NCBI GenBank assembly: GCA_016766635.1 | Contig: CP068473.1 | Location: 740,673-804,672, forward strand | DNA from: Candidatus Xiphinematobacter sp. | GTDB lineage: Bacteria > Verrucomicrobiota > Verrucomicrobiia > Chthoniobacterales > Xiphinematobacteraceae | Direction of reading: 5' to 3' | DNA length: 64,000 nucleotides | Shown: piece by piece, positions 1 to 64,000 of the stretch | Position numbering within the stretch: the first letter of the stretch is position 1 | How the letters are laid out: the number at the start of each line of letters is the position of its first letter | Translations under genes and position numbers: made by a program | The notes under the pieces: generated by a model | Told to the model about the DNA's origin: nothing | The model's input: only the letters and a program-made list of their open reading frames with translations | The model's database searches: none

Positions 1-945
1 CCGTAGCAGAGCAATGAGAGTAGTGGGAGTAGTCAAAATAACGCATCCCCTTGCTGCTTCCTCAATGAGCTCTGGATAAACTTGCAAAGCAGCTCCGAAG
101 ACGGCCTCCATGGGCAGGAAAAGTACGACGAATTCCGGCGTGTGCTCAAACTGCTGCCAGTATGCCTTGCGCGCAAGCTGTTGGATATGCGTCTTTAATT
201 GGTTTGCATGTCGACGTAGGGCCGCTTGCCGAGCTTCTCCCTCTTGTAAATTCAAGGAGTCTAGATATGCTGCCAAAGGCACTTTAGAGTCCACTACTAC
301 CTGTCGATTCCCAGGAAGATGAACTATTAAATCCGGCCGAAACTGTTTCTCTTCGGTTTGAACATTTTTCTGCTCAGTAAAGTCGCATTTATCGAGCATG
401 CCTGCCAATTCAACGACGCGACGCAGCTGCATCTCCCCCCATTGACCACGGGCCTGGGGTTCACGCAGGGCTCGAACTAGATTAGAAGTCTCTCCCTGAA
501 GGCGGAGCTGACCTTCCCCTAAACTACGCAGCTGCTCGACCAGCTTTTCGTAAGCACCGACACGTTGCTTCTCAACGCTATGGACCTCAGCTTGGAATTT
601 GTCCAGCGTTTCGCGCATAGGCTTCACGGATTCCTCAATACGCCTATGGTGCTCAGCCAAGTCCCGATCAGCAATCTCCAAGAATGACCTGTTATTCTCC
701 ACCAGTGCTTGTCGAGAAAGTGCTTTAAATTCATCTGATAGCATTTTACGAGCATCCTCTAGGAGGGAGGCACCTTCCGTGGCGGTATTGCGCTCACACT
801 CTAGCGCTTTGCGCAATTGGGCAAGTTCTATGTCCAACCTGTGAGCTTCTCCCAAGAAGTGCGCTTTGCAAACGGACCACGTACAGAATGCCACACTGCT
901 CACTAGAAGAAGAACAAGAATAATGAGAGAAAGTGCCCAAGTCAT
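1..945 (-). CDS. rmuC: DNA recombination protein RmuC (partial, C-terminus outside window)
   Basis: The reading frame is open from the ATG at 945 to the window edge, giving the first 315 residues. Residues 1-18 are a hydrophobic N-terminal anchor. Residues about 30-170 are a long charged, coiled-coil-like region. The RmuC core follows, with VVVDSKVPL near residue 216 and TPEFVVLFLPMEAV near residue 275, which resemble the conserved nuclease-like segment. RmuC proteins are membrane-anchored, predicted nucleases that limit inversions at short inverted repeats; the cellular substrate is not well defined. That role is of interest beside the 79-bp inverted repeat at 7.9-8.5 kb, but a link is inference only. 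The missing part should be the last 100 or so residues. No promoter or ribosome site is obvious. Confidence 0.9.
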   Translation of the reverse strand, partial: MTWALSLIILVLLLVSSVAFCTWSVCKAHFLGEAHRLDIELAQLRKALECERNTATEGASLLEDARKMLSDEFKALSRQALVENNRSFLEIADRDLAEHHRRIEESVKPMRETLDKFQAEVHSVEKQRVGAYEKLVEQLRSLGEGQLRLQGETSNLVRALREPQARGQWGEMQLRRVVELAGMLDKCDFTEQKNVQTEEKQFRPDLIVHLPGNRQVVVDSKVPLAAYLDSLNLQEGEARQAALRRHANQLKTHIQQLARKAYWQQFEHTPEFVVLFLPMEAVFGAALQVYPELIEEAARGCVILTTPTTLIALLR

Positions 946-1128
946 AGAAAAAATCGGTCCTACGCGCCGCTGCGTAGCGCCTAGCCCCCCCTTGAAGAAC
1001 CTAGTTTGCTAAGTTACCGTTACCGTACGTGCTCTCTCCCTCGTTCTCCCATTGCATTCACTAACCAATCCCACTCCAATCTGGAGTTACATTACAACAG
1101 TTATACAGGGTCAAAGAAACTCCCCAGG

Positions 1129-3135
1129 TTAACGCATATTCAATACAGCAGATGTCAGTGACTGCGCTGCCCCTATTATCGCCTCTGCTGTGATTCCTAG
1201 CTCTTGAAGCACTACAGCGCCGGGAGCACTTAGCCCAAACTGCTTAACAGAGATTGCTCTTCCATCTAATCCAATATGCCTGAACCAAGGGTCTGCAACA
1301 CCAGCTTCGATAGAAATCCTCCGACGGACCGATTTAGGCAGCACTGCCTCCTGGTAGTCGGGCGACTGGCGTTCAAACCGCTCAAAGCATGGCATAGAGA
1401 CCACCCTTGTCCCTTCGCCCAATTGTGCTGCTGCCTGCAATGCCAGCTGGAGCTCACTTCCAGATGCGAGTAGGATAAGGTCGAGAGGTGTCGTCTCCTT
1501 CCTTGCAACATATCCACCAAGCAAGGGGCCGTCTCTGCGGTCTCGAATAGAGATACTGTGAAGGTTGGGGACACTTTGGCGAGACAGTGCCAAAAGAGTG
1601 GGGCCGTCTCCTCTGGAAAAAGCTGCCGCAAAAGCCCCCGCAGTTTCCTCTGGGTCGGCAGGGCGAATGACGTCTAGATTGGGAATGCACCGGAGAGCCG
1701 CAAGTGTCTCCACAGGTTGATGTGTTGGACCGTCCTCACCAACTCCGACAGAATCGTGAGTGAAGAGGTACACCACCGGAACCCGCGATATTGCGGCGAG
1801 GCGGATGGCGGGCCTTCCGTAATCACTAAACACTAAAAATGTAGCCCCACTGGCACGAAAAATCCCATCGTAGGCAATTCCGTTGAGAGCACCACACATG
1901 GCATGCTCGCGGATACCAAAGTAGAGGTTGCGCCCTAATCGGTTCTTACGGGTAAAGTTCCCCCCGCCTTGTATGTAGTTCAGCGTAGAGCCGTGTAGAT
2001 CGGCGCTACCACTAACGAGCAGTGGGAGTTCCCTCGCGATCGACTGGAGAACTTTAGAGCCAGCCTTACGAGTGGCCAGGATAGCGTCGGAGCCAAAGGC
2101 CGGAACGCCTGCCAGTAGATCACTGGGGACCGTCTTTACCCCGCTGTCTAGAAGAGTAGCTAAACTACGGTTGGTATTCCTCCAAGCTTTGTAGGTTTCC
2201 ATCCATTCTTCGTAGCTACGTCGCAGTCTTTCCTTGTGCCAAGCAAAATACGCCCGAGTTTCCATGGAAACGTAAAAAGTCTCCTCCGGTAACCCAAGCC
2301 TTCTTCTGGCTTCCCTGCTAAACTGCGCTCCGCTTTCTCCGTGAGCTTTAGAAGTACCGCTTACCTCTGGTATTCCCTTTCCGATTAACGTTTTGGCAAT
2401 AATCAGCTGAGGCTTTCCCGAACTAGCCGTCTTCGCTTTCTCGAAAGCGGAAAAAAATTCCTGCAAATTGTGGCCATTGGTCCTGTAGACTTCCCATCCC
2501 AAAGCACGATAACGGGTTTCTGTATCCTCACTTTGAGTGACGGATGCTAGAGAGTCCAAGGTAACATCGTTAGAATCATAGATGAGAATTAAATTATCAA
2601 GGCCTAGGTGACCAGCTAGCGCAGAAGACTCCTGTGTAACGCCCTCTTGAAGACAGCCGTCTCCTGCCAAAACGATGATATGGTGATCAAAGATGCAGTG
2701 TTGGCATGTGTTAAAACGTGCCTCAGCCATTTTTGCCGAAATAGCGTATCCGAGTGCATTGGCTACCCCCTGCCCTAGCGGGCCTGTCGTGGCTTCTACA
2801 CCTGGAGTAGCACGGAATTCAGGATGTCCCGGCGTAAGACTATGTAGGGAGCGGAATTTTCTCAGGTCTTCCAGGGTAACAGAGTACCCACATAGGTGCA
2901 ACCAACTATAGAGGAACATGCTTCCGTGTCCAGCGGAGAGAATGAACCTATCACGGTTAATCCATTTTGGTTCCTCTGGATAGATAGAGAGCGCACGTCC
3001 AAAAAGCACCGCCCCCATTTCTGCAGCGCCAAGAGGCAGTCCAAGGTGGCCAGACCGACAAGTGACCACTGCATCAATAGCTAAGCCGCGGGCGTCTCTA
3101 GCTGCTATTTCAAGAGATTGCAGGTCGGAGAGCAT
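1129..3135 (-). CDS. tkt: Transketolase
   Basis: Thiamine-diphosphate enzyme that moves two-carbon ketol units between sugar phosphates in the non-oxidative pentose phosphate pathway; cytoplasmic. The protein is 668 residues, normal for the family. Visible features are the N-terminal [13 protein letters not shown] segment, the ThDP/Mg site GDGCLQEG with the later N of YDSND, and the C-terminal-half catalytic glutamate in [14 protein letters not shown]. The frame is open upstream to 3216, but the extra 27 residues would overlap the exonuclease gene. The ATG at 3135 gives the usual [16 protein letters not shown] start and lies 8 bases after the neighbour's stop, so the two are probably co-transcribed. 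With pfk, gpmI and the PDH genes in this window it completes part of central carbon metabolism. Confidence 0.95.
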
Positions 3136-3143
3136 AGAAAAAA

Positions 3144-4127
3144 CTAGAGAAATGTAGCAAACTGTCGTTGCTTGCCAAGCTCTGGCTGCATGCTCTGTAC
3201 GTCCTTGAAAAGCCACCCTTGCGTAATGGAAATGACTTCCGTGTCCCCTTTTTCTTTTGCAGCCTCTCTTTCTATTGCTCTGGAGAGGAGCCCAAATTCA
3301 TACCTCTCCAACGTATGAATTAACTCGGCGTAGCGTGGTTGGATGTGCAAATTTGCCAGAGGAGATGGCAGGGGAATGTGAAGATCTAGACGAACTATTC
3401 CCAGGTTTTTTATAATCTGGGACCGGTTTGCCTCTAACTTTGCTCTCAACGTTTTATTCTTTACTCGGTCTAAATTCTCTAAAAGTCCTGTTATCCCACC
3501 ATAAGCTTGTACCAGGAGCGCTGCCGTTTTAGGTCCCACTCCATTTATCCCTGGAATATTGTCCACCACATCCCCCGTTAGTGCCAGTACTTCTCCTATC
3601 AAGCAGGGCGCAACCCCCCATTTTCTGAGAACGAACTCCTCTCCCAAAAGAGAGAAACCCTTACCGGTCGAATCTGCCTTACTGGTAGCGTAAATGAAAA
3701 CGCCCGGGCGGACTAACTGAAAGAGATCTTTATCGCTGGTAGCAATGTTTACTTCTATTCCACCGATTACTGCAGCCTCGGTGTAGGAAGCTAAAAGATC
3801 GTCTGCCTCTACTTGAGGAAGGCTTAGGCTAGAAAAACCTAGATACGGGCATAGCTCCTTGAGGAGTGACTCTTGTCTGCGGAGCGGTTGAGGCATCGCC
3901 GGACGGTTCTGCTTGTAACTTGGTTGCAGGGCTACCCTACGTGCAGACAATCCTGCATCCCAAATTATCGCCCCCAGATCCGGACGCAGATCCGCTATCA
4001 TGCGCCGCACCGCCTGAATAAATCCATAAATGGCATTAGTAGGTTCACCCTTTGAATTGCGAAGATTTCCGATTGCATGGAAAGAGCGATAAAGATAGTA
4101 ATGACCATCTATGAGAAGCAGGCGCAT
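3144..4127 (-). CDS. Stand-alone 5'-3' exonuclease (PolA N-terminal domain family)
   Basis: Flap/5'-3' exonuclease of the T5 FEN and DNA polymerase I N-domain family, expected to remove RNA primers and flaps. At 327 residues it holds only the nuclease domain. Metal-binding acidic residues are visible in [13 protein letters not shown] (N-terminus), IIWDAG (about residue 58), [10 protein letters not shown] and [10 protein letters not shown]. The helix-hairpin-helix [19 protein letters not shown] lies near residue 190. The C-terminus ends about 60 residues past the HhH region and no polymerase domain follows. Whether a Klenow-type polymerase is encoded elsewhere cannot be judged here. The gene sits directly upstream of transketolase on the same strand. 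Confidence 0.85.
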
Positions 4128-4227
4128 GTGTTATTTTTTGTATAGGAACGACAAACAAGACAGTCTCTAGACTTACATCCCAGACACAAAAGAAAAAAGA
4201 GAAAGTTCCCCCCGCTCGTGTTTTTCC

Positions 4228-5205
4228 ATGCGGAAGAATCCACTATTTTTTCCAGTCTTCCTCCTTTTTATGTGCCTCGTATCTGGTAGAGCGCTGCCAT
4301 CGTACGCTGTGGGGGCTAGAAAGGAGGCAGTTCATCCAAAACCGTCTGCTAAGTTGCTTGAGAGGAAAGCTGCGTCCCACTCTCTTCTTGAGCAAGCGGA
4401 GAAGGATGAAAAATCGGGAAAACCGCGCCAGGCTATCCGAAAATACCGCCTGCTTGCAAGGCGGTCCTCTCTCCTATCTGAGCAGGAAGTACTGGAAGTC
4501 CACTTTCGTCTCGCCAAACTTCTTCAGGGGACAAACCGGTTGCAGCAAGCCTTCGATGTCTATCAGACCCTCCTGAAACGCTACCCTAGAGCAGGCAAAC
4601 ACTTCAATGACTCGATAGTCGAACAAATCCACATCGCCAACTTCTATTTAGAGAAGCCCGATAGCATCGTCACGCGCATTCTAATGTCGCACAGAGCAAC
4701 TGCCCAAGGAATGTATGAAACAGTTCTTGCTTCCGCTCCCTACGGGGACTACGCCCCCGTCGCACAGTTCAATCTGTGTCTTGCACATGAGCGGCAAGGG
4801 CACGTCCGTGAAGCTGTCCAAGCCTATCAGGCCTTGTCTGAGAAGTACCCCAATAGTAGATTGGCGGGTGATGCGCAATATCAAATTGCTTACGTCCACA
4901 TGCGTGTCGGACTTAGCAATCGTTCACAAGACCTTGCAACCCTATCGCGGGCAAGGAACGCTTTCCAGGACTACCTATTGCAATATCCGAAAACCAAGCA
5001 TAGGGCTCAGATTCTAAAGAATATAGAGAGGATCAGCTCCAAAGAGGCTTCTATGATTTATCGTATTGCTACATTCTACGATCACCTTCGGAGTTACAGG
5101 TCCGCCTACATCTACTATAAGGAGGTGCTCCAGCGTCAAACTGCCTCCAGGGAGGCCCTATTAGCTAGGGCAAGGATCAAGGTGCTACGCAATAAGCTAG
5201 CATGA
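4228..5205 (+). CDS. TPR outer-membrane assembly protein, BamD-like
   Basis: 325-residue exported protein. Residues 1-27 form a signal peptide with a hydrophobic core FLLFMCLVSG and a likely signal peptidase I site after SYA. No cysteine sits in lipobox position, unlike classical BamD lipoproteins. Tetratricopeptide-like helical repeats run from about residue 50 to the end, with repeat signatures such as AIRKYRLLARR, AFDVYQTLLKRYP, AVQAYQALSEKYPNSRLAGD and AFQDYLLQYP, the last two typical of the YfiO/BamD type. It is followed by lptE and rsmI on the same strand, which supports a role in outer-membrane protein or LPS assembly. The precise function remains inference; it could also be a YbgF/CpoB-like periplasmic scaffold. 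Confidence 0.7.
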   Translation: MRKNPLFFPVFLLFMCLVSGRALPSYAVGARKEAVHPKPSAKLLERKAASHSLLEQAEKDEKSGKPRQAIRKYRLLARRSSLLSEQEVLEVHFRLAKLLQGTNRLQQAFDVYQTLLKRYPRAGKHFNDSIVEQIHIANFYLEKPDSIVTRILMSHRATAQGMYETVLASAPYGDYAPVAQFNLCLAHERQGHVREAVQAYQALSEKYPNSRLAGDAQYQIAYVHMRVGLSNRSQDLATLSRARNAFQDYLLQYPKTKHRAQILKNIERISSKEASMIYRIATFYDHLRSYRSAYIYYKEVLQRQTASREALLARARIKVLRNKLA

Positions 5206-5216
5206 ACGCAATAAGC
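5187..5216. repeat. Imperfect tandem duplication across a stop codon
   Basis: The segment ACGCAATAAGC at 5187-5197 is repeated at 5206-5216, offset by 19 bases, so the end of the BamD-like gene including its TGA appears partly copied immediately downstream. A short AATAAG echo follows. It resembles other short duplications in this window and looks like replication slippage. Confidence 0.6.
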
Positions 5217-5430
5217 AATAAGTTTGCATTAATGCCTCCACATATGTGAAGGGAGTAGAGTGAGGAGCAGTTTCTGGGAATCCGCAGTCCAAACATAGGT
5301 TTTGGTCTCCCGGTTTATTGCTTGCGTCCTAACCCTATGGCAAATCGGTGATGCTCGGATCAGTGTGATGTACGCTTATGAGCATGGGACTCAGCCGCTT
5401 CCCCTCCAGGGGGAAGGTATTGCTGCTGTT

Positions 5431-5946
5431 TTGTCTAGAAAACGCATTTTCCCCATCCTGCTTTCCCTACCGGTTGCGATGTCTGTGGGCTGCTACCGGC
5501 TTGGGAAGATTTATCCTAGCTCAATGCGCGGCATCCAAACATTGGCAATTCCTGTGTTCCAAAATGTAACTTTAGTTCCACGGGTAGAAGCTCTTCTGGC
5601 AGATGTCGCTACGCGCGTGTTTCAGGCAGATGGCACCTACGAGATCTTGGATAAAGGCAAAGCGGACGCCGTTCTTGAGTGTAAGCTTATCGACATTTCC
5701 CGTGTGGCAGTTCTCATTTCTCCTACTGACTGGGGGGTCACCAAAAAATTTCAACTGCGGATCTTGGTAACCTATCGTGTCCTCGACAGAATTACCGGAA
5801 AAATTCTTCAACAAGGCACTGCGGCCGGCGCTGCCAGCTATTTCGTAGGTGCAGATCCCATTTCTCAAGAAGAACGTCAGACGCTACCAGTAGCTGCGCG
5901 CTTTATGGCTGACGCCCTCCTTAGCCAATTAACAGAGGGATGGTAA
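5431..5946 (+). CDS. lptE: LPS-assembly lipoprotein LptE family
   Basis: LptE plugs the LptD outer-membrane barrel and helps insert LPS. The recognisable body starts at GCYRLG and contains the family pattern RGIQTLAIPVFQN, then VEALLADVATRVFQADGTYEI and the later AKFMADALLS-like ending (here ARFMADALLSQL). The frame is open from 5302, but the first 43 residues look non-coding. A TTG at 5431, with GGGGGAAGG about 14 bases upstream, gives a compact lipoprotein signal: basic SRKR, a hydrophobic core, then Cys21 after MSVG. I therefore prefer 5431 (171 residues); ATG 5368 is the alternative. It lies between the BamD-like gene and rsmI, and rsmI starts 10 bases after its stop. Confidence 0.75.
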   Translation: MSRKRIFPILLSLPVAMSVGCYRLGKIYPSSMRGIQTLAIPVFQNVTLVPRVEALLADVATRVFQADGTYEILDKGKADAVLECKLIDISRVAVLISPTDWGVTKKFQLRILVTYRVLDRITGKILQQGTAAGAASYFVGADPISQEERQTLPVAARFMADALLSQLTEGW

Positions 5947-5955
5947 CTTCACAAG

Positions 5956-6636
5956 GTGCTTACTATTGTTCCCACACCCATCGGGAATCTTGAAGACATC
6001 ACTCTTCGCTCTATTAGCGCCTTTTTGGAGGCGGACTATATCGCAGCCGAGGATACACGGCGCACCTCTATTCTCCTGCGATACCTAAGAGTTTCCAGGC
6101 CGCTTATCAGTTTTCATAGACACAATGAGGTTGCACGCACCGCGGAGCTTGTAGCGCACATTAAGGGAGGATATAGGGTGGCATTGAGTTGCGACGCAGG
6201 CATACCGGCTATTTCGGATCCTGGCTATCAACTAATAAGCGCCTGCATTCAGGAAGGCCTGCCCTTCACTGTACTTCCTGGCCCTTCGGCAGTACTAACG
6301 GCACTAGTAGGCTCCGGACTACCTTGCCATAAATTTTATTTCGCAGGGTTCCTGCCGGTGAAGTCCGGAAAACGCGCAGCAGAACTCCGTCAGGCCGCTA
6401 CTCGTCCATGGACTTCCGTCTACTTTGAATCTCCGTATCGATTAGTAGGGTCTCTTTCTATTCTCACAGAAATCTGTCCTTCTATCCCCGTGTGCGTTGC
6501 CAGAGAGATTTCCAAAAAGTTTGAAGAGTACCGCCGTGGAACGGCTGGCAAGGTACTAGCCCACTTCACGGTTTATCCACCGAAGGGAGAAATCGTCCTT
6601 CTAATTCACGGGAACTTCTCCTACCCCCTAGAGTAA
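5956..6636 (+). CDS. rsmI: 16S rRNA (cytidine-1402-2'-O)-methyltransferase RsmI
   Basis: SAM-dependent 2'-O-methyltransferase of C1402 in the ribosomal P site, of the tetrapyrrole-methylase fold. The N-terminus IVPTPIGNLEDITLRSI and the motifs AEDTRRTSILLRYL, SFHRHNE, LSCDAGIPAISDPGY and VLPGPSAVLTALVGSGLP are characteristic. A GTG start at 5956 follows AAGG by only one base; no better start is present because the family begins at exactly this motif. At 226 residues it lacks the roughly 50-residue C-terminal extension of the E. coli protein, though short forms are common in other phyla. It forms a tight set with lptE upstream. Confidence 0.92.
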   Translation: MLTIVPTPIGNLEDITLRSISAFLEADYIAAEDTRRTSILLRYLRVSRPLISFHRHNEVARTAELVAHIKGGYRVALSCDAGIPAISDPGYQLISACIQEGLPFTVLPGPSAVLTALVGSGLPCHKFYFAGFLPVKSGKRAAELRQAATRPWTSVYFESPYRLVGSLSILTEICPSIPVCVAREISKKFEEYRRGTAGKVLAHFTVYPPKGEIVLLIHGNFSYPLE

Positions 6637-6792
6637 AAGGGAGCGGCGCCCATCCCGGCGCTAAAATCTTTTATTAAATTAGCTGCACTGCTCATTATAA
6701 TTCCCAGATGGTGCAAAGCAACCACCACTATACTAGCTGCTAACCCCGAGGGTTGGTTTGGAAAATCCCCAAAGACTTCTCTAGTTGAAAGG

Positions 6793-6819
6793 GGAGGTAG
6801 GTCACAAATACATACCTCC
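6793..6819. terminator. Hairpin between convergent rsmI and asd
   Basis: GGAGGTA (6793-6799) can pair with TACCTCC (6813-6819) across a 13-base loop, in the space between two convergent genes. There is no strong T-run on either side, so a terminator role is only suggested by position. Confidence 0.3.
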
Positions 6820-6835
6820 ACCAAGAGGCTCCGAC

Positions 6836-7846
6836 TTAAATGATTAATTCCGCAATTTGAACGGCATTCAAGGCCGCCCCCTTAAGCAACTGGTCTCCAC
6901 AAATCCAATAGGCTAGGCCATTTTCCATGGCAGAATCTAAACGTAACCGCCCTATCTCACACTCTTCCCTGCCCTCTACATTTAGAGGAGTTGGATAACA
7001 GTTACTTGCCATGTCGTCCACCAGTCTTATTCCTGGAGCCTCGCTGAGAGCTTCCATGGCCACCTTTAAGGAAACTGGCTTTTCAAATTCGGCAAAGACA
7101 GCGACCGAGTGCGCCCGGTAGACTGGCACCCGCACGCAGGTAGCAGAAGCGCGAAACTTTGGTAGATGCAGGATCCGACGGCCTTCATTCTGCATCTTCA
7201 CCTCCTCCTGCGTGTATCCAGAGTCAAGAAAGCTTTCAACTTGGGGGAGCACATTGAAGGCAATTTGGTAAGGATAAACTCTCCTCCCTACGCTTTGATG
7301 GCCAGCAAGGAGAGAGCGGACCTGCTGATGGAGTTCCGAAATTCCCTGTGTACCCGAGCCAGAAACCGCCTGATAGCTGGCAGCAAAAACACGCTTTACG
7401 TCAAAGGCCTTATGCAGGGGATAAAGCCCCATCAGAGTGATGATAGTTGTGCAATTGGGATTGGCAATGATTCCTTTGTGGTACTGTGCTTCTTCCCCAT
7501 TAATTTCTGGAATTACCAGCGGTACCATGGGATCCATGCGAAACGCCGAGGAATTGTCAATAACCACGGTACCTGCTTCCACCGCAAAATGAGCATAGTT
7601 CTTAGCGATCTCGCTGCCAGCACAGAACCAAGCGAAATCTACCCCCCCAAAGGAGCCTGCATCCAATGCTTGCACTATGACTTCTTCCTTGCGGAATCGG
7701 AGTACCTTGCCAGAAGAGCGTGGGGACGCTAATAAAGTCAGCTGAGAGACGGGAAAATTGCGGCATTGCAGCACTCGAGTCAGTTCCAATCCTACAGCTC
7801 CAGTAGCGCCTACAATTGCTACGTGAAATCTTTTGCTCATCACCAT
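6836..7846 (-). CDS. asd: Aspartate-semialdehyde dehydrogenase
   Basis: Reduces aspartyl phosphate to aspartate semialdehyde with NADPH, the branch point to lysine/diaminopimelate, threonine and methionine. The 336-residue protein has the NADP-binding GATGAVGLEL near the N-terminus, the VIDNSSAFRMD segment, the nucleophilic cysteine in NPNCTTI, and the SYQAVSGSGTQGI and RVPVYRAHSVAVFAEF motifs. ATG at 7846 or the second ATG two codons later both fit. Its upstream region runs directly into the left arm of the 79-bp inverted repeat (36 bases from the start codon), so the promoter may lie in or across that arm. Diaminopimelate supply for peptidoglycan is a likely reason for retention. Confidence 0.95.
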   Translation of the reverse strand: MVMSKRFHVAIVGATGAVGLELTRVLQCRNFPVSQLTLLASPRSSGKVLRFRKEEVIVQALDAGSFGGVDFAWFCAGSEIAKNYAHFAVEAGTVVIDNSSAFRMDPMVPLVIPEINGEEAQYHKGIIANPNCTTIITLMGLYPLHKAFDVKRVFAASYQAVSGSGTQGISELHQQVRSLLAGHQSVGRRVYPYQIAFNVLPQVESFLDSGYTQEEVKMQNEGRRILHLPKFRASATCVRVPVYRAHSVAVFAEFEKPVSLKVAMEALSEAPGIRLVDDMASNCYPTPLNVEGREECEIGRLRLDSAMENGLAYWICGDQLLKGAALNAVQIAELII

Positions 7847-7881
7847 AATCTACCACAAAACAAGCTCATAGAAAGATTCGT

Positions 7882-7960
7882 GAGCACGACCATCAATCTT
7901 AGCTGTCCATGCTCAATCGAATTCACCCCCCTCTGCTCCACTACACTATCGGACGGACTG
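7882..7960. repeat. 79-bp inverted repeat, left arm
   Basis: Bases 7882-7960 are the exact reverse complement of 8441-8519 (79 of 79 by direct comparison). The arm contains an EcoRI-like GAATTC and a C6 run. Identity stops abruptly at both edges, apart from a possible continuation AACAAG/CTTGTT separated by a 17-base difference on the outer side. It lies in the upstream region of asd. Confidence 0.95.
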
Positions 7961-8175
7961 TCTCCAAAAATTCCTGGATCGGACTACTTACTATGAGAAT
8001 AGTTGCGAACTGGTTATGTGGATATACACCGAGAGGTAGGGCCTGGGGTTGTTTCTTTCTCTAGCACGCAGAGAATCTCATCTTCCTAGTTCCAGAGGAA
8101 CAGATTTTCGTTGTAAGCTGCAGAAGATTCGACAGAATGTCCCTCGCAACCAGCAAAGAAAGGAGGGAGTGCTCT

Positions 8176-8298
8176 ATGCCTTTTATAAAAGTCCTCGTCG
8201 CCGTCACTATGGCCGGCGCAATTTTTGGACTCGGGGCCTGTAACCACAAGCCACCGCCAATTCCACCAGCGCCAGCTGCTATTGGCACTGCTAAGTAG
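8176..8298 (+). CDS. Small lipoprotein (40 aa) inside the inverted-repeat module
   Basis: ATG at 8176, TAG at 8296-8298. AAGGAGGG at 8158-8166 is the strongest Shine-Dalgarno sequence I see in this part of the window. The product has a short basic start (MPFIKVLV), a hydrophobic core, and the lipobox LGAC with Cys22. The mature peptide would be about 19 residues, NHK followed by a proline-rich tail (PPPIPPAPAA). The layout resembles entericidin-size small lipoproteins, but there is no sequence match I recognise and I assign no function. It is the only convincing gene between the two repeat arms. Confidence 0.7.
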   Translation: MPFIKVLVAVTMAGAIFGLGACNHKPPPIPPAPAAIGTAK

Positions 8299-8440
8299 TG
8301 CTCATCCGTTGGGCTGTTAAAAAATGACTCAATCCAGCCGGGTATTCTCGGAGTGCCGCACAGTGTTTAGAGAGGGATGGCCGGCCTTCCGTACCCATTT
8401 GTGGCGTTTGGGGAGCCTGTGAACCGGCTGGAACTTGGGT

Positions 8441-8519
8441 CAGTCCGTCCGATAGTGTAGTGGAGCAGAGGGGGGTGAATTCGATTGAGCATGGACAGCT
8501 AAGATTGATGGTCGTGCTC
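8441..8519. repeat. 79-bp inverted repeat, right arm
   Basis: Perfect reverse complement of 7882-7960, with 480 bases between the arms (7961-8440). On this side the same sequence that faces asd on the left reads outward into 8520-8795, where there is no convincing gene. No target-site duplication is visible at the outer edges. Confidence 0.95.
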
Positions 8520-8795
8520 TTGTTTGATTGCCAGGATTTCCTGACTATCCGTTGTTCAGCCAGGTTTTTTTACCTCATGGTAAAACAACGCCAAGACCTG
8601 AAATGATAAACGGAGGCGTGGGAAGGCTGGCCAGCCGGCATGGGGATTTATGTAGGGAGTACGAAATGGCAGAAAAAACCTGGCAGGTGGCTCCCTGGTG
8701 GTTTCTGGTCCCTTCCGCAGGTCAGTAGGGAGTTGCTGCAGACTGCAGACGTATGCCCCCTCCAGCCTAGTTTTTGGACAGAGTCTCTCTTTCCA
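8520..8795. other. Gap between inverted repeat and nif3-like gene
   Basis: The best open frame here (8528-8728, + strand) would end in MAEKTWQVAPWWFLVPSAGQ and lacks a ribosome site and any recognisable family. I do not call a gene. Confidence 0.4.
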
Positions 8796-9551
8796 TTATC
8801 GCCCTGTTGGGTGGTCGATAAATTCCCATGGTAGGCTGAGGTATTCGGAAAGATGTTCGGCCACCGATCGAATCCCAAAAGTCTCTGTGGCATAGTGCCC
8901 CGCGTAGATTAGATTCACTCTAGATTCCTCTGCTGCTATATAAGTCCAGTGCGCTCCCTCGCCCGTAATTAAGGTATCAATTCCATCCGCTGCAGCTTGC
9001 GTAATCATAGAGCCGGCAGAACCGCTGATAATGCCAATATGGCAACACGTCTCTGGACCACCGGGTGCTAGATGCACATCTCCGCACACTGCCCCTGCTA
9101 CGCGGTTCAGTACCTCTGCTCGGCTTAATCTCACCTCAACGCGCAATCCAACATAAGTTCCGAGGACTTGCAAAAAAGGCTGGTAGTGGGTAAATCCACA
9201 GGTCTGTGCTAGCAAGACGTTATTTCCGTGTCTTGGGTGGATGTCCAAAGGAAGGTGAGCGCTGTAAATGGCGAGGTCTCCGGAGATAGCAGAGCGCAAC
9301 CTCCTATAAGGTACCCCTACCCAGCGTTTATTCTCCCCCCAAAACAGCCCGTGATGGACAAGGAGCAGGGTGCATTCCACCCGGATAGCGCGCTCGATTA
9401 CCGCTTCGCAGGCATCCACAGCGGCAGCAATTCTACCTATCTTACCAGAATTCTCTAATTGGAGACCATTGTGAGCACCTGGAGCATCTCCCGATTCGTG
9501 AATGTGCAAGAGGCGATCCAGATAGGGGATTATATCTCTAAGGAAAACCAT
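8796..9551 (-). CDS. Nif3-like dinuclear metal-centre protein (DUF34/YbgI family)
   Basis: 251-residue member of the NIF3/YbgI family, toroidal proteins that bind two metal ions; the biochemical role is not settled. Metal-ligand motifs are visible: LLVHHGLFWG near residue 63 (two His), YSAHLPLD near residue 97, and GEGAHWTYIAAEE with YAGHYATE near residues 197-218. NGLQLE near residue 28 is also typical. Family members are often annotated as GTP cyclohydrolase 1 type 2, which is not supported by sequence alone. It is divergent from ychF, with about 70 bases between the start codons. Confidence 0.85.
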   Translation of the reverse strand: MVFLRDIIPYLDRLLHIHESGDAPGAHNGLQLENSGKIGRIAAAVDACEAVIERAIRVECTLLLVHHGLFWGENKRWVGVPYRRLRSAISGDLAIYSAHLPLDIHPRHGNNVLLAQTCGFTHYQPFLQVLGTYVGLRVEVRLSRAEVLNRVAGAVCGDVHLAPGGPETCCHIGIISGSAGSMITQAAADGIDTLITGEGAHWTYIAAEESRVNLIYAGHYATETFGIRSVAEHLSEYLSLPWEFIDHPTGR

Positions 9552-9619
9552 ACAAGGGTCATAAAATCTTTGGAGAAAAAAGTTTGCATCTGGTCACAAT
9601 CCACTACAGTTCCCCCCTT

Positions 9620-10723
9620 ATGCCTAAGATCGGTATAATCGGGTTGCCAAACGTAGGGAAGTCGACCCTCTTCAATGCGCTTACTCGCTCTTACAGAGCA
9701 CAAGCCACAAACTTCCCATTCTGTACTATCAAACCAAATGTCGGAATCGTCAATGTTCCGGATTCCCGACTGGATACTCTCTCGGAACTGACAAAATCCA
9801 AAAGAGTAGTACCAGCAACTATCGAATTCGTAGACATTGCAGGACTTGTCAGGGGGGCTAGTGAAGGAGAAGGGCTTGGTAACCAATTTCTCGGCCATAT
9901 TCGACAGGTGGACGCCATTGTGCAAGTAGTACGCTGCTTTGAAAACACAGAGATTCACCATGTAGCAGGTACTGTAGACCCCATCCGGGATATAGCGACC
10001 ATTAGCGCTGAGCTAATTCTTGCGGACCTTGCTTTCTTACAGAAGCGTAAGGACAAATTGTCAGCGCGCACCAAAGGACAGGAAATGGAACTCTACCTCC
10101 TGGAGCAATTGATCCAACATCTGGACAATGGACACCCGGCTTCCTCTTTGAGGCCCCTAAAAGGGGAAAAGTCTCCTCTTGATTCCTTCTGCCTCCTTAC
10201 TGCAAAACCTACCCTTTTCGCTTGCAATGTCTGTGAGGAGGATTTGGCTAAACAGAATAATCTAGCTAGAGCCTCTTTTCTTCAGAATGTAAAGGCCCAC
10301 GTCACCAGTGGTCTTCGTACTGAAACGGTTGCCGTTAGCGCTCAAATTGAAAGCGAGCTTTCAGCGTTACCACCCGCAGAAGCTGAGGCATTTTTGGCAG
10401 GGCTTGGAGTTGCAGATAGTGGTGTTAAGCAGTTGATTCGCGTTGCCTATGATACTCTACTGGGATTGCGGACATACTTTACTACGGGCCCAAGGGAAAC
10501 ACGCGCTTGGACCATTCGCGATGGGGACCGAGCGCCTACTGCCGCTGGCATTATCCATTCAGACCTACAGCGCGGCTTTATAGCGGCAGAAATTGTTTCT
10601 TATGAAGACTTCATACGGCTGGGGTCGTGGGCAAAAGCTAGAATGACCGGACGCCTTCGCGTAGAAGGAAAGGAGTATATGGTCTGTGACGGGGATGTTA
10701 TAGAATTCCGGTTTAATGTGTAG
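9620..10723 (+). CDS. ychF: Redox-regulated ribosome-binding ATPase YchF
   Basis: OBG-family P-loop protein that binds 70S ribosomes and hydrolyses ATP. G1 is GLPNVGKST at residues about 8-16, G3 is DIAGLVRGAS, and the ATP-type G4 appears as ACNVCEEDL instead of NKxD. The C-terminal TGS-like domain follows (RAWTIRDGDRAPTAAGIIHSDLQRGFIAAE, split as RAWTIRDG and AAGIIHSDLQRGFIAAE). The end matches the family C-terminus VCDGDVIEFRFNV. ATG 9620 (MPKIGIIG) gives 368 residues, the usual length; the longer in-frame start at 9584 adds unrelated sequence. Confidence 0.95.
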   Translation: MPKIGIIGLPNVGKSTLFNALTRSYRAQATNFPFCTIKPNVGIVNVPDSRLDTLSELTKSKRVVPATIEFVDIAGLVRGASEGEGLGNQFLGHIRQVDAIVQVVRCFENTEIHHVAGTVDPIRDIATISAELILADLAFLQKRKDKLSARTKGQEMELYLLEQLIQHLDNGHPASSLRPLKGEKSPLDSFCLLTAKPTLFACNVCEEDLAKQNNLARASFLQNVKAHVTSGLRTETVAVSAQIESELSALPPAEAEAFLAGLGVADSGVKQLIRVAYDTLLGLRTYFTTGPRETRAWTIRDGDRAPTAAGIIHSDLQRGFIAAEIVSYEDFIRLGSWAKARMTGRLRVEGKEYMVCDGDVIEFRFNV

Positions 10724-10892
10724 CTTTTTCTGGTTTTGTATTTTTCACCACTCTACCACGCAAGAATTTTGAAGGAGTAAAACACGTGCGTACCACAACT
10801 ACTCATAGCTGATGAGTAGTCTGGGAGCCATAAGTGGAGCCTGCTGTCTCTTACGTCTGTGTCTTCTCTGTACGAGTTGTCTCTGTAAACCC

Positions 10893-11783
10893 ATGCTAGA
10901 TAGACGACAAAAACTGAGTATAGGACTTATCCAACACCAGTGTACTCTGGATGGAGAGGCCAATACACTTTCCCTGGAAAAGGGAGTCCGCAAGGCGGCC
11001 TCTCAGGGCGCACAGATTATCTCTACTCAGGAACTATTCCGTTCTCAATATTTCTGTCAAGTCGAAGACTACAAGCACTTCGCTTTGGCTGAGACCATCC
11101 CCGGTTCTGGGACGGAGCGTCTTTGCGCAATTGCTCAAGAGCTCGATATTGTTTTGGTCGCCTCCCTTTTCGAGCGGCGTGCTCCGGGACTCTATCATAA
11201 TACCGCTGTGGTCATTGACGCAGACGGAACTTTACTGGGCAAATACCGGAAAATGCATATCCCAGAGGATCCTCTTTTCTACGAAAAGTTTTACTTTACC
11301 CCAGGAGACCTGGGGTTCTTAGTGTGGGACACGCGGTACGCACGCATTGGGGTGGGTCTCTGTTGGGATCAGTGGTACCCAGAGGCCCCCCGACTCCTTG
11401 CCTTACGCGGGGCGCAGATCCTCTTCTTTCCTACGGCAATCGGCTGGCATCCCACCGAAAAATCCCGTCATGGGCAACGCCAATATTCAGCGTGGGAAGT
11501 TGTTCAACGAGGACATGCTATAGCTAATGGTTGCTACCTAGCGGTTGCCAACCGTGTAGGCCACGAAGTCTATAGCGGAAATGGAATTGAGTTTTGGGGA
11601 CAAAGCTTCGTTTGTGACCCTTTTGGGGAAATCCTCCAAAAGGGATCGACTTCTGATGAGGAAATTATTATCGCAGAAATAGACCTGGACCTCATAGACG
11701 TGCAGAGGAAGCACTGGCCCTTCCTGCGCGATCGTAGGATCGATGCCTACGGAGGGATTTTGCGTCGATTTATCGACTCGTGA
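10893..11783 (+). CDS. aguB: Carbon-nitrogen hydrolase, N-carbamoylputrescine amidase-like
   Basis: Nitrilase-superfamily amidase. The catalytic triad is visible: Glu in STQELF, Lys in YRKMHIPEDP, and Cys in GVGLCWDQWYPE. Family members of this subgroup convert N-carbamoylputrescine to putrescine. The motifs FYEKFYFTPGD, AIGWHPTEK and NGIEFWGQSFVCDPFGE closely follow the AguB pattern. The frame is open from 10812, but ATG 10893 (MLDRRQKLSIGLIQ) matches the family N-terminus and gives 296 residues. Polyamine function is likely but other small amides cannot be excluded. No agmatine deiminase gene is present in this window. Confidence 0.85.
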   Translation: MLDRRQKLSIGLIQHQCTLDGEANTLSLEKGVRKAASQGAQIISTQELFRSQYFCQVEDYKHFALAETIPGSGTERLCAIAQELDIVLVASLFERRAPGLYHNTAVVIDADGTLLGKYRKMHIPEDPLFYEKFYFTPGDLGFLVWDTRYARIGVGLCWDQWYPEAPRLLALRGAQILFFPTAIGWHPTEKSRHGQRQYSAWEVVQRGHAIANGCYLAVANRVGHEVYSGNGIEFWGQSFVCDPFGEILQKGSTSDEEIIIAEIDLDLIDVQRKHWPFLRDRRIDAYGGILRRFIDS

Positions 11784-11906
11784 CACTCCCCACTTCAGGA
11801 AATTTACGAGGACCAATTTCCTTGCCCATAGACCTAGTGCTATACCTGTCTTCCTGCTATAGGCCTTTTTGTCTTTGGAGGGGATTCTTACCTGCCCTAG
11901 GCAGAA

Positions 11907-12401
11907 CTAGGCGTCAAGCAACCGACGGTAGAGTATGCCAAGCGCGGCATCAACTGCCAACTGTTTAAAAGTTTCTCGGCTTTCTGGGAACAGTCCCCTG
12001 TAAACCTGGGTAGGTACTTGAGGAGAGGCTAGCCCAATAAAGACAGTGCCAATTGACAGCTGTTGTGTCCCCCTAGTGGGTCCAGCTACGCCAGTCGTGC
12101 ACAGAGCATAGTGCGCGCCGCTAAGATTTAACAGGCGTTCCGCCATTTCTGTAGCTACCTCCTTACTTACTGCGCCACACGACCGGATAGTTGACTCAGG
12201 TAGATGCAACCTGTCTGATTTGGCTTTATCAGAATAGAGGATAAAGCCCTCCAGGAAAACTCTAGAACAACCTTCGACATTGGTTATACGGTTTGCCAGA
12301 AGGCCACCAGTACAGGACTCCGCTGTGGCCAGAGTCCTTTTCGCTCTACGGAGACACTCCACCACCATCCTTTCTAATAGGGGTCCCCTCCTCATCGTCA
12401 T
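11907..12401 (-). CDS. pncC: CinA C-terminal-type nicotinamide-nucleotide amidase PncC
   Basis: 164-residue stand-alone CinA C-domain. Visible motifs are ATAESCTGGLLANRIT (catalytic serine region), YSDKAK, GAVSKEVATEMAERL, TTGVAGPTRGTQQLSIGTVFIGLA near residues 107-127, and the family ending. PncC deamidates nicotinamide mononucleotide to nicotinate mononucleotide in NAD salvage. The ATG at 12401 or the second ATG two codons later both work. A short perfect hairpin, CTGCC-CTA-GGCAG, lies just past its stop near 11892-11904 without a T-run. It stands between the aguB-like gene (convergent) and an apparently empty 324-base spacer. Confidence 0.88.
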   Translation of the reverse strand: MTMRRGPLLERMVVECLRRAKRTLATAESCTGGLLANRITNVEGCSRVFLEGFILYSDKAKSDRLHLPESTIRSCGAVSKEVATEMAERLLNLSGAHYALCTTGVAGPTRGTQQLSIGTVFIGLASPQVPTQVYRGLFPESRETFKQLAVDAALGILYRRLLDA

Positions 12402-12725
12402 TGCAAGCTAGAGAAAGTCCCTCCCACCTTCACTTCCGATCCTTACCATACCACCACATTCCTGTCCCGTATATAAGAAACACTTGGTTACCTGACCCCC
12501 CCATATATTCTCGTTGCTAGTAACAGCGCTAAATGCTTTTCGGGATTTCTACGCCCTGGAAGGAATCGTGCAGCCAAAGTAGAAGCAAGCGATGTGGGGA
12601 AGTTTTCTCACCGAACTACCTTTAGCTGAGGCTGGGAGCACCTTTGGACGGCGGCTTAAACTATGTACTGGAAGGCTTGCGGCCTACCTTGTCCGAGCTC
12701 ATTTACCTTCTCCAAACCCCTTAGC
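12402..12725. other. Gap between pncC and dxr, no gene seen
   Basis: In many bacteria the protease gene rseP follows cdsA-dxr on the same strand. No zinc-protease HExxH-type motif can be read on the minus strand here, and no open frame is convincing. Confidence 0.4.
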
Positions 12726-13901
12726 TTACCTAGAGGATAGAAAGGAAGCTGCACATTGTATCGCTGCAAGCCGCCGTGCCTCCGCGTCTGTTTCAAGGAT
12801 TTGTCCAAGATCTGGGGTGGGCGTGCCGTCCCCCATTCGGTCCAAAACCTCTTCCACGACACCCCAAATTCTTGGAAAGGGAATTTCCCCCTTTAAAAAG
12901 GCCTCCACTGCTATTTCATTTGCGGCGTTTAAGATGGCAGGCACGGTACCTCCACATTCTCCGGCACGCTGTGCTAGGCGCAAAGCAGGGAAGTCGTCCC
13001 AACGAGGAGCAAAGAACTCCAGGCGGTGCAAGGTCGCCAAATTCAGCGCTTTTCTTGGAGGTCCCACACGTTCTGGCCACATAAGCGCATGCTGAATGGG
13101 GAGGTACATATCTGAGGCGCCCATCTCCGCAAGCATGCATCCATCTATCAATTCTACCATAGAGTGAACAATGCTCTGTGGATGGATTATCACATCGATG
13201 CAAGATATGGGAACCCCAAAAAGTTGTTGTGCCTCAATTAGTTCCAACCCCTTATTAAACAAGGTGGCGCAATCAACTGTTACCTTGCGTCCCATTCTCC
13301 AGGTAGGATGGCAAAGTGCCTTCTCCGGTGTCACCCCAGCTAATCTTTCTGAAGGAAGGGATCGAAATGGCCCACCCGAACAAGTAAGTATCAATCGGCT
13401 AACCTCCTCCACACTATGCCCCTCAAGACACTGGAAAATAGCATTGTGCTCGCTGTCTACTGGTAGTAGGTGTACCCCTTTGTCTTTCACCGCGCGGGTG
13501 ACAATGCTCCCTGCCATGACCAGTATTTCCTTACTAGCAAGGGCAAGATTTCTCCCTATTTCGATTGCTGCTAAAGCAGGGCGCAACCCATCAGTACCCG
13601 TAATAGCGACAAGAACTATATCTGCTTCAAGCTCTATAACGAGGTCTACCAACCCCTCTGCCCCGCAGAAAATTCTTACTTCTTCCCCAAAGGCCCTATC
13701 CAAGTTGCTAGCAGAGATGGGGTCCCCCACACAAATGGCTTTGGGTCGAAACTCCCTTATGGCTTTCTCCATCTTTACTACATTACGAAGGGTAGACATC
13801 CCAACGATGTCTATACGATCAGAGAGCACACGCGCCACCTGCATAGCCTTATCTCCAATGGAACCTGTAGCTCCAAGAATTACCACTCTGCGCTTTCTCA
13901 T
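12726..13901 (-). CDS. dxr: 1-deoxy-D-xylulose 5-phosphate reductoisomerase
   Basis: NADPH enzyme that makes 2-C-methyl-D-erythritol 4-phosphate, second step of the MEP isoprenoid pathway. The N-terminal Rossmann motif is VVILGATGSIGDKAM. Also visible are LALASKEILVMAG, the metal site LPVDSEHNAIFQCLEG, the flexible loop LTCSGGPFR, HPTWRMGRKVTVDCATLFNKGLE (split as HPTWRMGRKVTVD and ATLFNKGLE), IIHPQSIVHSMVE, and a C-terminal NAANEIAVEAFL. The ATG at 13901 overlaps the cdsA stop as ATGA, a strong sign of translational coupling, and gives 391 residues. The frame is open six codons further upstream. Together with ispA at 55.7 kb it marks MEP-pathway isoprenoid synthesis. Confidence 0.96.
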   Translation of the reverse strand: MRKRRVVILGATGSIGDKAMQVARVLSDRIDIVGMSTLRNVVKMEKAIREFRPKAICVGDPISASNLDRAFGEEVRIFCGAEGLVDLVIELEADIVLVAITGTDGLRPALAAIEIGRNLALASKEILVMAGSIVTRAVKDKGVHLLPVDSEHNAIFQCLEGHSVEEVSRLILTCSGGPFRSLPSERLAGVTPEKALCHPTWRMGRKVTVDCATLFNKGLELIEAQQLFGVPISCIDVIIHPQSIVHSMVELIDGCMLAEMGASDMYLPIQHALMWPERVGPPRKALNLATLHRLEFFAPRWDDFPALRLAQRAGECGGTVPAILNAANEIAVEAFLKGEIPFPRIWGVVEEVLDRMGDGTPTPDLGQILETDAEARRLAAIQCAASFLSSR

Positions 13902-14773
13902 AAGGAGTGCATGGTCCAATGCAAATAGAAAAATAAAAATGGTCCAGTGAAAAGTAGACTATCTATCAAATCCAGTGCTCCACCGATACCAGGTAGTAGA
14001 TAACCCGAGTCCTTAGCCTGTATACTACGCTTAATGACTGACTCTACTAAATCTCCTATAATGGCTATCCCACCCAGAGAGCATCCTAGAAGGAGAACAT
14101 TTGTTTTGTAAAAGAGGGGGATCCAAGATGGAAAACATGTACGTGCAACGAGAGCCACTATACCGGCCGAGGCAACGGCACCTAAAAAGCCCTCCCACGT
14201 CTTTTTAGGGCTGATCTGTGGGGCTAATCGGTGTCGCCCAAAGAAGCCACCAAACATATAAGCCCCCATATCGCTGCACTTGGTGACTATAACTACAAAG
14301 AGTGCGTAAAAGGGCCCTGTAGGATCCCCATTTGCCGAAGGTGGTGTCAGGAAAATAATTTTGGACAAAAAGTGGAACGTCCACGGGATGTAGAGAATGC
14401 CAAACAGTGTAAAGACGGTAGCCTGGCAAGATGCTAACTGCCCAATCGGAGCGAACACCTGCCGGATGAGGAGGGCTACCACCAGTAGCAAGATCGCTAC
14501 CAGATCAAAGCCAGTGTGAATGGTATAGGCTTGATAGTAAAGAAAACCCCCTGCTAAAAACACTGCCGAAAGGAGTGTTGCCGTTACTGAAAACGTCTGT
14601 ACGCCGGCGCTTTGTAGCATCCGAAAAAATTCCCATTGTGCGACCAGCGCTAGCCCACAGATTAGCGCTAAGTAGAATGCTGGTACCTTCCATGCAAGTA
14701 CCAAGCTAATGACTACCCACAAAGTGATAGAGCTCCCTAGTCGGAGCAGAAAAGTAAGCCGTCTGTCAGCCAT
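13898..14773 (-). CDS. cdsA: Phosphatidate cytidylyltransferase
   Basis: Integral membrane enzyme that makes CDP-diacylglycerol from phosphatidate and CTP. The 291-residue protein has about seven or eight hydrophobic segments, starting with the region near residues 15-60. Also visible are CSDMGAYMFGGFFGRH, the SPKKTWEG motif, and the C-terminal CDS signature SVIKRSIQAKDSG followed by LPGIGGALDLIDSLLF. The usual GHGG-DRxDS is replaced here by GIGG-DLIDS; similar variants occur in some non-proteobacterial lineages, so activity is still likely. It is coupled to dxr by a 4-base overlap. The upstream space of about 190 bases separates it from divergent recA. Confidence 0.92.
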   Translation of the reverse strand: MADRRLTFLLRLGSSITLWVVISLVLAWKVPAFYLALICGLALVAQWEFFRMLQSAGVQTFSVTATLLSAVFLAGGFLYYQAYTIHTGFDLVAILLLVVALLIRQVFAPIGQLASCQATVFTLFGILYIPWTFHFLSKIIFLTPPSANGDPTGPFYALFVVIVTKCSDMGAYMFGGFFGRHRLAPQISPKKTWEGFLGAVASAGIVALVARTCFPSWIPLFYKTNVLLLGCSLGGIAIIGDLVESVIKRSIQAKDSGYLLPGIGGALDLIDSLLFTGPFLFFYLHWTMHSL

Positions 14774-14877
14774 TCATATACACCAATAGTAAAAGTGGAT
14801 GGCTCCAGACCAATAGTGTATCAACTTCCTTTAATCGGCCTCTTGTGGCGCGCATAGATCCGACTGGATTGGCTTTT

Positions 14878-14895
14878 AGCAGGAAGCCTGCTTTT
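14878..14895 (+). terminator. Hairpin with T-run in the recA leader
   Basis: AGCAGG (14878-14883) and CCTGCT (14887-14892) form a 6-bp stem with a 3-base loop, followed by a run of T. It lies 65 bases upstream of the recA ATG on the same strand with no upstream gene to terminate, so it could attenuate a recA transcript or be chance. Confidence 0.35.
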
Positions 14896-14960
14896 TAACA
14901 CTGGATTTTTCGTCCCCTTATTGAGACCATGGCGCATCCTGGCGAGTGTTATCGCTGTTT

Positions 14961-16001
14961 ATGGCTTCTAAAGACACCACTGCTGAAGAAGCAGCCAAAG
15001 TCCAGCGTAGTAAGAATCTTGACATGGCCTTGCAGCAGATTACCAAGGCCTATGGGGAGGGAGCGATCATGCGGCTGAGTGGTTCCTCAGCCCTTTCTGT
15101 AGAGGTGATTCCTACTGGCAACATCGCGATTGATCGTGCTCTCGGTGTCGGGGGATTCCCGCGTGGTCGCATTGTCGAAATTTTCGGACCGGAATCCTCC
15201 GGAAAAACCACTCTCACCCTGACTGCAATCGCACAGGCTCAGCAGCACGGAGGACTAGCTGGATTCATTGATGTCGAACATGCTCTGGACCCACAATACG
15301 CCAATCGCCTAGGGGTGCAACTCGGCAATCTTTTGATCTCTCAACCTAACTCAGGAGAAGAGGCTCTACGTATTTGCGAAACTCTTATTCGTTCTAACAC
15401 CCTAGATATCCTCGTAATCGATTCTGTGGCCGCCCTGGTTACTAAGGCCGAACTAGAAGGTAATATTGGGGACGCTGTGGTAGGCGCCCAAGCCCGCCTA
15501 ATGAGTGCTGCTTTGCGAAAACTTACCTCCCTTATCTCTAAAGCGAGCGCGTGCTGTATTTTCACCAATCAGATTCGAGAAAAAATTGGCGTCGTATTCG
15601 GGAACCCAGAAACGACCCCCGGTGGAAAAGCCCTAAAGTTCTACTCTACTATGCGTGTCGATATCAGACGTGTTGGTCCAGTCAAGAATAGCGATGGAAG
15701 CATTAGTGGAAATCGTACTCGCCTTAGAGTAGTTAAAAACAAAGTCGCTCCCCCATTCGCTGAAGCCGAATTCGACATCATTTACAATGAGGGCATTTCT
15801 AGCACTAATACCCTACTCGACATTGCCGTGGAAAAGGGTATCGTGGAAAGGAGGGGTTCCTGGCTGCACTATAGGGGAGAACAGCTTGCTCAAGGCCGGG
15901 ATGCCGCAAAAAATATTCTTAGAAAGAATGCTGAGCTCTATGCAAAGATTGAAAAAGAGGTAATTTTGGCGCTGGATGCTGAGCTCCATGGAAAGAAGTA
16001 G
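14961..16001 (+). CDS. recA: Recombinase RecA
   Basis: ATP-dependent strand-exchange protein for homologous recombination and the SOS response. The protein has Walker A GPESSGKTTLTL near residues 67-78, the FIDVEHALDPQYA segment, Walker B LDILVIDSVAAL, the L1 region GDAVVGAQARLMSAALRKL, and the L2 region FTNQIREKIGVVFGNPET. It ends about 20 residues after the conserved core, without the long acidic tail of E. coli RecA. ATG 14961 (MASKDTTAEE) gives 346 residues; an in-frame TTG/ATG at 14946 would add only five. No LexA-type operator was recognised upstream. Its presence is relevant because the long perfect inverted repeat at 7.9-8.5 kb could serve as a RecA substrate. Confidence 0.98.
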   Translation: MASKDTTAEEAAKVQRSKNLDMALQQITKAYGEGAIMRLSGSSALSVEVIPTGNIAIDRALGVGGFPRGRIVEIFGPESSGKTTLTLTAIAQAQQHGGLAGFIDVEHALDPQYANRLGVQLGNLLISQPNSGEEALRICETLIRSNTLDILVIDSVAALVTKAELEGNIGDAVVGAQARLMSAALRKLTSLISKASACCIFTNQIREKIGVVFGNPETTPGGKALKFYSTMRVDIRRVGPVKNSDGSISGNRTRLRVVKNKVAPPFAEAEFDIIYNEGISSTNTLLDIAVEKGIVERRGSWLHYRGEQLAQGRDAAKNILRKNAELYAKIEKEVILALDAELHGKK

Positions 16002-16021
16002 TTTCCCTTACCCTGTAGAAA

Positions 16022-16663
16022 CTATGGAGAAAACCGGTTACTACTCGGGCAGGCATCTCGTAGCTGACAGGTAAAGCAACTAGGTTTACGAGCTGTACAA
16101 CATCTTCTTCCATGCAGGATGAGCTGGTGGCTGAAGTCACTCCATTGCTTCCTTGGAAGAAGTTTCATGAGATCTCGCTCAATTTTTACTGGGTTTGAGT
16201 GCGGGGTTAGCTCCAGGCGCCTTGAGAGGCGCGCCACGTGGGTATCCACTGCTATGCCTTCATTTCTTCTGAATGCATTGCCTAGAACTACGTTGGCCGT
16301 CTTGCGGCCCACTCCAGGTAAGGTCACCAAAGTCTCAAGTGTTTTTGGTACCCTTCCGCTGTGACGCTCCAAGATCTCTCTGGCTGCAGCGCGGATGTTT
16401 TTCGCCTTCCTTCGAAAGAAACCGGTGGAACGGATTAGTGATTCCAGTCTCTCCTGGGAGACTTCCGCAAAGGCGTGCACCGTACGCAATCCCTCAAAGA
16501 GTTTTGGTGTCACCAAGTTTACCTGCCTGTCCGTACATTGAGCAGAAAGAATAGTGGCTACTAATAACTCGAAAGGCGAGTGGTAAACTAGCGTACAGTG
16601 CGTCTTAGGATATATCGTCTTTAGCCTTTGATAGAGAATAAAAGCCCGTTCCTCCCGTGTCAT
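16022..16663 (-). CDS. nth: Endonuclease III
   Basis: Base-excision-repair DNA glycosylase/AP lyase for oxidised pyrimidines. The 213-residue protein has ATILSAQCTDRQVN near residue 36, the HhH motif LPGVGRKTANVVLGNAF with catalytic Lys, the catalytic Asp in AVDTHVARLSRRL, and the 4Fe-4S cluster ligands in a C-x6-C-x2-C-x5-C array at the C-terminus (CTARKPSCFTCQLRDAC). All are intact. It is convergent with recA, 20 bases apart, and uses the ATG at 16663. Confidence 0.96.
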   Translation of the reverse strand: MTREERAFILYQRLKTIYPKTHCTLVYHSPFELLVATILSAQCTDRQVNLVTPKLFEGLRTVHAFAEVSQERLESLIRSTGFFRRKAKNIRAAAREILERHSGRVPKTLETLVTLPGVGRKTANVVLGNAFRRNEGIAVDTHVARLSRRLELTPHSNPVKIERDLMKLLPRKQWSDFSHQLILHGRRCCTARKPSCFTCQLRDACPSSNRFSP

Positions 16664-16804
16664 GGTTACACTAACAGCTAGGGATAAGATACCATCGCAC
16701 TAACAAGCATTTCCAACTTCCACTGAGAGTTGCTATGGTTCCGCCTTCCTGTTGGCTTGATGTCTGTTTTTCCAAAGTCCAACAAAAGTCCAACATCCAG
16801 AAGG

Positions 16805-17734
16805 ATGGTGTCTCGAATATTCCACCACAGTGAGTTTTCAGATCTAACTCTCTTATTAAAACATAAGCTCCAGCAGGGTTGCATCCTCTCACTCTGTATT
16901 CCCACCCTCAATGAGGAGGCTACAATTGGCAACCTAATCTGTCGCCTAAGAAGGGCGCTTGTGGAAGCCGTCCCTATCTTGGACGAAATCCTCATCGTGG
17001 ACTCTGGCTCCTGTGACCGTACAAGAGAAGAGGCCCAAGCTGCTGGTGCTGCTGTTTTTCTCGCTTCTGAAATCTTACCAGAACTGCCCTCTGTTCCTGG
17101 AAAGGGGACCAACCTTTGGAAGTCCCTATTTGTGGCTAAGGGGAACCTTCTTTGCTTCCTAGACGGAGATATTCAGAATATACACCCCCGCTTCGTCTAT
17201 GGTCTCATTGGACCCCTACTACGGTTTCCAGAAATTGATTATGTGAAGGGCTGCTACAATCGTCCGATTTTGACAGACAAAGGCCCACGACCTATAGGCG
17301 GCGGTCGCGTTACCGAGATCTTAATCCGTCCGCTTTTTTCCATTTTTTTTCCCAACCTTTCCGAAATTGTCCAGCCACTTTCCGGAGAGTACGCAGCAAA
17401 ACGCTCTCTCTTGGAAAATCTTTATTTTCCTGCCGGATATGGAGTAGAAACCGCTCTGCTCTTAGACATCTACCGCAAAGTGGGGATCAGGAAAATTGCC
17501 CAGGTAGATTTGGGAGAACGTCTTCACCATCACCAGGATGTCCTGGCCCTCGGCGCCATGGCCTTTTCCATCTTGCAAACTTTTTTGAGACGAGTCCCGA
17601 AGCTCCAAAACTTTCCGAAAAATCCTCTTCGCCAGTTCTATCTTGGCGCAGATGGTTACCGGTTGCTTGAGACTAACTCGTCCAACAAGGAATATCCCCC
17701 AGTGCTTCTAGTGAAAGCTTACCGAAAAAGGTAA
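16805..17734 (+). CDS. Family 2 glycosyltransferase, glucosyl-3-phosphoglycerate synthase-like
   Basis: Glycosyltransferase resembling GpgS, which makes glucosyl-3-phosphoglycerate for glucosylglycerate. Visible are the N-terminal RIFHHSEF, LCIPTLNEEATIGNLI, the nucleotide-sugar site EILIVDSGSCDRTREEA, the FLDGDIQN metal motif (DxD type), VKGCYNRP and GGGRVTEI, VQPLSGEYAAKRSLLE, and YGVETALLLDIY. All match this subgroup. The frame is open from 16730; I place the start at ATG 16805 because the family begins just before FHHS, giving 309 residues, but ATG 16760 is possible and no ribosome site decides. The next gene, 13 bases downstream, is a broken glycosyltransferase, so the product may no longer be processed further. 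Confidence 0.75.
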   Translation: MVSRIFHHSEFSDLTLLLKHKLQQGCILSLCIPTLNEEATIGNLICRLRRALVEAVPILDEILIVDSGSCDRTREEAQAAGAAVFLASEILPELPSVPGKGTNLWKSLFVAKGNLLCFLDGDIQNIHPRFVYGLIGPLLRFPEIDYVKGCYNRPILTDKGPRPIGGGRVTEILIRPLFSIFFPNLSEIVQPLSGEYAAKRSLLENLYFPAGYGVETALLLDIYRKVGIRKIAQVDLGERLHHHQDVLALGAMAFSILQTFLRRVPKLQNFPKNPLRQFYLGADGYRLLETNSSNKEYPPVLLVKAYRKR

Positions 17735-17747
17735 CACTCCTCACTCA

Positions 17748-19194
17748 ATGCGCATCGCAATTGTCCACTACCATCTACGCATAGGAGGAGTCTCGCGTGT
17801 TATCGAGCTAGCCTGCCGAGCCTTATTGCAGAGGACAGACGTTTCCCTTGCCGTATTAGCAGGAGATGTTTCATCCCTCTCGCCCATTCCAGATCTGGTA
17901 CCAGTTGCCCTGATACCAGGGTTAGACTACAGAGATCCTCCCTCTAACACACACAAAACGGCACTGCTGCAGGAGCTAAAAAGGAGCTCCTGCCGCCTCT
18001 TAAAGGGACCCCCAGATGTCTGGCACCTACATAATCATTCCCTGGGAAAAAACCTCGCGCTTCTTGAAGCCACTGCGCGTCTAGCCAAGGAGGGGCATGC
18101 TATGCTCCTCCAAATCCACGATTTTGCTGAAAACCAACGCCTAGAGGACTATCAACGTCTAATCCACGCATACGGAAGTCCGCTAGAAGTGGGAAACCTA
18201 CTATATCCCTCTACCCCCGTATTGCCTATGCATTGCTCAACTCACGCGATGTGACCCTTTTGAAGAGAATACAGTTCCCAGGGAAACTCTTTCTTTTACC
18301 TAATCCCGCTCTCCCCCAACCAGTTACCCAGCACCAACCTCCCAAAAGACGGGGGGACGTCCGTTACATCACCTATCCATGTCGATCCATCCGAAGGAAA
18401 AACATCGGTGAAGCCCTTCTTTTTGCCTGTGCTCTGCCAAAAGACAGAAAACTCGCCCTTGCCATGCCTCCTAAAATCTCAAATGAATGTCTTTCTTCTC
18501 AAATGAATGTCTTTCTTACATGCGTTGGGAGTCTATTGCCAATCGCTGGCTTATTCCAGTCGAATTTATGCACTCTTGCCCTAATACTTCCATTGGGGAC
18601 TTTATTTCCTCTTCTGAAGCCCTACTTACAACTAGTCTTGAGGAAGGGTTCGGCATGGTTTTTTTGGAATGCTGGCTCTTTAACAAGCCCCTCCTAGGTA
18701 GAGACATTCCATTAATCACCGCAGATCTCCGCTCTGCTGGCATTGTCTTAGATTCTCTGTACGACTTCCTCGGAATCCCCGTTTCTCTCATCGGAAAGAG
18801 GCAAGTATACCGGTCTCTCTTCCACCATCTACGGCAAAATGCTGCCGCAATCGGCATACCAGTAAAAACTCAGTTATGCGAAAGAATGTTGCAACGAGCC
18901 CTTCGCGGCAACCAGATAGACTTTGGTAGGCTTGAACCTCTCCTTCAAGAGCGTGTCCTCCATCTGGCTGCACAGTCCCCCTCAGTTGCTCGGGATTTTT
19001 TTCCTCGACCTCTTACCTTAACCTCGATGGAAACTATTCGGCTTAACTGCGGTGTCGTGGCAAGGGAATACTCTCTCGAAAGGTATTTATCCCGTCTTCT
19101 AGAGATTTACTCTACTATTGTTTCTGCTCCATCTGGGGCTGCCAGTTTGGCAGGGAATAGCTTGGATATTTTTAAGGAGTTTCTGCTCATCTAA
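17748..19194 (+). pseudogene. GT4-type glycosyltransferase, broken by two frameshifts
   Basis: One gene in three frames. Segment 1 (17748 to about 18205) begins MRIAIVHYHLRIGGVSRVIE, a typical GT4 start, and includes DVWHLHNHSLGKNLAL. Segment 2 (about 18206-18486) continues as YPRIAYALLNSRDVTLLKR and LPNPALPQP. Segment 3 (to 19194) has the GT4 donor-site pattern ALLTTSLEEGFGMVFLECW. The first shift looks like loss of one base near 18205. The second is fully explained by a 20-bp tandem duplication at 18477-18516: removing one copy restores the frame. Otherwise the coding sequence looks well preserved, so the breaks are probably recent, or one could be a sequencing or assembly error. The gene follows the GpgS-like gene. 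Confidence 0.85.
18477..18516. repeat. 20-bp perfect tandem duplication inside the glycosyltransferase pseudogene
   Basis: TCTCAAATGAATGTCTTTCT at 18477-18496 is repeated exactly at 18497-18516. Twenty is not a multiple of three, so the second copy shifts the frame. Confidence 0.95.
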
Positions 19195-19375
19195 GCCGAA
19201 AAAAGGATGGCGGCCGTTCCGTTGCTTTTTACCAAAACAACGCGACTTGCCTCTTGACCACACTCGTGCTCACAATCATAGTTCTTGGTGCGTGTGCCTG
19301 TCGGTGAGTACAGCGTGAAAAAAGTGAAGGGGAAGATACCCGCTGTCCTCCCGGCTTGTTTTGTGCATACCGGTT

Positions 19376-20671
19376 ATGAACGCTGAATTGATTGCAACTC
19401 TGGATTACTTGGAAAGGGAAAAGGGAATCCGTCGGGATGTACTGGTGGAAGCTATCTCATCTGCTCTCCTTGCCGCGTCGAAGCGCAGTTTCACCGCTGG
19501 CACCAGGGAGTTGCGTATCGAAATTAATCCAAGGAGTGGTAATATCCGTGCAATGGCTAGGTTAATCGCTGCGGATCCCGTGCGTAACTCTCACGATGAG
19601 ATTGCCATTTCCAGGGCACGCCTTCTGAAGTCGGATGTGCAGCTGGGAGAAGAATTGGATGTCGAGGTCACTCCTAGGGATTTTGGGCGTATCGCAGCTC
19701 AAACTGCTCGCCAAGCTATCACGCAGCGTTTGCGACAGCTTGAGAAGGAAATGATTTATCAAGAGTTTAAGGACCGAGCGGGAGAGATCGTTAGTGGAAC
19801 CGTTCGCCGTTTTGAGCGCTCTGATGTTATTGTTGACCTCGGCAGATTCGAGGCCATCATGCCAGGGTGGGAGCGTGTCTCCACTGAGGAATATAGCGTT
19901 GGTGACCGAATCCGTGCTTATGTTATTGCAGTTGAGAATAGCTCACGCGGTCCTGAGATAATTCTCTCGCGCAGCCATCCGAATTTTGTTCGTAGATTGT
20001 TTGAGATTGAGGTGAGCGAGATCGCAGATCGCACTGTGGAGCTGAGAGGCATTGCTCGTGAAGCTGGCTACCGCACCAAGGTTGCTGTGTACAGCTCCGA
20101 TGAAAAGGTCGATCCTGTGGGGGCCTGCGTGGGTATGCGTGGGGGGCGTGTCAAGAACATCGTGCGTGAGCTAAATAATGAGAAAGTGGATATTATCCGA
20201 TGGCATCCTGACCCAAGGGAATTTGTAAAAGAGGCTCTCCGTCCCACGGTGATTAAGAGTATAGCGATGGATGAAGCCAAGAAAGAATTACGAATTACGG
20301 TTGCCAAAGAGGGCCTTTCTCTAGCGATCGGTAGGAAGGGTCAAAACGCTCGCTTGACTGCTAGGTTAACAGGATGGGATATTGATATCCAGGAGGATAA
20401 GTCTAGAGAGGAAGCACTTGAATCCCAAAAAGCGCAGGCCGCTCGTTCCCTGGCAGAGTCTCTCTGTCTCAGCGAGGAAGCCGCCTCTCTTCTTGCTAGC
20501 GCCGGAATGAATTCGGTAGAAGTGGTTGCCATGTCTGATGCCGAGGATATAGCAGGCATCCTGGATGGGGATGCGGGGCGTGCTGCACAGATTCTGGCGG
20601 CTGCAAAAAGTCTGCAGAAGGGCACCTTGCAGCAGCAGGGTGCTTCCACCCTTGCAGGTTTGAGGCCTTAG
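19376..20671 (+). CDS. nusA: Transcription termination/antitermination protein NusA
   Basis: RNA-polymerase- and RNA-binding elongation factor. The N-terminal domain begins MNAELIATLDYLEREKGI and covers about residues 1-125. An S1 domain lies near 135-200 (EIVSGTVRRFERSDVIVDLGR, quoted in part as VSGTVRRFERSDVIVDLG). KH1 and KH2 lie near 230-345, with VDPVGACVGMRGGRVKNI and LSLAIGRKGQNARLTARLTG (20 residues). A short helical C-terminal domain follows, without the acidic repeats of E. coli NusA. I chose the ATG at 19376 over the upstream in-frame TTG/GTG (frame open from 19361) because it matches the family start. The usual upstream partner rimP is absent; the spacer instead holds the pseudogene end and a short lipoprotein-like remnant. 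infB follows after about 280 bases. Confidence 0.95.
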   Translation: MNAELIATLDYLEREKGIRRDVLVEAISSALLAASKRSFTAGTRELRIEINPRSGNIRAMARLIAADPVRNSHDEIAISRARLLKSDVQLGEELDVEVTPRDFGRIAAQTARQAITQRLRQLEKEMIYQEFKDRAGEIVSGTVRRFERSDVIVDLGRFEAIMPGWERVSTEEYSVGDRIRAYVIAVENSSRGPEIILSRSHPNFVRRLFEIEVSEIADRTVELRGIAREAGYRTKVAVYSSDEKVDPVGACVGMRGGRVKNIVRELNNEKVDIIRWHPDPREFVKEALRPTVIKSIAMDEAKKELRITVAKEGLSLAIGRKGQNARLTARLTGWDIDIQEDKSREEALESQKAQAARSLAESLCLSEEAASLLASAGMNSVEVVAMSDAEDIAGILDGDAGRAAQILAAAKSLQKGTLQQQGASTLAGLRP

Positions 20672-20952
20672 AAAAAACCACGCGGGAGATTTCTGTCCCG
20701 CATACACAGAGAAAAAGAGAGATAGAGATACTATGGGAAGAGCCGCTGGCAAACTCCCGGTTGGGCGTTTTTTGGAGAGGGGCCTGTTGTGTCTTTCTGC
20801 TGGTGTGTAACCGGGTAGGGTGTTGGCAGATTGAGTCTGCGTGATATGCGGTAGAGTGGTAGATTAGACATCCTAGTTTAGATGTCCTAGTCCTAGTAAT
20901 TGATGAGTAGAATATAAGAGAGTGATCCAGCCTTGCGATATAAAGAAGGCAT

Positions 20953-23094
20953 ATGAGCTCCATGGCCACACGACTTAACAGTAGAAAGGAAAAAGGTGGT
21001 AGTGCTCCCTCTGATAGAGGAGAACACGAGGCCTCCCTCCCTAAGGCAGAGGATGTCGCGTCCGTTCGGCAGAAAACGGATGGTCCACCTGCTCTGTCTG
21101 CCAAGACCCCTGCGCCCATTTCCCTGATTGCACCCAAAAAGAAAGCTGCTAGGGAGGGGAAGGCTTCCAAGCTCAGACCTCTGGCTCCGATCACTGCTAG
21201 AACTTCTGCCTCTCCTTTTTCCAAAGGATCGGAAAAACCGAAGGTTTCCGTGCACCGTACCGGCGTGGAAGAAGACACCCAGGCTGGGGTGGATTTCCCG
21301 GCCACCAAAGTCCTTCACATCAAGCCACCAGTTGTTGTCAGAGAACTTGCTGAAAGACTTGGCATCAAGCCGTTTCAGATCATTTATGACCTGATGAAAC
21401 TAAATATCTTCGCTGCTATCAATCAAACTGTTGAACTAGATACAGCATCTAAGCTTTGCGAAAAGTACGGCTTTCGCCTCGAGCGGGAGAAACGCAAGGC
21501 CGGAGAGGGGCACCGTAAGGTAGCCCCCCACTCTACTCTTGTATCCCCAGTTTCCTTCACTGGCAGAGCCTCCGAAGAGCTTGACCCTCGGGCTCCTATA
21601 GTTGCCTTTATGGGGCACGTAGATCACGGAAAAACCTCCTTGCTAGACGCCATTCGTAAGACAAAGGTCGCTGCCGGAGAAGTTGGTGGGATTACTCAAC
21701 ACATTGGTGCGTATAGTATCAAACGGGACGGCCATCGCATCACTTTTCTCGATACTCCAGGCCATGCTGCCTTTACGGCCATGCGTATGCGCGGAGCCAG
21801 CATCACGGATATCGTTGTCCTTGTCGTGGCTGCCGATGATGGCTTGATGCCGCAAACTATCGAGGCTATTAGCCATGCTAAGGCAGCTGGGGTTGCTGTC
21901 ATCGTGGCCATAAGCAAAGTGGACCTACCCACTGCCAATATTGATCGAGTTAAACAACAATTGCAGGGACAAGGTTTTACCCCAGAAGATTGGGGTGGAA
22001 GTACCATTTGTGTCTCAGTAAGCGCCACTCAGGGTACTGGCATCAATGAGCTCCTAGACATGATGTGCTTACAAGCAGAAATCCTTGAGCTCAAAGCTAG
22101 TGTGCATACCCCAGCACGTTGTACTGTCATTGAAGCTCAACTTGAACCAGGCCGGGGACCCACTGCTACACTCATTGTACGCACTGGAAAAATTAAAATT
22201 GGCCAGCCCTTTATTTGCGGAAACCACTGGGGTAAGCTTAGGCAGCTTATTAATGACGACGCTAAACCCATCCGAGAAGCTGGCCCCTCCACCCCTGTTA
22301 AAATTTTTGGCCTTAGCGGACTTCCTAGCGCAGGAGATGAGTTAATCGTCGTAGATTCAGAACGTTCTGCGAAGGCCTTTAGCAAAGAGAAGCTAGAAAG
22401 CCTCCGTGCTAGTAAGCTAGCTGTTGTTCCACAACGTGCTACGCTAGAGAGCCTGTTTCGAAATCCCACTGGTGACCAGAAAAAATCCCTCCAGCTCATT
22501 TTGAAGGCAGATGTACAGGGTACCATGGAAGCCATTATTGTTTCTCTAAGGGAGATACCTAGCCACAGGATCACCATAGAACTAATCCACGCGGCTGTAG
22601 GTCCGATTTCCGAATCGGATGTGCTTCTGGCCGGTGCCTCCAATGCAATTGTCATAGGTTTTGGCACCAAGGTGGAGAACGGTGCCTCCAGCATCGCCAA
22701 GCGTGAGGGTATACAAATCAAGCTTTTTAGCATCATCTATGAGCTTGTCGACCAGATCAGGGAGGCAATGGTTGGAATGCTTGAGCCACAGCTGCGAGAA
22801 ACTGTTATCGGTCACGCTGAGGTGAGGCAGGTCTTTGAGCTCTCCAGAGGTAAGGTGGCCGGCTGTGTAATTACGGATGGTCGTATTATTCGTAGCGCGC
22901 GGGCTCGGATCTTGCGGAAAAGCCAACCTATCTATGATGGTAGTATAGCTACACTACGCCGTTTTCAGGACGATGTTAAGGAGGTTAGGGCAGGACTTGA
23001 GTGCGGCATTAAGCTGGGTGATTTCTCTGAATATTTGTCAAGAGATATTGTTGAGTGCTACATTCTGGAGAAAACGCAGCAGTCCCTGGAATAG
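20953..23094 (+). CDS. infB: Translation initiation factor IF-2
   Basis: GTPase that places initiator tRNA on the ribosome. The 713-residue protein has a lysine/alanine-rich, probably disordered N-terminal region to about residue 115. The IF2N-like segment [20 protein letters not shown] (20 residues) is followed by the G domain: G1 GHVDHGKTS near 219, G3 [17 protein letters not shown]4 SKVDLP. Domains II-IV end with [19 protein letters not shown] and a [21 protein letters not shown]-type C-terminus. AGAAGG five bases before ATG 20953 supports the start. It is shorter than E. coli IF2-1 mainly in the N-terminal region. It lies between nusA and rbfA. Confidence 0.97.
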
Positions 23095-23197
23095 ACGAGG
23101 CCTATCTGGAGGTCCCCCACTTGCTCTAGACAGGGTTGGTCAGGCTGCTGTGGAGGCGATAAGAATGCCTCCTTCCAGAAAATGACACCCACCTGGC

Positions 23198-23551
23198 ATG
23201 AAACATCGGATTGAGCGGGTTTGTAAATTGCTAAGACGGGAGCTAGGAATCTTGATTCTCAAAGATCTTCGATTTCATGCGCCGCTTGTTTCCATCAGTT
23301 CCGTAGAAGCCACTCCAGATTTCAGGCATGCCTATGTTTACGTTACTACCTTGGGTAACAAGCAACAAAGGGAAGAGGCTCTGAGGGTTCTAGCATCCCA
23401 TCGTCCTCATCTACAGCGCGCCATTTCGAAGCGAATAGCTCTCAAGAACACTCCCTATCTCCACTTCCGATCGGATCAATCTATTGAACGGGGCATTCGC
23501 ATCACTAAACTGATGGATGAATTGGGATTTTCCAGTCTCCATTCCGACTGA
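23198..23551 (+). CDS. rbfA: Ribosome-binding factor A
   Basis: Small KH-fold protein needed for 30S maturation and 16S 5'-end processing. 117 residues, usual length. The N-terminal RIERVCKLLRRELGILILKD and the PLVSISSVEATPDFRHAYVY segment (20 residues) are typical, as is the late helix before TPYLHFRSDQSIERGIRI. The ATG at 23198 is used. It lies about 100 bases after infB and directly before the DHH phosphoesterase. Confidence 0.93.
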   Translation: MKHRIERVCKLLRRELGILILKDLRFHAPLVSISSVEATPDFRHAYVYVTTLGNKQQREEALRVLASHRPHLQRAISKRIALKNTPYLHFRSDQSIERGIRITKLMDELGFSSLHSD

Positions 23552-23555
23552 TGCC

Positions 23556-24566
23556 ATGAGCCCGATGGCATCCAATTCTCAGCCGCCGGCCAATGCTCGC
23601 TTTAAACAGATTCTATCTGCTCTCCATTGGGCTAGAAACATCCTGGTAACAAGTCACCTCAGACCAGATGGAGATGCTTTAGGCTCTACCATTGCATTCG
23701 CTCTCTGGCTTCGAAGTCTCGGAAAGAAAGTGACCATCTGGAATGAAGATGGAGTACCAAGTCGGTTTCACTACCTTCCCTATCACTCCTATGTTTCGGT
23801 ACCTCCCACGGACAAGCATTCCTTTGACGGAGTAGTCGTCCTTGACAGTCCCACTCGCGGTAGATTGGGAAAGGCCCTTACAGCTATCAAGTCCCCTGGT
23901 ATCTTGATCAATATTGACCACCATGTCAGCAATCAGCGCTACGGTGATCTCAACTATGTGGATCCTTCCGTTCCAGCTACTGGGCAGATTCTTTTTGACC
24001 TCTTCCGTTATGCGGAAGTGGATTTTACTCCAGAAATTTCTACCAACCTTTATGCGGCTATCTCCACAGACACCGGTTCCTTTCAATATGCAGGCACCAC
24101 TCAGCATACTTTTGAGTCTGCTGCATATCTCGTGCGTTCTGGGGTCCAAGTTACTAAGCTCTCTCTAGCAATGTATCACAGCCAACCCAGACGCTGCTTT
24201 CGTCTCCTCCAACACGCCCTAAATAACACCCAATTTTCCTGTAATGGCACTGTTGCCCACTTCTCTCTTTCTCTTTCAGATCTTAAGCATCTTCGGATCT
24301 TCCCAGAAGACAACGAGGGCATTATCGATCACTTACGCTCTGTAGAAGACGTTCTAGTGGCCCTCTTCTTTGAAGAACTCCCTGATGTTAGGGTACGCAT
24401 TAGTGCCAGGTCAAAAGACACACGCATTGATGTGTGTAAAATTTGCATGCAGTTCGGTGGCGGGGGTCACCCATTTGCTTCTGGGGCATGCATTCGTGGT
24501 TCTCTACCCTCTATTCGAGAAAAATTTCTTACTGCTATCTACCATGAAATCCAAGGTCTCACTTGA
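23556..24566 (+). CDS. nrnA: DHH-family phosphoesterase, NrnA-like oligoribonuclease/pAp phosphatase
   Basis: DHH/DHHA1 protein that degrades nanoRNA and 3'-phosphoadenosine 5'-phosphate in related bacteria. Metal-binding motifs: SHLRPDGDALGS near residue 32, VVLDSPTRGRLG, the DHH motif in NIDHHVSN, and AISTDTGSFQYAGTT. The C-terminal DHHA1 domain ends with the substrate-binding FGGGGHPFASGA. ATG 23556 follows the rbfA stop by four bases and gives 336 residues; another ATG sits three codons later. Its end overlaps truB by 23 bases. The rbfA-nrnA-truB-ribF order is common in several phyla. Confidence 0.9.
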   Translation: MSPMASNSQPPANARFKQILSALHWARNILVTSHLRPDGDALGSTIAFALWLRSLGKKVTIWNEDGVPSRFHYLPYHSYVSVPPTDKHSFDGVVVLDSPTRGRLGKALTAIKSPGILINIDHHVSNQRYGDLNYVDPSVPATGQILFDLFRYAEVDFTPEISTNLYAAISTDTGSFQYAGTTQHTFESAAYLVRSGVQVTKLSLAMYHSQPRRCFRLLQHALNNTQFSCNGTVAHFSLSLSDLKHLRIFPEDNEGIIDHLRSVEDVLVALFFEELPDVRVRISARSKDTRIDVCKICMQFGGGGHPFASGACIRGSLPSIREKFLTAIYHEIQGLT

Positions 24567-25266
24567 TGGTATACTACCCGTGGATAAGGCCTCCGGCATG
24601 ACTTCACATGATGTCGTAGCTATTGTCCGTCGCGCTTTTTCTACGAAAAAGGTTGGCCATTGCGGCACGCTTGATCCTTTGGCTACTGGTCTGCTCCTTG
24701 CGACAATAGGCAAGGGGACCAAAATTCAGGACCTCCTCATGAGTGAGGATAAGGAATATATTGGGACCCTGCGGTTAGGAAGCATCACCGACAGCCAGGA
24801 CGCGGAAGGGACGGTACTTGAAAGGTGCTCTGTACCGCATTTTTCTGCTCTACAGATTGAAAAAGCATTCCGCCGACTCACTGGAGGTTTCTATCAAATA
24901 CCGCCCATGGTTTCTGCAATTAAAAGAAATGGAGTTCGTCTCTACAGACTCGCTCGTGAGGGAAAAAGTGTCGAAAGGACACCCCGTTTTGTCCATGTAC
25001 ACGCCTTCAAAATTCTGGCAGTTCGGTTACCAGAGATAGATTTTTGTGTGGAATGCAGTAAGGGATTTTATGTGCGCACTTATGCTCACGATATTGGTGC
25101 ACTCCTTGGATGTGGGGCGTACCTCCAGGCTTTGCGCCGAACCCGATCTGGGAAATTTTCACTTCATGGAGCCGCGACCGTAGAAGAAGTTAGAAACTCC
25201 TCCTTAGATCTCTTAAAGAGGCGCGTTCTTAGCCTTCCGGTTGTATCCAGGCTTCGGCGCGCATGA
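24544..25266 (+). CDS. truB: tRNA pseudouridine-55 synthase
   Basis: Makes the T-loop pseudouridine of tRNA. The body begins GILPVDKASGMTSHDVVAIV, and the catalytic aspartate lies in KVGHCGTLDPLATGLL near residue 40. Also visible are KEYIGTLRLGSITDSQDAEG, YQIPPMVSAIKRNGVRLYRLAREG (in part), and GFYVRTYAHDIG. At 240 residues it has the catalytic domain with a short C-terminus and no full PUA domain. ATG 24544 lies inside the end of nrnA and gives the family start; the frame is open further upstream but that part is nrnA shadow. The stop overlaps the ribF start as ATGA. Confidence 0.95.
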   Translation: MKSKVSLDGILPVDKASGMTSHDVVAIVRRAFSTKKVGHCGTLDPLATGLLLATIGKGTKIQDLLMSEDKEYIGTLRLGSITDSQDAEGTVLERCSVPHFSALQIEKAFRRLTGGFYQIPPMVSAIKRNGVRLYRLAREGKSVERTPRFVHVHAFKILAVRLPEIDFCVECSKGFYVRTYAHDIGALLGCGAYLQALRRTRSGKFSLHGAATVEEVRNSSLDLLKRRVLSLPVVSRLRRA

Positions 25267-26183
25267 TCCTCCACTCTATCTCAGAACTAAGGGCTATTGC
25301 AGCTCCTCTTGTAGTCGCCGCTGGAGTGTTCGATGGAGTTCATCTCGGCCACCAAACACTTATCCGCCGTGCTCTAGAAAATGCCCGATATGGAGACGCT
25401 CTCTGCCTTATTTTAACTTTTGATCCCCATCCAGCCCAACTCCTTCACCCTACCTCTGCTCTGCGTCTCCTAACTTCCACAGCTCATAAAATCCGCCTGA
25501 TACAGCAACTTGGTGCAGAGCACATACTCGTCCTATCCTTCAACGCGGCATTTGCTGCACTTTCCGCTACAGAGTTCATTCATCTCCTTAGTCTGCACGT
25601 TCCTTCTCTCCAAGAAATTTGCGTTGGATACAACTGGTTGTTCGGAAGGAGACGTGAAGGGAACGTCCTTCTCCTCCGCCAGCTCAGCACAAAGTTCGGA
25701 TTTCGAGTTACAGAAATTGGTGCCGTGAAAATAGATGGCAAGGCCGTTAGCAGTACCCGCATTCGGGACTGTATCCAATCCGGAGATCTCCATTCTACTG
25801 CCAAATTTCTTGGTCGTAAGTACACCGTTTTAGGAACGGTTGTGAAAGGGGAAGGGAGGGGACACTCCATAGGATTTCCCACCGCAAACCTGGCTACAAA
25901 CGAGCTCTTCCCTCCAGACGGAGTGTATGTAGTCTATGCACGAGTCGACGGTATCATGTTTCCAGGTGTGACTAACATTGGTACCCACCCAACATTCTGT
26001 CTTGCCTCTCAGCGGATTTTGGAGGTTTATCTCTTAGACTATTCTGGCAGTTTGTATGGAAAAGACATCGAAGTGTGTTTTGAGGCCTACCTCCGTAAGG
26101 AGTGTAAATTCCCCAGCCCTCAACTGCTACGCACGCAGATTGAACAAGATGTCCGTGCTGCTAGGGCCATCCTTCAAAGGTAA
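25263..26183 (+). CDS. ribF: Bifunctional riboflavin kinase/FAD synthetase
   Basis: Converts riboflavin to FMN and FAD. The N-terminal adenylyltransferase domain has AAGVFDGVHLGHQTLI near residue 20, TFDPHPAQLL and VGYNWLFGRRREGN. The VSSTRIRDCIQSGD motif ends this domain. The C-terminal kinase domain has GTVVKGEGRGHSIGFPTANL (20 residues), PPDGVYVVYA and the TNIGTHPTF motif. 306 residues, typical. The ATG overlaps truB by four bases, so it is translated as part of the nusA-infB-rbfA-nrnA-truB cluster. The E1alpha-dependent dehydrogenases, MnmG and Lpd in this window all need its FAD product or related flavins only in the case of MnmG and Lpd. Confidence 0.95.
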   Translation: MILHSISELRAIAAPLVVAAGVFDGVHLGHQTLIRRALENARYGDALCLILTFDPHPAQLLHPTSALRLLTSTAHKIRLIQQLGAEHILVLSFNAAFAALSATEFIHLLSLHVPSLQEICVGYNWLFGRRREGNVLLLRQLSTKFGFRVTEIGAVKIDGKAVSSTRIRDCIQSGDLHSTAKFLGRKYTVLGTVVKGEGRGHSIGFPTANLATNELFPPDGVYVVYARVDGIMFPGVTNIGTHPTFCLASQRILEVYLLDYSGSLYGKDIEVCFEAYLRKECKFPSPQLLRTQIEQDVRAARAILQR

Positions 26184-26310
26184 CCACCCTCCAACCCCCT
26201 TTCTCCCATGAGGTGGGGCAAACACCCCATCTACTACATCTCCTCCTCATGCTCCAACAATTCCTAACCGGATATAGCCCTGTCGTGGCTTCGACAGCGC
26301 GCGCTCCTTT

Positions 26311-27087
26311 TTGAGTGGAGGAGCCATTTTGTTCCTAGCCACCATCTCACTAGCTCGGGCTCGGGAAAGCGCGCTCATAGTAGCAGACAGCCAAGTCGTC
26401 TATGTCCTACGTGATAGAAACATCGAGCACAGATTCCAGATTGGCAGCCTAGCAACCATTGCCACTGCAATGGTAACACTCGACTGGAGATTGACTTCAT
26501 GAATTCTCTCCTCGGATTATGCTGCGACTCAAACACTATCCACTATATTAGATCACGCGTCCGCGATCCTGACCCTAATCCTTTGGACCTTTCCTCGGCA
26601 AGGAACTTTGTTTTACACATGAACGCACTAGCACATCGTTTAGGGATGCACCGCACTTACTTTCCTAACCCGGATGGTCCACCTACAAATAGGCAACAAG
26701 GCTGTTCAATGGCAGCAGACATTATTCGTTGGGCTTATTATACCTATCAAAAGCCCAGTTCCGCTTCCATGCCAGGCAGGCCTCTCGGCCTATTCAAATC
26801 ATCCGAGGGAATCCGGCACATGCTTTCCATCTCCAAAATACCAACCGATTTCTTGGTTACAAACGTATAACGGGATAGACAATTGTTGTGATAAACACAC
26901 TAGAAAGCACCTCATTCTAACGGCTGACCAACCTCCACATGACTGGACAACGTGGAAGGAGATGGGTCACACCATTAGTCCTCAACGCCTTCTCGTTGTT
27001 TTTGTTGGGATCTACTATAATTGCTTGAACGATGGCTTGGCGTCTTTACGGTATGGATGGAGGCTGTATGATTGTAGGATCACCTGA
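26311..27087 (+). pseudogene. D-alanyl-D-alanine carboxypeptidase (peptidase S11), shattered
   Basis: Fragments of one S11 gene in at least three frames. Segment 1 (26311-26502) starts with a hydrophobic leader FLATISLARA and ends where the SxxK active-site motif should be (only a GSLATIATAM-like remnant). Segment 2 (from 26499) has the clear S11 signature NFVLHMNALAHRLGMHRTYF and FPNPDG. Around 26777-26870 a second frame reads HAFHLQNTNRFLGYKRI, then a third frame continues GIDN, corresponding to the NTN...G-D-K-T-G region. Stops and shifts separate all parts, and the catalytic residues are not all readable. Loss suggests reduced peptidoglycan remodelling or redundancy. The following stretch to 27208 holds no gene. 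Confidence 0.85.
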
Positions 27088-27208
27088 GGGCGTCCCGTCG
27101 GCACGATTTTCTCTTCTAGATTCCCGCCTGCTCGCCTGTGGCGAGAAAGAGAAGAGACTAGTGTCGCCCTCAGGCAAGGGGGATGCAAAGAACGTTACAC
27201 AATACTAG

Positions 27209-28285
27209 ATGAGAAAGAGAATCAGTGTGCTGACTACCGGTGGGGATTGCCCAGGGCTTAACGCAGTCGTGAGGGCTGTTACCCGCAGTGCGGATCGTTA
27301 TGGAATGGAAGTGCTCGGATGCTGTGAAGGGTTTGAAGGGCTTCTGCCTCCAGGGAATTTTCTTTCACTTGACCGCTCCGCCACCGCAGGCATTATGCAC
27401 CTCGGTGGCACTATCCTTGGTACCACAAATAAGGGGCACTTTGTTGCGAAAATAGGAGCTGGAGATAAAACTGTCATCCCACGAGAAATTGTTCAAAAGG
27501 TTCGACAAACCTTCGATGCCTGTGGTCTGTATGCCCTTATTATTGTTGGAGGCGATGGCTCACTCACCACCGGATTGCAACTTTTTGAAAACGGGATGCC
27601 TGTCGTGGGCGTTCCAAAGACAATCGACAATGACCTAGAAGCTACAGCTATTACATTTGGTTTTGATTCAGCTGTTGCTTGCGTAGTGGACGCTATGGAT
27701 CGCCTCCATACCACTGCAACGAGCCATCGGCGTGTCATGGTCCTAGAGGTTATGGGACGCCATGCGGGTTGGATTGCTCTTTATGGAGGTATGGCTGGAG
27801 GAGCAGATGTCATTCTAATTCCAGAGATTCCTTTTGACCTTGACAGAATCTCAGAGTCAGTTAGGCAGCGTGACAAGTTTGGAGCAAAAAGTACTATGGT
27901 GGTCGTTGCTGAGGGGGCTCGTCCAAAGCAAGGAGGACAGTGTCTTCATACTGTCACAGGCGGGGAGTACCGCTTGGGTGGAGTAGGAGAGGTAGTGGGA
28001 CACGAAATAGAGAACCGTACTGGAAAGGAGACTCGCGTCTGTGTCTTGGGCCACCTCCAACGGGGAGGGGCTCCCACTGCCGTAGATCGCATCCTCGGCA
28101 CTCGTTTCGGAGTGCATGCCGTCAAACTCATCCATGAAAGTAAATTTGGCATGATGGTAAGCTACACGGATGACTATATTACGGAAGTACCGATTAATGA
28201 AGCGGTTAATAAGCTTCGGCAGGTTCCTCCAGATTGCCAGATAGTTCAAGACGCCCGCGCCTCAGAAATCTCCTTTGGGGATTAG
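27209..28285 (+). CDS. pfkA: 6-phosphofructokinase (ATP- or PPi-dependent)
   Basis: Phosphorylates fructose 6-phosphate, the committing step of glycolysis. 358 residues. Visible are TTGGDCPGLNAVVR at the N-terminus, GGTILGTTNKG, the nucleotide site IIVGGDGSLTTG near residue 104, the catalytic VPKTIDNDLEAT, and the substrate segments EVMGRHAGWIAL and GHLQRGGAPTAVDR. The combination GGDGS (Gly at the position called 104 in E. coli) with PKTIDND (Lys at position 124) is the mixed type found in subgroups where both ATP- and PPi-dependent enzymes occur, so the phosphoryl donor cannot be read from sequence. The ATG is 27209. It is convergent with gatA with 12 bases between stops. Confidence 0.93.
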   Translation: MRKRISVLTTGGDCPGLNAVVRAVTRSADRYGMEVLGCCEGFEGLLPPGNFLSLDRSATAGIMHLGGTILGTTNKGHFVAKIGAGDKTVIPREIVQKVRQTFDACGLYALIIVGGDGSLTTGLQLFENGMPVVGVPKTIDNDLEATAITFGFDSAVACVVDAMDRLHTTATSHRRVMVLEVMGRHAGWIALYGGMAGGADVILIPEIPFDLDRISESVRQRDKFGAKSTMVVVAEGARPKQGGQCLHTVTGGEYRLGGVGEVVGHEIENRTGKETRVCVLGHLQRGGAPTAVDRILGTRFGVHAVKLIHESKFGMMVSYTDDYITEVPINEAVNKLRQVPPDCQIVQDARASEISFGD

Positions 28286-28297
28286 AATCTCGGATGC

Positions 28298-29746
28298 CTA
28301 AAGAGGTGCTGTGTGAGCAGTCCATCCGGAAGCTAATTCGTAAGCATTGGCAAGACGAAGAAGTTTTGCCTCTTCAAGGGCGTTGCCGAGAAATTGAACT
28401 CCAATCGGAAGAGACGAGCCATCCAACTTCGCGAAGCCGCAGGGCACACTGATACCACAGATTCCAGCTAGATTTGTAGCAATGGTAAAAATGTCCGCCA
28501 AATACATACGCAGAGGGTTGTCCCTCCGCTCCCCCAAGCGAAAGGCAACGTCTGGCGACGTAGGACAAATGAGAGCATCTACCTTGCTAAAGGCCTCTTT
28601 AAAATCTTCACGGATGAGGGTACGTACCCTTTGGGCACGGAGGTAATAGGCATCGTAATATCCTGAGCTTAGCACGTAGGTGCCAAGGATAATGCGACGT
28701 TTCACTTCACTTCCAAAGCCTTCCTCACGGCTACGTCGGTAATGATCGAACAAGTTTCTGGGCCCCTCGGCGCGATAGCCGTAGCGCACACCATCGAATC
28801 GAGCAAGGTTTGAAGAAGCTTCAGCGGTGGCCAAAATGTAGTATGCATTGACAGCATACTTCGTATGAGGAAGGGAGAGCTCTATAATCTCAGCGCCCAA
28901 CTCACGGCATTGCTGGATGACCTTCTCCACAGCAGATCGCACCTGAGAATCTATTCCATCTACGAAATATTCTTTTGGGATACCAAGACGTAGTCCTTTC
29001 ACACTGAGATTAAGCCCACGCGTAAAATCTTCCCGAGGACATTTCAAGCAGGTAGAATCTTTTGGGTCATTTCCGGAGATGGCATTAAACACCATGGCGC
29101 AGTCGCGTGTGGAACGAGCAAGTGGACCAATTTGATCCAGTGAAGAGGCGAGAGCAACAAGTCCATAGCGCGAAACGCGACCATACGTTGGCTTCAGGCC
29201 TACACAGCCACAAAATGCGGCTGGCTGTCGGATAGAGCCGCCGGTATCTGAACCTAGGGCTGCGAAGGCTTCGCGAGCAGCGACAGCTGCAGCAGACCCT
29301 CCACTAGAGCCCCCTGGAATACGCTGTAGATCCCAAGGGTTACAGGTGGGCTGTATGGCCGAGGTTTCGTTAGAAGATCCCATAGAGAATTCATCCATAT
29401 TTGTCCGCGTAAACAGGATAGCACCAGCTGCCCTCAGCCGAGTAATAACCGTTGCATCATACGGGGCACAATAGTGTGCAAGCATCCTTGAGGCACAAGT
29501 GCAAGGATCTCCTTTCACATGAATGGCATCCTTGATTGCAACCGGCAACCCGCCTAATGGAAGCGAAACGTCCGCCCGATCGGCCAGTTGCATAGCGCTT
29601 TCTATATCCCGATGCAAAAGGGATTTTACCCTCGGCTCTACCTGGACAATGCGTTCCTCCAGTGCCTTAATAGCGTCGCGCGGATGAAGCTCTTTGGTCC
29701 GAAATTTCCGTTGCAGTTCGTGTAAGGTCAGTGCTGTGATCTCCAT
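28298..29746 (-). CDS. gatA: Asp-tRNA(Asn)/Glu-tRNA(Gln) amidotransferase subunit A
   Basis: Amidase subunit of GatCAB, which releases ammonia from glutamine to convert mischarged Glu-tRNA(Gln) or Asp-tRNA(Asn). 482 residues. The Ser-Ser-Lys triad is present: Lys in LPVAIKDAIHVKG, cis-Ser in RIPGGSSGGSAAAVAA, and nucleophile Ser in LGSDTGGSIRQPAAFCG. TRTNMDEFSMGSSNETSAI and GLKPTYGRVSRYGLVALASS (20 residues) are also conserved. It follows gatC by three bases on the same strand; gatB is not in this window. Confidence 0.97.
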   Translation of the reverse strand: MEITALTLHELQRKFRTKELHPRDAIKALEERIVQVEPRVKSLLHRDIESAMQLADRADVSLPLGGLPVAIKDAIHVKGDPCTCASRMLAHYCAPYDATVITRLRAAGAILFTRTNMDEFSMGSSNETSAIQPTCNPWDLQRIPGGSSGGSAAAVAAREAFAALGSDTGGSIRQPAAFCGCVGLKPTYGRVSRYGLVALASSLDQIGPLARSTRDCAMVFNAISGNDPKDSTCLKCPREDFTRGLNLSVKGLRLGIPKEYFVDGIDSQVRSAVEKVIQQCRELGAEIIELSLPHTKYAVNAYYILATAEASSNLARFDGVRYGYRAEGPRNLFDHYRRSREEGFGSEVKRRIILGTYVLSSGYYDAYYLRAQRVRTLIREDFKEAFSKVDALICPTSPDVAFRLGERRDNPLRMYLADIFTIATNLAGICGISVPCGFAKLDGSSLPIGVQFLGNALEEAKLLRLANAYELASGWTAHTAPL

Positions 29747-29749
29747 CGG

Positions 29750-30037
29750 TTACTCGACAACCTTGTTCACCACAAACAGCCCACCGGATGCAAGCGGGGC
29801 GTTCCCCAGAGCAGCCGCCTTGGTCAGGCCCTCTATAGGTTTGTCCTTACGAAAGACATTGTATATTGGAGCCGCATGGGCCGTTGGCTCCACACTGGAG
29901 ATGTCCACAGCTTTCAGCTGTTCTATACACTCCAATATTTGCTCTAGCTGGATTTGAAAAAGGGATTCCTCCTGCTCGGTGAGTGCAATGCGAGCAAGGG
30001 CTGCAACATCATGTACACTGAAGCGTGGACTACTCAT
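29750..30037 (-). CDS. gatC: Asp-tRNA(Asn)/Glu-tRNA(Gln) amidotransferase subunit C
   Basis: 95-residue GatC, the stabilising belt subunit of GatCAB. It begins FSVHDVAALARIALTEQEE and has QLEQILECIEQLKAVDISSV (20 residues) and the typical C-terminal LRKDKP-like FRKDKPIEGLTKAAALGNAP (20 residues). It is the first gene of the gatC-gatA pair. GAGATCATCCATGAG context gives the ATG at 30037. Confidence 0.94.
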   Translation of the reverse strand: MSSPRFSVHDVAALARIALTEQEESLFQIQLEQILECIEQLKAVDISSVEPTAHAAPIYNVFRKDKPIEGLTKAAALGNAPLASGGLFVVNKVVE

Positions 30038-30598
30038 GGATGATCTCCAGTTTAAGTCATCAAAAAGCTTTTTAGAACGTGTTCCCTCTCTATAAAAGGA
30101 TTGATGTCAAACCAGTATCAGACACAGGCACTTCGCTTCCTGCACGCCCACAGCGTAACATAACAGGAAGAATGCAGCTGTGTAAAGCCCAGAACAAGAA
30201 CTTCCAAGTATTCCGAAGGTGTATAGGAGGTAAACGGCTCATAACAAAGTGGTAGGTGGGAGAGGAGCGTGTTGAACGGTTAGAGGAGACTATTTCATCG
30301 ATAGGCGGTATGGAGAAGTTTTTTGCGGCGAAGGGTGGATTAAAAGGCAACATACTAAGAGCTGTCCACACCTTTCTTTCTCTCATAAGGAGACCAATGC
30401 AGACCCCCCAACTTAGAGCAAAATCAAACCTAGGAGGCTAGGGAGGGGCCCCCGCTTTTTTATTTAAAGAAGCCAGGATGAGAAAATTGGCCCAGGGCCG
30501 CAGGCACGACCCAACCCCCCCCTTCACCAGGGCCCCCATTCTTCTTAGTGCATTGCGTAAAGTAAACAAGGTAGGAGCCGCTAGTAATACCGGGGGCA
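30038..30598. other. Gap upstream of gatC, one doubtful small ORF
   Basis: Between gatC and the purH stop. A frame at 30256-30441 on the + strand (GTG start) would encode 61 residues beginning MGEERVERLEETISSIGG, charged at the front and hydrophobic in the middle (ILRAVHTFLSLI). An AGGAGG-like site at 30225-30230 lies too far upstream to be its own. I recognise no family. GGGGCCCCC followed by T6 near 30445-30461 could be a terminator. The rest is rich in G/C runs and seems empty. Confidence 0.3.
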
Positions 30599-32119
30599 TT
30601 AGTGTCTAAAGTGCCGGATTCCTGTGAAAACCATAGCCATTCCCCGTGCATTCGCAGCTTTGATTATCTCGCGATCTCGCATGGCACCACCAGGTTGTAT
30701 TACGGTAGTTGCTCCAGCCTCAGCGGCTGCAATTAACCCATCTGCAAATGGAAAAAACGCGTCGCTACAGGCTGCACTACCCCGTAGTGACAACCCAGCC
30801 TCTCGTGCCTTCCAGGCTGCAATCCTCGCTGCATCAATTCGCGACATCTGTCCAGCTCCAATCCCGAGGGTACAATCCTCGGTAGAATAAACGACGGCGT
30901 TAGACTTGACGTGCTTAACGACTTTCCATCCAAATGACATAGCTTCTATTTCCTTCGGGCTAGGAGGACGAGAGGAAACTACCTTATATTCCAATCCACC
31001 TGTGTTTGGCGAATCCGCTTCCTGAATAAGTATACTCCCCAGTACAGAACGGGCTTCCAGTGCCTCCACGGAAGGCCACTGAAGTATCCGCATAAGGTGG
31101 AGGTTTTTTCTCTTTTTTAGAAAAGAAAAGGCCCCCGTTTCAAAGCCCGTAGCAACAATAATCTCGACAAAGATTTCTGAAATAGCCTGCGCTAACGTGA
31201 GGGTAATCGGACGGTTTACGACGACAACTCCACCGAAGGACGCTGGCCGATCCGTGGAACAGGCCTTCATCCAAGCCCTTTTAAGGCTGGGATCGGAGCC
31301 TACTCCGCAGGGATTTGTGTGCTTTAGAATGGCTACAGTTGGTTCAGTAAACTCTGAGATCAGTGCCACCGAGCTGCTAATGTCCAGGATGTTATTGTAG
31401 GAGAGTTCTCTACCATGAAGTTGACTAACATAGTCGAAAAACGACCCATAGAGTCTCGCATTCTGGTGGGGATTTTCTCCGTAATCAAGGCAACGGGCGA
31501 GAGGCAGATCCAACACGAGCCTGTCGCTAACCGCTTGCTCTCGGCTAAGATATTTAGTAATGCTCTCATCGTAGGAGGATGTGGTGGCAAAGGCCTTGAC
31601 AGCAAGCCTCTCGCGCAGCTTGTGTGTTGTTTCCCCTGCATTCCTCCCAAGCTCCTCCAACACATTCACGTAGTCCGCCGGATCTGTGACCACGGTTACA
31701 TGGCTATGGTTCTTAGCAGCGCTGCGGATTATTGAAGGACCACCAATGTCGATTTGATCTAGAACCTCTTCAAGGGTTCCCCCTCGGGAAGCCGTTTCTA
31801 CAAATGGGTAAAGGTTTACGATTACAAGATCTATCGGCTGAATTCCATAGGTCAGCACTTCTTTTACATGTTGCTCCTTCTCTCGCAAATAAAGTAGCCC
31901 AGCGTGTACCTTCGGATGTAGGGTTCTTACCCTTCCTCCAAGAATTTCCGGAAACCCAGTGAATTCGGCAATTGCTATTACGGGGATCCCTTCAACTTGC
32001 AGTGTCCTAGCAGTACCACTAGTGGCGAGTATTTCAACGCCTAGCTCATTCAATCTAGAAGCGAAAGGGACCAGACCAGTTTTGTCAAAAACGGAAATGA
32101 GGGCACGAGAAACCTTCAT
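30599..32119 (-). CDS. purH: Bifunctional AICAR transformylase/IMP cyclohydrolase
   Basis: Last two steps of IMP synthesis. ATG 32119 gives MKVSRALISVFDKTGLVPFA, the family start, and 506 residues; the frame is open further upstream but that part overlaps the exporter gene. IMP cyclohydrolase domain: ILATSGTARTLQ, GGRVRTLHPKVHAGLL, IDIGGPSIIRSAAKNH. AICAR transformylase domain: RYGENPHQNA-like LDYGENPHQNARLYG, LKHTNPCGVG with catalytic Lys-His, GDAFFPF-like SDAFFPFADGLIAAAEAG, and the C-terminal VVFTGIRHFRH-type ending (here MVFTGIRHFRH). All key residues seem present. Confidence 0.96.
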   Translation of the reverse strand: MKVSRALISVFDKTGLVPFASRLNELGVEILATSGTARTLQVEGIPVIAIAEFTGFPEILGGRVRTLHPKVHAGLLYLREKEQHVKEVLTYGIQPIDLVIVNLYPFVETASRGGTLEEVLDQIDIGGPSIIRSAAKNHSHVTVVTDPADYVNVLEELGRNAGETTHKLRERLAVKAFATTSSYDESITKYLSREQAVSDRLVLDLPLARCLDYGENPHQNARLYGSFFDYVSQLHGRELSYNNILDISSSVALISEFTEPTVAILKHTNPCGVGSDPSLKRAWMKACSTDRPASFGGVVVVNRPITLTLAQAISEIFVEIIVATGFETGAFSFLKKRKNLHLMRILQWPSVEALEARSVLGSILIQEADSPNTGGLEYKVVSSRPPSPKEIEAMSFGWKVVKHVKSNAVVYSTEDCTLGIGAGQMSRIDAARIAAWKAREAGLSLRGSAACSDAFFPFADGLIAAAEAGATTVIQPGGAMRDREIIKAANARGMAMVFTGIRHFRH

Positions 32120-32147
32120 CAGGAAATAGAGACAATAGAGACATTCA

Positions 32148-33980
32148 TTACCAATGAGAATGAGCAGAAAATTGCAACTCGTAGAGCTTGCGGTAGGTTG
32201 CAGAACTTCGGAGTAACTGAGTATGGGATCCATGCTCGACGAGATGACCACAATCCATTACCACGATCTCGTCCGCTTTTAAAATAGTTGAAAGGCGATG
32301 GGCAATGGCTATTGTCGTACGGCCCTGTGTTAGGCGTTCCAGGGCGGACTGAATCATGCGCTCAGATTTCGAGTCCAATGCCGCCGTCGCCTCATCCAGT
32401 AACAGAATAGGAGCATCCTTGAGAACCGCTCGTGCAATAGCAAGCCTCTGCTTTTGCCCCCCGGAAAGTTGACATCCCCTGTCGCCGACAGTCGTGTTAT
32501 AGCCCTCTGGTTGCTCGAGAATAAAATCATGTGCAAACGCAAGTTTGGCTGCCTCCTCAATTTCTTCTTGAGAGGCATCTAGACGCCCATACCGAATATT
32601 TTCATAGATCGTGTCATGAAAAAGAAAAGTGTCTTGACTGACCAACCCAATGTTCCTACGGAGGGACTCCTGAGTAATGTGCCGAATGTCCACCCCATCG
32701 ATCAGAATATATCCCTCCTGAGGGTCATAGAAGCGCAGTAAAAGCGAAAGCATGGTAGTCTTGCCCGCACCGCTGGCTCCTACTAGGGCATATTGGCAAC
32801 CGGAGTGGATCGAGAGTGAGATGTTGCTCAATGCTTTTTTACCGGCCTTGTAGTAAAATGACACCCCCTCAAACTGAATGTTGCCTTGAGGATAGACGAG
32901 CTGCTGTGCACCCGATCGGTCTCGAGTGGAGGGCCTCAATCGCAGAAGGTCAAAGATACCCCTGGCGCAAGTTAAACACTTCTGGAGTTCAAGAGGAATT
33001 TTACTAAGCTTCTTGACTGGCTCATAAAGAAGGAAGATACCCACAAGCAAGGCAAGAAATTTCATGGCTGACATTTGCCCATAGTACACGTACACTAGTG
33101 CGAGAGAGACGCCGCAGGCAGAGATGCCTTCGACGAGCGGCTGGACGATTTCGGCGCTTCTGCAGATCTTGAGGCTATGTTCTAGCTGAGCCTCGCTGGA
33201 TTTCTTGAAGAGTTGAGCCTGGTAGACTTCTCGTCCGAATCCCTTGACCATGCGGATACCGGTGAAAGATTCTTGAAGGATTACAGACATGGTTCCTACC
33301 TCATTTTCCTCCGCTTTTCCAGCACGGCGGACCTTCCTACCGTATATCAGAACTGGTACGATACAAAGCGGAAGAAGTATGAAAGTAGTCAAACTGAATT
33401 TCCAGTCGATGCGCACGAGCACACCTACTCCTATCAACACGGAGAGAGGAGCCTTGGTGAGCTCCGAAGCTATCGAAACAAGGGTTCCCTGGGCCGTACG
33501 TGTATCATGCATCACACGAGAAATCAGCTTACCAACTCTGGCTTGGTTGAAGAAATCCATCGACTGTGAAAGCAAATGTAAAAAGAGAGTTTGCCTCATA
33601 TCTGTCAAAAGACGGAGACTGACCCACCGCATGCAATAGGTGCTTAGGTAGGACAGGATACTACGTGCAAGCATTGTCAATGGAATAAGCAGGCAAATCA
33701 GGACAACTGGAAGGCTTAGTTTTTCCCCCTGGTTGGATTCCGCGGCATGTATCAATTCAGTTTGACTGACTCCTGTACGAAACACTTTCTCCCCGACATA
33801 TCTCACAATTAACGGCACACACCCGTTCACAAATGCGAACCCGATCCCACATATTAATCCGAGTGCAAACCGCCTTCGATACGGCCCCAAGAAGGGTAGC
33901 ATTTGCAGGTAAGGTGTCCAGGAGGCTCTCACCAATTTGAGAGAGGGAAATTTTGCTTTTGGAGAGCGAGGCATAGTCAA
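32148..33980 (-). CDS. MsbA-like ABC exporter, fused membrane and ATPase domains
   Basis: 610-residue half-transporter. The membrane domain (about residues 30-330) has six hydrophobic segments. The nucleotide-binding domain (about 365-605) has Walker A VGASGAGKTTMLSLLLRFYD (20 residues), Q-loop GLVSQDTFLFHDTI, signature QLSGGQKQRLAIARAVLKD, Walker B PILLLDEATAALD, and switch His in IAIAHRLSTI. This is the lipid A exporter/multidrug class; in a Gram-negative with LptE a lipid-flipping role is likely, but substrate is inference. ATG 33980 or a second ATG two codons later start the protein. It overlaps nothing; purH starts 28 bases after its stop. Confidence 0.88.
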   Translation of the reverse strand: MTMPRSPKAKFPSLKLVRASWTPYLQMLPFLGPYRRRFALGLICGIGFAFVNGCVPLIVRYVGEKVFRTGVSQTELIHAAESNQGEKLSLPVVLICLLIPLTMLARSILSYLSTYCMRWVSLRLLTDMRQTLFLHLLSQSMDFFNQARVGKLISRVMHDTRTAQGTLVSIASELTKAPLSVLIGVGVLVRIDWKFSLTTFILLPLCIVPVLIYGRKVRRAGKAEENEVGTMSVILQESFTGIRMVKGFGREVYQAQLFKKSSEAQLEHSLKICRSAEIVQPLVEGISACGVSLALVYVYYGQMSAMKFLALLVGIFLLYEPVKKLSKIPLELQKCLTCARGIFDLLRLRPSTRDRSGAQQLVYPQGNIQFEGVSFYYKAGKKALSNISLSIHSGCQYALVGASGAGKTTMLSLLLRFYDPQEGYILIDGVDIRHITQESLRRNIGLVSQDTFLFHDTIYENIRYGRLDASQEEIEEAAKLAFAHDFILEQPEGYNTTVGDRGCQLSGGQKQRLAIARAVLKDAPILLLDEATAALDSKSERMIQSALERLTQGRTTIAIAHRLSTILKADEIVVMDCGHLVEHGSHTQLLRSSATYRKLYELQFSAHSHW

Positions 33981-34094
33981 GATTTGTTAGACCAACGGAG
34001 TACCTGCTACGGGAACTCCGCCTACTGTATCTACAGGGCAAGGGGATCTTTTGCGTTGGGGGAGAAGGGTGGAAGGGACAGGGCTAGCCTTAGC

Positions 34095-34116
34095 AACAGC
34101 CATGTAACAGCCATCT
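34095..34116. repeat. 11-bp tandem duplication upstream of lipoprotein gene
   Basis: AACAGCCATGT (34095-34105) is followed directly by AACAGCCATCT (34106-34116), one mismatch. Confidence 0.6.
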
Positions 34117-34320
34117 TGGCACCAGTTGGTATCCAAGCAGCAGAATAAGAAAATGGTTGATGGTGGAGATCATTTCAAGCAAGGCAGTAGAGACTATTGT
34201 TACTTGCAGAGTGCACTTAATACTGTTCCTCTTTCTCTGGTGCCATATAACAAACAACCTGAGGGGGCTATTGAGTTATTAGTATCCAGGAGAAGTATCC
34301 CGGCGGGTAGAAATTGTCTC

Positions 34321-34899
34321 GTGCATTCCTTTTTACGGCGCGCATCCCTCCTTAGAGGGATACAGCACCCCACCATCCCACGTAGTAGGAGCGGATGGAT
34401 AAAAAGGGGCCAGGCCATTCTTTTTTTCCTTTCCGTTGCAGGCTGCGCTACCTTGCAGCCGCCTGTTAGGCCTTGCAAGTCAATGGCGCCTCCATTGTCA
34501 CCTGATAGCCGGTTTCAGCTAAAAAAGGTCCGGCAATTCTTCAACGAACCAAGCTTCTTTTTCCCTACCACTTGTGAGGTAATTAACTTCGAGCGCAATT
34601 CGGTCAACCATGGAGCGATTTCCCAAGGCCAATTTGACCGGTTACGTGGAAATTACTTTTCATTCCTATGGTGTACTTCAACAAGAGCAAACACTATAGT
34701 GCGCTTCGAGTACCGTCAAAATTCTTTAGGTAACAAGACACGGGCCTTAGAGTGTTGCTACCCCAACGCGCTTGGTTCCTACAAATCCGAGTTCAGAGTG
34801 ATAGGAGAGGATTACTCAAAATTTGGCAGAGTTGTTTCCTGGAGGATACTGCTTATTGCGGAAGGAAAAATTGTGGCCCTCCGCCAGTCATTTTTGTAG
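34321..34899 (+). CDS. Putative lipoprotein of unknown function
   Basis: The frame contains a signal-peptide core ILFFLSVAGC, a good lipobox (VAGC), then CATLQPP. The mature part reads as a compact globular domain with FFNEPSFFFP, FEYRQNSLG, YPNALGSYKSEFRVIGEDY, and the ending RVVSWRILLIAEGKIVALRQ (20 residues). I believe similar conserved verrucomicrobial proteins of unknown function exist, from memory and without a search. The start is uncertain: the frame is open from 34126; GTG 34321 shortens the N-region to 41 residues before the cysteine, still long, and no closer ATG/GTG/TTG is in frame. The start region may be damaged by mutation. Confidence 0.5.
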   Translation: MHSFLRRASLLRGIQHPTIPRSRSGWIKRGQAILFFLSVAGCATLQPPVRPCKSMAPPLSPDSRFQLKKVRQFFNEPSFFFPTTCEVINFERNSVNHGAISQGQFDRLRGNYFSFLWCTSTRANTIVRFEYRQNSLGNKTRALECCYPNALGSYKSEFRVIGEDYSKFGRVVSWRILLIAEGKIVALRQSFL

Positions 34900-35443
34900 C
34901 GGCAGAGTCGCCCCTATTCTTGCGGCAAGAAAAAATCTTGCGTTTTTTCTGTTTCAGAAACTATATAGAGCCGCGCGGGGTTGCTTGCATCGCACACGCG
35001 GTCCACCGTTCCAGAGTTGCTCATAGGGAGCCGAGTGGATGTTTCGGAGACGGCATTGCCCGCTTTGCTTGTTGCTCTTATACCTCACTGGAATAACTAA
35101 CTGGAATATGAGTGTGTACGATTTAGTTGTACAAAAGTCGGCATGATCCTTTGGCATCGGCAGCAGCAAAAAAAGCCTTGACGTAGCTTATACGGGTTGT
35201 GTGCCCCGTTCTGTGACGATACACTCAAACTTCTACGCGGACAGAAGCAACAAATGTGCCAGGAGCAATGACTGACCAGAACTCAGTGAGCTCAAAATAG
35301 GGTTGTTCAGAGTTTTCTCCAGGTAGTCTGGTATATTTCCAAGGAAATGGTGTAGCGGCAGGGGTAAGCTAAAAAATCTGGAAGGTATGGAGGAGCTCAC
35401 CCGTAGTAAACGATATTACCTTTTTTCTCACTAAGAAGACATC
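34900..35443. other. Gap upstream of grpE, no gene seen
   Basis: No recognisable gene. I looked for a CIRCE element (inverted TTAGCACTC) before the grpE-dnaJ operon and found none. An imperfect direct duplication ACTGGAATA occurs at 35087 and again 13 bases later. Confidence 0.4.
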
Positions 35444-36061
35444 ATGACTACTCCTGAATCGGTAGAGAACGAAATGGAAAAACAAGAAGAAATTACCCAG
35501 GAAACAACCAAGGACCAGGATCTAAGAACCAAAGATAAGGACCTCGGCATACCTGCACCCGCAGAAGGCGCTGGCATGCCCCCTGGGGAGGAGCTGGAGG
35601 CAGAAATTATCAAGCTGAAAATGGAGGCTGAGGGATTTAAAGATTTGGCTTTGCGCTGCCAAGCAGAGTTAGAGAATTACCGCAAACGCGTCCTCAGGGA
35701 GAGAGATGAAGCCATCCGCTATGGAAATACAGACCTCCTAGGGCGCCTTCTTCCCGTGGTGGATAGTTTTGAACTGGGGCTGGAAGCCGCAAAGAATGCC
35801 TCTGATACTGCCGGGATTCTCGTTGGCATGAATATGGTATGGGGAAAGCTCCAGGACTTTCTACGGGAGAATGGGGTGCAGGCTATAGATGTAAAAAATG
35901 CACCCTTCGACCCTAAGCTACATGAAGCGGTTAGTCACGAACATAGCCATCAAATAAAAGATGGCTACATCATTCGCCAACTTCGGTGTGGCTATAAGTT
36001 GGGTGACCGGCTTCTGCGTCCATCTACAGTAGTCACATCTAAAGGTGCGGCGGACTCATGA
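35444..36061 (+). CDS. grpE: Nucleotide exchange factor GrpE
   Basis: Exchange factor that releases ADP from DnaK. 205 residues: an acidic, disordered start, a coiled coil from about residue 45 (LEAEIIKLKMEAEGFKDLAL, 20 residues), then the conserved ELENYRKRVLRERDEAIRYG segment (20 residues), LLPVVDSFELGLEAA, and the beta domain with HEAVSHE and LRCGYKLGDRLLRPSTVVTS (20 residues). AAGAAG seven bases before ATG 35444 supports the start. It overlaps dnaJ by four bases (ATGA). DnaK is not in this window. Confidence 0.96.
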   Translation: MTTPESVENEMEKQEEITQETTKDQDLRTKDKDLGIPAPAEGAGMPPGEELEAEIIKLKMEAEGFKDLALRCQAELENYRKRVLRERDEAIRYGNTDLLGRLLPVVDSFELGLEAAKNASDTAGILVGMNMVWGKLQDFLRENGVQAIDVKNAPFDPKLHEAVSHEHSHQIKDGYIIRQLRCGYKLGDRLLRPSTVVTSKGAADS

Positions 36062-37203
36062 GGGAAAAAAAGGGATATTACGAAATTCTTGGAATTTCCC
36101 AAGACGCGGATGCTAATGCAATCAAGCGTGCATACCGAAAACTTGCAGTGAAGTTTCATCCAGACAAGAATCCTGGCAACAAAGAAGCGGAGGAACGCTT
36201 TAAAGAAGTCAGCGAAGCCTATGACGTTCTCATGGATCCGGAGAGGCGTACCGCTTATGATCGCTACGGGCATGCTGCTTTCCAACAAGAGGCAAGTTTT
36301 CAGGGAAAGAGTGGTGGCTTCCATGATCCATTCGACATTTTTCGGGAAGTCTTTGGCGGTAGCGAGGAAGGAGGAGGCATCTTTGAGCAGTTCTTTGGAG
36401 GGAGGGGAGGTAGAGGTGAGGAAGGCCGTCAGCGCGGATCTGATCTGCTTTATGATATGAAGATTTCACTTGAGGAGGCTGCTAGGGGATGCGAGAAGGA
36501 AATTGAGATCCGAAAATTAGATGTGTGCGAATGCTGTGGAGGGCTTGGAGCACAGGCAGGTTCTCGCGATATAGCGTGCTCCATGTGTCGCGGCCGTGGT
36601 CAGGTGGTAGCCTCAAGGGGATTTTTCCAGATTTCGCAAACCTGCCCTACTTGTCAGGGCAGTGGACGCGTCATCGAAAAACCCTGCAGGCCCTGTAGTG
36701 GGGAAGGTCGTGTGGAGAAGAGTTCTCGCATGAAACTGAAAGTTCCTATTGGAATTGAGGACGGGTCTCGTTTGCGCTCTTCGGGCAGGGGAGAAGCTGG
36801 TATTCGTGGGGGTGCTCCTGGAGACCTCTATGTTATTGTCCACATCCGGCAGCATCGCATGTTTCAGAGGGACGGCTCAGACTTGTACTGCGAAATACCA
36901 ATCCCATTTGCTACTGCAGCACTAGGTGGAGAAGTTCGTGTTCCTACTTTGGAGAACACTGCAACACTGAAGATCCCACCTGGTACACAAAATGGTACTC
37001 TGTTTCGCATCAGTTCTAGGGGTATGCCGCTTTTACGTAGTTCCGGCCACGGCAACTTGCATGTCAAGGTCCAAGTGGAAGTCCCAACGAGTCTCAACAG
37101 TGAGCAACGCAGGAAATTGGAAGAATTTGCCGAACTCTGCGGGGAGCACAACATGCCTCTACACCGATCTTTCTACGAAAAACTGAAAGGCTTGTTCTCC
37201 TAG
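36058..37203 (+). CDS. dnaJ: Chaperone DnaJ
   Basis: Hsp40 co-chaperone of DnaK. J domain at residues 5-70 with the HPD motif in VKFHPDKNPG. The G/F-rich stretch runs about 75-130. The zinc domain has all four CxxCxGxG repeats: CECCGGLG, CSMCRGRG, CPTCQGSG and CRPCSGEG. The C-terminal substrate and dimer domains follow (LKVPIGIEDGSRLRSSGRGE, 20 residues; GDLYVIVHIRQH; LEIPPGTQNG-like LKIPPGTQNGTLFRI). 381 residues, a complete type I DnaJ. It is translationally coupled to grpE, and the next gene nnr starts nine bases after its stop. Confidence 0.97.
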   Translation: MREKKGYYEILGISQDADANAIKRAYRKLAVKFHPDKNPGNKEAEERFKEVSEAYDVLMDPERRTAYDRYGHAAFQQEASFQGKSGGFHDPFDIFREVFGGSEEGGGIFEQFFGGRGGRGEEGRQRGSDLLYDMKISLEEAARGCEKEIEIRKLDVCECCGGLGAQAGSRDIACSMCRGRGQVVASRGFFQISQTCPTCQGSGRVIEKPCRPCSGEGRVEKSSRMKLKVPIGIEDGSRLRSSGRGEAGIRGGAPGDLYVIVHIRQHRMFQRDGSDLYCEIPIPFATAALGGEVRVPTLENTATLKIPPGTQNGTLFRISSRGMPLLRSSGHGNLHVKVQVEVPTSLNSEQRRKLEEFAELCGEHNMPLHRSFYEKLKGLFS

Positions 37204-37212
37204 AAAGGAAAA

Positions 37213-38697
37213 ATGTTGGTTTCTGATTCAGAAATGAGGGCTAGTGAGGAGACTGCTTTTGCACAAGGGGTTAAAGTAGAGGCATTAATGGAGATAGTCG
37301 GAGCGGCGGTCGCCAAAATCGTTAATCAATTCTATCCTAATCCTGGCCAGTTGATAGTTTTCGGTGGAAAAGGCAATAACACTGGTGATGCTCTAGTTGC
37401 TGCTCGCCTCTTGGTTAATCGGGGATGGCATGTTCAGTTTCGCTGTGCTTTTCCAGAAAACGCATTGAATCAGCTTGCCTCCCTCAAGCTAATGGAATTC
37501 AGCCGGTCCATCCTAGCTAAGGATAGCCCTCCCTGTCCTTCTGGTGCAGTAGTTGTGCTGGATGGTTTGCTGGGAACAGGGGCCAATGGCCCTCCATGCG
37601 CTGAGATTTGTGTTGCCATTAACCAAATCCACCACCTCCGTGAAGCAGGTGCTTGGGTGTTAGCAGTAGATATTCCTACAGGTCTTAATTCCAACAGCGG
37701 TTTGCCAAGTGCCCCCTGCGTGGAGGCTGATCTTACAGCTACCGTAGGATTTGTAAAAAAGGGGCTGGTGGCTGATACCGCAATCAACTATGTCGGCAGA
37801 CTAGCCCTCATTACGTTGACAGAACTTCCCACCGGAAAGGGAGATCCTGCTGAGCTTATTACCCCATGTCTTCTTAAACATTGGTTATTACCTCGAAAAT
37901 TCAGTTCACATAAAGGCTTATATGGCCGGATAGGCATCTTGGCTGGAAGTCGGCACTATCCTGGAGCAGCTAGGTTGTGTGTTCACGCAGCACTTCGTGC
38001 TGGGGCTGGTATCGTAATACTATTCCTCCATGAGAAATCAGAATTGTATCTGCCCATGGTAGCTTCTTTGCCTCCGGAAGCCATCGTTTTGCCCTTTCAA
38101 TCTTCCGAAGAGATTTTCCAGCAGCGCTTGGACGCGCTTTGCATTGGTCCCGGGATAAGGGAGGAAGAGGAAATGGAGATCTTAGAGATAGTAAGGAAAG
38201 CACAAATGCCGACTGTTGTGGATGCGGGAGCGCTTAACGTTGTTTCCCGTCAACCTCAGGTACTCCGTGCATGCCGCGGATTGCGGCTTCTTACACCTCA
38301 CCCAGGTGAGTTTGCTCGCTTATCTCCCGAATTAGCACAACTCCCTAGGAGGGAAGCTGCGGAGGCTTTTGTATCTAACTACCCCGCTATCACTCTCCTC
38401 CTTAAGGGAGCACGTGCCGTCATTGTAGAGATGGATGCACCTCCCCTGATAAATAGTACAGGCAATCCAGGCATGGGTTCGGCAGGGATGGGGGATGTCT
38501 TAACCGGGGTGTGCGGTTCTCTTCTTGCACAAGGACTGACCCCACGGCAGTCTGCGAGCGCCGGTGCCTGGTTATGTGGGAAGGCAGCTGAGATTGCCAT
38601 CTTCTCTCGTGGACAATCCCCTCAATCTCTTCTGGCGGGAGATATAGTCCAATCACTTGGCCAGGCCTTCATTAGCTTGCGCCAAGGAACTTACTAA
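37213..38697 (+). CDS. nnr: Bifunctional NAD(P)H-hydrate epimerase/dehydratase
   Basis: Repairs hydrated NAD(P)H. The N-terminal epimerase (about residues 1-210) has GGKGNNTGDALVAARLLVNR (20 residues) and VLDGLLGTGANG. The C-terminal ADP-dependent dehydratase (about 225-494) has GRIGILAGSRHYPGAARL, VVDAGALNVV, LTPHPGEFARL and NPGMGSAGMGDVLTG. 494 residues, the usual fusion length. AGAAAGGAAAA directly before ATG 37213 is a good ribosome site. It is third in the grpE-dnaJ operon. The stop lies within a 9-bp tandem repeat. Confidence 0.93.
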   Translation: MLVSDSEMRASEETAFAQGVKVEALMEIVGAAVAKIVNQFYPNPGQLIVFGGKGNNTGDALVAARLLVNRGWHVQFRCAFPENALNQLASLKLMEFSRSILAKDSPPCPSGAVVVLDGLLGTGANGPPCAEICVAINQIHHLREAGAWVLAVDIPTGLNSNSGLPSAPCVEADLTATVGFVKKGLVADTAINYVGRLALITLTELPTGKGDPAELITPCLLKHWLLPRKFSSHKGLYGRIGILAGSRHYPGAARLCVHAALRAGAGIVILFLHEKSELYLPMVASLPPEAIVLPFQSSEEIFQQRLDALCIGPGIREEEEMEILEIVRKAQMPTVVDAGALNVVSRQPQVLRACRGLRLLTPHPGEFARLSPELAQLPRREAAEAFVSNYPAITLLLKGARAVIVEMDAPPLINSTGNPGMGSAGMGDVLTGVCGSLLAQGLTPRQSASAGAWLCGKAAEIAIFSRGQSPQSLLAGDIVQSLGQAFISLRQGTY

Positions 38698-38706
38698 ACT
38701 TACTAA
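38689..38706. repeat. 9-bp perfect tandem duplication spanning the nnr stop
   Basis: ACTTACTAA occurs at 38689-38697 and again at 38698-38706. The first copy holds the TAA stop; the second supplies an in-frame second stop. Confidence 0.85.
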
Positions 38707-38832
38707 GCGTTTCTTTGTTTTGATATTGCCTCCCACGACGAGACCTAAGCAAAGAAAGCACCCCCTCTAATCGGCGTTTGCTCTTTCGCTCCTCTCTTGC
38801 TTTCTTAGGAAAGGCAGTAAACTCTTCTTCCT

Positions 38833-39531
38833 TCAAGCTATTTCCTTAAGTCTTTCGGCAAGTTTTTTTGCTGGCCATTGACCAGGAATCATGGAGCTCA
38901 TGGGGCGTACCAACCATCCATAGTTGAATGTAGAGCCGCACCTGGCCAGCACCAAACGGGATACCATACCTAGCGGTCCCATCCCCATTGCTGCTACGGG
39001 AAGCAAGGATGCGGCATAGTCTAGGAGTTCGAGAAGGCATGCCAGGTCGCGGGAATCGTTTAGATACGTGGCCACCTTAAAGAGGTCTGCGCCAAGTCGT
39101 TTTGCCAGTGAAACCTTCTTTAGAAGTTCAGTGATGGAGGGAGTCTCCGAAAAATGATGAAATGAGGCAATGACCCGTACACCAGACTTTTTAGCTATCT
39201 GCAGGATAGGAGATAGCTCTTCCCAAAATTGTAGTTCCAAGTCTACAAAAACTGCAAAGGACATACTTGCGGCGAGGAGCTCCAAACGGCGCTCCATAGT
39301 TAGGTCCCTGTTACCTCCTTCTCTTGGATGACGTGCTGTAACAATAAGAGGCCTGCGGGCATTAGCAATCCCTCGCAGGCACGGAGGAAAACCATCTAAC
39401 AAATCCAGCCGAAGTTCAATGGCGTCTACCCCAAAAAGCTGATCCTCTGACAAGCATTCAAGCTTCTCCACCTTCTTGCAGTGGAGAATTCCTATCACAT
39501 TTGGCCGGTTAAGGCATAAAAGAAGGGACAT
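38833..39531 (-). CDS. aroD: 3-dehydroquinate dehydratase, type I
   Basis: Third step of the shikimate pathway through a Schiff-base mechanism. 232 residues. Visible are AIELRLDLLDG, VTARHPREGG, the catalytic His in VIASFHHFSETP near residue 125, the Schiff-base Lys in GADLFKVATY near 151, and the C-terminal AMGMGPLGMVSRLV and IPGQWPAKKLAERL. All key residues are present. The ATG is 39531. With pheA at 59.4 kb it shows that part of the aromatic pathway is retained. Confidence 0.93.
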   Translation of the reverse strand: MSLLLCLNRPNVIGILHCKKVEKLECLSEDQLFGVDAIELRLDLLDGFPPCLRGIANARRPLIVTARHPREGGNRDLTMERRLELLAASMSFAVFVDLELQFWEELSPILQIAKKSGVRVIASFHHFSETPSITELLKKVSLAKRLGADLFKVATYLNDSRDLACLLELLDYAASLLPVAAMGMGPLGMVSRLVLARCGSTFNYGWLVRPMSSMIPGQWPAKKLAERLKEIA

Positions 39532-39720
39532 TTATCGGATATTTAACTTTTCGGACGAGACACACAAGCTAGCATGTGCTTGGGAGTTCCGCCCTCATCC
39601 TAGATGCAGCGATCTCTACGCCTTTTCCTTACAAGAGTCGAAAATTGAGTAGAGTGCCGGGTTGCATGAAGGAGCATTTGTAATGCGTTCAGGATCAAGA
39701 GTCACACCCTGGTCAATATA

Positions 39721-40689
39721 ATGCTTTCCAAACCGTTAACAAGCGTGGTTACTGGCGGAGCGGGATTTCTGGGATCCCATCTTGTAGACCGACTTTTGTC
39801 TGAAGGGCACAGAGTTGTCGCTATTGATAATCTGACCACCGGTAACATTGCCAACATTAAACACCTAGCCAACAACAAGGACTTTAAGTTTGTCTATCAT
39901 GACATTACCGGGTATTTCTTCCTGGAAGGTCACGTAGATCTCGTCTGGCACTTCGCAAGCCCAGCAAGCCCCACTGACTACCTAGAACTTCCCATCCCTA
40001 CTTTAAAGGCAGGGGCTTTTGGGACCCATAATGCCCTCGGGCTTGCAAAGAACAAAGGGGCCGCATTTTTACTTGCCTCTACTTCAGAGTGCTACGGTGA
40101 TCCCCTTGTTCACCCACAAAACGAGGATTACTGGGGGAATGTTAACCCAATTGGTCCACGAGGAGCTTACGATGAGTCTAAGCGGTTTGCGGAGGCCATG
40201 ACCATGGCTTACCATCGTCATTACCAGATGGACACCAAAATTGTCCGCATTTTTAATACATATGGCCCGCGCATGAGACTGAAAGATGGGCGGGCAGTCC
40301 CCACTTTCATTGACCAGGTTCTTAACGGGAGCCCGTTCACTATTTTTGGTGATGGGTCTCAAACCCGTAGTTTCTGCTACGTGACAGATCTCATTGATGG
40401 CATCTGTCGCCTGATGGCGAGTGATTATCACCAACCAGTAAATATCGGAAACCCCAGTGAAATGAGCATTCTCCAGTTTACCAGGGAGGTGACCCGCTTT
40501 GTAGAAAGGCCGTCAAAAATTGAGTTTTGTCCTCTTCCGGAGGACGATCCAAAGATAAGGCGACCTGACATCTCCAGGGCTAAGAAAATCCTCGGATGGG
40601 AACCAAAAGTTCCTCTTGAGGAAGGAATTCGGGCTACCATCGACTTCTTTCGGAGCAAGATATCTACTACTAAGCATCTTGCCCCGTGA
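39721..40689 (+). CDS. UDP-glucuronate decarboxylase-like extended SDR
   Basis: 322-residue NAD-dependent sugar-nucleotide enzyme. Rossmann motif [16 protein letters not shown] at the N-terminus, [20 protein letters not shown] (20 residues; the UXS hallmark), STSECYGDP, the catalytic [10 protein letters not shown] (YxxxK), [10 protein letters not shown], and [18 protein letters not shown]. These match UDP-glucuronic acid decarboxylase, which makes UDP-xylose; dTDP-glucose dehydratase-like activity is less likely. Cytoplasmic, with product expected for LPS or other surface glycans. The short ATG start at 39721 follows AATATA with no clear ribosome site. It stands alone between convergent neighbours. 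Confidence 0.88.
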
Positions 40690-41110
40690 CACATTGGTTC
40701 TTACCAGTGGGTTCCTTCCATTTTGATTTGTATCGGGAAAATAGATCCCGTCTAAAACGGACGCACACCGCCTTCGAAGCCTCTTCCTTACTGTGCTAGT
40801 GCACTTCTGTAGTGTAAAGATGAGAGCCCTCACCCGTGGAGTACAATTTCTAGGAAATTTTCTGAGAGCAACTGGACAACATATCTCCCGCTCCCTTATG
40901 GTCGCTCGTCATTCACTTTTCTTAGGAAACTCTTCTTAAGGATGCGGCAGCCACACCCTCCTCTGCACGGGCTACTCCTCTTTCTCATTGCCCCTCTTAA
41001 TAGAAGCGCAGCGGCAACAGACACGATGCCTATAGCCACGACGCTTTGAAATTCCGCATTCATTAGTGCACAGATATTCTAGATATCATTAATTAGTATT
41101 ATATTTGTCT
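40690..41110. other. Gap between UXS and feoB, no gene seen
   Basis: Convergent spacer of about 420 bases. No recognisable gene, RNA or strong terminator. Confidence 0.4.
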
Positions 41111-43207
41111 TCATCCCAGCGAGAAGAGGCATCCGGTTTGGTAAACTACCAGCGCCACCCCGTATGCTATAATAAACATGTAGGCAAGCTGGAATATAGC
41201 CCATCCCCAGCTGCCTGTTTCCCGGCGTGTTATAGCGACGGTGCCTACGCACTGGAGAGAAAGAGCGAAAAACACCATGATGGTGACACAAACAAGAGGA
41301 GTAAAAACGGGTCGACCATCTGGCCAGTGGTCTCTGAGAAGTACTTCGCGTAGTGGTTTAGCAATCTCTTCCGCTCTCCCTTCTACACTATAGACTATAC
41401 CAAGGGTGCTAATAAAAACTTCTCGCGCCGCTTGAGCGCAAAGAAGACCGATACTGATTTTCCAGTTGAATCCTAGCGGTTGGAAGACAGGCGCTAGGGC
41501 CAATCCTATTTTTCCGGCGAAGCTATGTGCCAGCGCATCCTCTTGGGACTGGATGCTCGACTTTGGATATGTGGAAAAAAACCATAGAAGAATGGAAATA
41601 CCAAGAATCACAGTGCCAGCGCGTTTCAAGAAAATTACAGCACGCTGATACACTTGTTGTAGTATAGAGGAAAACAAGGGGAAACGATAAGGAGGTAACT
41701 CCATCACCATAGGGCAGGAAATATTGCCCCTGAGAATAGTTCTTTTTAGAATCCATCCACAGGTAAAAGCCACTGCGACCCCTACAGCGTACATAGAGAA
41801 CATAAGGCCGGCCTTGGCTAAGTAAGCAAAGGGCATTTTGGAAGGTAGAAGCAGTGCAATCATTAGCGTGTAGATCGGTATTCTTGCAGAACAACTCATA
41901 AACGGTGCGATCAAGATTGTTGCTAGGCGATCTCTGGCATCGGGAATCGCACGGGTAGACATAATTCCCGGGATGGCACAGGCAAATGAGCTCAAAAGTG
42001 GAATAAACGATTTCCCGTGTAGACCAACTCGACTCATTAAGCGGTCCATCATGAAAGCCGCCCGGGCCATATATCCAGTGTTCTCCAAAAGCCCAATAAA
42101 GAAAAACAGGATCAAGATTTGCGGTAGAAAGACCAGAACCCCACCTAGGCCCGACATCATGCCATCTGAAAATAAATCTGTTAAATCCCCTCTGGGACAG
42201 GTGCTCTTGACCCAATTTTTGGCAAGGGAAATCCCCGATTGAATCCAGTCCATTGGATAAGCAGCAACGATAAAAATGGTCAGGAACATAACCGTCATTA
42301 CAAAGGCAAATGTCACCCAACCCCAGACTGGATGGGTCAGGAAATGATCGAGTTGGTCGGTCATGTCTAGTACTGCTTGCTGCTGTGAGGAGCAGTAGAC
42401 AGCCCTGGAGCAAATTCCCTGAATTCTTCGGTACCTAGCGGCAGCAGTTATATACCTCCATCTGACGTACTTGCTATCTAAGGTAGCTTGCTCTTGCACA
42501 ACTTCCTTGATGAGTGATGCAGGCAATCCATAGAGCGAGAGTCGGCTGGCACAAGGCTCCAAAAGGGCGAGGCGAGCAGCTGTCCTGTGGCCCTCTGGGG
42601 TTGCTGTAGACAGGCGCGTTGTGGCTTCTCTCAGAGGAGAGAAAGGTTCTTCTGGAAGTAGGGAGGGGGGCTTCTTTCTGTATTTGACAGCAAGCTGTCG
42701 TAGCTCTACCAGTCCGCTGCGGGTAAAAGCGTTACACGGAATGACCGGACATCCAAGCTCTTTGCTGAGCTTTGCCGCATGGATGGTTTTTCCAAGTCTT
42801 TTAAGAAGATCCATCATGGTAAGAACGAGGATGACAGGAATTCTTAGCTCAAAGACTTGACTTACCAGAAACAAATGTCTCCGAAGGCTGGTGGCATCTG
42901 CTATGCACATAATGCAGTCGGGAGGATAGGTATCAGTTCGTAGACCGAGAAGAACCTCTGTGGTGATACGCTCGTCAGGCGAGGTCGGATTAAGGCCATA
43001 TGTGCCGGGAAGATCAATTAGCCGTATAAGTTCTCCATGTGGTCCACTAAAGTTTCCTGTTTTTTTCTCCACAGTCACTCCGGGATAGTTACCCACTTTC
43101 TGGCGTAGTCCAGTAAGTGCGTTAAAGAGAGTTGTTTTTCCACAATTAGGGTTCCCGACTAGAGCAACTGCAATCTGTTTGGAGGAAGAGCAGGTGGTGT
43201 TAAGCAT
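41111..43207 (-). CDS. feoB: Ferrous iron transport protein B
   Basis: Inner-membrane Fe(II) transporter with an N-terminal G domain. G1 VALVGNPNCGKTTLFNALTG (20 residues) near residue 15, G3 IDLPGTYGL, G4-type LTMMDLLKRLG. The membrane domain (about residues 265-698) has eight or so hydrophobic segments and the conserved GLLENTGYMARAAFMMDRLM (20 residues), LLSSFACAIPGIMSTR and PFMSCSARIPIY motifs, the last with the Cys-x-A-R-x-P core. I chose ATG 43207 (MLNTTCSSSK); a GTG at 43267 would add 20 residues of unclear origin. feoA lies 255 bases upstream on the same strand. Confidence 0.95.
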   Translation of the reverse strand: MLNTTCSSSKQIAVALVGNPNCGKTTLFNALTGLRQKVGNYPGVTVEKKTGNFSGPHGELIRLIDLPGTYGLNPTSPDERITTEVLLGLRTDTYPPDCIMCIADATSLRRHLFLVSQVFELRIPVILVLTMMDLLKRLGKTIHAAKLSKELGCPVIPCNAFTRSGLVELRQLAVKYRKKPPSLLPEEPFSPLREATTRLSTATPEGHRTAARLALLEPCASRLSLYGLPASLIKEVVQEQATLDSKYVRWRYITAAARYRRIQGICSRAVYCSSQQQAVLDMTDQLDHFLTHPVWGWVTFAFVMTVMFLTIFIVAAYPMDWIQSGISLAKNWVKSTCPRGDLTDLFSDGMMSGLGGVLVFLPQILILFFFIGLLENTGYMARAAFMMDRLMSRVGLHGKSFIPLLSSFACAIPGIMSTRAIPDARDRLATILIAPFMSCSARIPIYTLMIALLLPSKMPFAYLAKAGLMFSMYAVGVAVAFTCGWILKRTILRGNISCPMVMELPPYRFPLFSSILQQVYQRAVIFLKRAGTVILGISILLWFFSTYPKSSIQSQEDALAHSFAGKIGLALAPVFQPLGFNWKISIGLLCAQAAREVFISTLGIVYSVEGRAEEIAKPLREVLLRDHWPDGRPVFTPLVCVTIMVFFALSLQCVGTVAITRRETGSWGWAIFQLAYMFIIAYGVALVVYQTGCLFSLG

Positions 43208-43462
43208 AAAGGGACCCGTAAGGTTTTCTTCACCAACCTCAATCCATAAACTGGCTCCTGATGTCACGGGACGGATACAGGATCTCTCCCGAAGAAAAGT
43301 TCACGTTATGTGCAGCGCGCTGTGCCAGTTACCTAGCTCTATCGGGATGGAAGCTGGCAACAAGAGTGTTGCTTCGGTGCCCTTAAAATCCTTGTGGTAC
43401 AAGGGCGGATAGAGAAACAGACAACTCCAGAAGATATAGATAGCACTTCCGAGCCAAGAGCG

Positions 43463-43723
43463 TCAAACAACGACCTCCTCACACGGAGCGACAACAATCC
43501 CGTCAGCCAGTTGATGGCTAAAGGCAAGACGTACTCCACAGACCCAACAGATGAGGCATACCCCGCCGGATACTTTACGAAACCGAACAGTCTCGCAGAG
43601 ACCCATTTCCCTCAGACGGTGGCAAAAGGCAGGCTCCCCATTAAGTTGAATCAGGCGGAGAGACTGCCCCACCTTTGCGTACCTCAGAGTGGTGCAATTT
43701 TCGCTAGCGATCGTGCTTTTCAC
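43463..43723 (-). CDS. feoA: Ferrous iron transport protein A
   Basis: 86-residue SH3-like cytoplasmic partner of FeoB. The LREMGL motif with preceding CHR, and the ending GVRLAFSHQLADGIVV, fit the FeoA pattern; the usual PGG region is SGGVCL here. ATG 43723. Spacing to feoB is unusually large (about 255 bases) with no gene between, so the two may be separately translated from one transcript. Confidence 0.88.
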   Translation of the reverse strand: MKSTIASENCTTLRYAKVGQSLRLIQLNGEPAFCHRLREMGLCETVRFRKVSGGVCLICWVCGVRLAFSHQLADGIVVAPCEEVVV

Positions 43724-43935
43724 TGATGGTCCTCTGTTTGAGACAACATCTCAATACTCCCCTGGGAGAAGTCAACACAATTTGGCGAAAAAAGAGCACA
43801 ACGGTGTTTTTAGGAAAGTGTAGTAAGTTAGTTACGTTCTCTCTATCTCATGGAAGATCAGAAAACTTTGTCCTGGGTATGTATGCTCCTCGCAGCCTCA
43901 GAAGGAGGTCGCGTGCTACGTCCTTTCGTGAGGTC

Positions 43936-44469
43936 TTAAAACTGAATGAGGGAGCAAACTGGCAATGGAGCAAGTGCGCCTCTACCCCTTAGGAGAGAAA
44001 TCTCGAGGAAGCACTGCGTAATAGCGACATGTGCGCCGGACTCCTGTACAAGGCGAGCAGCAGCACGAGCGGTGCCTCCGGTGGCCAATACGTCGTCTAC
44101 AATGGAGATTCTTTCTCCAGTAAGGAACGCATCTTTGTGGGATTCTAGCTCCCCACACCCGTATTCTAGGGAGTAGTGAATTGCACGAGTTAAAAAAGGA
44201 AGTTTTCCTTTTTTCCGTATCGGGATGAAGCCGATGCCTAGGAAGGCTGCTATGGCAGCTCCAAAGATGAAACCGCGCGCTTCGACAGCAGCGACTTTCG
44301 CAATCTGCTCCCTTTTGCAGACCTCCGCCATTTGAGCTACAGCTGCCTGAAAAAGTGCACCATCCCCCAAGACAGGCGTAATATCTTTAAAAGTGATACC
44401 TGTCCTCGGAAAATTGGGAATATCCCGGATGGCTGCCTTCAACTCTGAAGTGAGAGTTGCTTTTGTCAT
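43936..44469 (-). CDS. apt: Adenine phosphoribosyltransferase
   Basis: Purine salvage: adenine plus PRPP to AMP. Motifs: IRDIPNFPRTGITFKDITPV (20 residues), VEARGFIFGAAIA, RKKGKLPF, YSLEYG, and the PRPP site RISIVDDVLATGGTARAA. ATG 44469 gives 177 residues (MTKATLTSELKA); an in-frame GTG nine bases upstream is less likely. It follows gpmI by 26 bases on the same strand, so the two are probably co-transcribed. Confidence 0.96.
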   Translation of the reverse strand: MTKATLTSELKAAIRDIPNFPRTGITFKDITPVLGDGALFQAAVAQMAEVCKREQIAKVAAVEARGFIFGAAIAAFLGIGFIPIRKKGKLPFLTRAIHYSLEYGCGELESHKDAFLTGERISIVDDVLATGGTARAAARLVQESGAHVAITQCFLEISLLRGRGALAPLPVCSLIQF

Positions 44470-44495
44470 AAGGAGCACTTCGGCTCAGCGGGCTT

Positions 44496-46040
44496 TTATG
44501 GCAATTTATACCTAAGGAGATTCCTACCTGTCATCTGGGGGGGGCGTTTCAGATTAAGCAGAAACAAAAGCGTGGGGGCAACATCTGCTAAAATTCCATT
44601 ATCCACCGTGAAGCGATGGGCTTCTCTAGAAACAAAAACTAAGTGGACGGGATTGGTCGTATGGGCCGTATATGGCGATCCGTCTATGTTGCGCATCTTT
44701 TCACAATTGCCATGGTCAGCCGTAATCAATAGACATCCCCCCAACGAAAGGGTTCCCTCAACAACTTTTTCTACCCCCTTATCGACGACTTCAACAGCTC
44801 GAATTGCTGCCTCCAGCACTCCTGTATGTCCTACCATATCTGGGTTAGCAAAATTCATGATAACTAAATCATATTGAGCTAGAGCTTCCACTGCGGTTTG
44901 CACCAACTCAGCAGCACTCATTTCTGGCTTCAGATCGTATGTTGGAACTTCTCGCGGACTAGGGATCGTTATGCGGTCCTCTCCAGGAAAGGGTTGTTCT
45001 AAACCCCCATTAAAAAAATGGGTAACATGGGGATACTTCTCCGTTTCAGCTATACGAAGCTGATGTAGTCCCGCCTTACTAACAATTTGTCCAAGAATGT
45101 TTTCCAAGGGCTGGGGAGGGAAAATAACTGGACACTTATAGTCGGAGTTGTATTCGGTCAGCGTAATGTAGTGCACCGCTGGAGTAACTTCCCTGTGAAA
45201 TTTGTTGAAGTTGTCCAACAGAAATGCTGCGCTCAACTGTCGGACACGGTCTGAACGAAAATTGAAGGAAAGCACAACATCTCCATCCCGGACACGCGGC
45301 TGGTCCGCGTACAAAAAAATGAGCGGTCTCATAAATTCATCTGTCTCGCCACCCGCATAACGGTCCGCTAGCGCGACAGGCGGTAGGCTTTTCGTCTCTT
45401 CCCCTCGTCCCAGGACTATTGCTTCCCATGCTATTTTACTTCTCGTCCACCGCTCATCACGATCCATAGCAAAGTAGCGGCCGACCACAGTAGCAATTCG
45501 TGCTTGGCTTGCGCTCAACTCTTGAGAAAGACGGGTCAAATATTGCGCCCCACCTGTGGGGGGGGCGTCACGTCCATCCGTGATGACGTGCACCAAAATG
45601 TCCTCTACCTTTGCTGCATGAGCAGCGTTGGCAAGTGCCACAAGATGAGCTTGTTGGCTATGGACGCCACCATCCGATACAAGACCCAAAAGGTGAAGCC
45701 GGCCTGAGCGCGCTTTAGAAAAAGCCTGTTGTAAAACAGTGTTGGTGTCTAATGCCCCTGTCCGGATGGCTTCATTGATTCGAGTCAAATCTTGGCGAAC
45801 AATACGCCCAGCCCCCAAATTCAGGTGCCCCACCTCACTATTCCCCATTTGCCCAGCTGGCAAACCGACATCTCCCCCACCTGCACTGAGGATACCATGG
45901 GGGAATGCGCCATAAAGGTAGTCATGATAGGGAGTCGCCGCAAGAAGGGTGGCATCACCGCTTTCTATTGCTTCAACATTATTTCTTCCCGGACTGATCC
46001 CCCAACCATCTCGAACGACGAGGACAATGGGCTTCTTCAT
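44496..46040 (-). CDS. gpmI: 2,3-bisphosphoglycerate-independent phosphoglycerate mutase
   Basis: Glycolytic isomerase with two Mn ions, alkaline-phosphatase fold. ATG 46040 (MKKPIVLVVRDGWG) gives 514 residues. Visible are the first metal Asp in RDGWGIS, the catalytic Ser in GQMGNSEVGHLNLGAGR, HVITDGRDAPPTG, VGRYFAMDRDERW, FNFRSDRVRQL and the late metal sites MNFANPDMVGHTG and LITADHGNCEKM. The usual LDGWG is RDGWG here, otherwise the active site is intact. An 8-base G run lies just before the stop. Confidence 0.96.
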   Translation of the reverse strand: MKKPIVLVVRDGWGISPGRNNVEAIESGDATLLAATPYHDYLYGAFPHGILSAGGGDVGLPAGQMGNSEVGHLNLGAGRIVRQDLTRINEAIRTGALDTNTVLQQAFSKARSGRLHLLGLVSDGGVHSQQAHLVALANAAHAAKVEDILVHVITDGRDAPPTGGAQYLTRLSQELSASQARIATVVGRYFAMDRDERWTRSKIAWEAIVLGRGEETKSLPPVALADRYAGGETDEFMRPLIFLYADQPRVRDGDVVLSFNFRSDRVRQLSAAFLLDNFNKFHREVTPAVHYITLTEYNSDYKCPVIFPPQPLENILGQIVSKAGLHQLRIAETEKYPHVTHFFNGGLEQPFPGEDRITIPSPREVPTYDLKPEMSAAELVQTAVEALAQYDLVIMNFANPDMVGHTGVLEAAIRAVEVVDKGVEKVVEGTLSLGGCLLITADHGNCEKMRNIDGSPYTAHTTNPVHLVFVSREAHRFTVDNGILADVAPTLLFLLNLKRPPQMTGRNLLRYKLP

Positions 46041-46170
46041 TGCGATCCGACTCAACCACACGCTTACTTACCTTGCTACAGCTACATTAACCTTCTTACT
46101 GAGGCACGGCACGCCCACTAAGTGCTTGATATCTGTCTCCTCTTCTTCCAGAGAAGGATAACAAAATGGC

Positions 46171-47460
46171 TTAGGCACGTTTAGCTTTTAGACTGTGGAA
46201 CCCATAATAAGCAATATAAAGATAACTTATCGCCGGGATAAAGAACGACTGGTGCAATCCTATAGCGTCTGCCACACGTCCCATAAGCACTGGGACAATA
46301 GCGCCGCCTACGATCGCCATAATGAGCAGACTAGAACCGTAACTAGTGAGGTGCCCTAACCCCTGAATACTAAGGGTAAAAATGTTCGGAAACATGATAG
46401 AATTGAAGAGACCAACCAATAGTATCGCCCACATAGCAACTGCCCCATGCGAAGCATATGCCAGTATACAGAGCGAAGCGGCAAAAAGAGCATTGAACCT
46501 GAGGAGCCAGGCCGCATCAACCCTCCGAAGAAGGAAAGAGCCAAGAAAGCGTCCCAACATTGCCCCCCCCCAGTAATAGGATACATAGCCAGCCGCTATC
46601 TTAGGAGATAGCCTTGCCACAGTGGACTCCCCCATAAAATTAATGAGATAACTCCCTATTGCTACCTCAGCTCCCACGTAGAGAAAAATTCCGATGCAAC
46701 CAAGCAGTAAGTTCGGAACGCACAGCACCTCTATGAAACTCCCGTGACGCTTCTGATCCCCCTCTATGGCAGCTAGCTTTGGCAATGGAAACTTTCTGAG
46801 GAGCCAGGCCATGAGTAGGAGAACTCCAGTGATAATTAGATAGGGGACTTTTATAGATGCAGCTCTAGTCACCCTGTCCGTTATAGCTGTCCCAGCCTCT
46901 GCCCCCCCGGCCAGGATTAGCCATCCACCAAATGAGGGAGCAACAGTCGTCCCCAGGGAATTAAAAGCCTGGGTTAAATTTAATCGACTAGAGGCAGTTT
47001 CAGGTTTTCCCAAAGAGGAAACAAAAGGGTTGGCTGCTATTTGGAGCAGCGTAATCCCGGAAGCCAATACAAAGAGAGCCTCCAGAAAAATCGGATAAGA
47101 AGCAAAACTGGCTGCCGGATAGAAAAGCAGCGTTCCAGCCGCTGCTGTTGACAACCCTACCACCATACTCTGCTGGTATCCGAGCCATCCTACAATTTTT
47201 CCGGCAGGGAGGGACATTAGAAAATAGGCACCAAAAAAGACAAACTGAACCAGTGAGGCCGTCGCATAGTTAAGGCTGAACACTGCTTTCAAATGAGGAA
47301 CCAAAATATCGTTGAGGCAGGTAAGAAATCCCCACACGAAAAACAAGCTAGTCACGATGACCATCGCACTCAATGCCTGAGCCGTTGGCACAGCGGCCCC
47401 CTCACGGTCGGCTACGGTTACTCGTCGAGTAGAGGAGTAGGACTTCATAAACTTGGACAT
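46171..47460 (-). CDS. Sugar:proton symporter, FucP/GluP-type major facilitator
   Basis: Twelve-helix inner-membrane MFS transporter. Signature motifs are VTSLFFVWGFLTCLNDILVP (20 residues), PAGKIVGWLGYQQSMVVGL, ITLLQIAANPFVSSLGKPE and RLNLTQAFNSLGTTVAP. These belong to the fucose/glucose/galactose permease subfamily (FucP, GluP); the exact sugar is not readable. ATG 47460 (MSKFMKSYSS) gives 429 residues; the frame is open upstream to 47511. A C9 run on the + strand at 46563-46571 codes for Gly-Gly, a slippage-prone tract within the gene. It is likely a main carbon entry for the glycolytic genes here. Confidence 0.88.
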   Translation of the reverse strand: MSKFMKSYSSTRRVTVADREGAAVPTAQALSAMVIVTSLFFVWGFLTCLNDILVPHLKAVFSLNYATASLVQFVFFGAYFLMSLPAGKIVGWLGYQQSMVVGLSTAAAGTLLFYPAASFASYPIFLEALFVLASGITLLQIAANPFVSSLGKPETASSRLNLTQAFNSLGTTVAPSFGGWLILAGGAEAGTAITDRVTRAASIKVPYLIITGVLLLMAWLLRKFPLPKLAAIEGDQKRHGSFIEVLCVPNLLLGCIGIFLYVGAEVAIGSYLINFMGESTVARLSPKIAAGYVSYYWGGAMLGRFLGSFLLRRVDAAWLLRFNALFAASLCILAYASHGAVAMWAILLVGLFNSIMFPNIFTLSIQGLGHLTSYGSSLLIMAIVGGAIVPVLMGRVADAIGLHQSFFIPAISYLYIAYYGFHSLKAKRA

Positions 47461-48148
47461 ACAACAAAACAGGCCCAGCCTTTTTGCTCTAGTGTATCTG
47501 CCGCAACCCACAACAACCTATGCGACATACCCGCAGCTGGGCTACCTACGTGCCACGGTAGCTTCTTTTATACGCAAGTACACACAAAATATCTTTTCCA
47601 TCCAGGACTCTACCATTTTCCTAAGATTGATCCAGTGGATCGTACCAAACATGGTGTCATTTCGAACAGAGAGAAAGGATATAAGCTGGAGACGTCCCTT
47701 GCAGAAAATCTGGAGACTGCAATCTCACCATCTTCTTAACGGAAGAGGTGCTTAAGGGCTGCAGATTTGCTATCCTCAGAAGACCTTATTCTTCCTCGGA
47801 TCCACGGGGCAGGATCTGAATCCTCGGTATCAGCTCATTTTTTGAGAGGAAGGTATAGGAAGGTATAAGTATGACAAGGCAGTGTTGCGCCGCTCACTAT
47901 GAGCACAATCTGCAGGTAGGCCAAAATGCGAGCATCCACTTTACTTGGTTAAGGGCTACTTCCTCTTCAAAGGGATTAAAGACGCATGCAGCATGAAGAG
48001 GCGTTGCTTTTACTTTCTTTTCCACCGGTGGATGCATAAACAACGAGAACTCGGTGCCAAGAGAGGCTTGCTATCATGCCCCCTTCTACCCCCCCAGCAA
48101 GAGCTAGAGAGAGTCTGCTTCCGAGTTAGGTTAGCTTAAGTTTTCTGG
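47461..48148. other. Gap of about 690 bases, no gene seen
   Basis: Lies between the sugar symporter start and the lpd stop. I see no recognisable gene or RNA. A 10-bp perfect tandem repeat AGGAAGGTAT occurs at 47847-47866. Confidence 0.4.
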
Positions 48149-49528
48149 TTAGATGTGAGTAGCTAACCCATAGGCTGCCTCCGCAGCTTCTTTAATGGAT
48201 TCACTTAGGGTGGGATGTGCATGAAGAGTGTCAATCACATCGTGAAATGTGGCCTCGAGAGTGATTGCCAGGCCAAGTTCAGCAATCACCTCCGTGGCAT
48301 CACTACCGACAATATGAGCTCCCAGCAGTTCCCCATGGGGCTCACCAAAAATGAGCTTTACAAATCCCTCACTCTCTCCGACAGCTAACGCTTTTCCACT
48401 GGCATGAAATGGGAATCTTCCTATCCGATACTGCAGCCCCTTTTCCCTCATATCCCTTTCAGTCACTCCAACGCTAGCCACCTGGGGTTGGCAATAGACA
48501 CAACTTGGAAAGACAGAAGTTCTTTTGGGTTTCGACGGTCCCCACATGCCATTAACTGCCTGAACTGCCTCGTAGCTAGCCACATGAGCCAGCCATGGCG
48601 GACCAATAATATCTCCGGCACCATAAACTCCATCGACACTGGTTGCATAGTAATCGTCAGTTTTGAGATAACCGCGTCGATCAAGTTCAAACGACATCCC
48701 AGGCGGTAGGACTGGAGATACACCGATTGCTACCAGCACAGTGGGCGATTGTAGGACCATTTTACCTTCCTTTCCAAAAAGGGTGAGGCAGACACTCCCG
48801 CCTTTAATCTCTGCTTGTTCCACCCTAGTATTAGTCAAAAGACGTATACCCTGTTTGGCAAGAGACGTTGCCAGTGCTTCACTAACTTCTGTGTCCTCCA
48901 GGTGGAGGACATTTGGCATCACCTCTACAAGAGTTACTCTGGCACCGAAAGCATTGAAGAAGTAAGCAAATTCAATACCAATGGCCCCCCCCCCAACAAT
49001 GAGGATTTCCTCTGGGAGCTGAGGAAGAACCATCGCCTGCTTGCTACTGATAACTGTTTTATCGTTAAAGGGCAGGCCAACCATTTCGCGTGGAACGACC
49101 CCGGTAGCAAGAAGAATCCTGGAGGCTTCTAGTGCCTTGCGCTTGTTATCCCGATCCACTATCTCCACAACGTGAGCCTGAGGGACTGAGCCCCTAGCGA
49201 GGATGTAGTCAACTTTATTCTTCCTAAATAGTTGCTCAATCCCCCCAGCAAGCCTATCACTTACCTTCCTACTACGACTAATAACTCTCGTCCAATCAAA
49301 GGAAAGATGATCAAATTTAAGCCCAAACTCTTCCCCTCGCTGCTGTACTATGTGGTAGAGCTCGGCGTTGCGTAGCAGAGACTTTGTTGGAATGCAGCCC
49401 CAGTTTAGACAGGTCCCTCCGGCTCGATTTTCCTCAACGCAAGCAACTTTCTTTCCCAACTGGGCAGCACGGATAGCAGCGACATAGCCAGCTGGACCTC
49501 CTCCAATGACAACAAGATCGTAAACCAT
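48149..49528 (-). CDS. lpd: Dihydrolipoyl dehydrogenase (E3)
   Basis: FAD flavoprotein that reoxidises dihydrolipoamide of the PDH complex with NAD. 459 residues. FAD motif VVIGGGPAGYVAAIRAAQLG (20 residues), redox pair Cys40/Cys45 in GGTCLNWGCIPTKS, the NAD site LIVGGGAIGIEFAYFF-like ILIVGGGAIGIEFAYFFNAF (20 residues) near 175, and the C-terminal catalytic His-Glu in HAHPTLSESIKEA. The NAD-binding Gly179-181 are encoded by a run of ten G on the coding strand (+ strand C10 at 48985-48994). It is the last gene of the PDH operon, 20 bases after pdhC. Confidence 0.96.
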   Translation of the reverse strand: MVYDLVVIGGGPAGYVAAIRAAQLGKKVACVEENRAGGTCLNWGCIPTKSLLRNAELYHIVQQRGEEFGLKFDHLSFDWTRVISRSRKVSDRLAGGIEQLFRKNKVDYILARGSVPQAHVVEIVDRDNKRKALEASRILLATGVVPREMVGLPFNDKTVISSKQAMVLPQLPEEILIVGGGAIGIEFAYFFNAFGARVTLVEVMPNVLHLEDTEVSEALATSLAKQGIRLLTNTRVEQAEIKGGSVCLTLFGKEGKMVLQSPTVLVAIGVSPVLPPGMSFELDRRGYLKTDDYYATSVDGVYGAGDIIGPPWLAHVASYEAVQAVNGMWGPSKPKRTSVFPSCVYCQPQVASVGVTERDMREKGLQYRIGRFPFHASGKALAVGESEGFVKLIFGEPHGELLGAHIVGSDATEVIAELGLAITLEATFHDVIDTLHAHPTLSESIKEAAEAAYGLATHI

Positions 49529-49547
49529 GATAGTTTAAATTGGGGTA

Positions 49548-50750
49548 CTAGAAGAAAAGTAGGGATTCTGGGATTTCAAGCAATTTACGGGAAGCTGTAA
49601 GAAACTCAGCAGCCGCGACACCGTCTATTACACGGTGATCGCAACTTAGCGAAAGTGACATCTGTTGGCCAACGATAATTCGACCTTCGGATGTTACTAC
49701 AGGTTTTTTCATGATGGCTCCTACAGCAAGGATAGCTGCCTGAGGAGGATCGATGATCGCAGAGAATGACTCTATTCCATATGCACCCAAATTAGAAACG
49801 GTGATGGTACCTCCCCGATACTCTTCTGGTCTCAACTTTTTCCCCCTGGCGCGAGTAGCAAGATCCCTGACAGCTAGGCTGATTTCCCGAAGGGAGAGGT
49901 TCTGGGCATTGCGGATGACTGGCGTTATCACCCCATCCTCTATGGCAATTGCTATGGCTAGATGAACGGCTTCATACTGCAAAATGGCGTCCCCGGTAAA
50001 GGTTGCGTTGATCTTAGGATAAGAAGTGGCTGCACGGGCAACCGCGAGAAGCACAAAGTCGTTGACGGTGATTTTTTGATTGGTAGCTTGCACGTCCTCA
50101 CTGAGTTGCTTTCGGAGTCTAGAAAGAGGTGCAGCGTTTACTTCCAGCTGCAAGTAAAAATGGGGGATCTGAGTTTTGCTTTCCAATAATCTGGAAGCAA
50201 TAGAGCGTCGCATGCTGCTAAGTTCAATCCGGCGAGAACGAACCGGATAGGGAGGAGAAGTAGCAGAGGAACTACTACTGTCCGCCACTGCGGCTTTTAC
50301 ATCTCTAGAGACAATACGTCCACCAGGACCAGTGCCCTGAAGTCGGGAAAGGTCTACTCCCAACTCTAGGGCAATCTTTTTGGCCAATGGAGAGACCTTG
50401 ACCCGCGCACAAGACCCAGAAGAAAAGGGAGATATTGTCGATGAAGAGGAGGTGGTGGTTGAAGTGCGAAGGGCAGCTGCTGGGCAAACACTGCGAGAAG
50501 CTGCAGATGTTTTCCCAGAAAGTCGAGCAATCTGGACGCCTACTCGAACTGTTGTGCCATCCGGTACTAGAATCTTTTCTAATATACCTTCATCAAAGGC
50601 CTCCATTTCCATAACGGCCTTATCAGTCTCTATCTCGGCAAGCACATCACCAATTTCAACTTTATCGCCTTCCCCTTTGAGCCAGCGAAGGAGCGTGCCT
50701 TCAGTCATAGTATCGCTCAGTTTAGGCATCTCGACGGGAATGGAGGACAT
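49548..50750 (-). CDS. pdhC: Pyruvate dehydrogenase E2, dihydrolipoamide acetyltransferase
   Basis: Core of the PDH complex. Residues 1-80 are a single lipoyl domain with the lipoylated Lys44 in [18 protein letters not shown] serine/threonine-rich linker follows. The E3/E1-binding domain lies at about 115-155 ([20 protein letters not shown], 20 residues; [17 protein letters not shown]). The catalytic domain (about 175-400) has [20 protein letters not shown] (20 residues), [33 protein letters not shown] (20 residues) and the active His-Asp in [14 protein letters not shown]. 400 residues, one lipoyl domain. Order pdhA-pdhB-pdhC-lpd is on one strand. Confidence 0.96.
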
Positions 50751-50788
50751 AAAATCGTATAAAATGATAAGCTAGATCCGGAAGCTCA

Positions 50789-51763
50789 TTAGCAAATGGA
50801 AAGGGCTTTGCTAACTACCCGCTCCGCAGTGGGAAGCTGCCTTTTCTCAAGCTCGGGGCTATAAATTGCCGGAGCATCTAAGGTACAGACGCGTACTACA
50901 GGGGCATCTAACTCGTCAAAGACTCTTTCTTGAATGAGGGCAGCAATCTGAGATGACACTGCACAGAAAGGTCTATTCTCATCGACCAAGACAGCCCGAT
51001 GAGTCTTGCGAATGGCATTTAGGACTGCCTCTTCATCCAGTGGGCGAATCGAGCGTAGATCGATAACCTCTGCATAGATATGGTGCTGTCTCGCCAGGAT
51101 ATCGGCAGCTTTTAGAGCAGTAAGTACAGCCCGGCCATGGGCGATGAGTGCAACATCTGTTCCGCTACGCTTGACATCTGCTACACCTAATGGAATGAGA
51201 TACTCCTCCTCAGGGACGTCCCAGCGTTCTCCGTAAAGCAAGGTATTTTCCATTACGCAGACCGGGTCGTTATCGCGGATGGCGGCTTTCATTAGTCCCT
51301 TTGCATCGTAGGCCGTTGCCGGGCACACTACCTTTAGACCTGGGGTGTTAGCGATGAAATTTTCTGGAGTGTGCGAGTGAGTGGCGCCTACATTCGTTCC
51401 ACCATTCGCTGGGCCGCGGATGACGAGCGGGAGGTGGATAAGACCTCCTGACATATAACGAATACACCCTGCATTATTAATGATTTGATCAAAGGCCACG
51501 TAGGCAAAACTCCAAAACATCAGCTCAATCACTGGGCGCATTCCTAACATAGAGGCTCCTATTCCTAATCCGATAAACCCAGCCTCACTGATGGGGGTAT
51601 CCACCACACGCCTACTTCCAAAGCGTCTCCATAATCCCTCAGTAACCTTGTAAGCACCATTGTATTCAGCAACCTCCTCACCAATAATCACTACATTCTC
51701 GTCACGTAAAAGTTCCTCAGCAAGTGCGTTATTGAGAGCTTTGCGGTAGGTAATCAAAGGCAT
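50789..51763 (-). CDS. pdhB: Pyruvate dehydrogenase E1 component, beta subunit
   Basis: Second subunit of the heterotetrameric E1. ATG 51763 (MPLITYRKALNNALAEEL) gives 324 residues; the frame is open six codons further. Conserved segments are VVIIGEEVAEYNGAYKVTEG (20 residues) with the catalytic Glu, RVVDTPISEAGFIGLGIGAS (20 residues), ATHSHTPENF and the C-terminal IDLRSIRPLDEEAVLNAIRK (20 residues). It lies 25 bases after the pdhA stop. Confidence 0.95.
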   Translation of the reverse strand: MPLITYRKALNNALAEELLRDENVVIIGEEVAEYNGAYKVTEGLWRRFGSRRVVDTPISEAGFIGLGIGASMLGMRPVIELMFWSFAYVAFDQIINNAGCIRYMSGGLIHLPLVIRGPANGGTNVGATHSHTPENFIANTPGLKVVCPATAYDAKGLMKAAIRDNDPVCVMENTLLYGERWDVPEEEYLIPLGVADVKRSGTDVALIAHGRAVLTALKAADILARQHHIYAEVIDLRSIRPLDEEAVLNAIRKTHRAVLVDENRPFCAVSSQIAALIQERVFDELDAPVVRVCTLDAPAIYSPELEKRQLPTAERVVSKALSIC

Positions 51764-51788
51764 GAAATCAACTCTCAGCAAGAGAAGG

Positions 51789-52886
51789 TTATCGAAAAAA
51801 ATGCGTACCGCTACAACCAGCTTGAGTCGCGTGATCTACTTCATAATAGATATCTTCAAATATAGCTGTTTCCCTCGGAGGAGGGCTTCCACTGGCAAAT
51901 TGAACGGCAGACTCTACCTCACGGACGGCCTCCTCATCAATTTGATCTATCAGCTTTCCTGTAACAATTGCCTCATCAAGTAGACGTTTAGACCAAAGCC
52001 GAATAGGATCGTGAAAGTTCTTGTGGCGCTCAATTTCCTCGGTGGACCTGTATTTCTTTGCGTTTGCATCAGCAACCGAATGCCCATAGTAGCGATAGGT
52101 TCTGACTTCTAGAACAGTAGGACGGCAATCTTTATGGGCCCGCTGGATAGCGCCCTGGGTTTTTGCACGGACTTCATAGAGATCTTCTCCATTAGCTGTA
52201 TCCCAGGCAATTCCGTAACCTTCTGCACGTTGAGCTAGACAATTCCTAAAAGTAGAAGAGCGTTCCACGCTCGTCCCCATCGAATATTGATTATTCTCAA
52301 TGATATAAACGACCGGCAAGCTCCAAAGACCGGCAAGATTAAGAGATTCGTGGTATGTTCCTTGATTGACTGCTCCATCCCCTAAAAAACAGAGCGTAGC
52401 TCCCCGGACTTTTTTATATTTCAAAGCATAGGCAATGCCTAATCCTAGCGGAGTCTGCCCACCCACCACTCCATGTCCTCCCCAATAATGCCTTTCCGGT
52501 GAAAAAAAATGCATAGATCCGCCCTTCCCTTTCGAACAACCGGTAGCCTTCCCAAACAGCTCAGCCATACACTCCTTCATGTCCATTCCTACAGCAATGG
52601 CATGGCCATGGTCACGGTAGGCGGTAATGATGTGATCGTCTGCATGCAGGAGAGACGATGTACCGACAGCGACAGCCTCTTGGCCAATATAGAGATGAAG
52701 AAACCCCCCCATACATCCCTGATTATAATATTTCAGAGCGGCCTGCTCAAAGCGTCGGATGCGCACCATTCCACGGAGAAACTCGACTTTCTGATCGGAT
52801 GTTAGTGCCGCGTTGGTGCTGACCTTAGAAAAGTCCTGGAGGTCTACTTCCGCCTGGATTTTACTTGCAACGCTAGTTTTGTTCAT
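51789..52886 (-). CDS. pdhA: Pyruvate dehydrogenase E1 component, alpha subunit
   Basis: ThDP-dependent decarboxylase subunit, first gene of the PDH operon. 365 residues. MVRIRRFEQAALKYYNQG at the start of the domain, GFLHLYIGQEAVAVG, TAYRDHGHAIAVGMDMKECM (20 residues), GKGGSMHFF and the ThDP motif FLGDGAVNQGTYHESLNLAG (20 residues), with IIENNQYSMGTS closing it. The ATG is at 52886; the first 20 residues are variable. The E1 type is the alpha2-beta2 form, unlike the single-chain AceE of E. coli. Confidence 0.96.
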   Translation of the reverse strand: MNKTSVASKIQAEVDLQDFSKVSTNAALTSDQKVEFLRGMVRIRRFEQAALKYYNQGCMGGFLHLYIGQEAVAVGTSSLLHADDHIITAYRDHGHAIAVGMDMKECMAELFGKATGCSKGKGGSMHFFSPERHYWGGHGVVGGQTPLGLGIAYALKYKKVRGATLCFLGDGAVNQGTYHESLNLAGLWSLPVVYIIENNQYSMGTSVERSSTFRNCLAQRAEGYGIAWDTANGEDLYEVRAKTQGAIQRAHKDCRPTVLEVRTYRYYGHSVADANAKKYRSTEEIERHKNFHDPIRLWSKRLLDEAIVTGKLIDQIDEEAVREVESAVQFASGSPPPRETAIFEDIYYEVDHATQAGCSGTHFFR

Positions 52887-53379
52887 CCGTCTGCGCGTTT
52901 CGAAAGTTTTTTTTGAGATTAATTGACCCGGGCGTGCTCGTGATACCTTATTTCGTAACTTGATTGCACTACAAAAGTAACACCCTCCTCTACTCTTGAT
53001 GAAGGCTAACGGTTTGACAATAGCAATCCTGGAAAATCGCCCCCGTTTCCAATTGGAGGCAAGAGAGGAAGTGCGAGCTGATTTTAGCGAACGGACGTGG
53101 TGGACTCTGGGCAGTTACCGATTTAAATTCTTCGATAATAAAATGGTCCAATAAAGAAGTTTATGAAGCCGGGGGTGGATCTTAACTCATCACTGATGAT
53201 TGGGAAAGCTGGAGTTTGGTGTTGAGTGGCACAATGGCTTACATGCTTTCTTGGTTGCCAAGCTCTTTTTTTTGCATCGGATACGAACGCTCCACTTATT
53301 TTTTTGGCGCTGCGAGGAAGCTCGACTTTCGATAATTTGCCGATTTACCATTGGACACTGGCCTATTTTGTGAAGATAA
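52887..53379. other. Divergent spacer between pdhA and mnmG
   Basis: About 490 bases that should hold promoters for both genes. I could not place convincing -35/-10 boxes. No DnaA-box cluster is visible although mnmG is origin-linked in some bacteria. The only coding-like item is the short frame at 52999-53154. Confidence 0.45.
52999..53154 (+). CDS. Possible 51-residue protein, unknown
   Basis: ATG 52999 to TAA 53152-53154, with a stop just upstream in frame. The product begins MKANGLTIAILENRPRF and ends YRFKFFDNKMVQ; composition (charged, aromatic) looks more protein-like than the surrounding frames. There is no ribosome site and no family I recognise. It could be a relic of a larger gene. 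Confidence 0.25.
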   Translation: MKANGLTIAILENRPRFQLEAREEVRADFSERTWWTLGSYRFKFFDNKMVQ

Positions 53380-55275
53380 ATGGACACGTCGGTCTTTAAT
53401 TATCCTGAGAACTTTGACGTAGTAGTAGTTGGTGCTGGGCACGCCGGGGTAGAGGCAGCTATGGCTTCCGTGCGATTGGGGTGTCGCACTCTTTTACTGA
53501 CGCAGAATGCAGATACTATTGCCCAGATGTCTTGTAATCCAGCAATCGGTGGATTAGCCAAAGGACATATAGTCCGGGAAATTGATGCCTTAGGTGGAGT
53601 AATGGGGCTGAATGCGGATGCTACAGGCATACAGTTTCGTATGCTCAATATGCGTAAGGGCCCCAGTGTTCGGGCACCGAGGGCCCAATGTGACAAAAAG
53701 GCCTACCAATTTCGAGCAAAGGCTTTACTGGAAAGAGAGCCAGAGCTGAAGATCCACCAGGCCGTGGCAGCCCATCTCCATGTTGAGGAACAACGTGTAG
53801 TTGGTGTCAGAACACAACTAGGAGTCTATTACCATACATCAACTGTGGTGGTTACTACGGGCACTTTCTTGCGAGGACTGTTGCATGTTGGTGCATGCAA
53901 TCAGGAAGGGGGGAGACTAGGAGAAACGGCTACAGGATTTAGTAAATGCCTGCAAGAGCTAGGGTTTGAAATTAGCCGGTTTAAAACAGGCACACCCTGC
54001 CGCCTCCTAGCAAAATCTATCTGCTTTAAAGCCTGTCAGCAGCAGGATGGCGAAGAACCCCCGCCACTTTTTAGTGGTATCTCTCATACCCTAAAACGAG
54101 GTGTAAACGACATCTTTACCCTTAACAGTTGGGAGGAAGGAAAATTTCACGTGAGGCAGATTCCCTGTTGGATTACGCACACCAATGAAAGGACACATGC
54201 AATTATTCGAGATAATCTTTATCAGTCTCCTCTCTATAGTGGACGTATTAAGGGGGTGGGACCTAGATATTGTCCTTCTATAGAAGACAAGGTGGTAAAG
54301 TTTGCTGAAAAGTCCCAGCATCAAGTTTTTCTGGAACCAGAAGGACATCAGACAGATGAAGTCTACGTGAATGGGGTGTCTACTAGTCTACCTTTCGGGG
54401 TGCAGTATAGACTGATACGGAGTATTCGTGGCCTAGAAAATGCGGAGCTTCTCAGGCCAGGATACGCTGTAGAGTATGATTACTGTCCGCCCACCCAATT
54501 AAAGCGCACTTTGGAAACCTATCAGGTTACTGGGTTATTTTTTGCTGGCCAGATCAACGGGAGTTCTGGCTATGAAGAAGCTGCAGCTCAAGGACTTGTG
54601 GCCGGGGCGAACGCTGCGCTCCAAGTGCAGGGTAGGCCACCATGGATACTGTCACGCTCCGAAGCTTATATAGGGGTATTGGTAGACGATTTGGTGACCC
54701 GTGGGGCACTAGAACCTTATCGGATGTTTACCAGCCGGGCTGAATTTCGCCTACTTCTTCGTCAAGATAACGCCGATCTCCGGTTAACAGGAAAAGGGGT
54801 TCAGATAGGGTTGGTACAGGGAATCCGCAAGCGCTGTTACGAAGAAAGGAGTTTCGCCTTTCGGGAATTGATGCTGGAAGTGCGTCGAATCCGCCAGGAT
54901 GGGGTACCGCTTTCCGTGTGGCTGCGACGCCCAGGTAATTCCTTTTCTGCTATAGATCCGGAGTGGCGTAACAAATACCCAGACTCTGTTTGGGAATCAG
55001 TGGAAGTCGAACTGAAATACGAGGGATATATTCACCGTCAGCAGGAACAAGTAACCCGTGCTGGCAGCCAGGAAACCCTCCATATCCCCGAGTGGATAGA
55101 TTTTTCTCAAATTGTTGGGTTGAGGAACGAAACAATTCAAAAACTTTCTCAAGTACGCCCAGAAACGTTTGGCCAAGCTTCACGCATTAGTGGAGTCACG
55201 CCAGCCGATATCGCTCTGCTTTCTATTTGGGTAGAAAAACAGCGCCGTCTGCGTCACAGAGCAGAAGATGTTTAG
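53380..55275 (+). CDS. mnmG: tRNA uridine-5-carboxymethylaminomethyl modification enzyme MnmG
   Basis: FAD enzyme that with MnmE modifies wobble U34 of several tRNAs. 631 residues. FAD site VVVGAGHAGVEAAMASVRLG (20 residues), SCNPAIGGLAKGHIVREIDA (20 residues) and NADATGIQFRMLNMRKGPSV (20 residues) near the N-terminus, RFKTGTPCRL, YCPSIEDKVVKF, and the C-terminal helical MnmE/tRNA-binding part with SRAEFRLLLRQDNADLRLT (19 residues) and ISGVTPADIALL. All typical. The ATG at 53380 is used. It is followed by 8- to 10-base slippage-like repeats. Confidence 0.97.
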   Translation: MDTSVFNYPENFDVVVVGAGHAGVEAAMASVRLGCRTLLLTQNADTIAQMSCNPAIGGLAKGHIVREIDALGGVMGLNADATGIQFRMLNMRKGPSVRAPRAQCDKKAYQFRAKALLEREPELKIHQAVAAHLHVEEQRVVGVRTQLGVYYHTSTVVVTTGTFLRGLLHVGACNQEGGRLGETATGFSKCLQELGFEISRFKTGTPCRLLAKSICFKACQQQDGEEPPPLFSGISHTLKRGVNDIFTLNSWEEGKFHVRQIPCWITHTNERTHAIIRDNLYQSPLYSGRIKGVGPRYCPSIEDKVVKFAEKSQHQVFLEPEGHQTDEVYVNGVSTSLPFGVQYRLIRSIRGLENAELLRPGYAVEYDYCPPTQLKRTLETYQVTGLFFAGQINGSSGYEEAAAQGLVAGANAALQVQGRPPWILSRSEAYIGVLVDDLVTRGALEPYRMFTSRAEFRLLLRQDNADLRLTGKGVQIGLVQGIRKRCYEERSFAFRELMLEVRRIRQDGVPLSVWLRRPGNSFSAIDPEWRNKYPDSVWESVEVELKYEGYIHRQQEQVTRAGSQETLHIPEWIDFSQIVGLRNETIQKLSQVRPETFGQASRISGVTPADIALLSIWVEKQRRLRHRAEDV

Positions 55276-55734
55276 CTGATCTGGCTGATCTCCGACTTGT
55301 GAGAGGTGGAGGAGGCAATGTTTTTATGGAATAGGAGTCATCACTCTCAGAGGAAGCCCTGGCGAGGGCGGCTCTGTTTTCGAAAAGGGGGGTCAGTCCT
55401 TTTGACCTGATGCGGGGGAGACAATATGTCAGTGGGATTATGCGGACGGAACATCATTTCTCTGTTGGCTTCCACCTTCCGGCCCTAACCGAAGCGCTGG
55501 TACTCAGGTGCCGAGCAGGCATCCCAATAATTTTAAAGGGAGAAAAGACTTTGCCTAGGAGAGCCGCCACTGTCTATTGCTCTGGAAAGGTGTTGCGACA
55601 GTTTTCAGGGTGATTATCCCTGCAGCCCAGGATAGTGTAGACCTAAACTTGCTTAAACTTGCTGCTAAGCGAGGCTGTTTGGTATACGTCTTCCAGTGAG
55701 TGCACCGGCCCGGGGAATTGCGCTATCTTTGATT
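55276..55734. other. Gap between mnmG and ispA
   Basis: No recognisable gene. Immediately after the mnmG stop GCTGATCTG/GCTGATCTC (55275-55292) is a near-perfect tandem pair, and a perfect 10-bp pair lies at 55644-55663. Confidence 0.45.
55644..55663. repeat. 10-bp perfect tandem duplication
   Basis: TAAACTTGCT occurs at 55644-55653 and 55654-55663. Confidence 0.9.
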
Positions 55735-56616
55735 ATGGAACTAACTCACTATCTTGCCGAGAAGGCTCGCTTGATAGACAAAGCGCTAGACGACTCATTG
55801 CCTCATCCATCTATTAAGCCAGAGAGCTTGCATCGTGCCATGCGCTACAGTCTTTTTGTGGGAGGAAAGCGTCTACGTCCCATTTTATGCATAGCTGCCT
55901 GTGAAATTTGTGGTGGAGAAGCAAAGGACGCCCTGCCAGCAGCCGTTGCCCTTGAGTGTGTTCATACCTATTCGCTCATTCATGACGATCTGCCTTGCTT
56001 GGACAATGACAATTTTCGCCGTGGTTGTCACACTACCCATAAGGTGTTCGGTGAGGCCATTGCCCTCTTAGCCGGAGATGCCTTATTGACGCTTGCATTT
56101 GAAATTCTTGCGAAGGCGCGTCCTACACTACGTTATGCTCCTCAGGTATTTCTATCTGAGCTTTCCCATGCTGCCGGCAGCCGCAAGCTCATTGCTGGAC
56201 AGGTAGCAGATCTAGAAGGAGAGGGAAAAAAGTGTAAGCTCTCGGAGCTTCGTTTCATTCATCGGTGTAAGACATCCGCAATGATCGTTGTCTCTCTACG
56301 TCTTGGTGCTATGACCGCTAATGCGACACCATCAAAGCTCGCTTCACTTACAACATTTGGCGCAAACCTTGGCCTCGCCTTCCAGATTGTTGACGACATT
56401 CTCGATGTCACCCAGACTACTGAGTGGCTTGGAAAAAGTGCGGGCAAGGACACTGTCGCTAGAAAGGCCACCTTTCCTGCCTACATGGGGGTCAAGGCTT
56501 CAAGGAGGGAGGCCGCGCGTCTCACTCACAACGCGCGCCGTGCCATTAGATCTTTTGGGTGCAGGGCCAGGCTCCTAAAGAAGCTGGCGCTCTTTTTGTT
56601 GGGACGTAAGAGCTAG
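55735..56616 (+). CDS. ispA: Polyprenyl synthetase, farnesyl diphosphate synthase-like
   Basis: Condenses IPP with allylic diphosphates, downstream of the MEP pathway (dxr at 13 kb). Conserved features: FVGGKRLRPILCIAACEI near residue 40, the first Asp-rich motif in YSLIHDDLPCLDND with four residues between the Asp pair and the next Asp (the bacterial FPP-synthase pattern), GEAIALLAGDALLTLAFEIL (20 residues), the Lys of the second half, and the second Asp-rich motif FQIVDDILDVT followed by GKSAGKD. ATG 55735 gives 293 residues; a GTG at 55696 is in frame. Chain length cannot be proved from sequence, but FPP is most likely. Confidence 0.9.
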   Translation: MELTHYLAEKARLIDKALDDSLPHPSIKPESLHRAMRYSLFVGGKRLRPILCIAACEICGGEAKDALPAAVALECVHTYSLIHDDLPCLDNDNFRRGCHTTHKVFGEAIALLAGDALLTLAFEILAKARPTLRYAPQVFLSELSHAAGSRKLIAGQVADLEGEGKKCKLSELRFIHRCKTSAMIVVSLRLGAMTANATPSKLASLTTFGANLGLAFQIVDDILDVTQTTEWLGKSAGKDTVARKATFPAYMGVKASRREAARLTHNARRAIRSFGCRARLLKKLALFLLGRKS

Positions 56617-57462
56617 TCCATTGGCCAATCTGGGAGAGAATTGCTGAGAGTGATAAATAAAGAAGCTCAAACTTTCCTATACACTCAGTGTATTCAATTA
56701 CCTTGCTAGGAAGTCGCCAAGCGCGAGGAATAGAGCGATTCATCATTGCTTGGCTCAGGATATGCAGGAGTTAGCAGCCACACAGTTGGATATTTTTTTA
56801 TGAGGGGATTTTTGCTGTCAAAATTCCAGTTTGCTCGACCATATTGCAAGGGGGCTCTCTATGTGAGCTGCTCAAAAAGCTTTTGTGTTTTTGTTGTTTT
56901 GCCTCTATGTTCGTGTTCGCCGAAAAGGCTGGAAGCGATATGATAGGTGAATCTGGCAAACTGTGAACTGCGGAGAGAATTTGGCAAAAGATCCAGTGAC
57001 TGCCTCCTTGGAGGGAACTCAGTGAGAAATAATAATCAACAGGTGGAGTTTGTGAGCGTGGGACATTTTGTTTCGGTTGGGCTCCGTATGGGTGGAACCA
57101 CGCCAAAGGGTGCTGCACGATAGGGCTTTTAAGATTTCCTTCCTCTTGGAGGACCTCCTCCTTAATGGGTTGGGTGGCCGGTTGTCGGCGCCAAGCACGT
57201 TCATCCATTCAGCCGTAACTGTACTTCGCTCTCCGGATCTATTTACCTGGCTTAAGGTGTACAGACGTACTATTGTCCCCCCGGTTGATATTGTAGGATG
57301 GGGTTCGTAAAGTGCTAAACTACAACACCATGGGGATGAAAAAAACCTCCTAGAAAGTCGGATAAAAAAGCCCGGTGCTGCCGTAACGGCCGCCCTTCTC
57401 GGTAGAGATTACACAGCAGTTGGTGACTCACACTGAACACCGGTCCCAGAAGGTCTAACCAG
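56617..57462. other. Gap of about 850 bases, no gene seen
   Basis: Neither strand holds a recognisable family. The longest open frame (56798-57208, minus) reads low-complexity and has no motif. In many bacteria dxs follows ispA, and I looked for DXS motifs without success. This may be an eroded former gene. Confidence 0.4.
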
Positions 57463-59193
57463 ATGCAATTCCAGTGCCAAGAAGACCTACGCCCGATAGT
57501 TAGAAAATGGCCTCTGGGAAGCGCACTGAGCGCCATCCTCCTTGCTATTTCTCTCCAGGCGGAGTGTTCAGCCACTCTACCATCATCTCTTTTTATTCCT
57601 TCTTCGATAGCGCGAAGCCCTTTCGTCGCGCCGTTCCAAACCACTCCTTTTTTTCTACCGACGTTTCTATCAATGCCCTTCTATTCTCGACAGTCCAGTT
57701 GGCTGTCGCCAACCCTCACGGCCAACTTTTCCGCCTCTGGAGTACTCTCCGTAACACCACCACTTACTGACGATGGAATTTCTCGTATCCGTTTTGCTAA
57801 GAAGAAGGAGCCCGTAATCGGTAATACTAAGAAGCTTACTCTCAACGATGCCGTACGATATGCGCTTCGGCATAATCCAGAAATCCTGCGTTCTATTCAG
57901 CAAATCCGATCTATCCATGGGAAGCTTATTAGCACGCGCGCCCAGCTTTTACCACGACTTATCGCAACTATCGCTCTTCGAGATGCGCCATCTTCACCTG
58001 TCCCTCCTGCCTTCAGTGAAGTTTCACCTGCAGATAGTTCCCCAACAAAATTGCCTAGTAGGCATGGCGTGGCGAATCGCCTTTCTTGGAATGCGCAACT
58101 CAGCGTCCAACAGCTGATATTCGACGGAGGAGGAAAACTAGCTAGCATGCAAGCCGTCAAGCACCAGGAAGCCATGTCCTTCTTTGCCCTCTGTGGCACG
58201 ATTGATAGCGTTATCGCGCAGGTCAAGACTGCATTCTTTCGAGTCATTCTCAACCGCACTCTCGTCGCAGTCCAGGAGCGATCAGTTGCTATGCTAGAAA
58301 ATCAGCTAGAAAACCAAAAGAGGCGTTACCAGGTGGGCACCGCTCCGAAGCTTAGCGTACTGCAGGCGCAAGCGGCTACAGCTAGCGCAGCGTCTACTCT
58401 TGTTACGGTTCAAAACGACTTACGTATTTCTCAACATCAACTTGTCAAACTTCTTGGAATGAACTACGCGGGGTATGCAGAGATTCCCTTGCATGTGATA
58501 GGGGATCTAGAAGTGAGGTTCCACACCATCTCACCGGCAGAGTCCGTTCGAGAAGGACTTACTCGGAATTCGACTCTAAAAGCTCAGCGAGAACACGTCC
58601 TCTCGCAGGTAGCCCTAGTTCAGGAAGTCCTTTCCGGCAGATATCCCAAGATCACGTTAGGTGGCGGATACCTCATTCAAGATAACGCTCGTTCCTACAT
58701 TGGAGGATGGTTTTGTGGCCTTAATGGGACTTGGAATATTCTTGGTGGGAGTGGTCAAGTCAGACAATCTAAGGCGCAGTTGAAGCAGTCCGTCATCAGC
58801 TACAATGATAATGTGCGTTCCATTGTCGCCAGCGTCCAGAAAAATGTTGCCAACTTACGACAGGCTCAAGAGATTATAAGGAGCCAACAGGCCAGCGTAG
58901 TGCAGGCTATGGAGGAACTACGCTTGGCACGTGAGCAATGCGACAGTGGTATAGGGACTCAACTGGAAGTTTTCGATGCCAAGATTAAATTACTCCAGTC
59001 ACAAGCCGCTGTCCTTCAGGCACGGTTTGGTTATATCCAGGCCCTAGCACAGTATGAGTCCATACTTTCCCTCAATACCCTACACATAGAGCCCAGAGAC
59101 CTCTTAACTGATAAAGAGAAACAGCGTTTTGAGAGAGCAATGGTACTGGATAAAACCCTTCCGATTGTGCAGGCAATGCGTTTAAGCGAGTAA
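57463..59193 (+). CDS. TolC-like outer-membrane efflux protein
   Basis: Outer-membrane channel of the OEP family that pairs with tripartite efflux pumps or type I secretion. The N-terminus has a hydrophobic stretch (SALSAILLAISLQAECSA) that probably is a signal peptide with a long basic N-region. An unusual serine/proline/phenylalanine-rich insert runs to about residue 115. From LTLNDAVRYALRHNPEILRS (20 residues) onward two OEP repeats follow, with QLSVQQLIFDGG, VKTAFFRVILNRTLVAVQER (20 residues), ENQKRRYQVGTAPKLSVLQA (20 residues), and in the second half LRLAREQCDSGIGTQLEVFD (20 residues) and AVLQARFGYIQALAQYES. 576 residues, somewhat long because of the insert. No membrane-fusion or inner-membrane partner gene lies beside it. 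Confidence 0.88.
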   Translation: MQFQCQEDLRPIVRKWPLGSALSAILLAISLQAECSATLPSSLFIPSSIARSPFVAPFQTTPFFLPTFLSMPFYSRQSSWLSPTLTANFSASGVLSVTPPLTDDGISRIRFAKKKEPVIGNTKKLTLNDAVRYALRHNPEILRSIQQIRSIHGKLISTRAQLLPRLIATIALRDAPSSPVPPAFSEVSPADSSPTKLPSRHGVANRLSWNAQLSVQQLIFDGGGKLASMQAVKHQEAMSFFALCGTIDSVIAQVKTAFFRVILNRTLVAVQERSVAMLENQLENQKRRYQVGTAPKLSVLQAQAATASAASTLVTVQNDLRISQHQLVKLLGMNYAGYAEIPLHVIGDLEVRFHTISPAESVREGLTRNSTLKAQREHVLSQVALVQEVLSGRYPKITLGGGYLIQDNARSYIGGWFCGLNGTWNILGGSGQVRQSKAQLKQSVISYNDNVRSIVASVQKNVANLRQAQEIIRSQQASVVQAMEELRLAREQCDSGIGTQLEVFDAKIKLLQSQAAVLQARFGYIQALAQYESILSLNTLHIEPRDLLTDKEKQRFERAMVLDKTLPIVQAMRLSE

Positions 59194-59302
59194 ACTCCCT
59201 AACGCCTGTTCGTCTCTGCAACAAATTCATAACAATACCCACCACTCTTCAAACTCGGCGGATGGTCCTAGAAATATGGATGAGGATCTGTTGTTATCTA
59301 AC

Positions 59303-59331
59303 CCCTTGTAGAAGGGCTCCCCCCTTCGGGG
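59303..59331. other. Overlapping alternative hairpins after tolC
   Basis: CCCTT-GTAG-AAGGG (59303-59316) and GAAGGG-CTCCC-CCCTTC (59311-59327) share the same GAAGGG strand, and a small UUCG-type hairpin is also possible. No T-run follows. Confidence 0.3.
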
Positions 59332-59391
59332 CCAACAAAACCGGCCTCAAGGATAAGGAAAATTCCATAGGGCCTTTTGTAAGGTGTGATT

Positions 59392-60294
59392 TCACGATGC
59401 TATCGCGCCGCCTTTGGGGTAGCTACCCAGAATCTTCATGGTCAGACAGCATCTAGACAGCTGCTCTAGCAGGCAGTTTTTGGCTTGTAGCTGCGTGCTG
59501 TGTCCTTCTGCTTCCATCAAGAAGAGAAGATCCTCAGTATCTCTCTTCCCGGTGGCCGGTTGGCTAGCCAGTGGTCCAAGAGCAATGGAACGCCCTTTAA
59601 GGGGCTCTAGGACGGCTAGCGCCTCAGGTTTGTTTTCTAGGCGAAGCAGGAGTAGGGTGCGGTCTGATCCTGAAGGAGAGGTCGGAATACGACTGAGGAC
59701 TAAAAACCGGTCTCTCTGCTCTCCCTCTCTAGAATCTAGTAGGATTTCTGCGCATATGCTTAGCTCGGTCCTTGCTAAGTCGCTTAGTACTTGTGCTACT
59801 GCCAAGTTTTTTACTTCGGTAGAGCCGACAGGGATTACTCCGCAGTCCGCTTCACTTTCAGAGACTCTTCTGAACACTTCCGAGGCTTCCTGAAAAAAGG
59901 TATATTTTACAGCGGAACCAAAACGGCGGCGCGCTGCCTGATGAGTAATTCCAGCTATCAGTCCTAAACAGGCTACCGTTATCTCCTTCTCTAAGGCGCG
60001 GCAGGCGGAAATAATTTCTCGATAGATAGCATGAACTGAAGCTGCAGATAAGGCACTTTCATTTTTCTCCGCCAAGTGGCGAAGCAATTTTTCCTCCCTA
60101 TCGGGAGCATAGATAGGAAGACCCTCCTGACGTTTCAGATCCCCTATCCTGCGGACCGTGGTGACACGTTGGCTTAAAAGCGATAGAATCTGCGTGTCTA
60201 CTGCATCGATTTGTTCTCTTAGGGTCTGCAACTTAGTAGGGATTCCTACAGAGGTGGTTTCCTGCTGTTGGCTAATGGGTAGTATATCAGCCAT
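59392..60294 (-). CDS. pheA: PheA: chorismate mutase with internally deleted prephenate dehydratase domain
   Basis: P-protein fusion for phenylalanine synthesis, in decay. The AroQ chorismate mutase domain (residues about 22-102) looks intact: LREQIDAVDTQILSLLSQR, GDLKRQEGLPIYAPDREEKL (20 residues) and HAIYREIISACRALE. The dehydratase domain starts at VACLGLIAGITHQAARRRFG (20 residues; normally a GPxGTFSH-type motif) and runs to LSICAEILL near residue 186, then jumps straight to DRFLVLSR. About 80 residues that should lie between are missing, including the region around the catalytic Thr; the TRF motif is DRF. The ACT domain follows but its ESRP effector motif reads ASQP. The frame is otherwise open. 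ATG 60294 chosen; GTG 60324 is possible. Mutase activity may remain; dehydratase activity is unlikely. Confidence 0.8.
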   Translation of the reverse strand: MADILPISQQQETTSVGIPTKLQTLREQIDAVDTQILSLLSQRVTTVRRIGDLKRQEGLPIYAPDREEKLLRHLAEKNESALSAASVHAIYREIISACRALEKEITVACLGLIAGITHQAARRRFGSAVKYTFFQEASEVFRRVSESEADCGVIPVGSTEVKNLAVAQVLSDLARTELSICAEILLDSREGEQRDRFLVLSRIPTSPSGSDRTLLLLRLENKPEALAVLEPLKGRSIALGPLASQPATGKRDTEDLLFLMEAEGHSTQLQAKNCLLEQLSRCCLTMKILGSYPKGGAIAS

Positions 60295-60324
60295 GGTTTC
60301 AACTCTGGCCTTTACTCTGCTCAC

Positions 60325-60883
60325 ATGGTTTACGTGCCCTTGGGAGAGGCAGACCCATTGTTAGGGGAGACATAGTCTAGATAGGTCCTTGATTCGTTGG
60401 AGAGCCTTGAACTTTAGCCTTGCCTTACTTGGGCAGAATATTCGTTGTCCATCGCGTCATCCGGTACGGCGCAGGAGAAAAAAACCGCTAGTTTTTCTCC
60501 TTTTCCTCCTGAAATGGAGGAAGGGACACGTAATTCCCTCCACCACAAAAGTGTCTTAGAAATAAAGTGGAGGCACCCAATGTAAACGTATGCCAGAATA
60601 GGATTCTCCATTTGGTAGTTACTCGGATACGTTCAAATTGCTCCGTTCAGGAGGGTTCCATAGGGAAAACAGCAAGGTCATCCTGGAAGTAAATCTTTGC
60701 CGCAGCCCAGTGAGTGCGGATTGCCGAACAGGACCGCGACCATGCGACCATTAGAATGGGAAGCTTCCTCGGGTCAAGATGCATTCCTGCGAATGCCTCC
60801 CCTTATGGCTAAAGTGTAAAGTATGAACTGTAAAATTGCCCGACAATCTCTCTGCGATACCTATTTCTAGAGTCGTCATTGCT
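60325..60883. other. Gap of about 560 bases, no gene seen
   Basis: Lies upstream of pheA and downstream of hpf. No recognisable coding region or RNA. In many bacteria hpf is followed by hprK and rapZ; no motif of either is visible. Confidence 0.4.
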
Positions 60884-61243
60884 CTATCGTCTCTTGTACC
60901 CACGCTTGCTACCCTCCTTGGAAAGTTGCGAAATGTGCTTCTCCCGTTCTTGGATTCTTGTCTTACGCTTACGCAAAAGCCTTGCTAGTTTTGTGGAGAC
61001 TTTATCAATGGCAGCATAAAGGTCGTCCTCAGCGTCTTCTGCGTAAATGTCTGGACCTGGAATTGCTAGGTGAACCTTAATCACATATTTTTTCGTTCGT
61101 GTCTCGTCATGAAGAAGAACTACGTGGGCTGCTAAGATCTGCTCTGTCATCTCTTCCAAGTGGGAAATTTTGTTTGCTACATACGAATGGATGGCGGCCG
61201 TCAGGACTAGATGCCGAGGACTAAGATGAATGTGCATAGGCAC
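60884..61243 (-). CDS. hpf: Ribosome hibernation promoting factor/RaiA family protein
   Basis: Small dsRBD-fold protein that binds 30S subunits when growth stops. 119 residues, a short-type HPF: IHLSPRHLVLTAAIHSYVAN (20 residues), the HLEEM and VVLLHDETRTKKYVIKVHLA (20 residues) strands, and DIYAEDAEDDLYAAIDKVST (20 residues) with KLARLLRKRKTRIQE. The tail is basic (SKRGYKRR). No C-terminal dimerisation domain of the long form is present. ATG 61243 or the next ATG two codons later. rpoN, often upstream of hpf, is not seen; a 1.3-kb empty region lies there instead. Confidence 0.92.
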   Translation of the reverse strand: MPMHIHLSPRHLVLTAAIHSYVANKISHLEEMTEQILAAHVVLLHDETRTKKYVIKVHLAIPGPDIYAEDAEDDLYAAIDKVSTKLARLLRKRKTRIQEREKHISQLSKEGSKRGYKRR

Positions 61244-61574
61244 ATGCTAATAAATAAGAGAGAAAGCTGCGAGAAAATAACCAGTGGCTTCCTTTGTCGG
61301 CAGGCATCATAAGTGGTCGTAATCCCCTCTATAAACAATGGGGGTCGAAATAGAGGGGCAGATGTTCTAAGCTTAGAAGCTTAGTGCCGAGAAGACTTTA
61401 TAATCCCGATAGGGCCATCGCCCAGATGGCCTTGTTGTCCTATCCATGCCCAGTGCAACGGAGTATGTTCCTGCTGGCAAAGGCAGTCATCACGAGAGAT
61501 CTTTTTCCTTGTCTCATATTCCGAGAAGTACTTACGTGCTAAGATGCGCGGGAGCGGGGACTCTATTACCCTTA

Positions 61575-61599
61575 TTGAGCTTTGAGCTCAAAGATTTTT
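61575..61599 (+). terminator. Terminator-like hairpin in empty region
   Basis: TTGAGC (61575-61580), loop TTTGA, GCTCAA (61586-61591), then AGATTTTT. The stem and T-run fit a weak intrinsic terminator on the + strand, with no protein gene upstream of it on that strand. Confidence 0.4.
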
Positions 61600-61721
61600 C
61601 CTGTGAAAGATCACCGTTGCGCCCTCTGATGTGTTAGAGGTGGGGTGCAACCACGAGAACGAGAACACGAGGCAGCAGTCGAGGCAGAAGTAAAAGACAC
61701 CCGCTATCCCAGGGCAGATTA

Positions 61722-61739
61722 GGGAATTTTGGGAATTTT
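61722..61739. repeat. 9-bp perfect tandem duplication
   Basis: GGGAATTTT at 61722-61730 and 61731-61739. Confidence 0.85.
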
Positions 61740-62370
61740 ACTAGGGGTGGGGGGGACTGCCCTGCCTTCATAGGCACTTCAATTCTCAGGCACATAATAC
61801 AAAAAGAAGCTCTCTACCACGCCAGTTGATAACCACCAAGAGGAATTGGAGGATGAATTCCGGCAATCTGCTAGTAGAAGAAGAAGAGGATACAAGTTGG
61901 CCTAGGGCAGTAAGGCCTTTGTCCGGAAAACATGATCCTCCAGTTAGTATTCTCTATAGCATTGGCGCGATAGACTGCAAATTCGGCTGCCGCCAAAAGG
62001 AATATCCCCAAACTAAGGACAGGCCTGAAAAAAACGTCCTTCTACTCTGAAACCTTCCGTATGTGCAGAATGTCTAGGCAGCATTCTACCCACCCTTTGA
62101 AGGGAGTTGAAGTAGTCCATGGTAATTTACTGAATTGATCCGCCGAGTAGCTTTTGGCCTGAGTTTTTCCTGAGGGAAAAGATTGACTTCTTTGCTATCT
62201 TCCCACCCACAGGTTTTCCTTAAGTACTTCTCTGGAGGCCGTCAGAGCCCCCATTTTCTCGTCCATTTTATGGAAGAATGCGTTTTCTCCTTAGGATGGG
62301 GAGGGAAGAGGGGGGTGCACTCCCATTTTGGGGGGGGGAGCAACTCTCAATCTATTTAATAATCCGACCT

Positions 62371-62386
62371 AGAGCAGGCCTGCTCT
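62371..62386. repeat. 16-bp perfect palindrome
   Basis: AGAGCAGGCCTGCTCT is its own reverse complement. It could be a dyad operator or chance; there is no gene close enough to assign. Confidence 0.6.
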
Positions 62387-62566
62387 GTCCCTCTTAGACG
62401 TAGGAGGCCATGCTAGTTTCTCAAGGAGTCCAAGGGAGAGAAGCCAATGGTATTTGATTATTTCTTATTTCTTCAGGGATATAATGGGTCAATTGCTCCA
62501 GAATGCCCCTTTCCCAGCCGGTGAGACTAGCTGAGCGGCTGAGCGAGCAGACAAAGCACCCAGCTT

Positions 62567-63598
62567 CTACTGAAGATGGAAGTTTACATTTTTCCTCTTT
62601 GTGGACTTATAGGGTACGAGAGGTGGAGGGGACATCCCTACCTTCTGGTAGGCACGTGCAGTGGCGACACGCCCTTGAGCCGTTCGTTGAAGATAGCCCT
62701 GCATGATTAGGTATGGTTCATGCACCTCTTCTAACGTTCCTGCTTCTTCCCCAACAGCCACTGCAAGCGAACTAATCCCGACAGGCCCTCCATTAAACTT
62801 GTCGATGATGACCCTCAGGATGTGTTTATCCATTCTGTCAACACCTTCCTCATCAATTTCTAGCATTGTCAGAGCCCGAGCAGCTATCTCCCGAGTAACA
62901 GTGCCAGAAAACCGAACTTGGGCGTAATCCCGCACCCAGTAAAGCAAATTGTTAGCGATACGTGGGGTGCCACGGGAACGACGGGCAATCTCTAGGGCGC
63001 TAGCTGCATCGACAACGATGTCTAGCAAGCTAGCACTACGCTCCACAATCTTTTGTAAATGAGCGACGCCATAGTAATCTAACCTACAGATCATATCAAA
63101 TCGAGAGCGCAGTGGGGATGAAATCATCCCAGAACGGGTGGTAGCACCAACAAGGGTGAACTTGGAAAGATTGAGGCGGATACTGCGTGCACTGGGACCT
63201 TGATCAATAACGATATCTAACCTGAAATCTTCCATAGCGGGATAGAGATACTCCTCAATGGCAGGTTGTAAACGGTGTATTTCGTCAATGAACAATACTC
63301 CCCCATGTGGTATATCCGCTAGGAGTCCCGCAAGGTCTCCAGCTCTTTCAAGTAGGGGCCCGCTAGTAGTCTTCACGCTAGTCCCTACGGCCCCGCCAAT
63401 AATATTGGCCAGCGTAGTTTTCCCTAGACCGGGCGGGCCACTCAAAAGGATGTGTCGCAGAACATCCCCACGCTTCTGTGCGGCCTCTACCATTAGTTGC
63501 AATCTCCCCACAGTTTTTTCTTGGCCATAAAACTGTTCAAATACAGAGGGACGCAGAGACTCCAGCGACGTCCTAGATGTTTCTTGAGGACTTTTCAC
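62567..63598 (-). CDS. ruvB: Holliday junction branch migration ATPase RuvB
   Basis: AAA+ motor of RuvABC. 343 residues. [20 protein letters not shown] (20 residues) at the start, Walker [19 protein letters not shown] near residue 53, Walker [11 protein letters not shown], sensor 1 [10 protein letters not shown], arginine-finger region [14 protein letters not shown], sensor 2 [20 protein letters not shown] (20 residues), and the winged-helix C-domain with [20 protein letters not shown] (20 residues) and [17 protein letters not shown]. All motor motifs are intact. ruvA and ruvC are not in this window. The ATG is 63598. Confidence 0.97.
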
Positions 63599-63742
63599 CT
63601 AAAAAAAATAATGCCCTGCAATAAAGAGGGGATGGTGGGGACAAGCGGCACACAAAAGGACGTTCGAGATAAATTCCTGTTTCTGTCAATGGCAAAACTC
63701 TCAAAGAGAGTGGAAAGTATACGGTAGCCAGGAAGTGGATTA

Positions 63743-64000
63743 TCAATGATCCAGGGCTAACCAGCACACTTCTGACCAGAATGGAACAAAAAAGAATAAA
63801 GGTGAGGAATGCAAAAGTACCATGTCCAGGGAAATAAAAATCGGACTTGAAAGGCCACCCACGCAGCAGCCGTAATAGTGGAAACAAAGGGCGAGTGCTC
63901 TACCCAGTTGCATTTCTTCTCCCACTCCAAAGAAGATCTGAATAAGAATCCAAAAGACGAGCAAGAAAACAGAGAGGTAGAGTCTAACCCGTAGAGGAGA
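63743..64000 (-). pseudogene. C-terminal remnant of a membrane protein, possibly rhomboid-like (partial)
   Basis: The minus-strand frame is open from the window edge and begins SPLRVRLYLSVFLLVFWIL, a basic turn followed by a long hydrophobic helix, then a short loop GVGEEMQLG. It resembles the last helices of rhomboid-family proteases in layout only. Conserved His/Gly residues expected later are not readable in one frame; a neighbouring frame reads ITAAAWVAFQ, suggesting a shift. The start lies outside the window, so this is a weak call. Confidence 0.3.

Follow-up and report, generated by a model that had tools for sequence, protein, structure and literature searches.

A perfect 79-bp inverted repeat around a conserved lipoprotein gene next to asd in Candidatus Xiphinematobacter: most likely a static local inverted duplication

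Inverted repeats flanking a segment of a few hundred bases are characteristic of invertible segments of the fim, Hin and Piv type, and MITE-like elements likewise carry long terminal inverted repeats around a short segment. Template-switch mutations of the quasipalindrome type also give rise to such structures: a stretch from the vicinity is copied in reverse-complement form, the arms are perfect, the breakpoints lie at the side of a hairpin and the coding DNA is left untouched. The locus described here shares features with each of them. However, unlike fim/Hin/Piv-type segments, its arms are long where such segments have short core sites, the genome yielded no cognate recombinase, and a promoter-like leader and a hairpin of its own belong to the inner unit. 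In contrast to MITE-like elements, the locus occurs as a single copy, shows no target-site duplication and encloses a gene that is ancestral at the site. The best-studied bacterial template-switch events are in general shorter and closer to their source than the copy of 79 bp at a distance of 480 bp found here, for which the mechanism is deduced from one comparison. Template switching is a described source of reverse-complement repeats that has been thoroughly studied in microbes (PMC8794818), and reverse-complement copies made in this way are also treated as a mutation class in PMC7202029 and PMC8604942.

The analyses were performed on a window of 64 kb, i.e., the whole stretch of DNA under study, which belongs to a one-contig genome of 917,278 bp. 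Both this organism and the nearest relative that was compared are Xiphinematobacter, intracellular symbionts of dagger nematodes. The genome of the relative (915,884 bases), referred to below as the sister genome, is taken as that of Xiphinematobacter sp. Idaho Grape (PMC4607532). The features of the locus, in window coordinates, are as follows:

6836 to 7846, reverse strand: asd (aspartate-semialdehyde dehydrogenase), the left neighbour
7882 to 7960, forward strand: left arm of the perfect inverted repeat, located upstream of asd
8103 to 8175, forward strand: conserved leader of the lipoprotein gene, with the promoter-like TTGTAA-17-AGAATG at 8111 to 8139, then the ribosome site AAAGGAGGG
8176 to 8298, forward strand: gene for a 40-aa lipoprotein, a conserved divergent neighbour of asd, according to its reading frame and the loci of relatives
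8325 to 8442, forward strand: long hairpin on the 3' side of the lipoprotein gene, with the stem TGACTCAATCCAGCCGG / CCGGCTGGAACTTGGGTCA, in a terminator-like position
8441 to 8519, reverse strand: right arm, the exact reverse complement of the left arm, beginning in the base of the 3' hairpin
8796 to 9551, reverse strand: DUF34/NIF3 gene, the right neighbour, convergent with the lipoprotein gene

The lipoprotein gene is the only convincing gene between the arms, as the preliminary description had stated. Its product, MPFIKVLVAVTMAGAIFGLGACNHKPPPIPPAPAAIGTAK, carries the lipobox LGAC, the gene is preceded by the ribosome site AAAGGAGGG, and the search of Pfam returned no family for it. In the sister genome, as in those members of the genus that have larger genomes, the gene adjoins asd, divergently and in the same orientation. 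A divergent lipoprotein gene next to asd is also present in further genera (G006, G007, G011, G016, G019, G021, G023 and G026), so that the arrangement extends across the order to at least eight further genomes. Lipoprotein reading frames are displayed for G001, G011, G019, G021, G026 and the sister (G003), and candidate small lipoproteins are found at the locus in G015, G020 and G024. Since the lipoprotein is found beside asd in the same orientation across genera, it does not represent cargo, and its orientation in the assembly is ancestral; judging from these sequences, the gene is vertically inherited in its ancestral place. In G021 the small lipoprotein gene upstream of asd is present as two tandem copies (L008).

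The leader of the gene is 89% identical to that of the sister and 78–79% identical to those of two other members of the genus, which exceeds the identity of the surrounding coding DNA. Other genera likewise have the box TTTTC(G/A)TTGT ahead of the lipoprotein gene, with an AT-rich hexamer 17–18 bases further on, and we regard it as a predicted promoter. The distance between this box and the start codon is equal in other genera of the order. A scan with consensus promoter models yielded zero promoters and no meaningful terminator. The hairpin at 8325–8442 is 118 nt long, very stable, without a T-run and kept in the sister; its folding energy is about −55 kcal/mol in the window and −53 kcal/mol in the sister, and several paired changes distinguish the two versions. 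In many free-living relatives a plain terminator-like hairpin follows the lipoprotein gene, and the 118-nt structure may be a long, altered form of this terminator or a small RNA. The Rfam search of positions 5000–12000 showed no family near the locus. The leader, the gene and the hairpin all sit between the arms.

The two arms were confirmed to be exact reverse complements in the assembly over all 79 bases, with a spacer of 480 bases. This pair is the only inverted repeat of at least 35 nt and the only exact inverted repeat of at least 18 nt in the window, and the rest of the genome contains zero further copies of the arm. The background of the genome was assessed on 19 sampled stretches (380 kb) together with the window (444 kb in total), with repeats sought within 20-kb stretches, and no exact inverted repeat of 22 bp or longer was detected beyond the arm pair. 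Likewise, no exact inverted repeat of this length was present inside any of 20 stretches of 20 kb (400 kb) of the sister genome. The arm repeat is an outlier and not one of a family, and an exact match over 79 bp is far too long to have arisen by chance. Short tandem direct repeats, exact over 40–62 bp and with spacings of 21–60, were seen in one sampled stretch near the start of the deposited contig (L074, 524–650).

Searches in other sequences also marked the arms as unique to this locus. Long matches to the arm were confined to its own genome, with none among 27 relatives, and a short search of the own genome for the DNA at 8500–8800 returned the arm only. Plasmid collections contained nothing resembling the locus or the arm, viral contigs gave zero matches to a 30-base piece of the arm, and a scan of genome contigs for the locus returned only remote asd genes. 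No target-site duplication of 2–15 bp was found around the arms, in agreement with the initial observation.

The shape of the locus, taken alone, would suit a small mobile element of the non-autonomous kind, in which the 79-bp arms serve as terminal inverted repeats and the lipoprotein gene is a passenger; this was one of the options put forward in the preliminary description. This reading was rejected as extremely improbable: the gene and its orientation are ancestral, the interior is collinear with the sister, the arms occur at one locus of the genome, the plasmid and viral searches gave no match, and there is no target-site duplication. Moreover, the DDE_Tnp_1 transposase was not detected in either Xiphinematobacter genome, and neither was one of the IS110 type.

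The sister genome is collinear at the locus and holds the lipoprotein gene in the same orientation, but it is without either arm. On the left side, the homology extends to base 7881 and is regained near 7961; the segment between them measures 77 bp in the sister and 79 bp in the window. The alignment of the left arm with this segment scored −8, as compared with −0.5 to 11 for neighbouring intergenic pieces of equal length and a mean of −15 (sd 4) for shuffled sequences. The score of the left arm is thus near that of shuffled sequence and far below that of the neighbouring DNA, in keeping with the replacement of a segment in a single step. On the right side, positions 8441–8789, including the flank at 8520–8789, gave no alignment to the sister, and in the downstream gap the window exceeds the sister by about 139 bp; an insertion on this side would be another possible explanation of the longer gap. 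Neither the arm nor the 77-bp segment of the sister aligned to G001 or G002. From the comparison with the sister, we lean towards the left arm as the derived copy.

The explanation that we favour, with a probability of roughly 70%, is a static local inverted duplication in non-coding DNA, at the level of the lineage, for which a template switch during replication at the hairpin is the probable source. Once this lineage and that of Idaho Grape had separated, a stretch of 79 bp would have been copied in reverse across the lipoprotein transcription unit. The replication fork would stall at the long hairpin that ends this unit (8325–8442), and the new strand would switch to the complementary strand, copy 79 bases and switch back. 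Strong hairpins are typical places for the stalling of replication and for a change of template by the new strand. The right arm starts in the base of such a hairpin, conserved in the sister, at the presumed switch point, and the last two bases of the stem are the first two of the arm. The arms themselves constitute a reverse-complement copy of a nearby segment that is absent from the relative, which is the pattern expected of a template-switch duplication. The lipoprotein gene would simply be ancestral, having retained its own leader and hairpin, and would not need the repeat, which probably lacks a function. The perfect identity of the arms would reflect recency, possibly with the help of conversion between them.

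As one close relative was compared, the age of the repeat and the direction of copying rest on a single comparison. In addition, no second repeat of this kind was seen in 444 kb, so that the genome shows no visible tendency towards such events. The preliminary description had also proposed an inverted duplication of the asd upstream region; a plain inverted duplication fits, and a source on the asd side is somewhat less favoured by the sister comparison, which leans towards the left arm as derived.

To assess the possibility of an invertible switch, which had been raised as well, both genomes were searched for recombinases. No match to PF00589 (tyrosine), PF00239 (serine) or PF01548 (IS110/Piv-type) was obtained in the own genome or in the sister, while the control genomes gave matches in 14 of 14, 10 of 14 and 4 of 14 cases, respectively. 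Without a PF00589 match, both genomes apparently have no XerC/XerD for chromosome dimer resolution, the presence of recA notwithstanding; recA is found in both and looks intact. A switch driven by a site-specific recombinase is not supported by these results. A flip would also carry the putative promoter in the leader, the gene and the hairpin together, which makes a switch of the promoter type appear unlikely.

As recA is present, a rare RecA-mediated flip could occur, in which the leader, gene and hairpin would move as one block. The inner 480 bp could be inverted by RecA or by RecA-independent template switching, with both orientations present in the population at low frequency. A perfect identity of 79 bp is generally sufficient for some homologous recombination. 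According to PMC8604942, a template switch between inverted repeats can also leave the spacer inverted and the arms homogenised. However, no site-specific recombinase was found, the assembled orientation is the ancestral one, the 79 bases proximal to asd would remain unchanged, and a unit that moves as a whole would have no obvious on/off effect. We consider such a low-frequency flip unlikely. A stronger version, in which ongoing exchange keeps the arms identical and RecA alone flips the lipoprotein unit between a divergent and a co-directional position relative to asd, altering read-through into asd, appears very improbable.

The way in which the genome was obtained also had to be taken into account. 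According to PMC7857533, enzymatic fragmentation was used for the Illumina libraries behind the deposited sequence, CP068473 (Candidatus Xiphinematobacter luci isolate P23); metaSPAdes was run with k up to 115, and several assemblies were laced into the final sequence. The reads belong to BioProject PRJNA687334, and further isolates of the species are deposited in GenBank as CP068474, CP068475, CP068476 and CP068477. A reverse copy could in principle originate from chimeric library fragments or from the lacing of contigs, and a likely flaw of another kind is seen elsewhere in the same genome: at about 328,336–328,565 of the contig (L081, 13336–13565), a coaBC-like reading frame is interrupted by an exact tandem duplication of 115 bp. 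As its size equals the largest k-mer of the published assembly, this duplication probably stems from a faulty join in the assembly. Such a signature is absent from the inverted repeat. Its length of 79 bp is not among the k values, and each arm would fit within k = 115 as well as within a single 150-bp read. The two copies are separated by 480 bp instead of adjoining each other, and the sequence beyond either arm is unique and leads to the expected next gene. For these reasons, an artefact of the library or assembly was judged to be rather unlikely.

The locus is, therefore, most likely a real but ordinary feature, namely a local inverted duplication that is static. A perfect inverted repeat around a gene closely resembles a switch, and the present case calls for caution in reading such structures, as in this instance the repeat encloses an ancestral gene with an ancestral leader and orientation, and no invertase was found. 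If the junctions hold in the reads and in sister isolates, the locus would represent a clean inverted copy in a reduced genome that has RecA and apparently does without recombinases of the XerC/XerD type. The conserved pair of asd and the lipoprotein gene, together with its leader, may outlast the repeat in interest.
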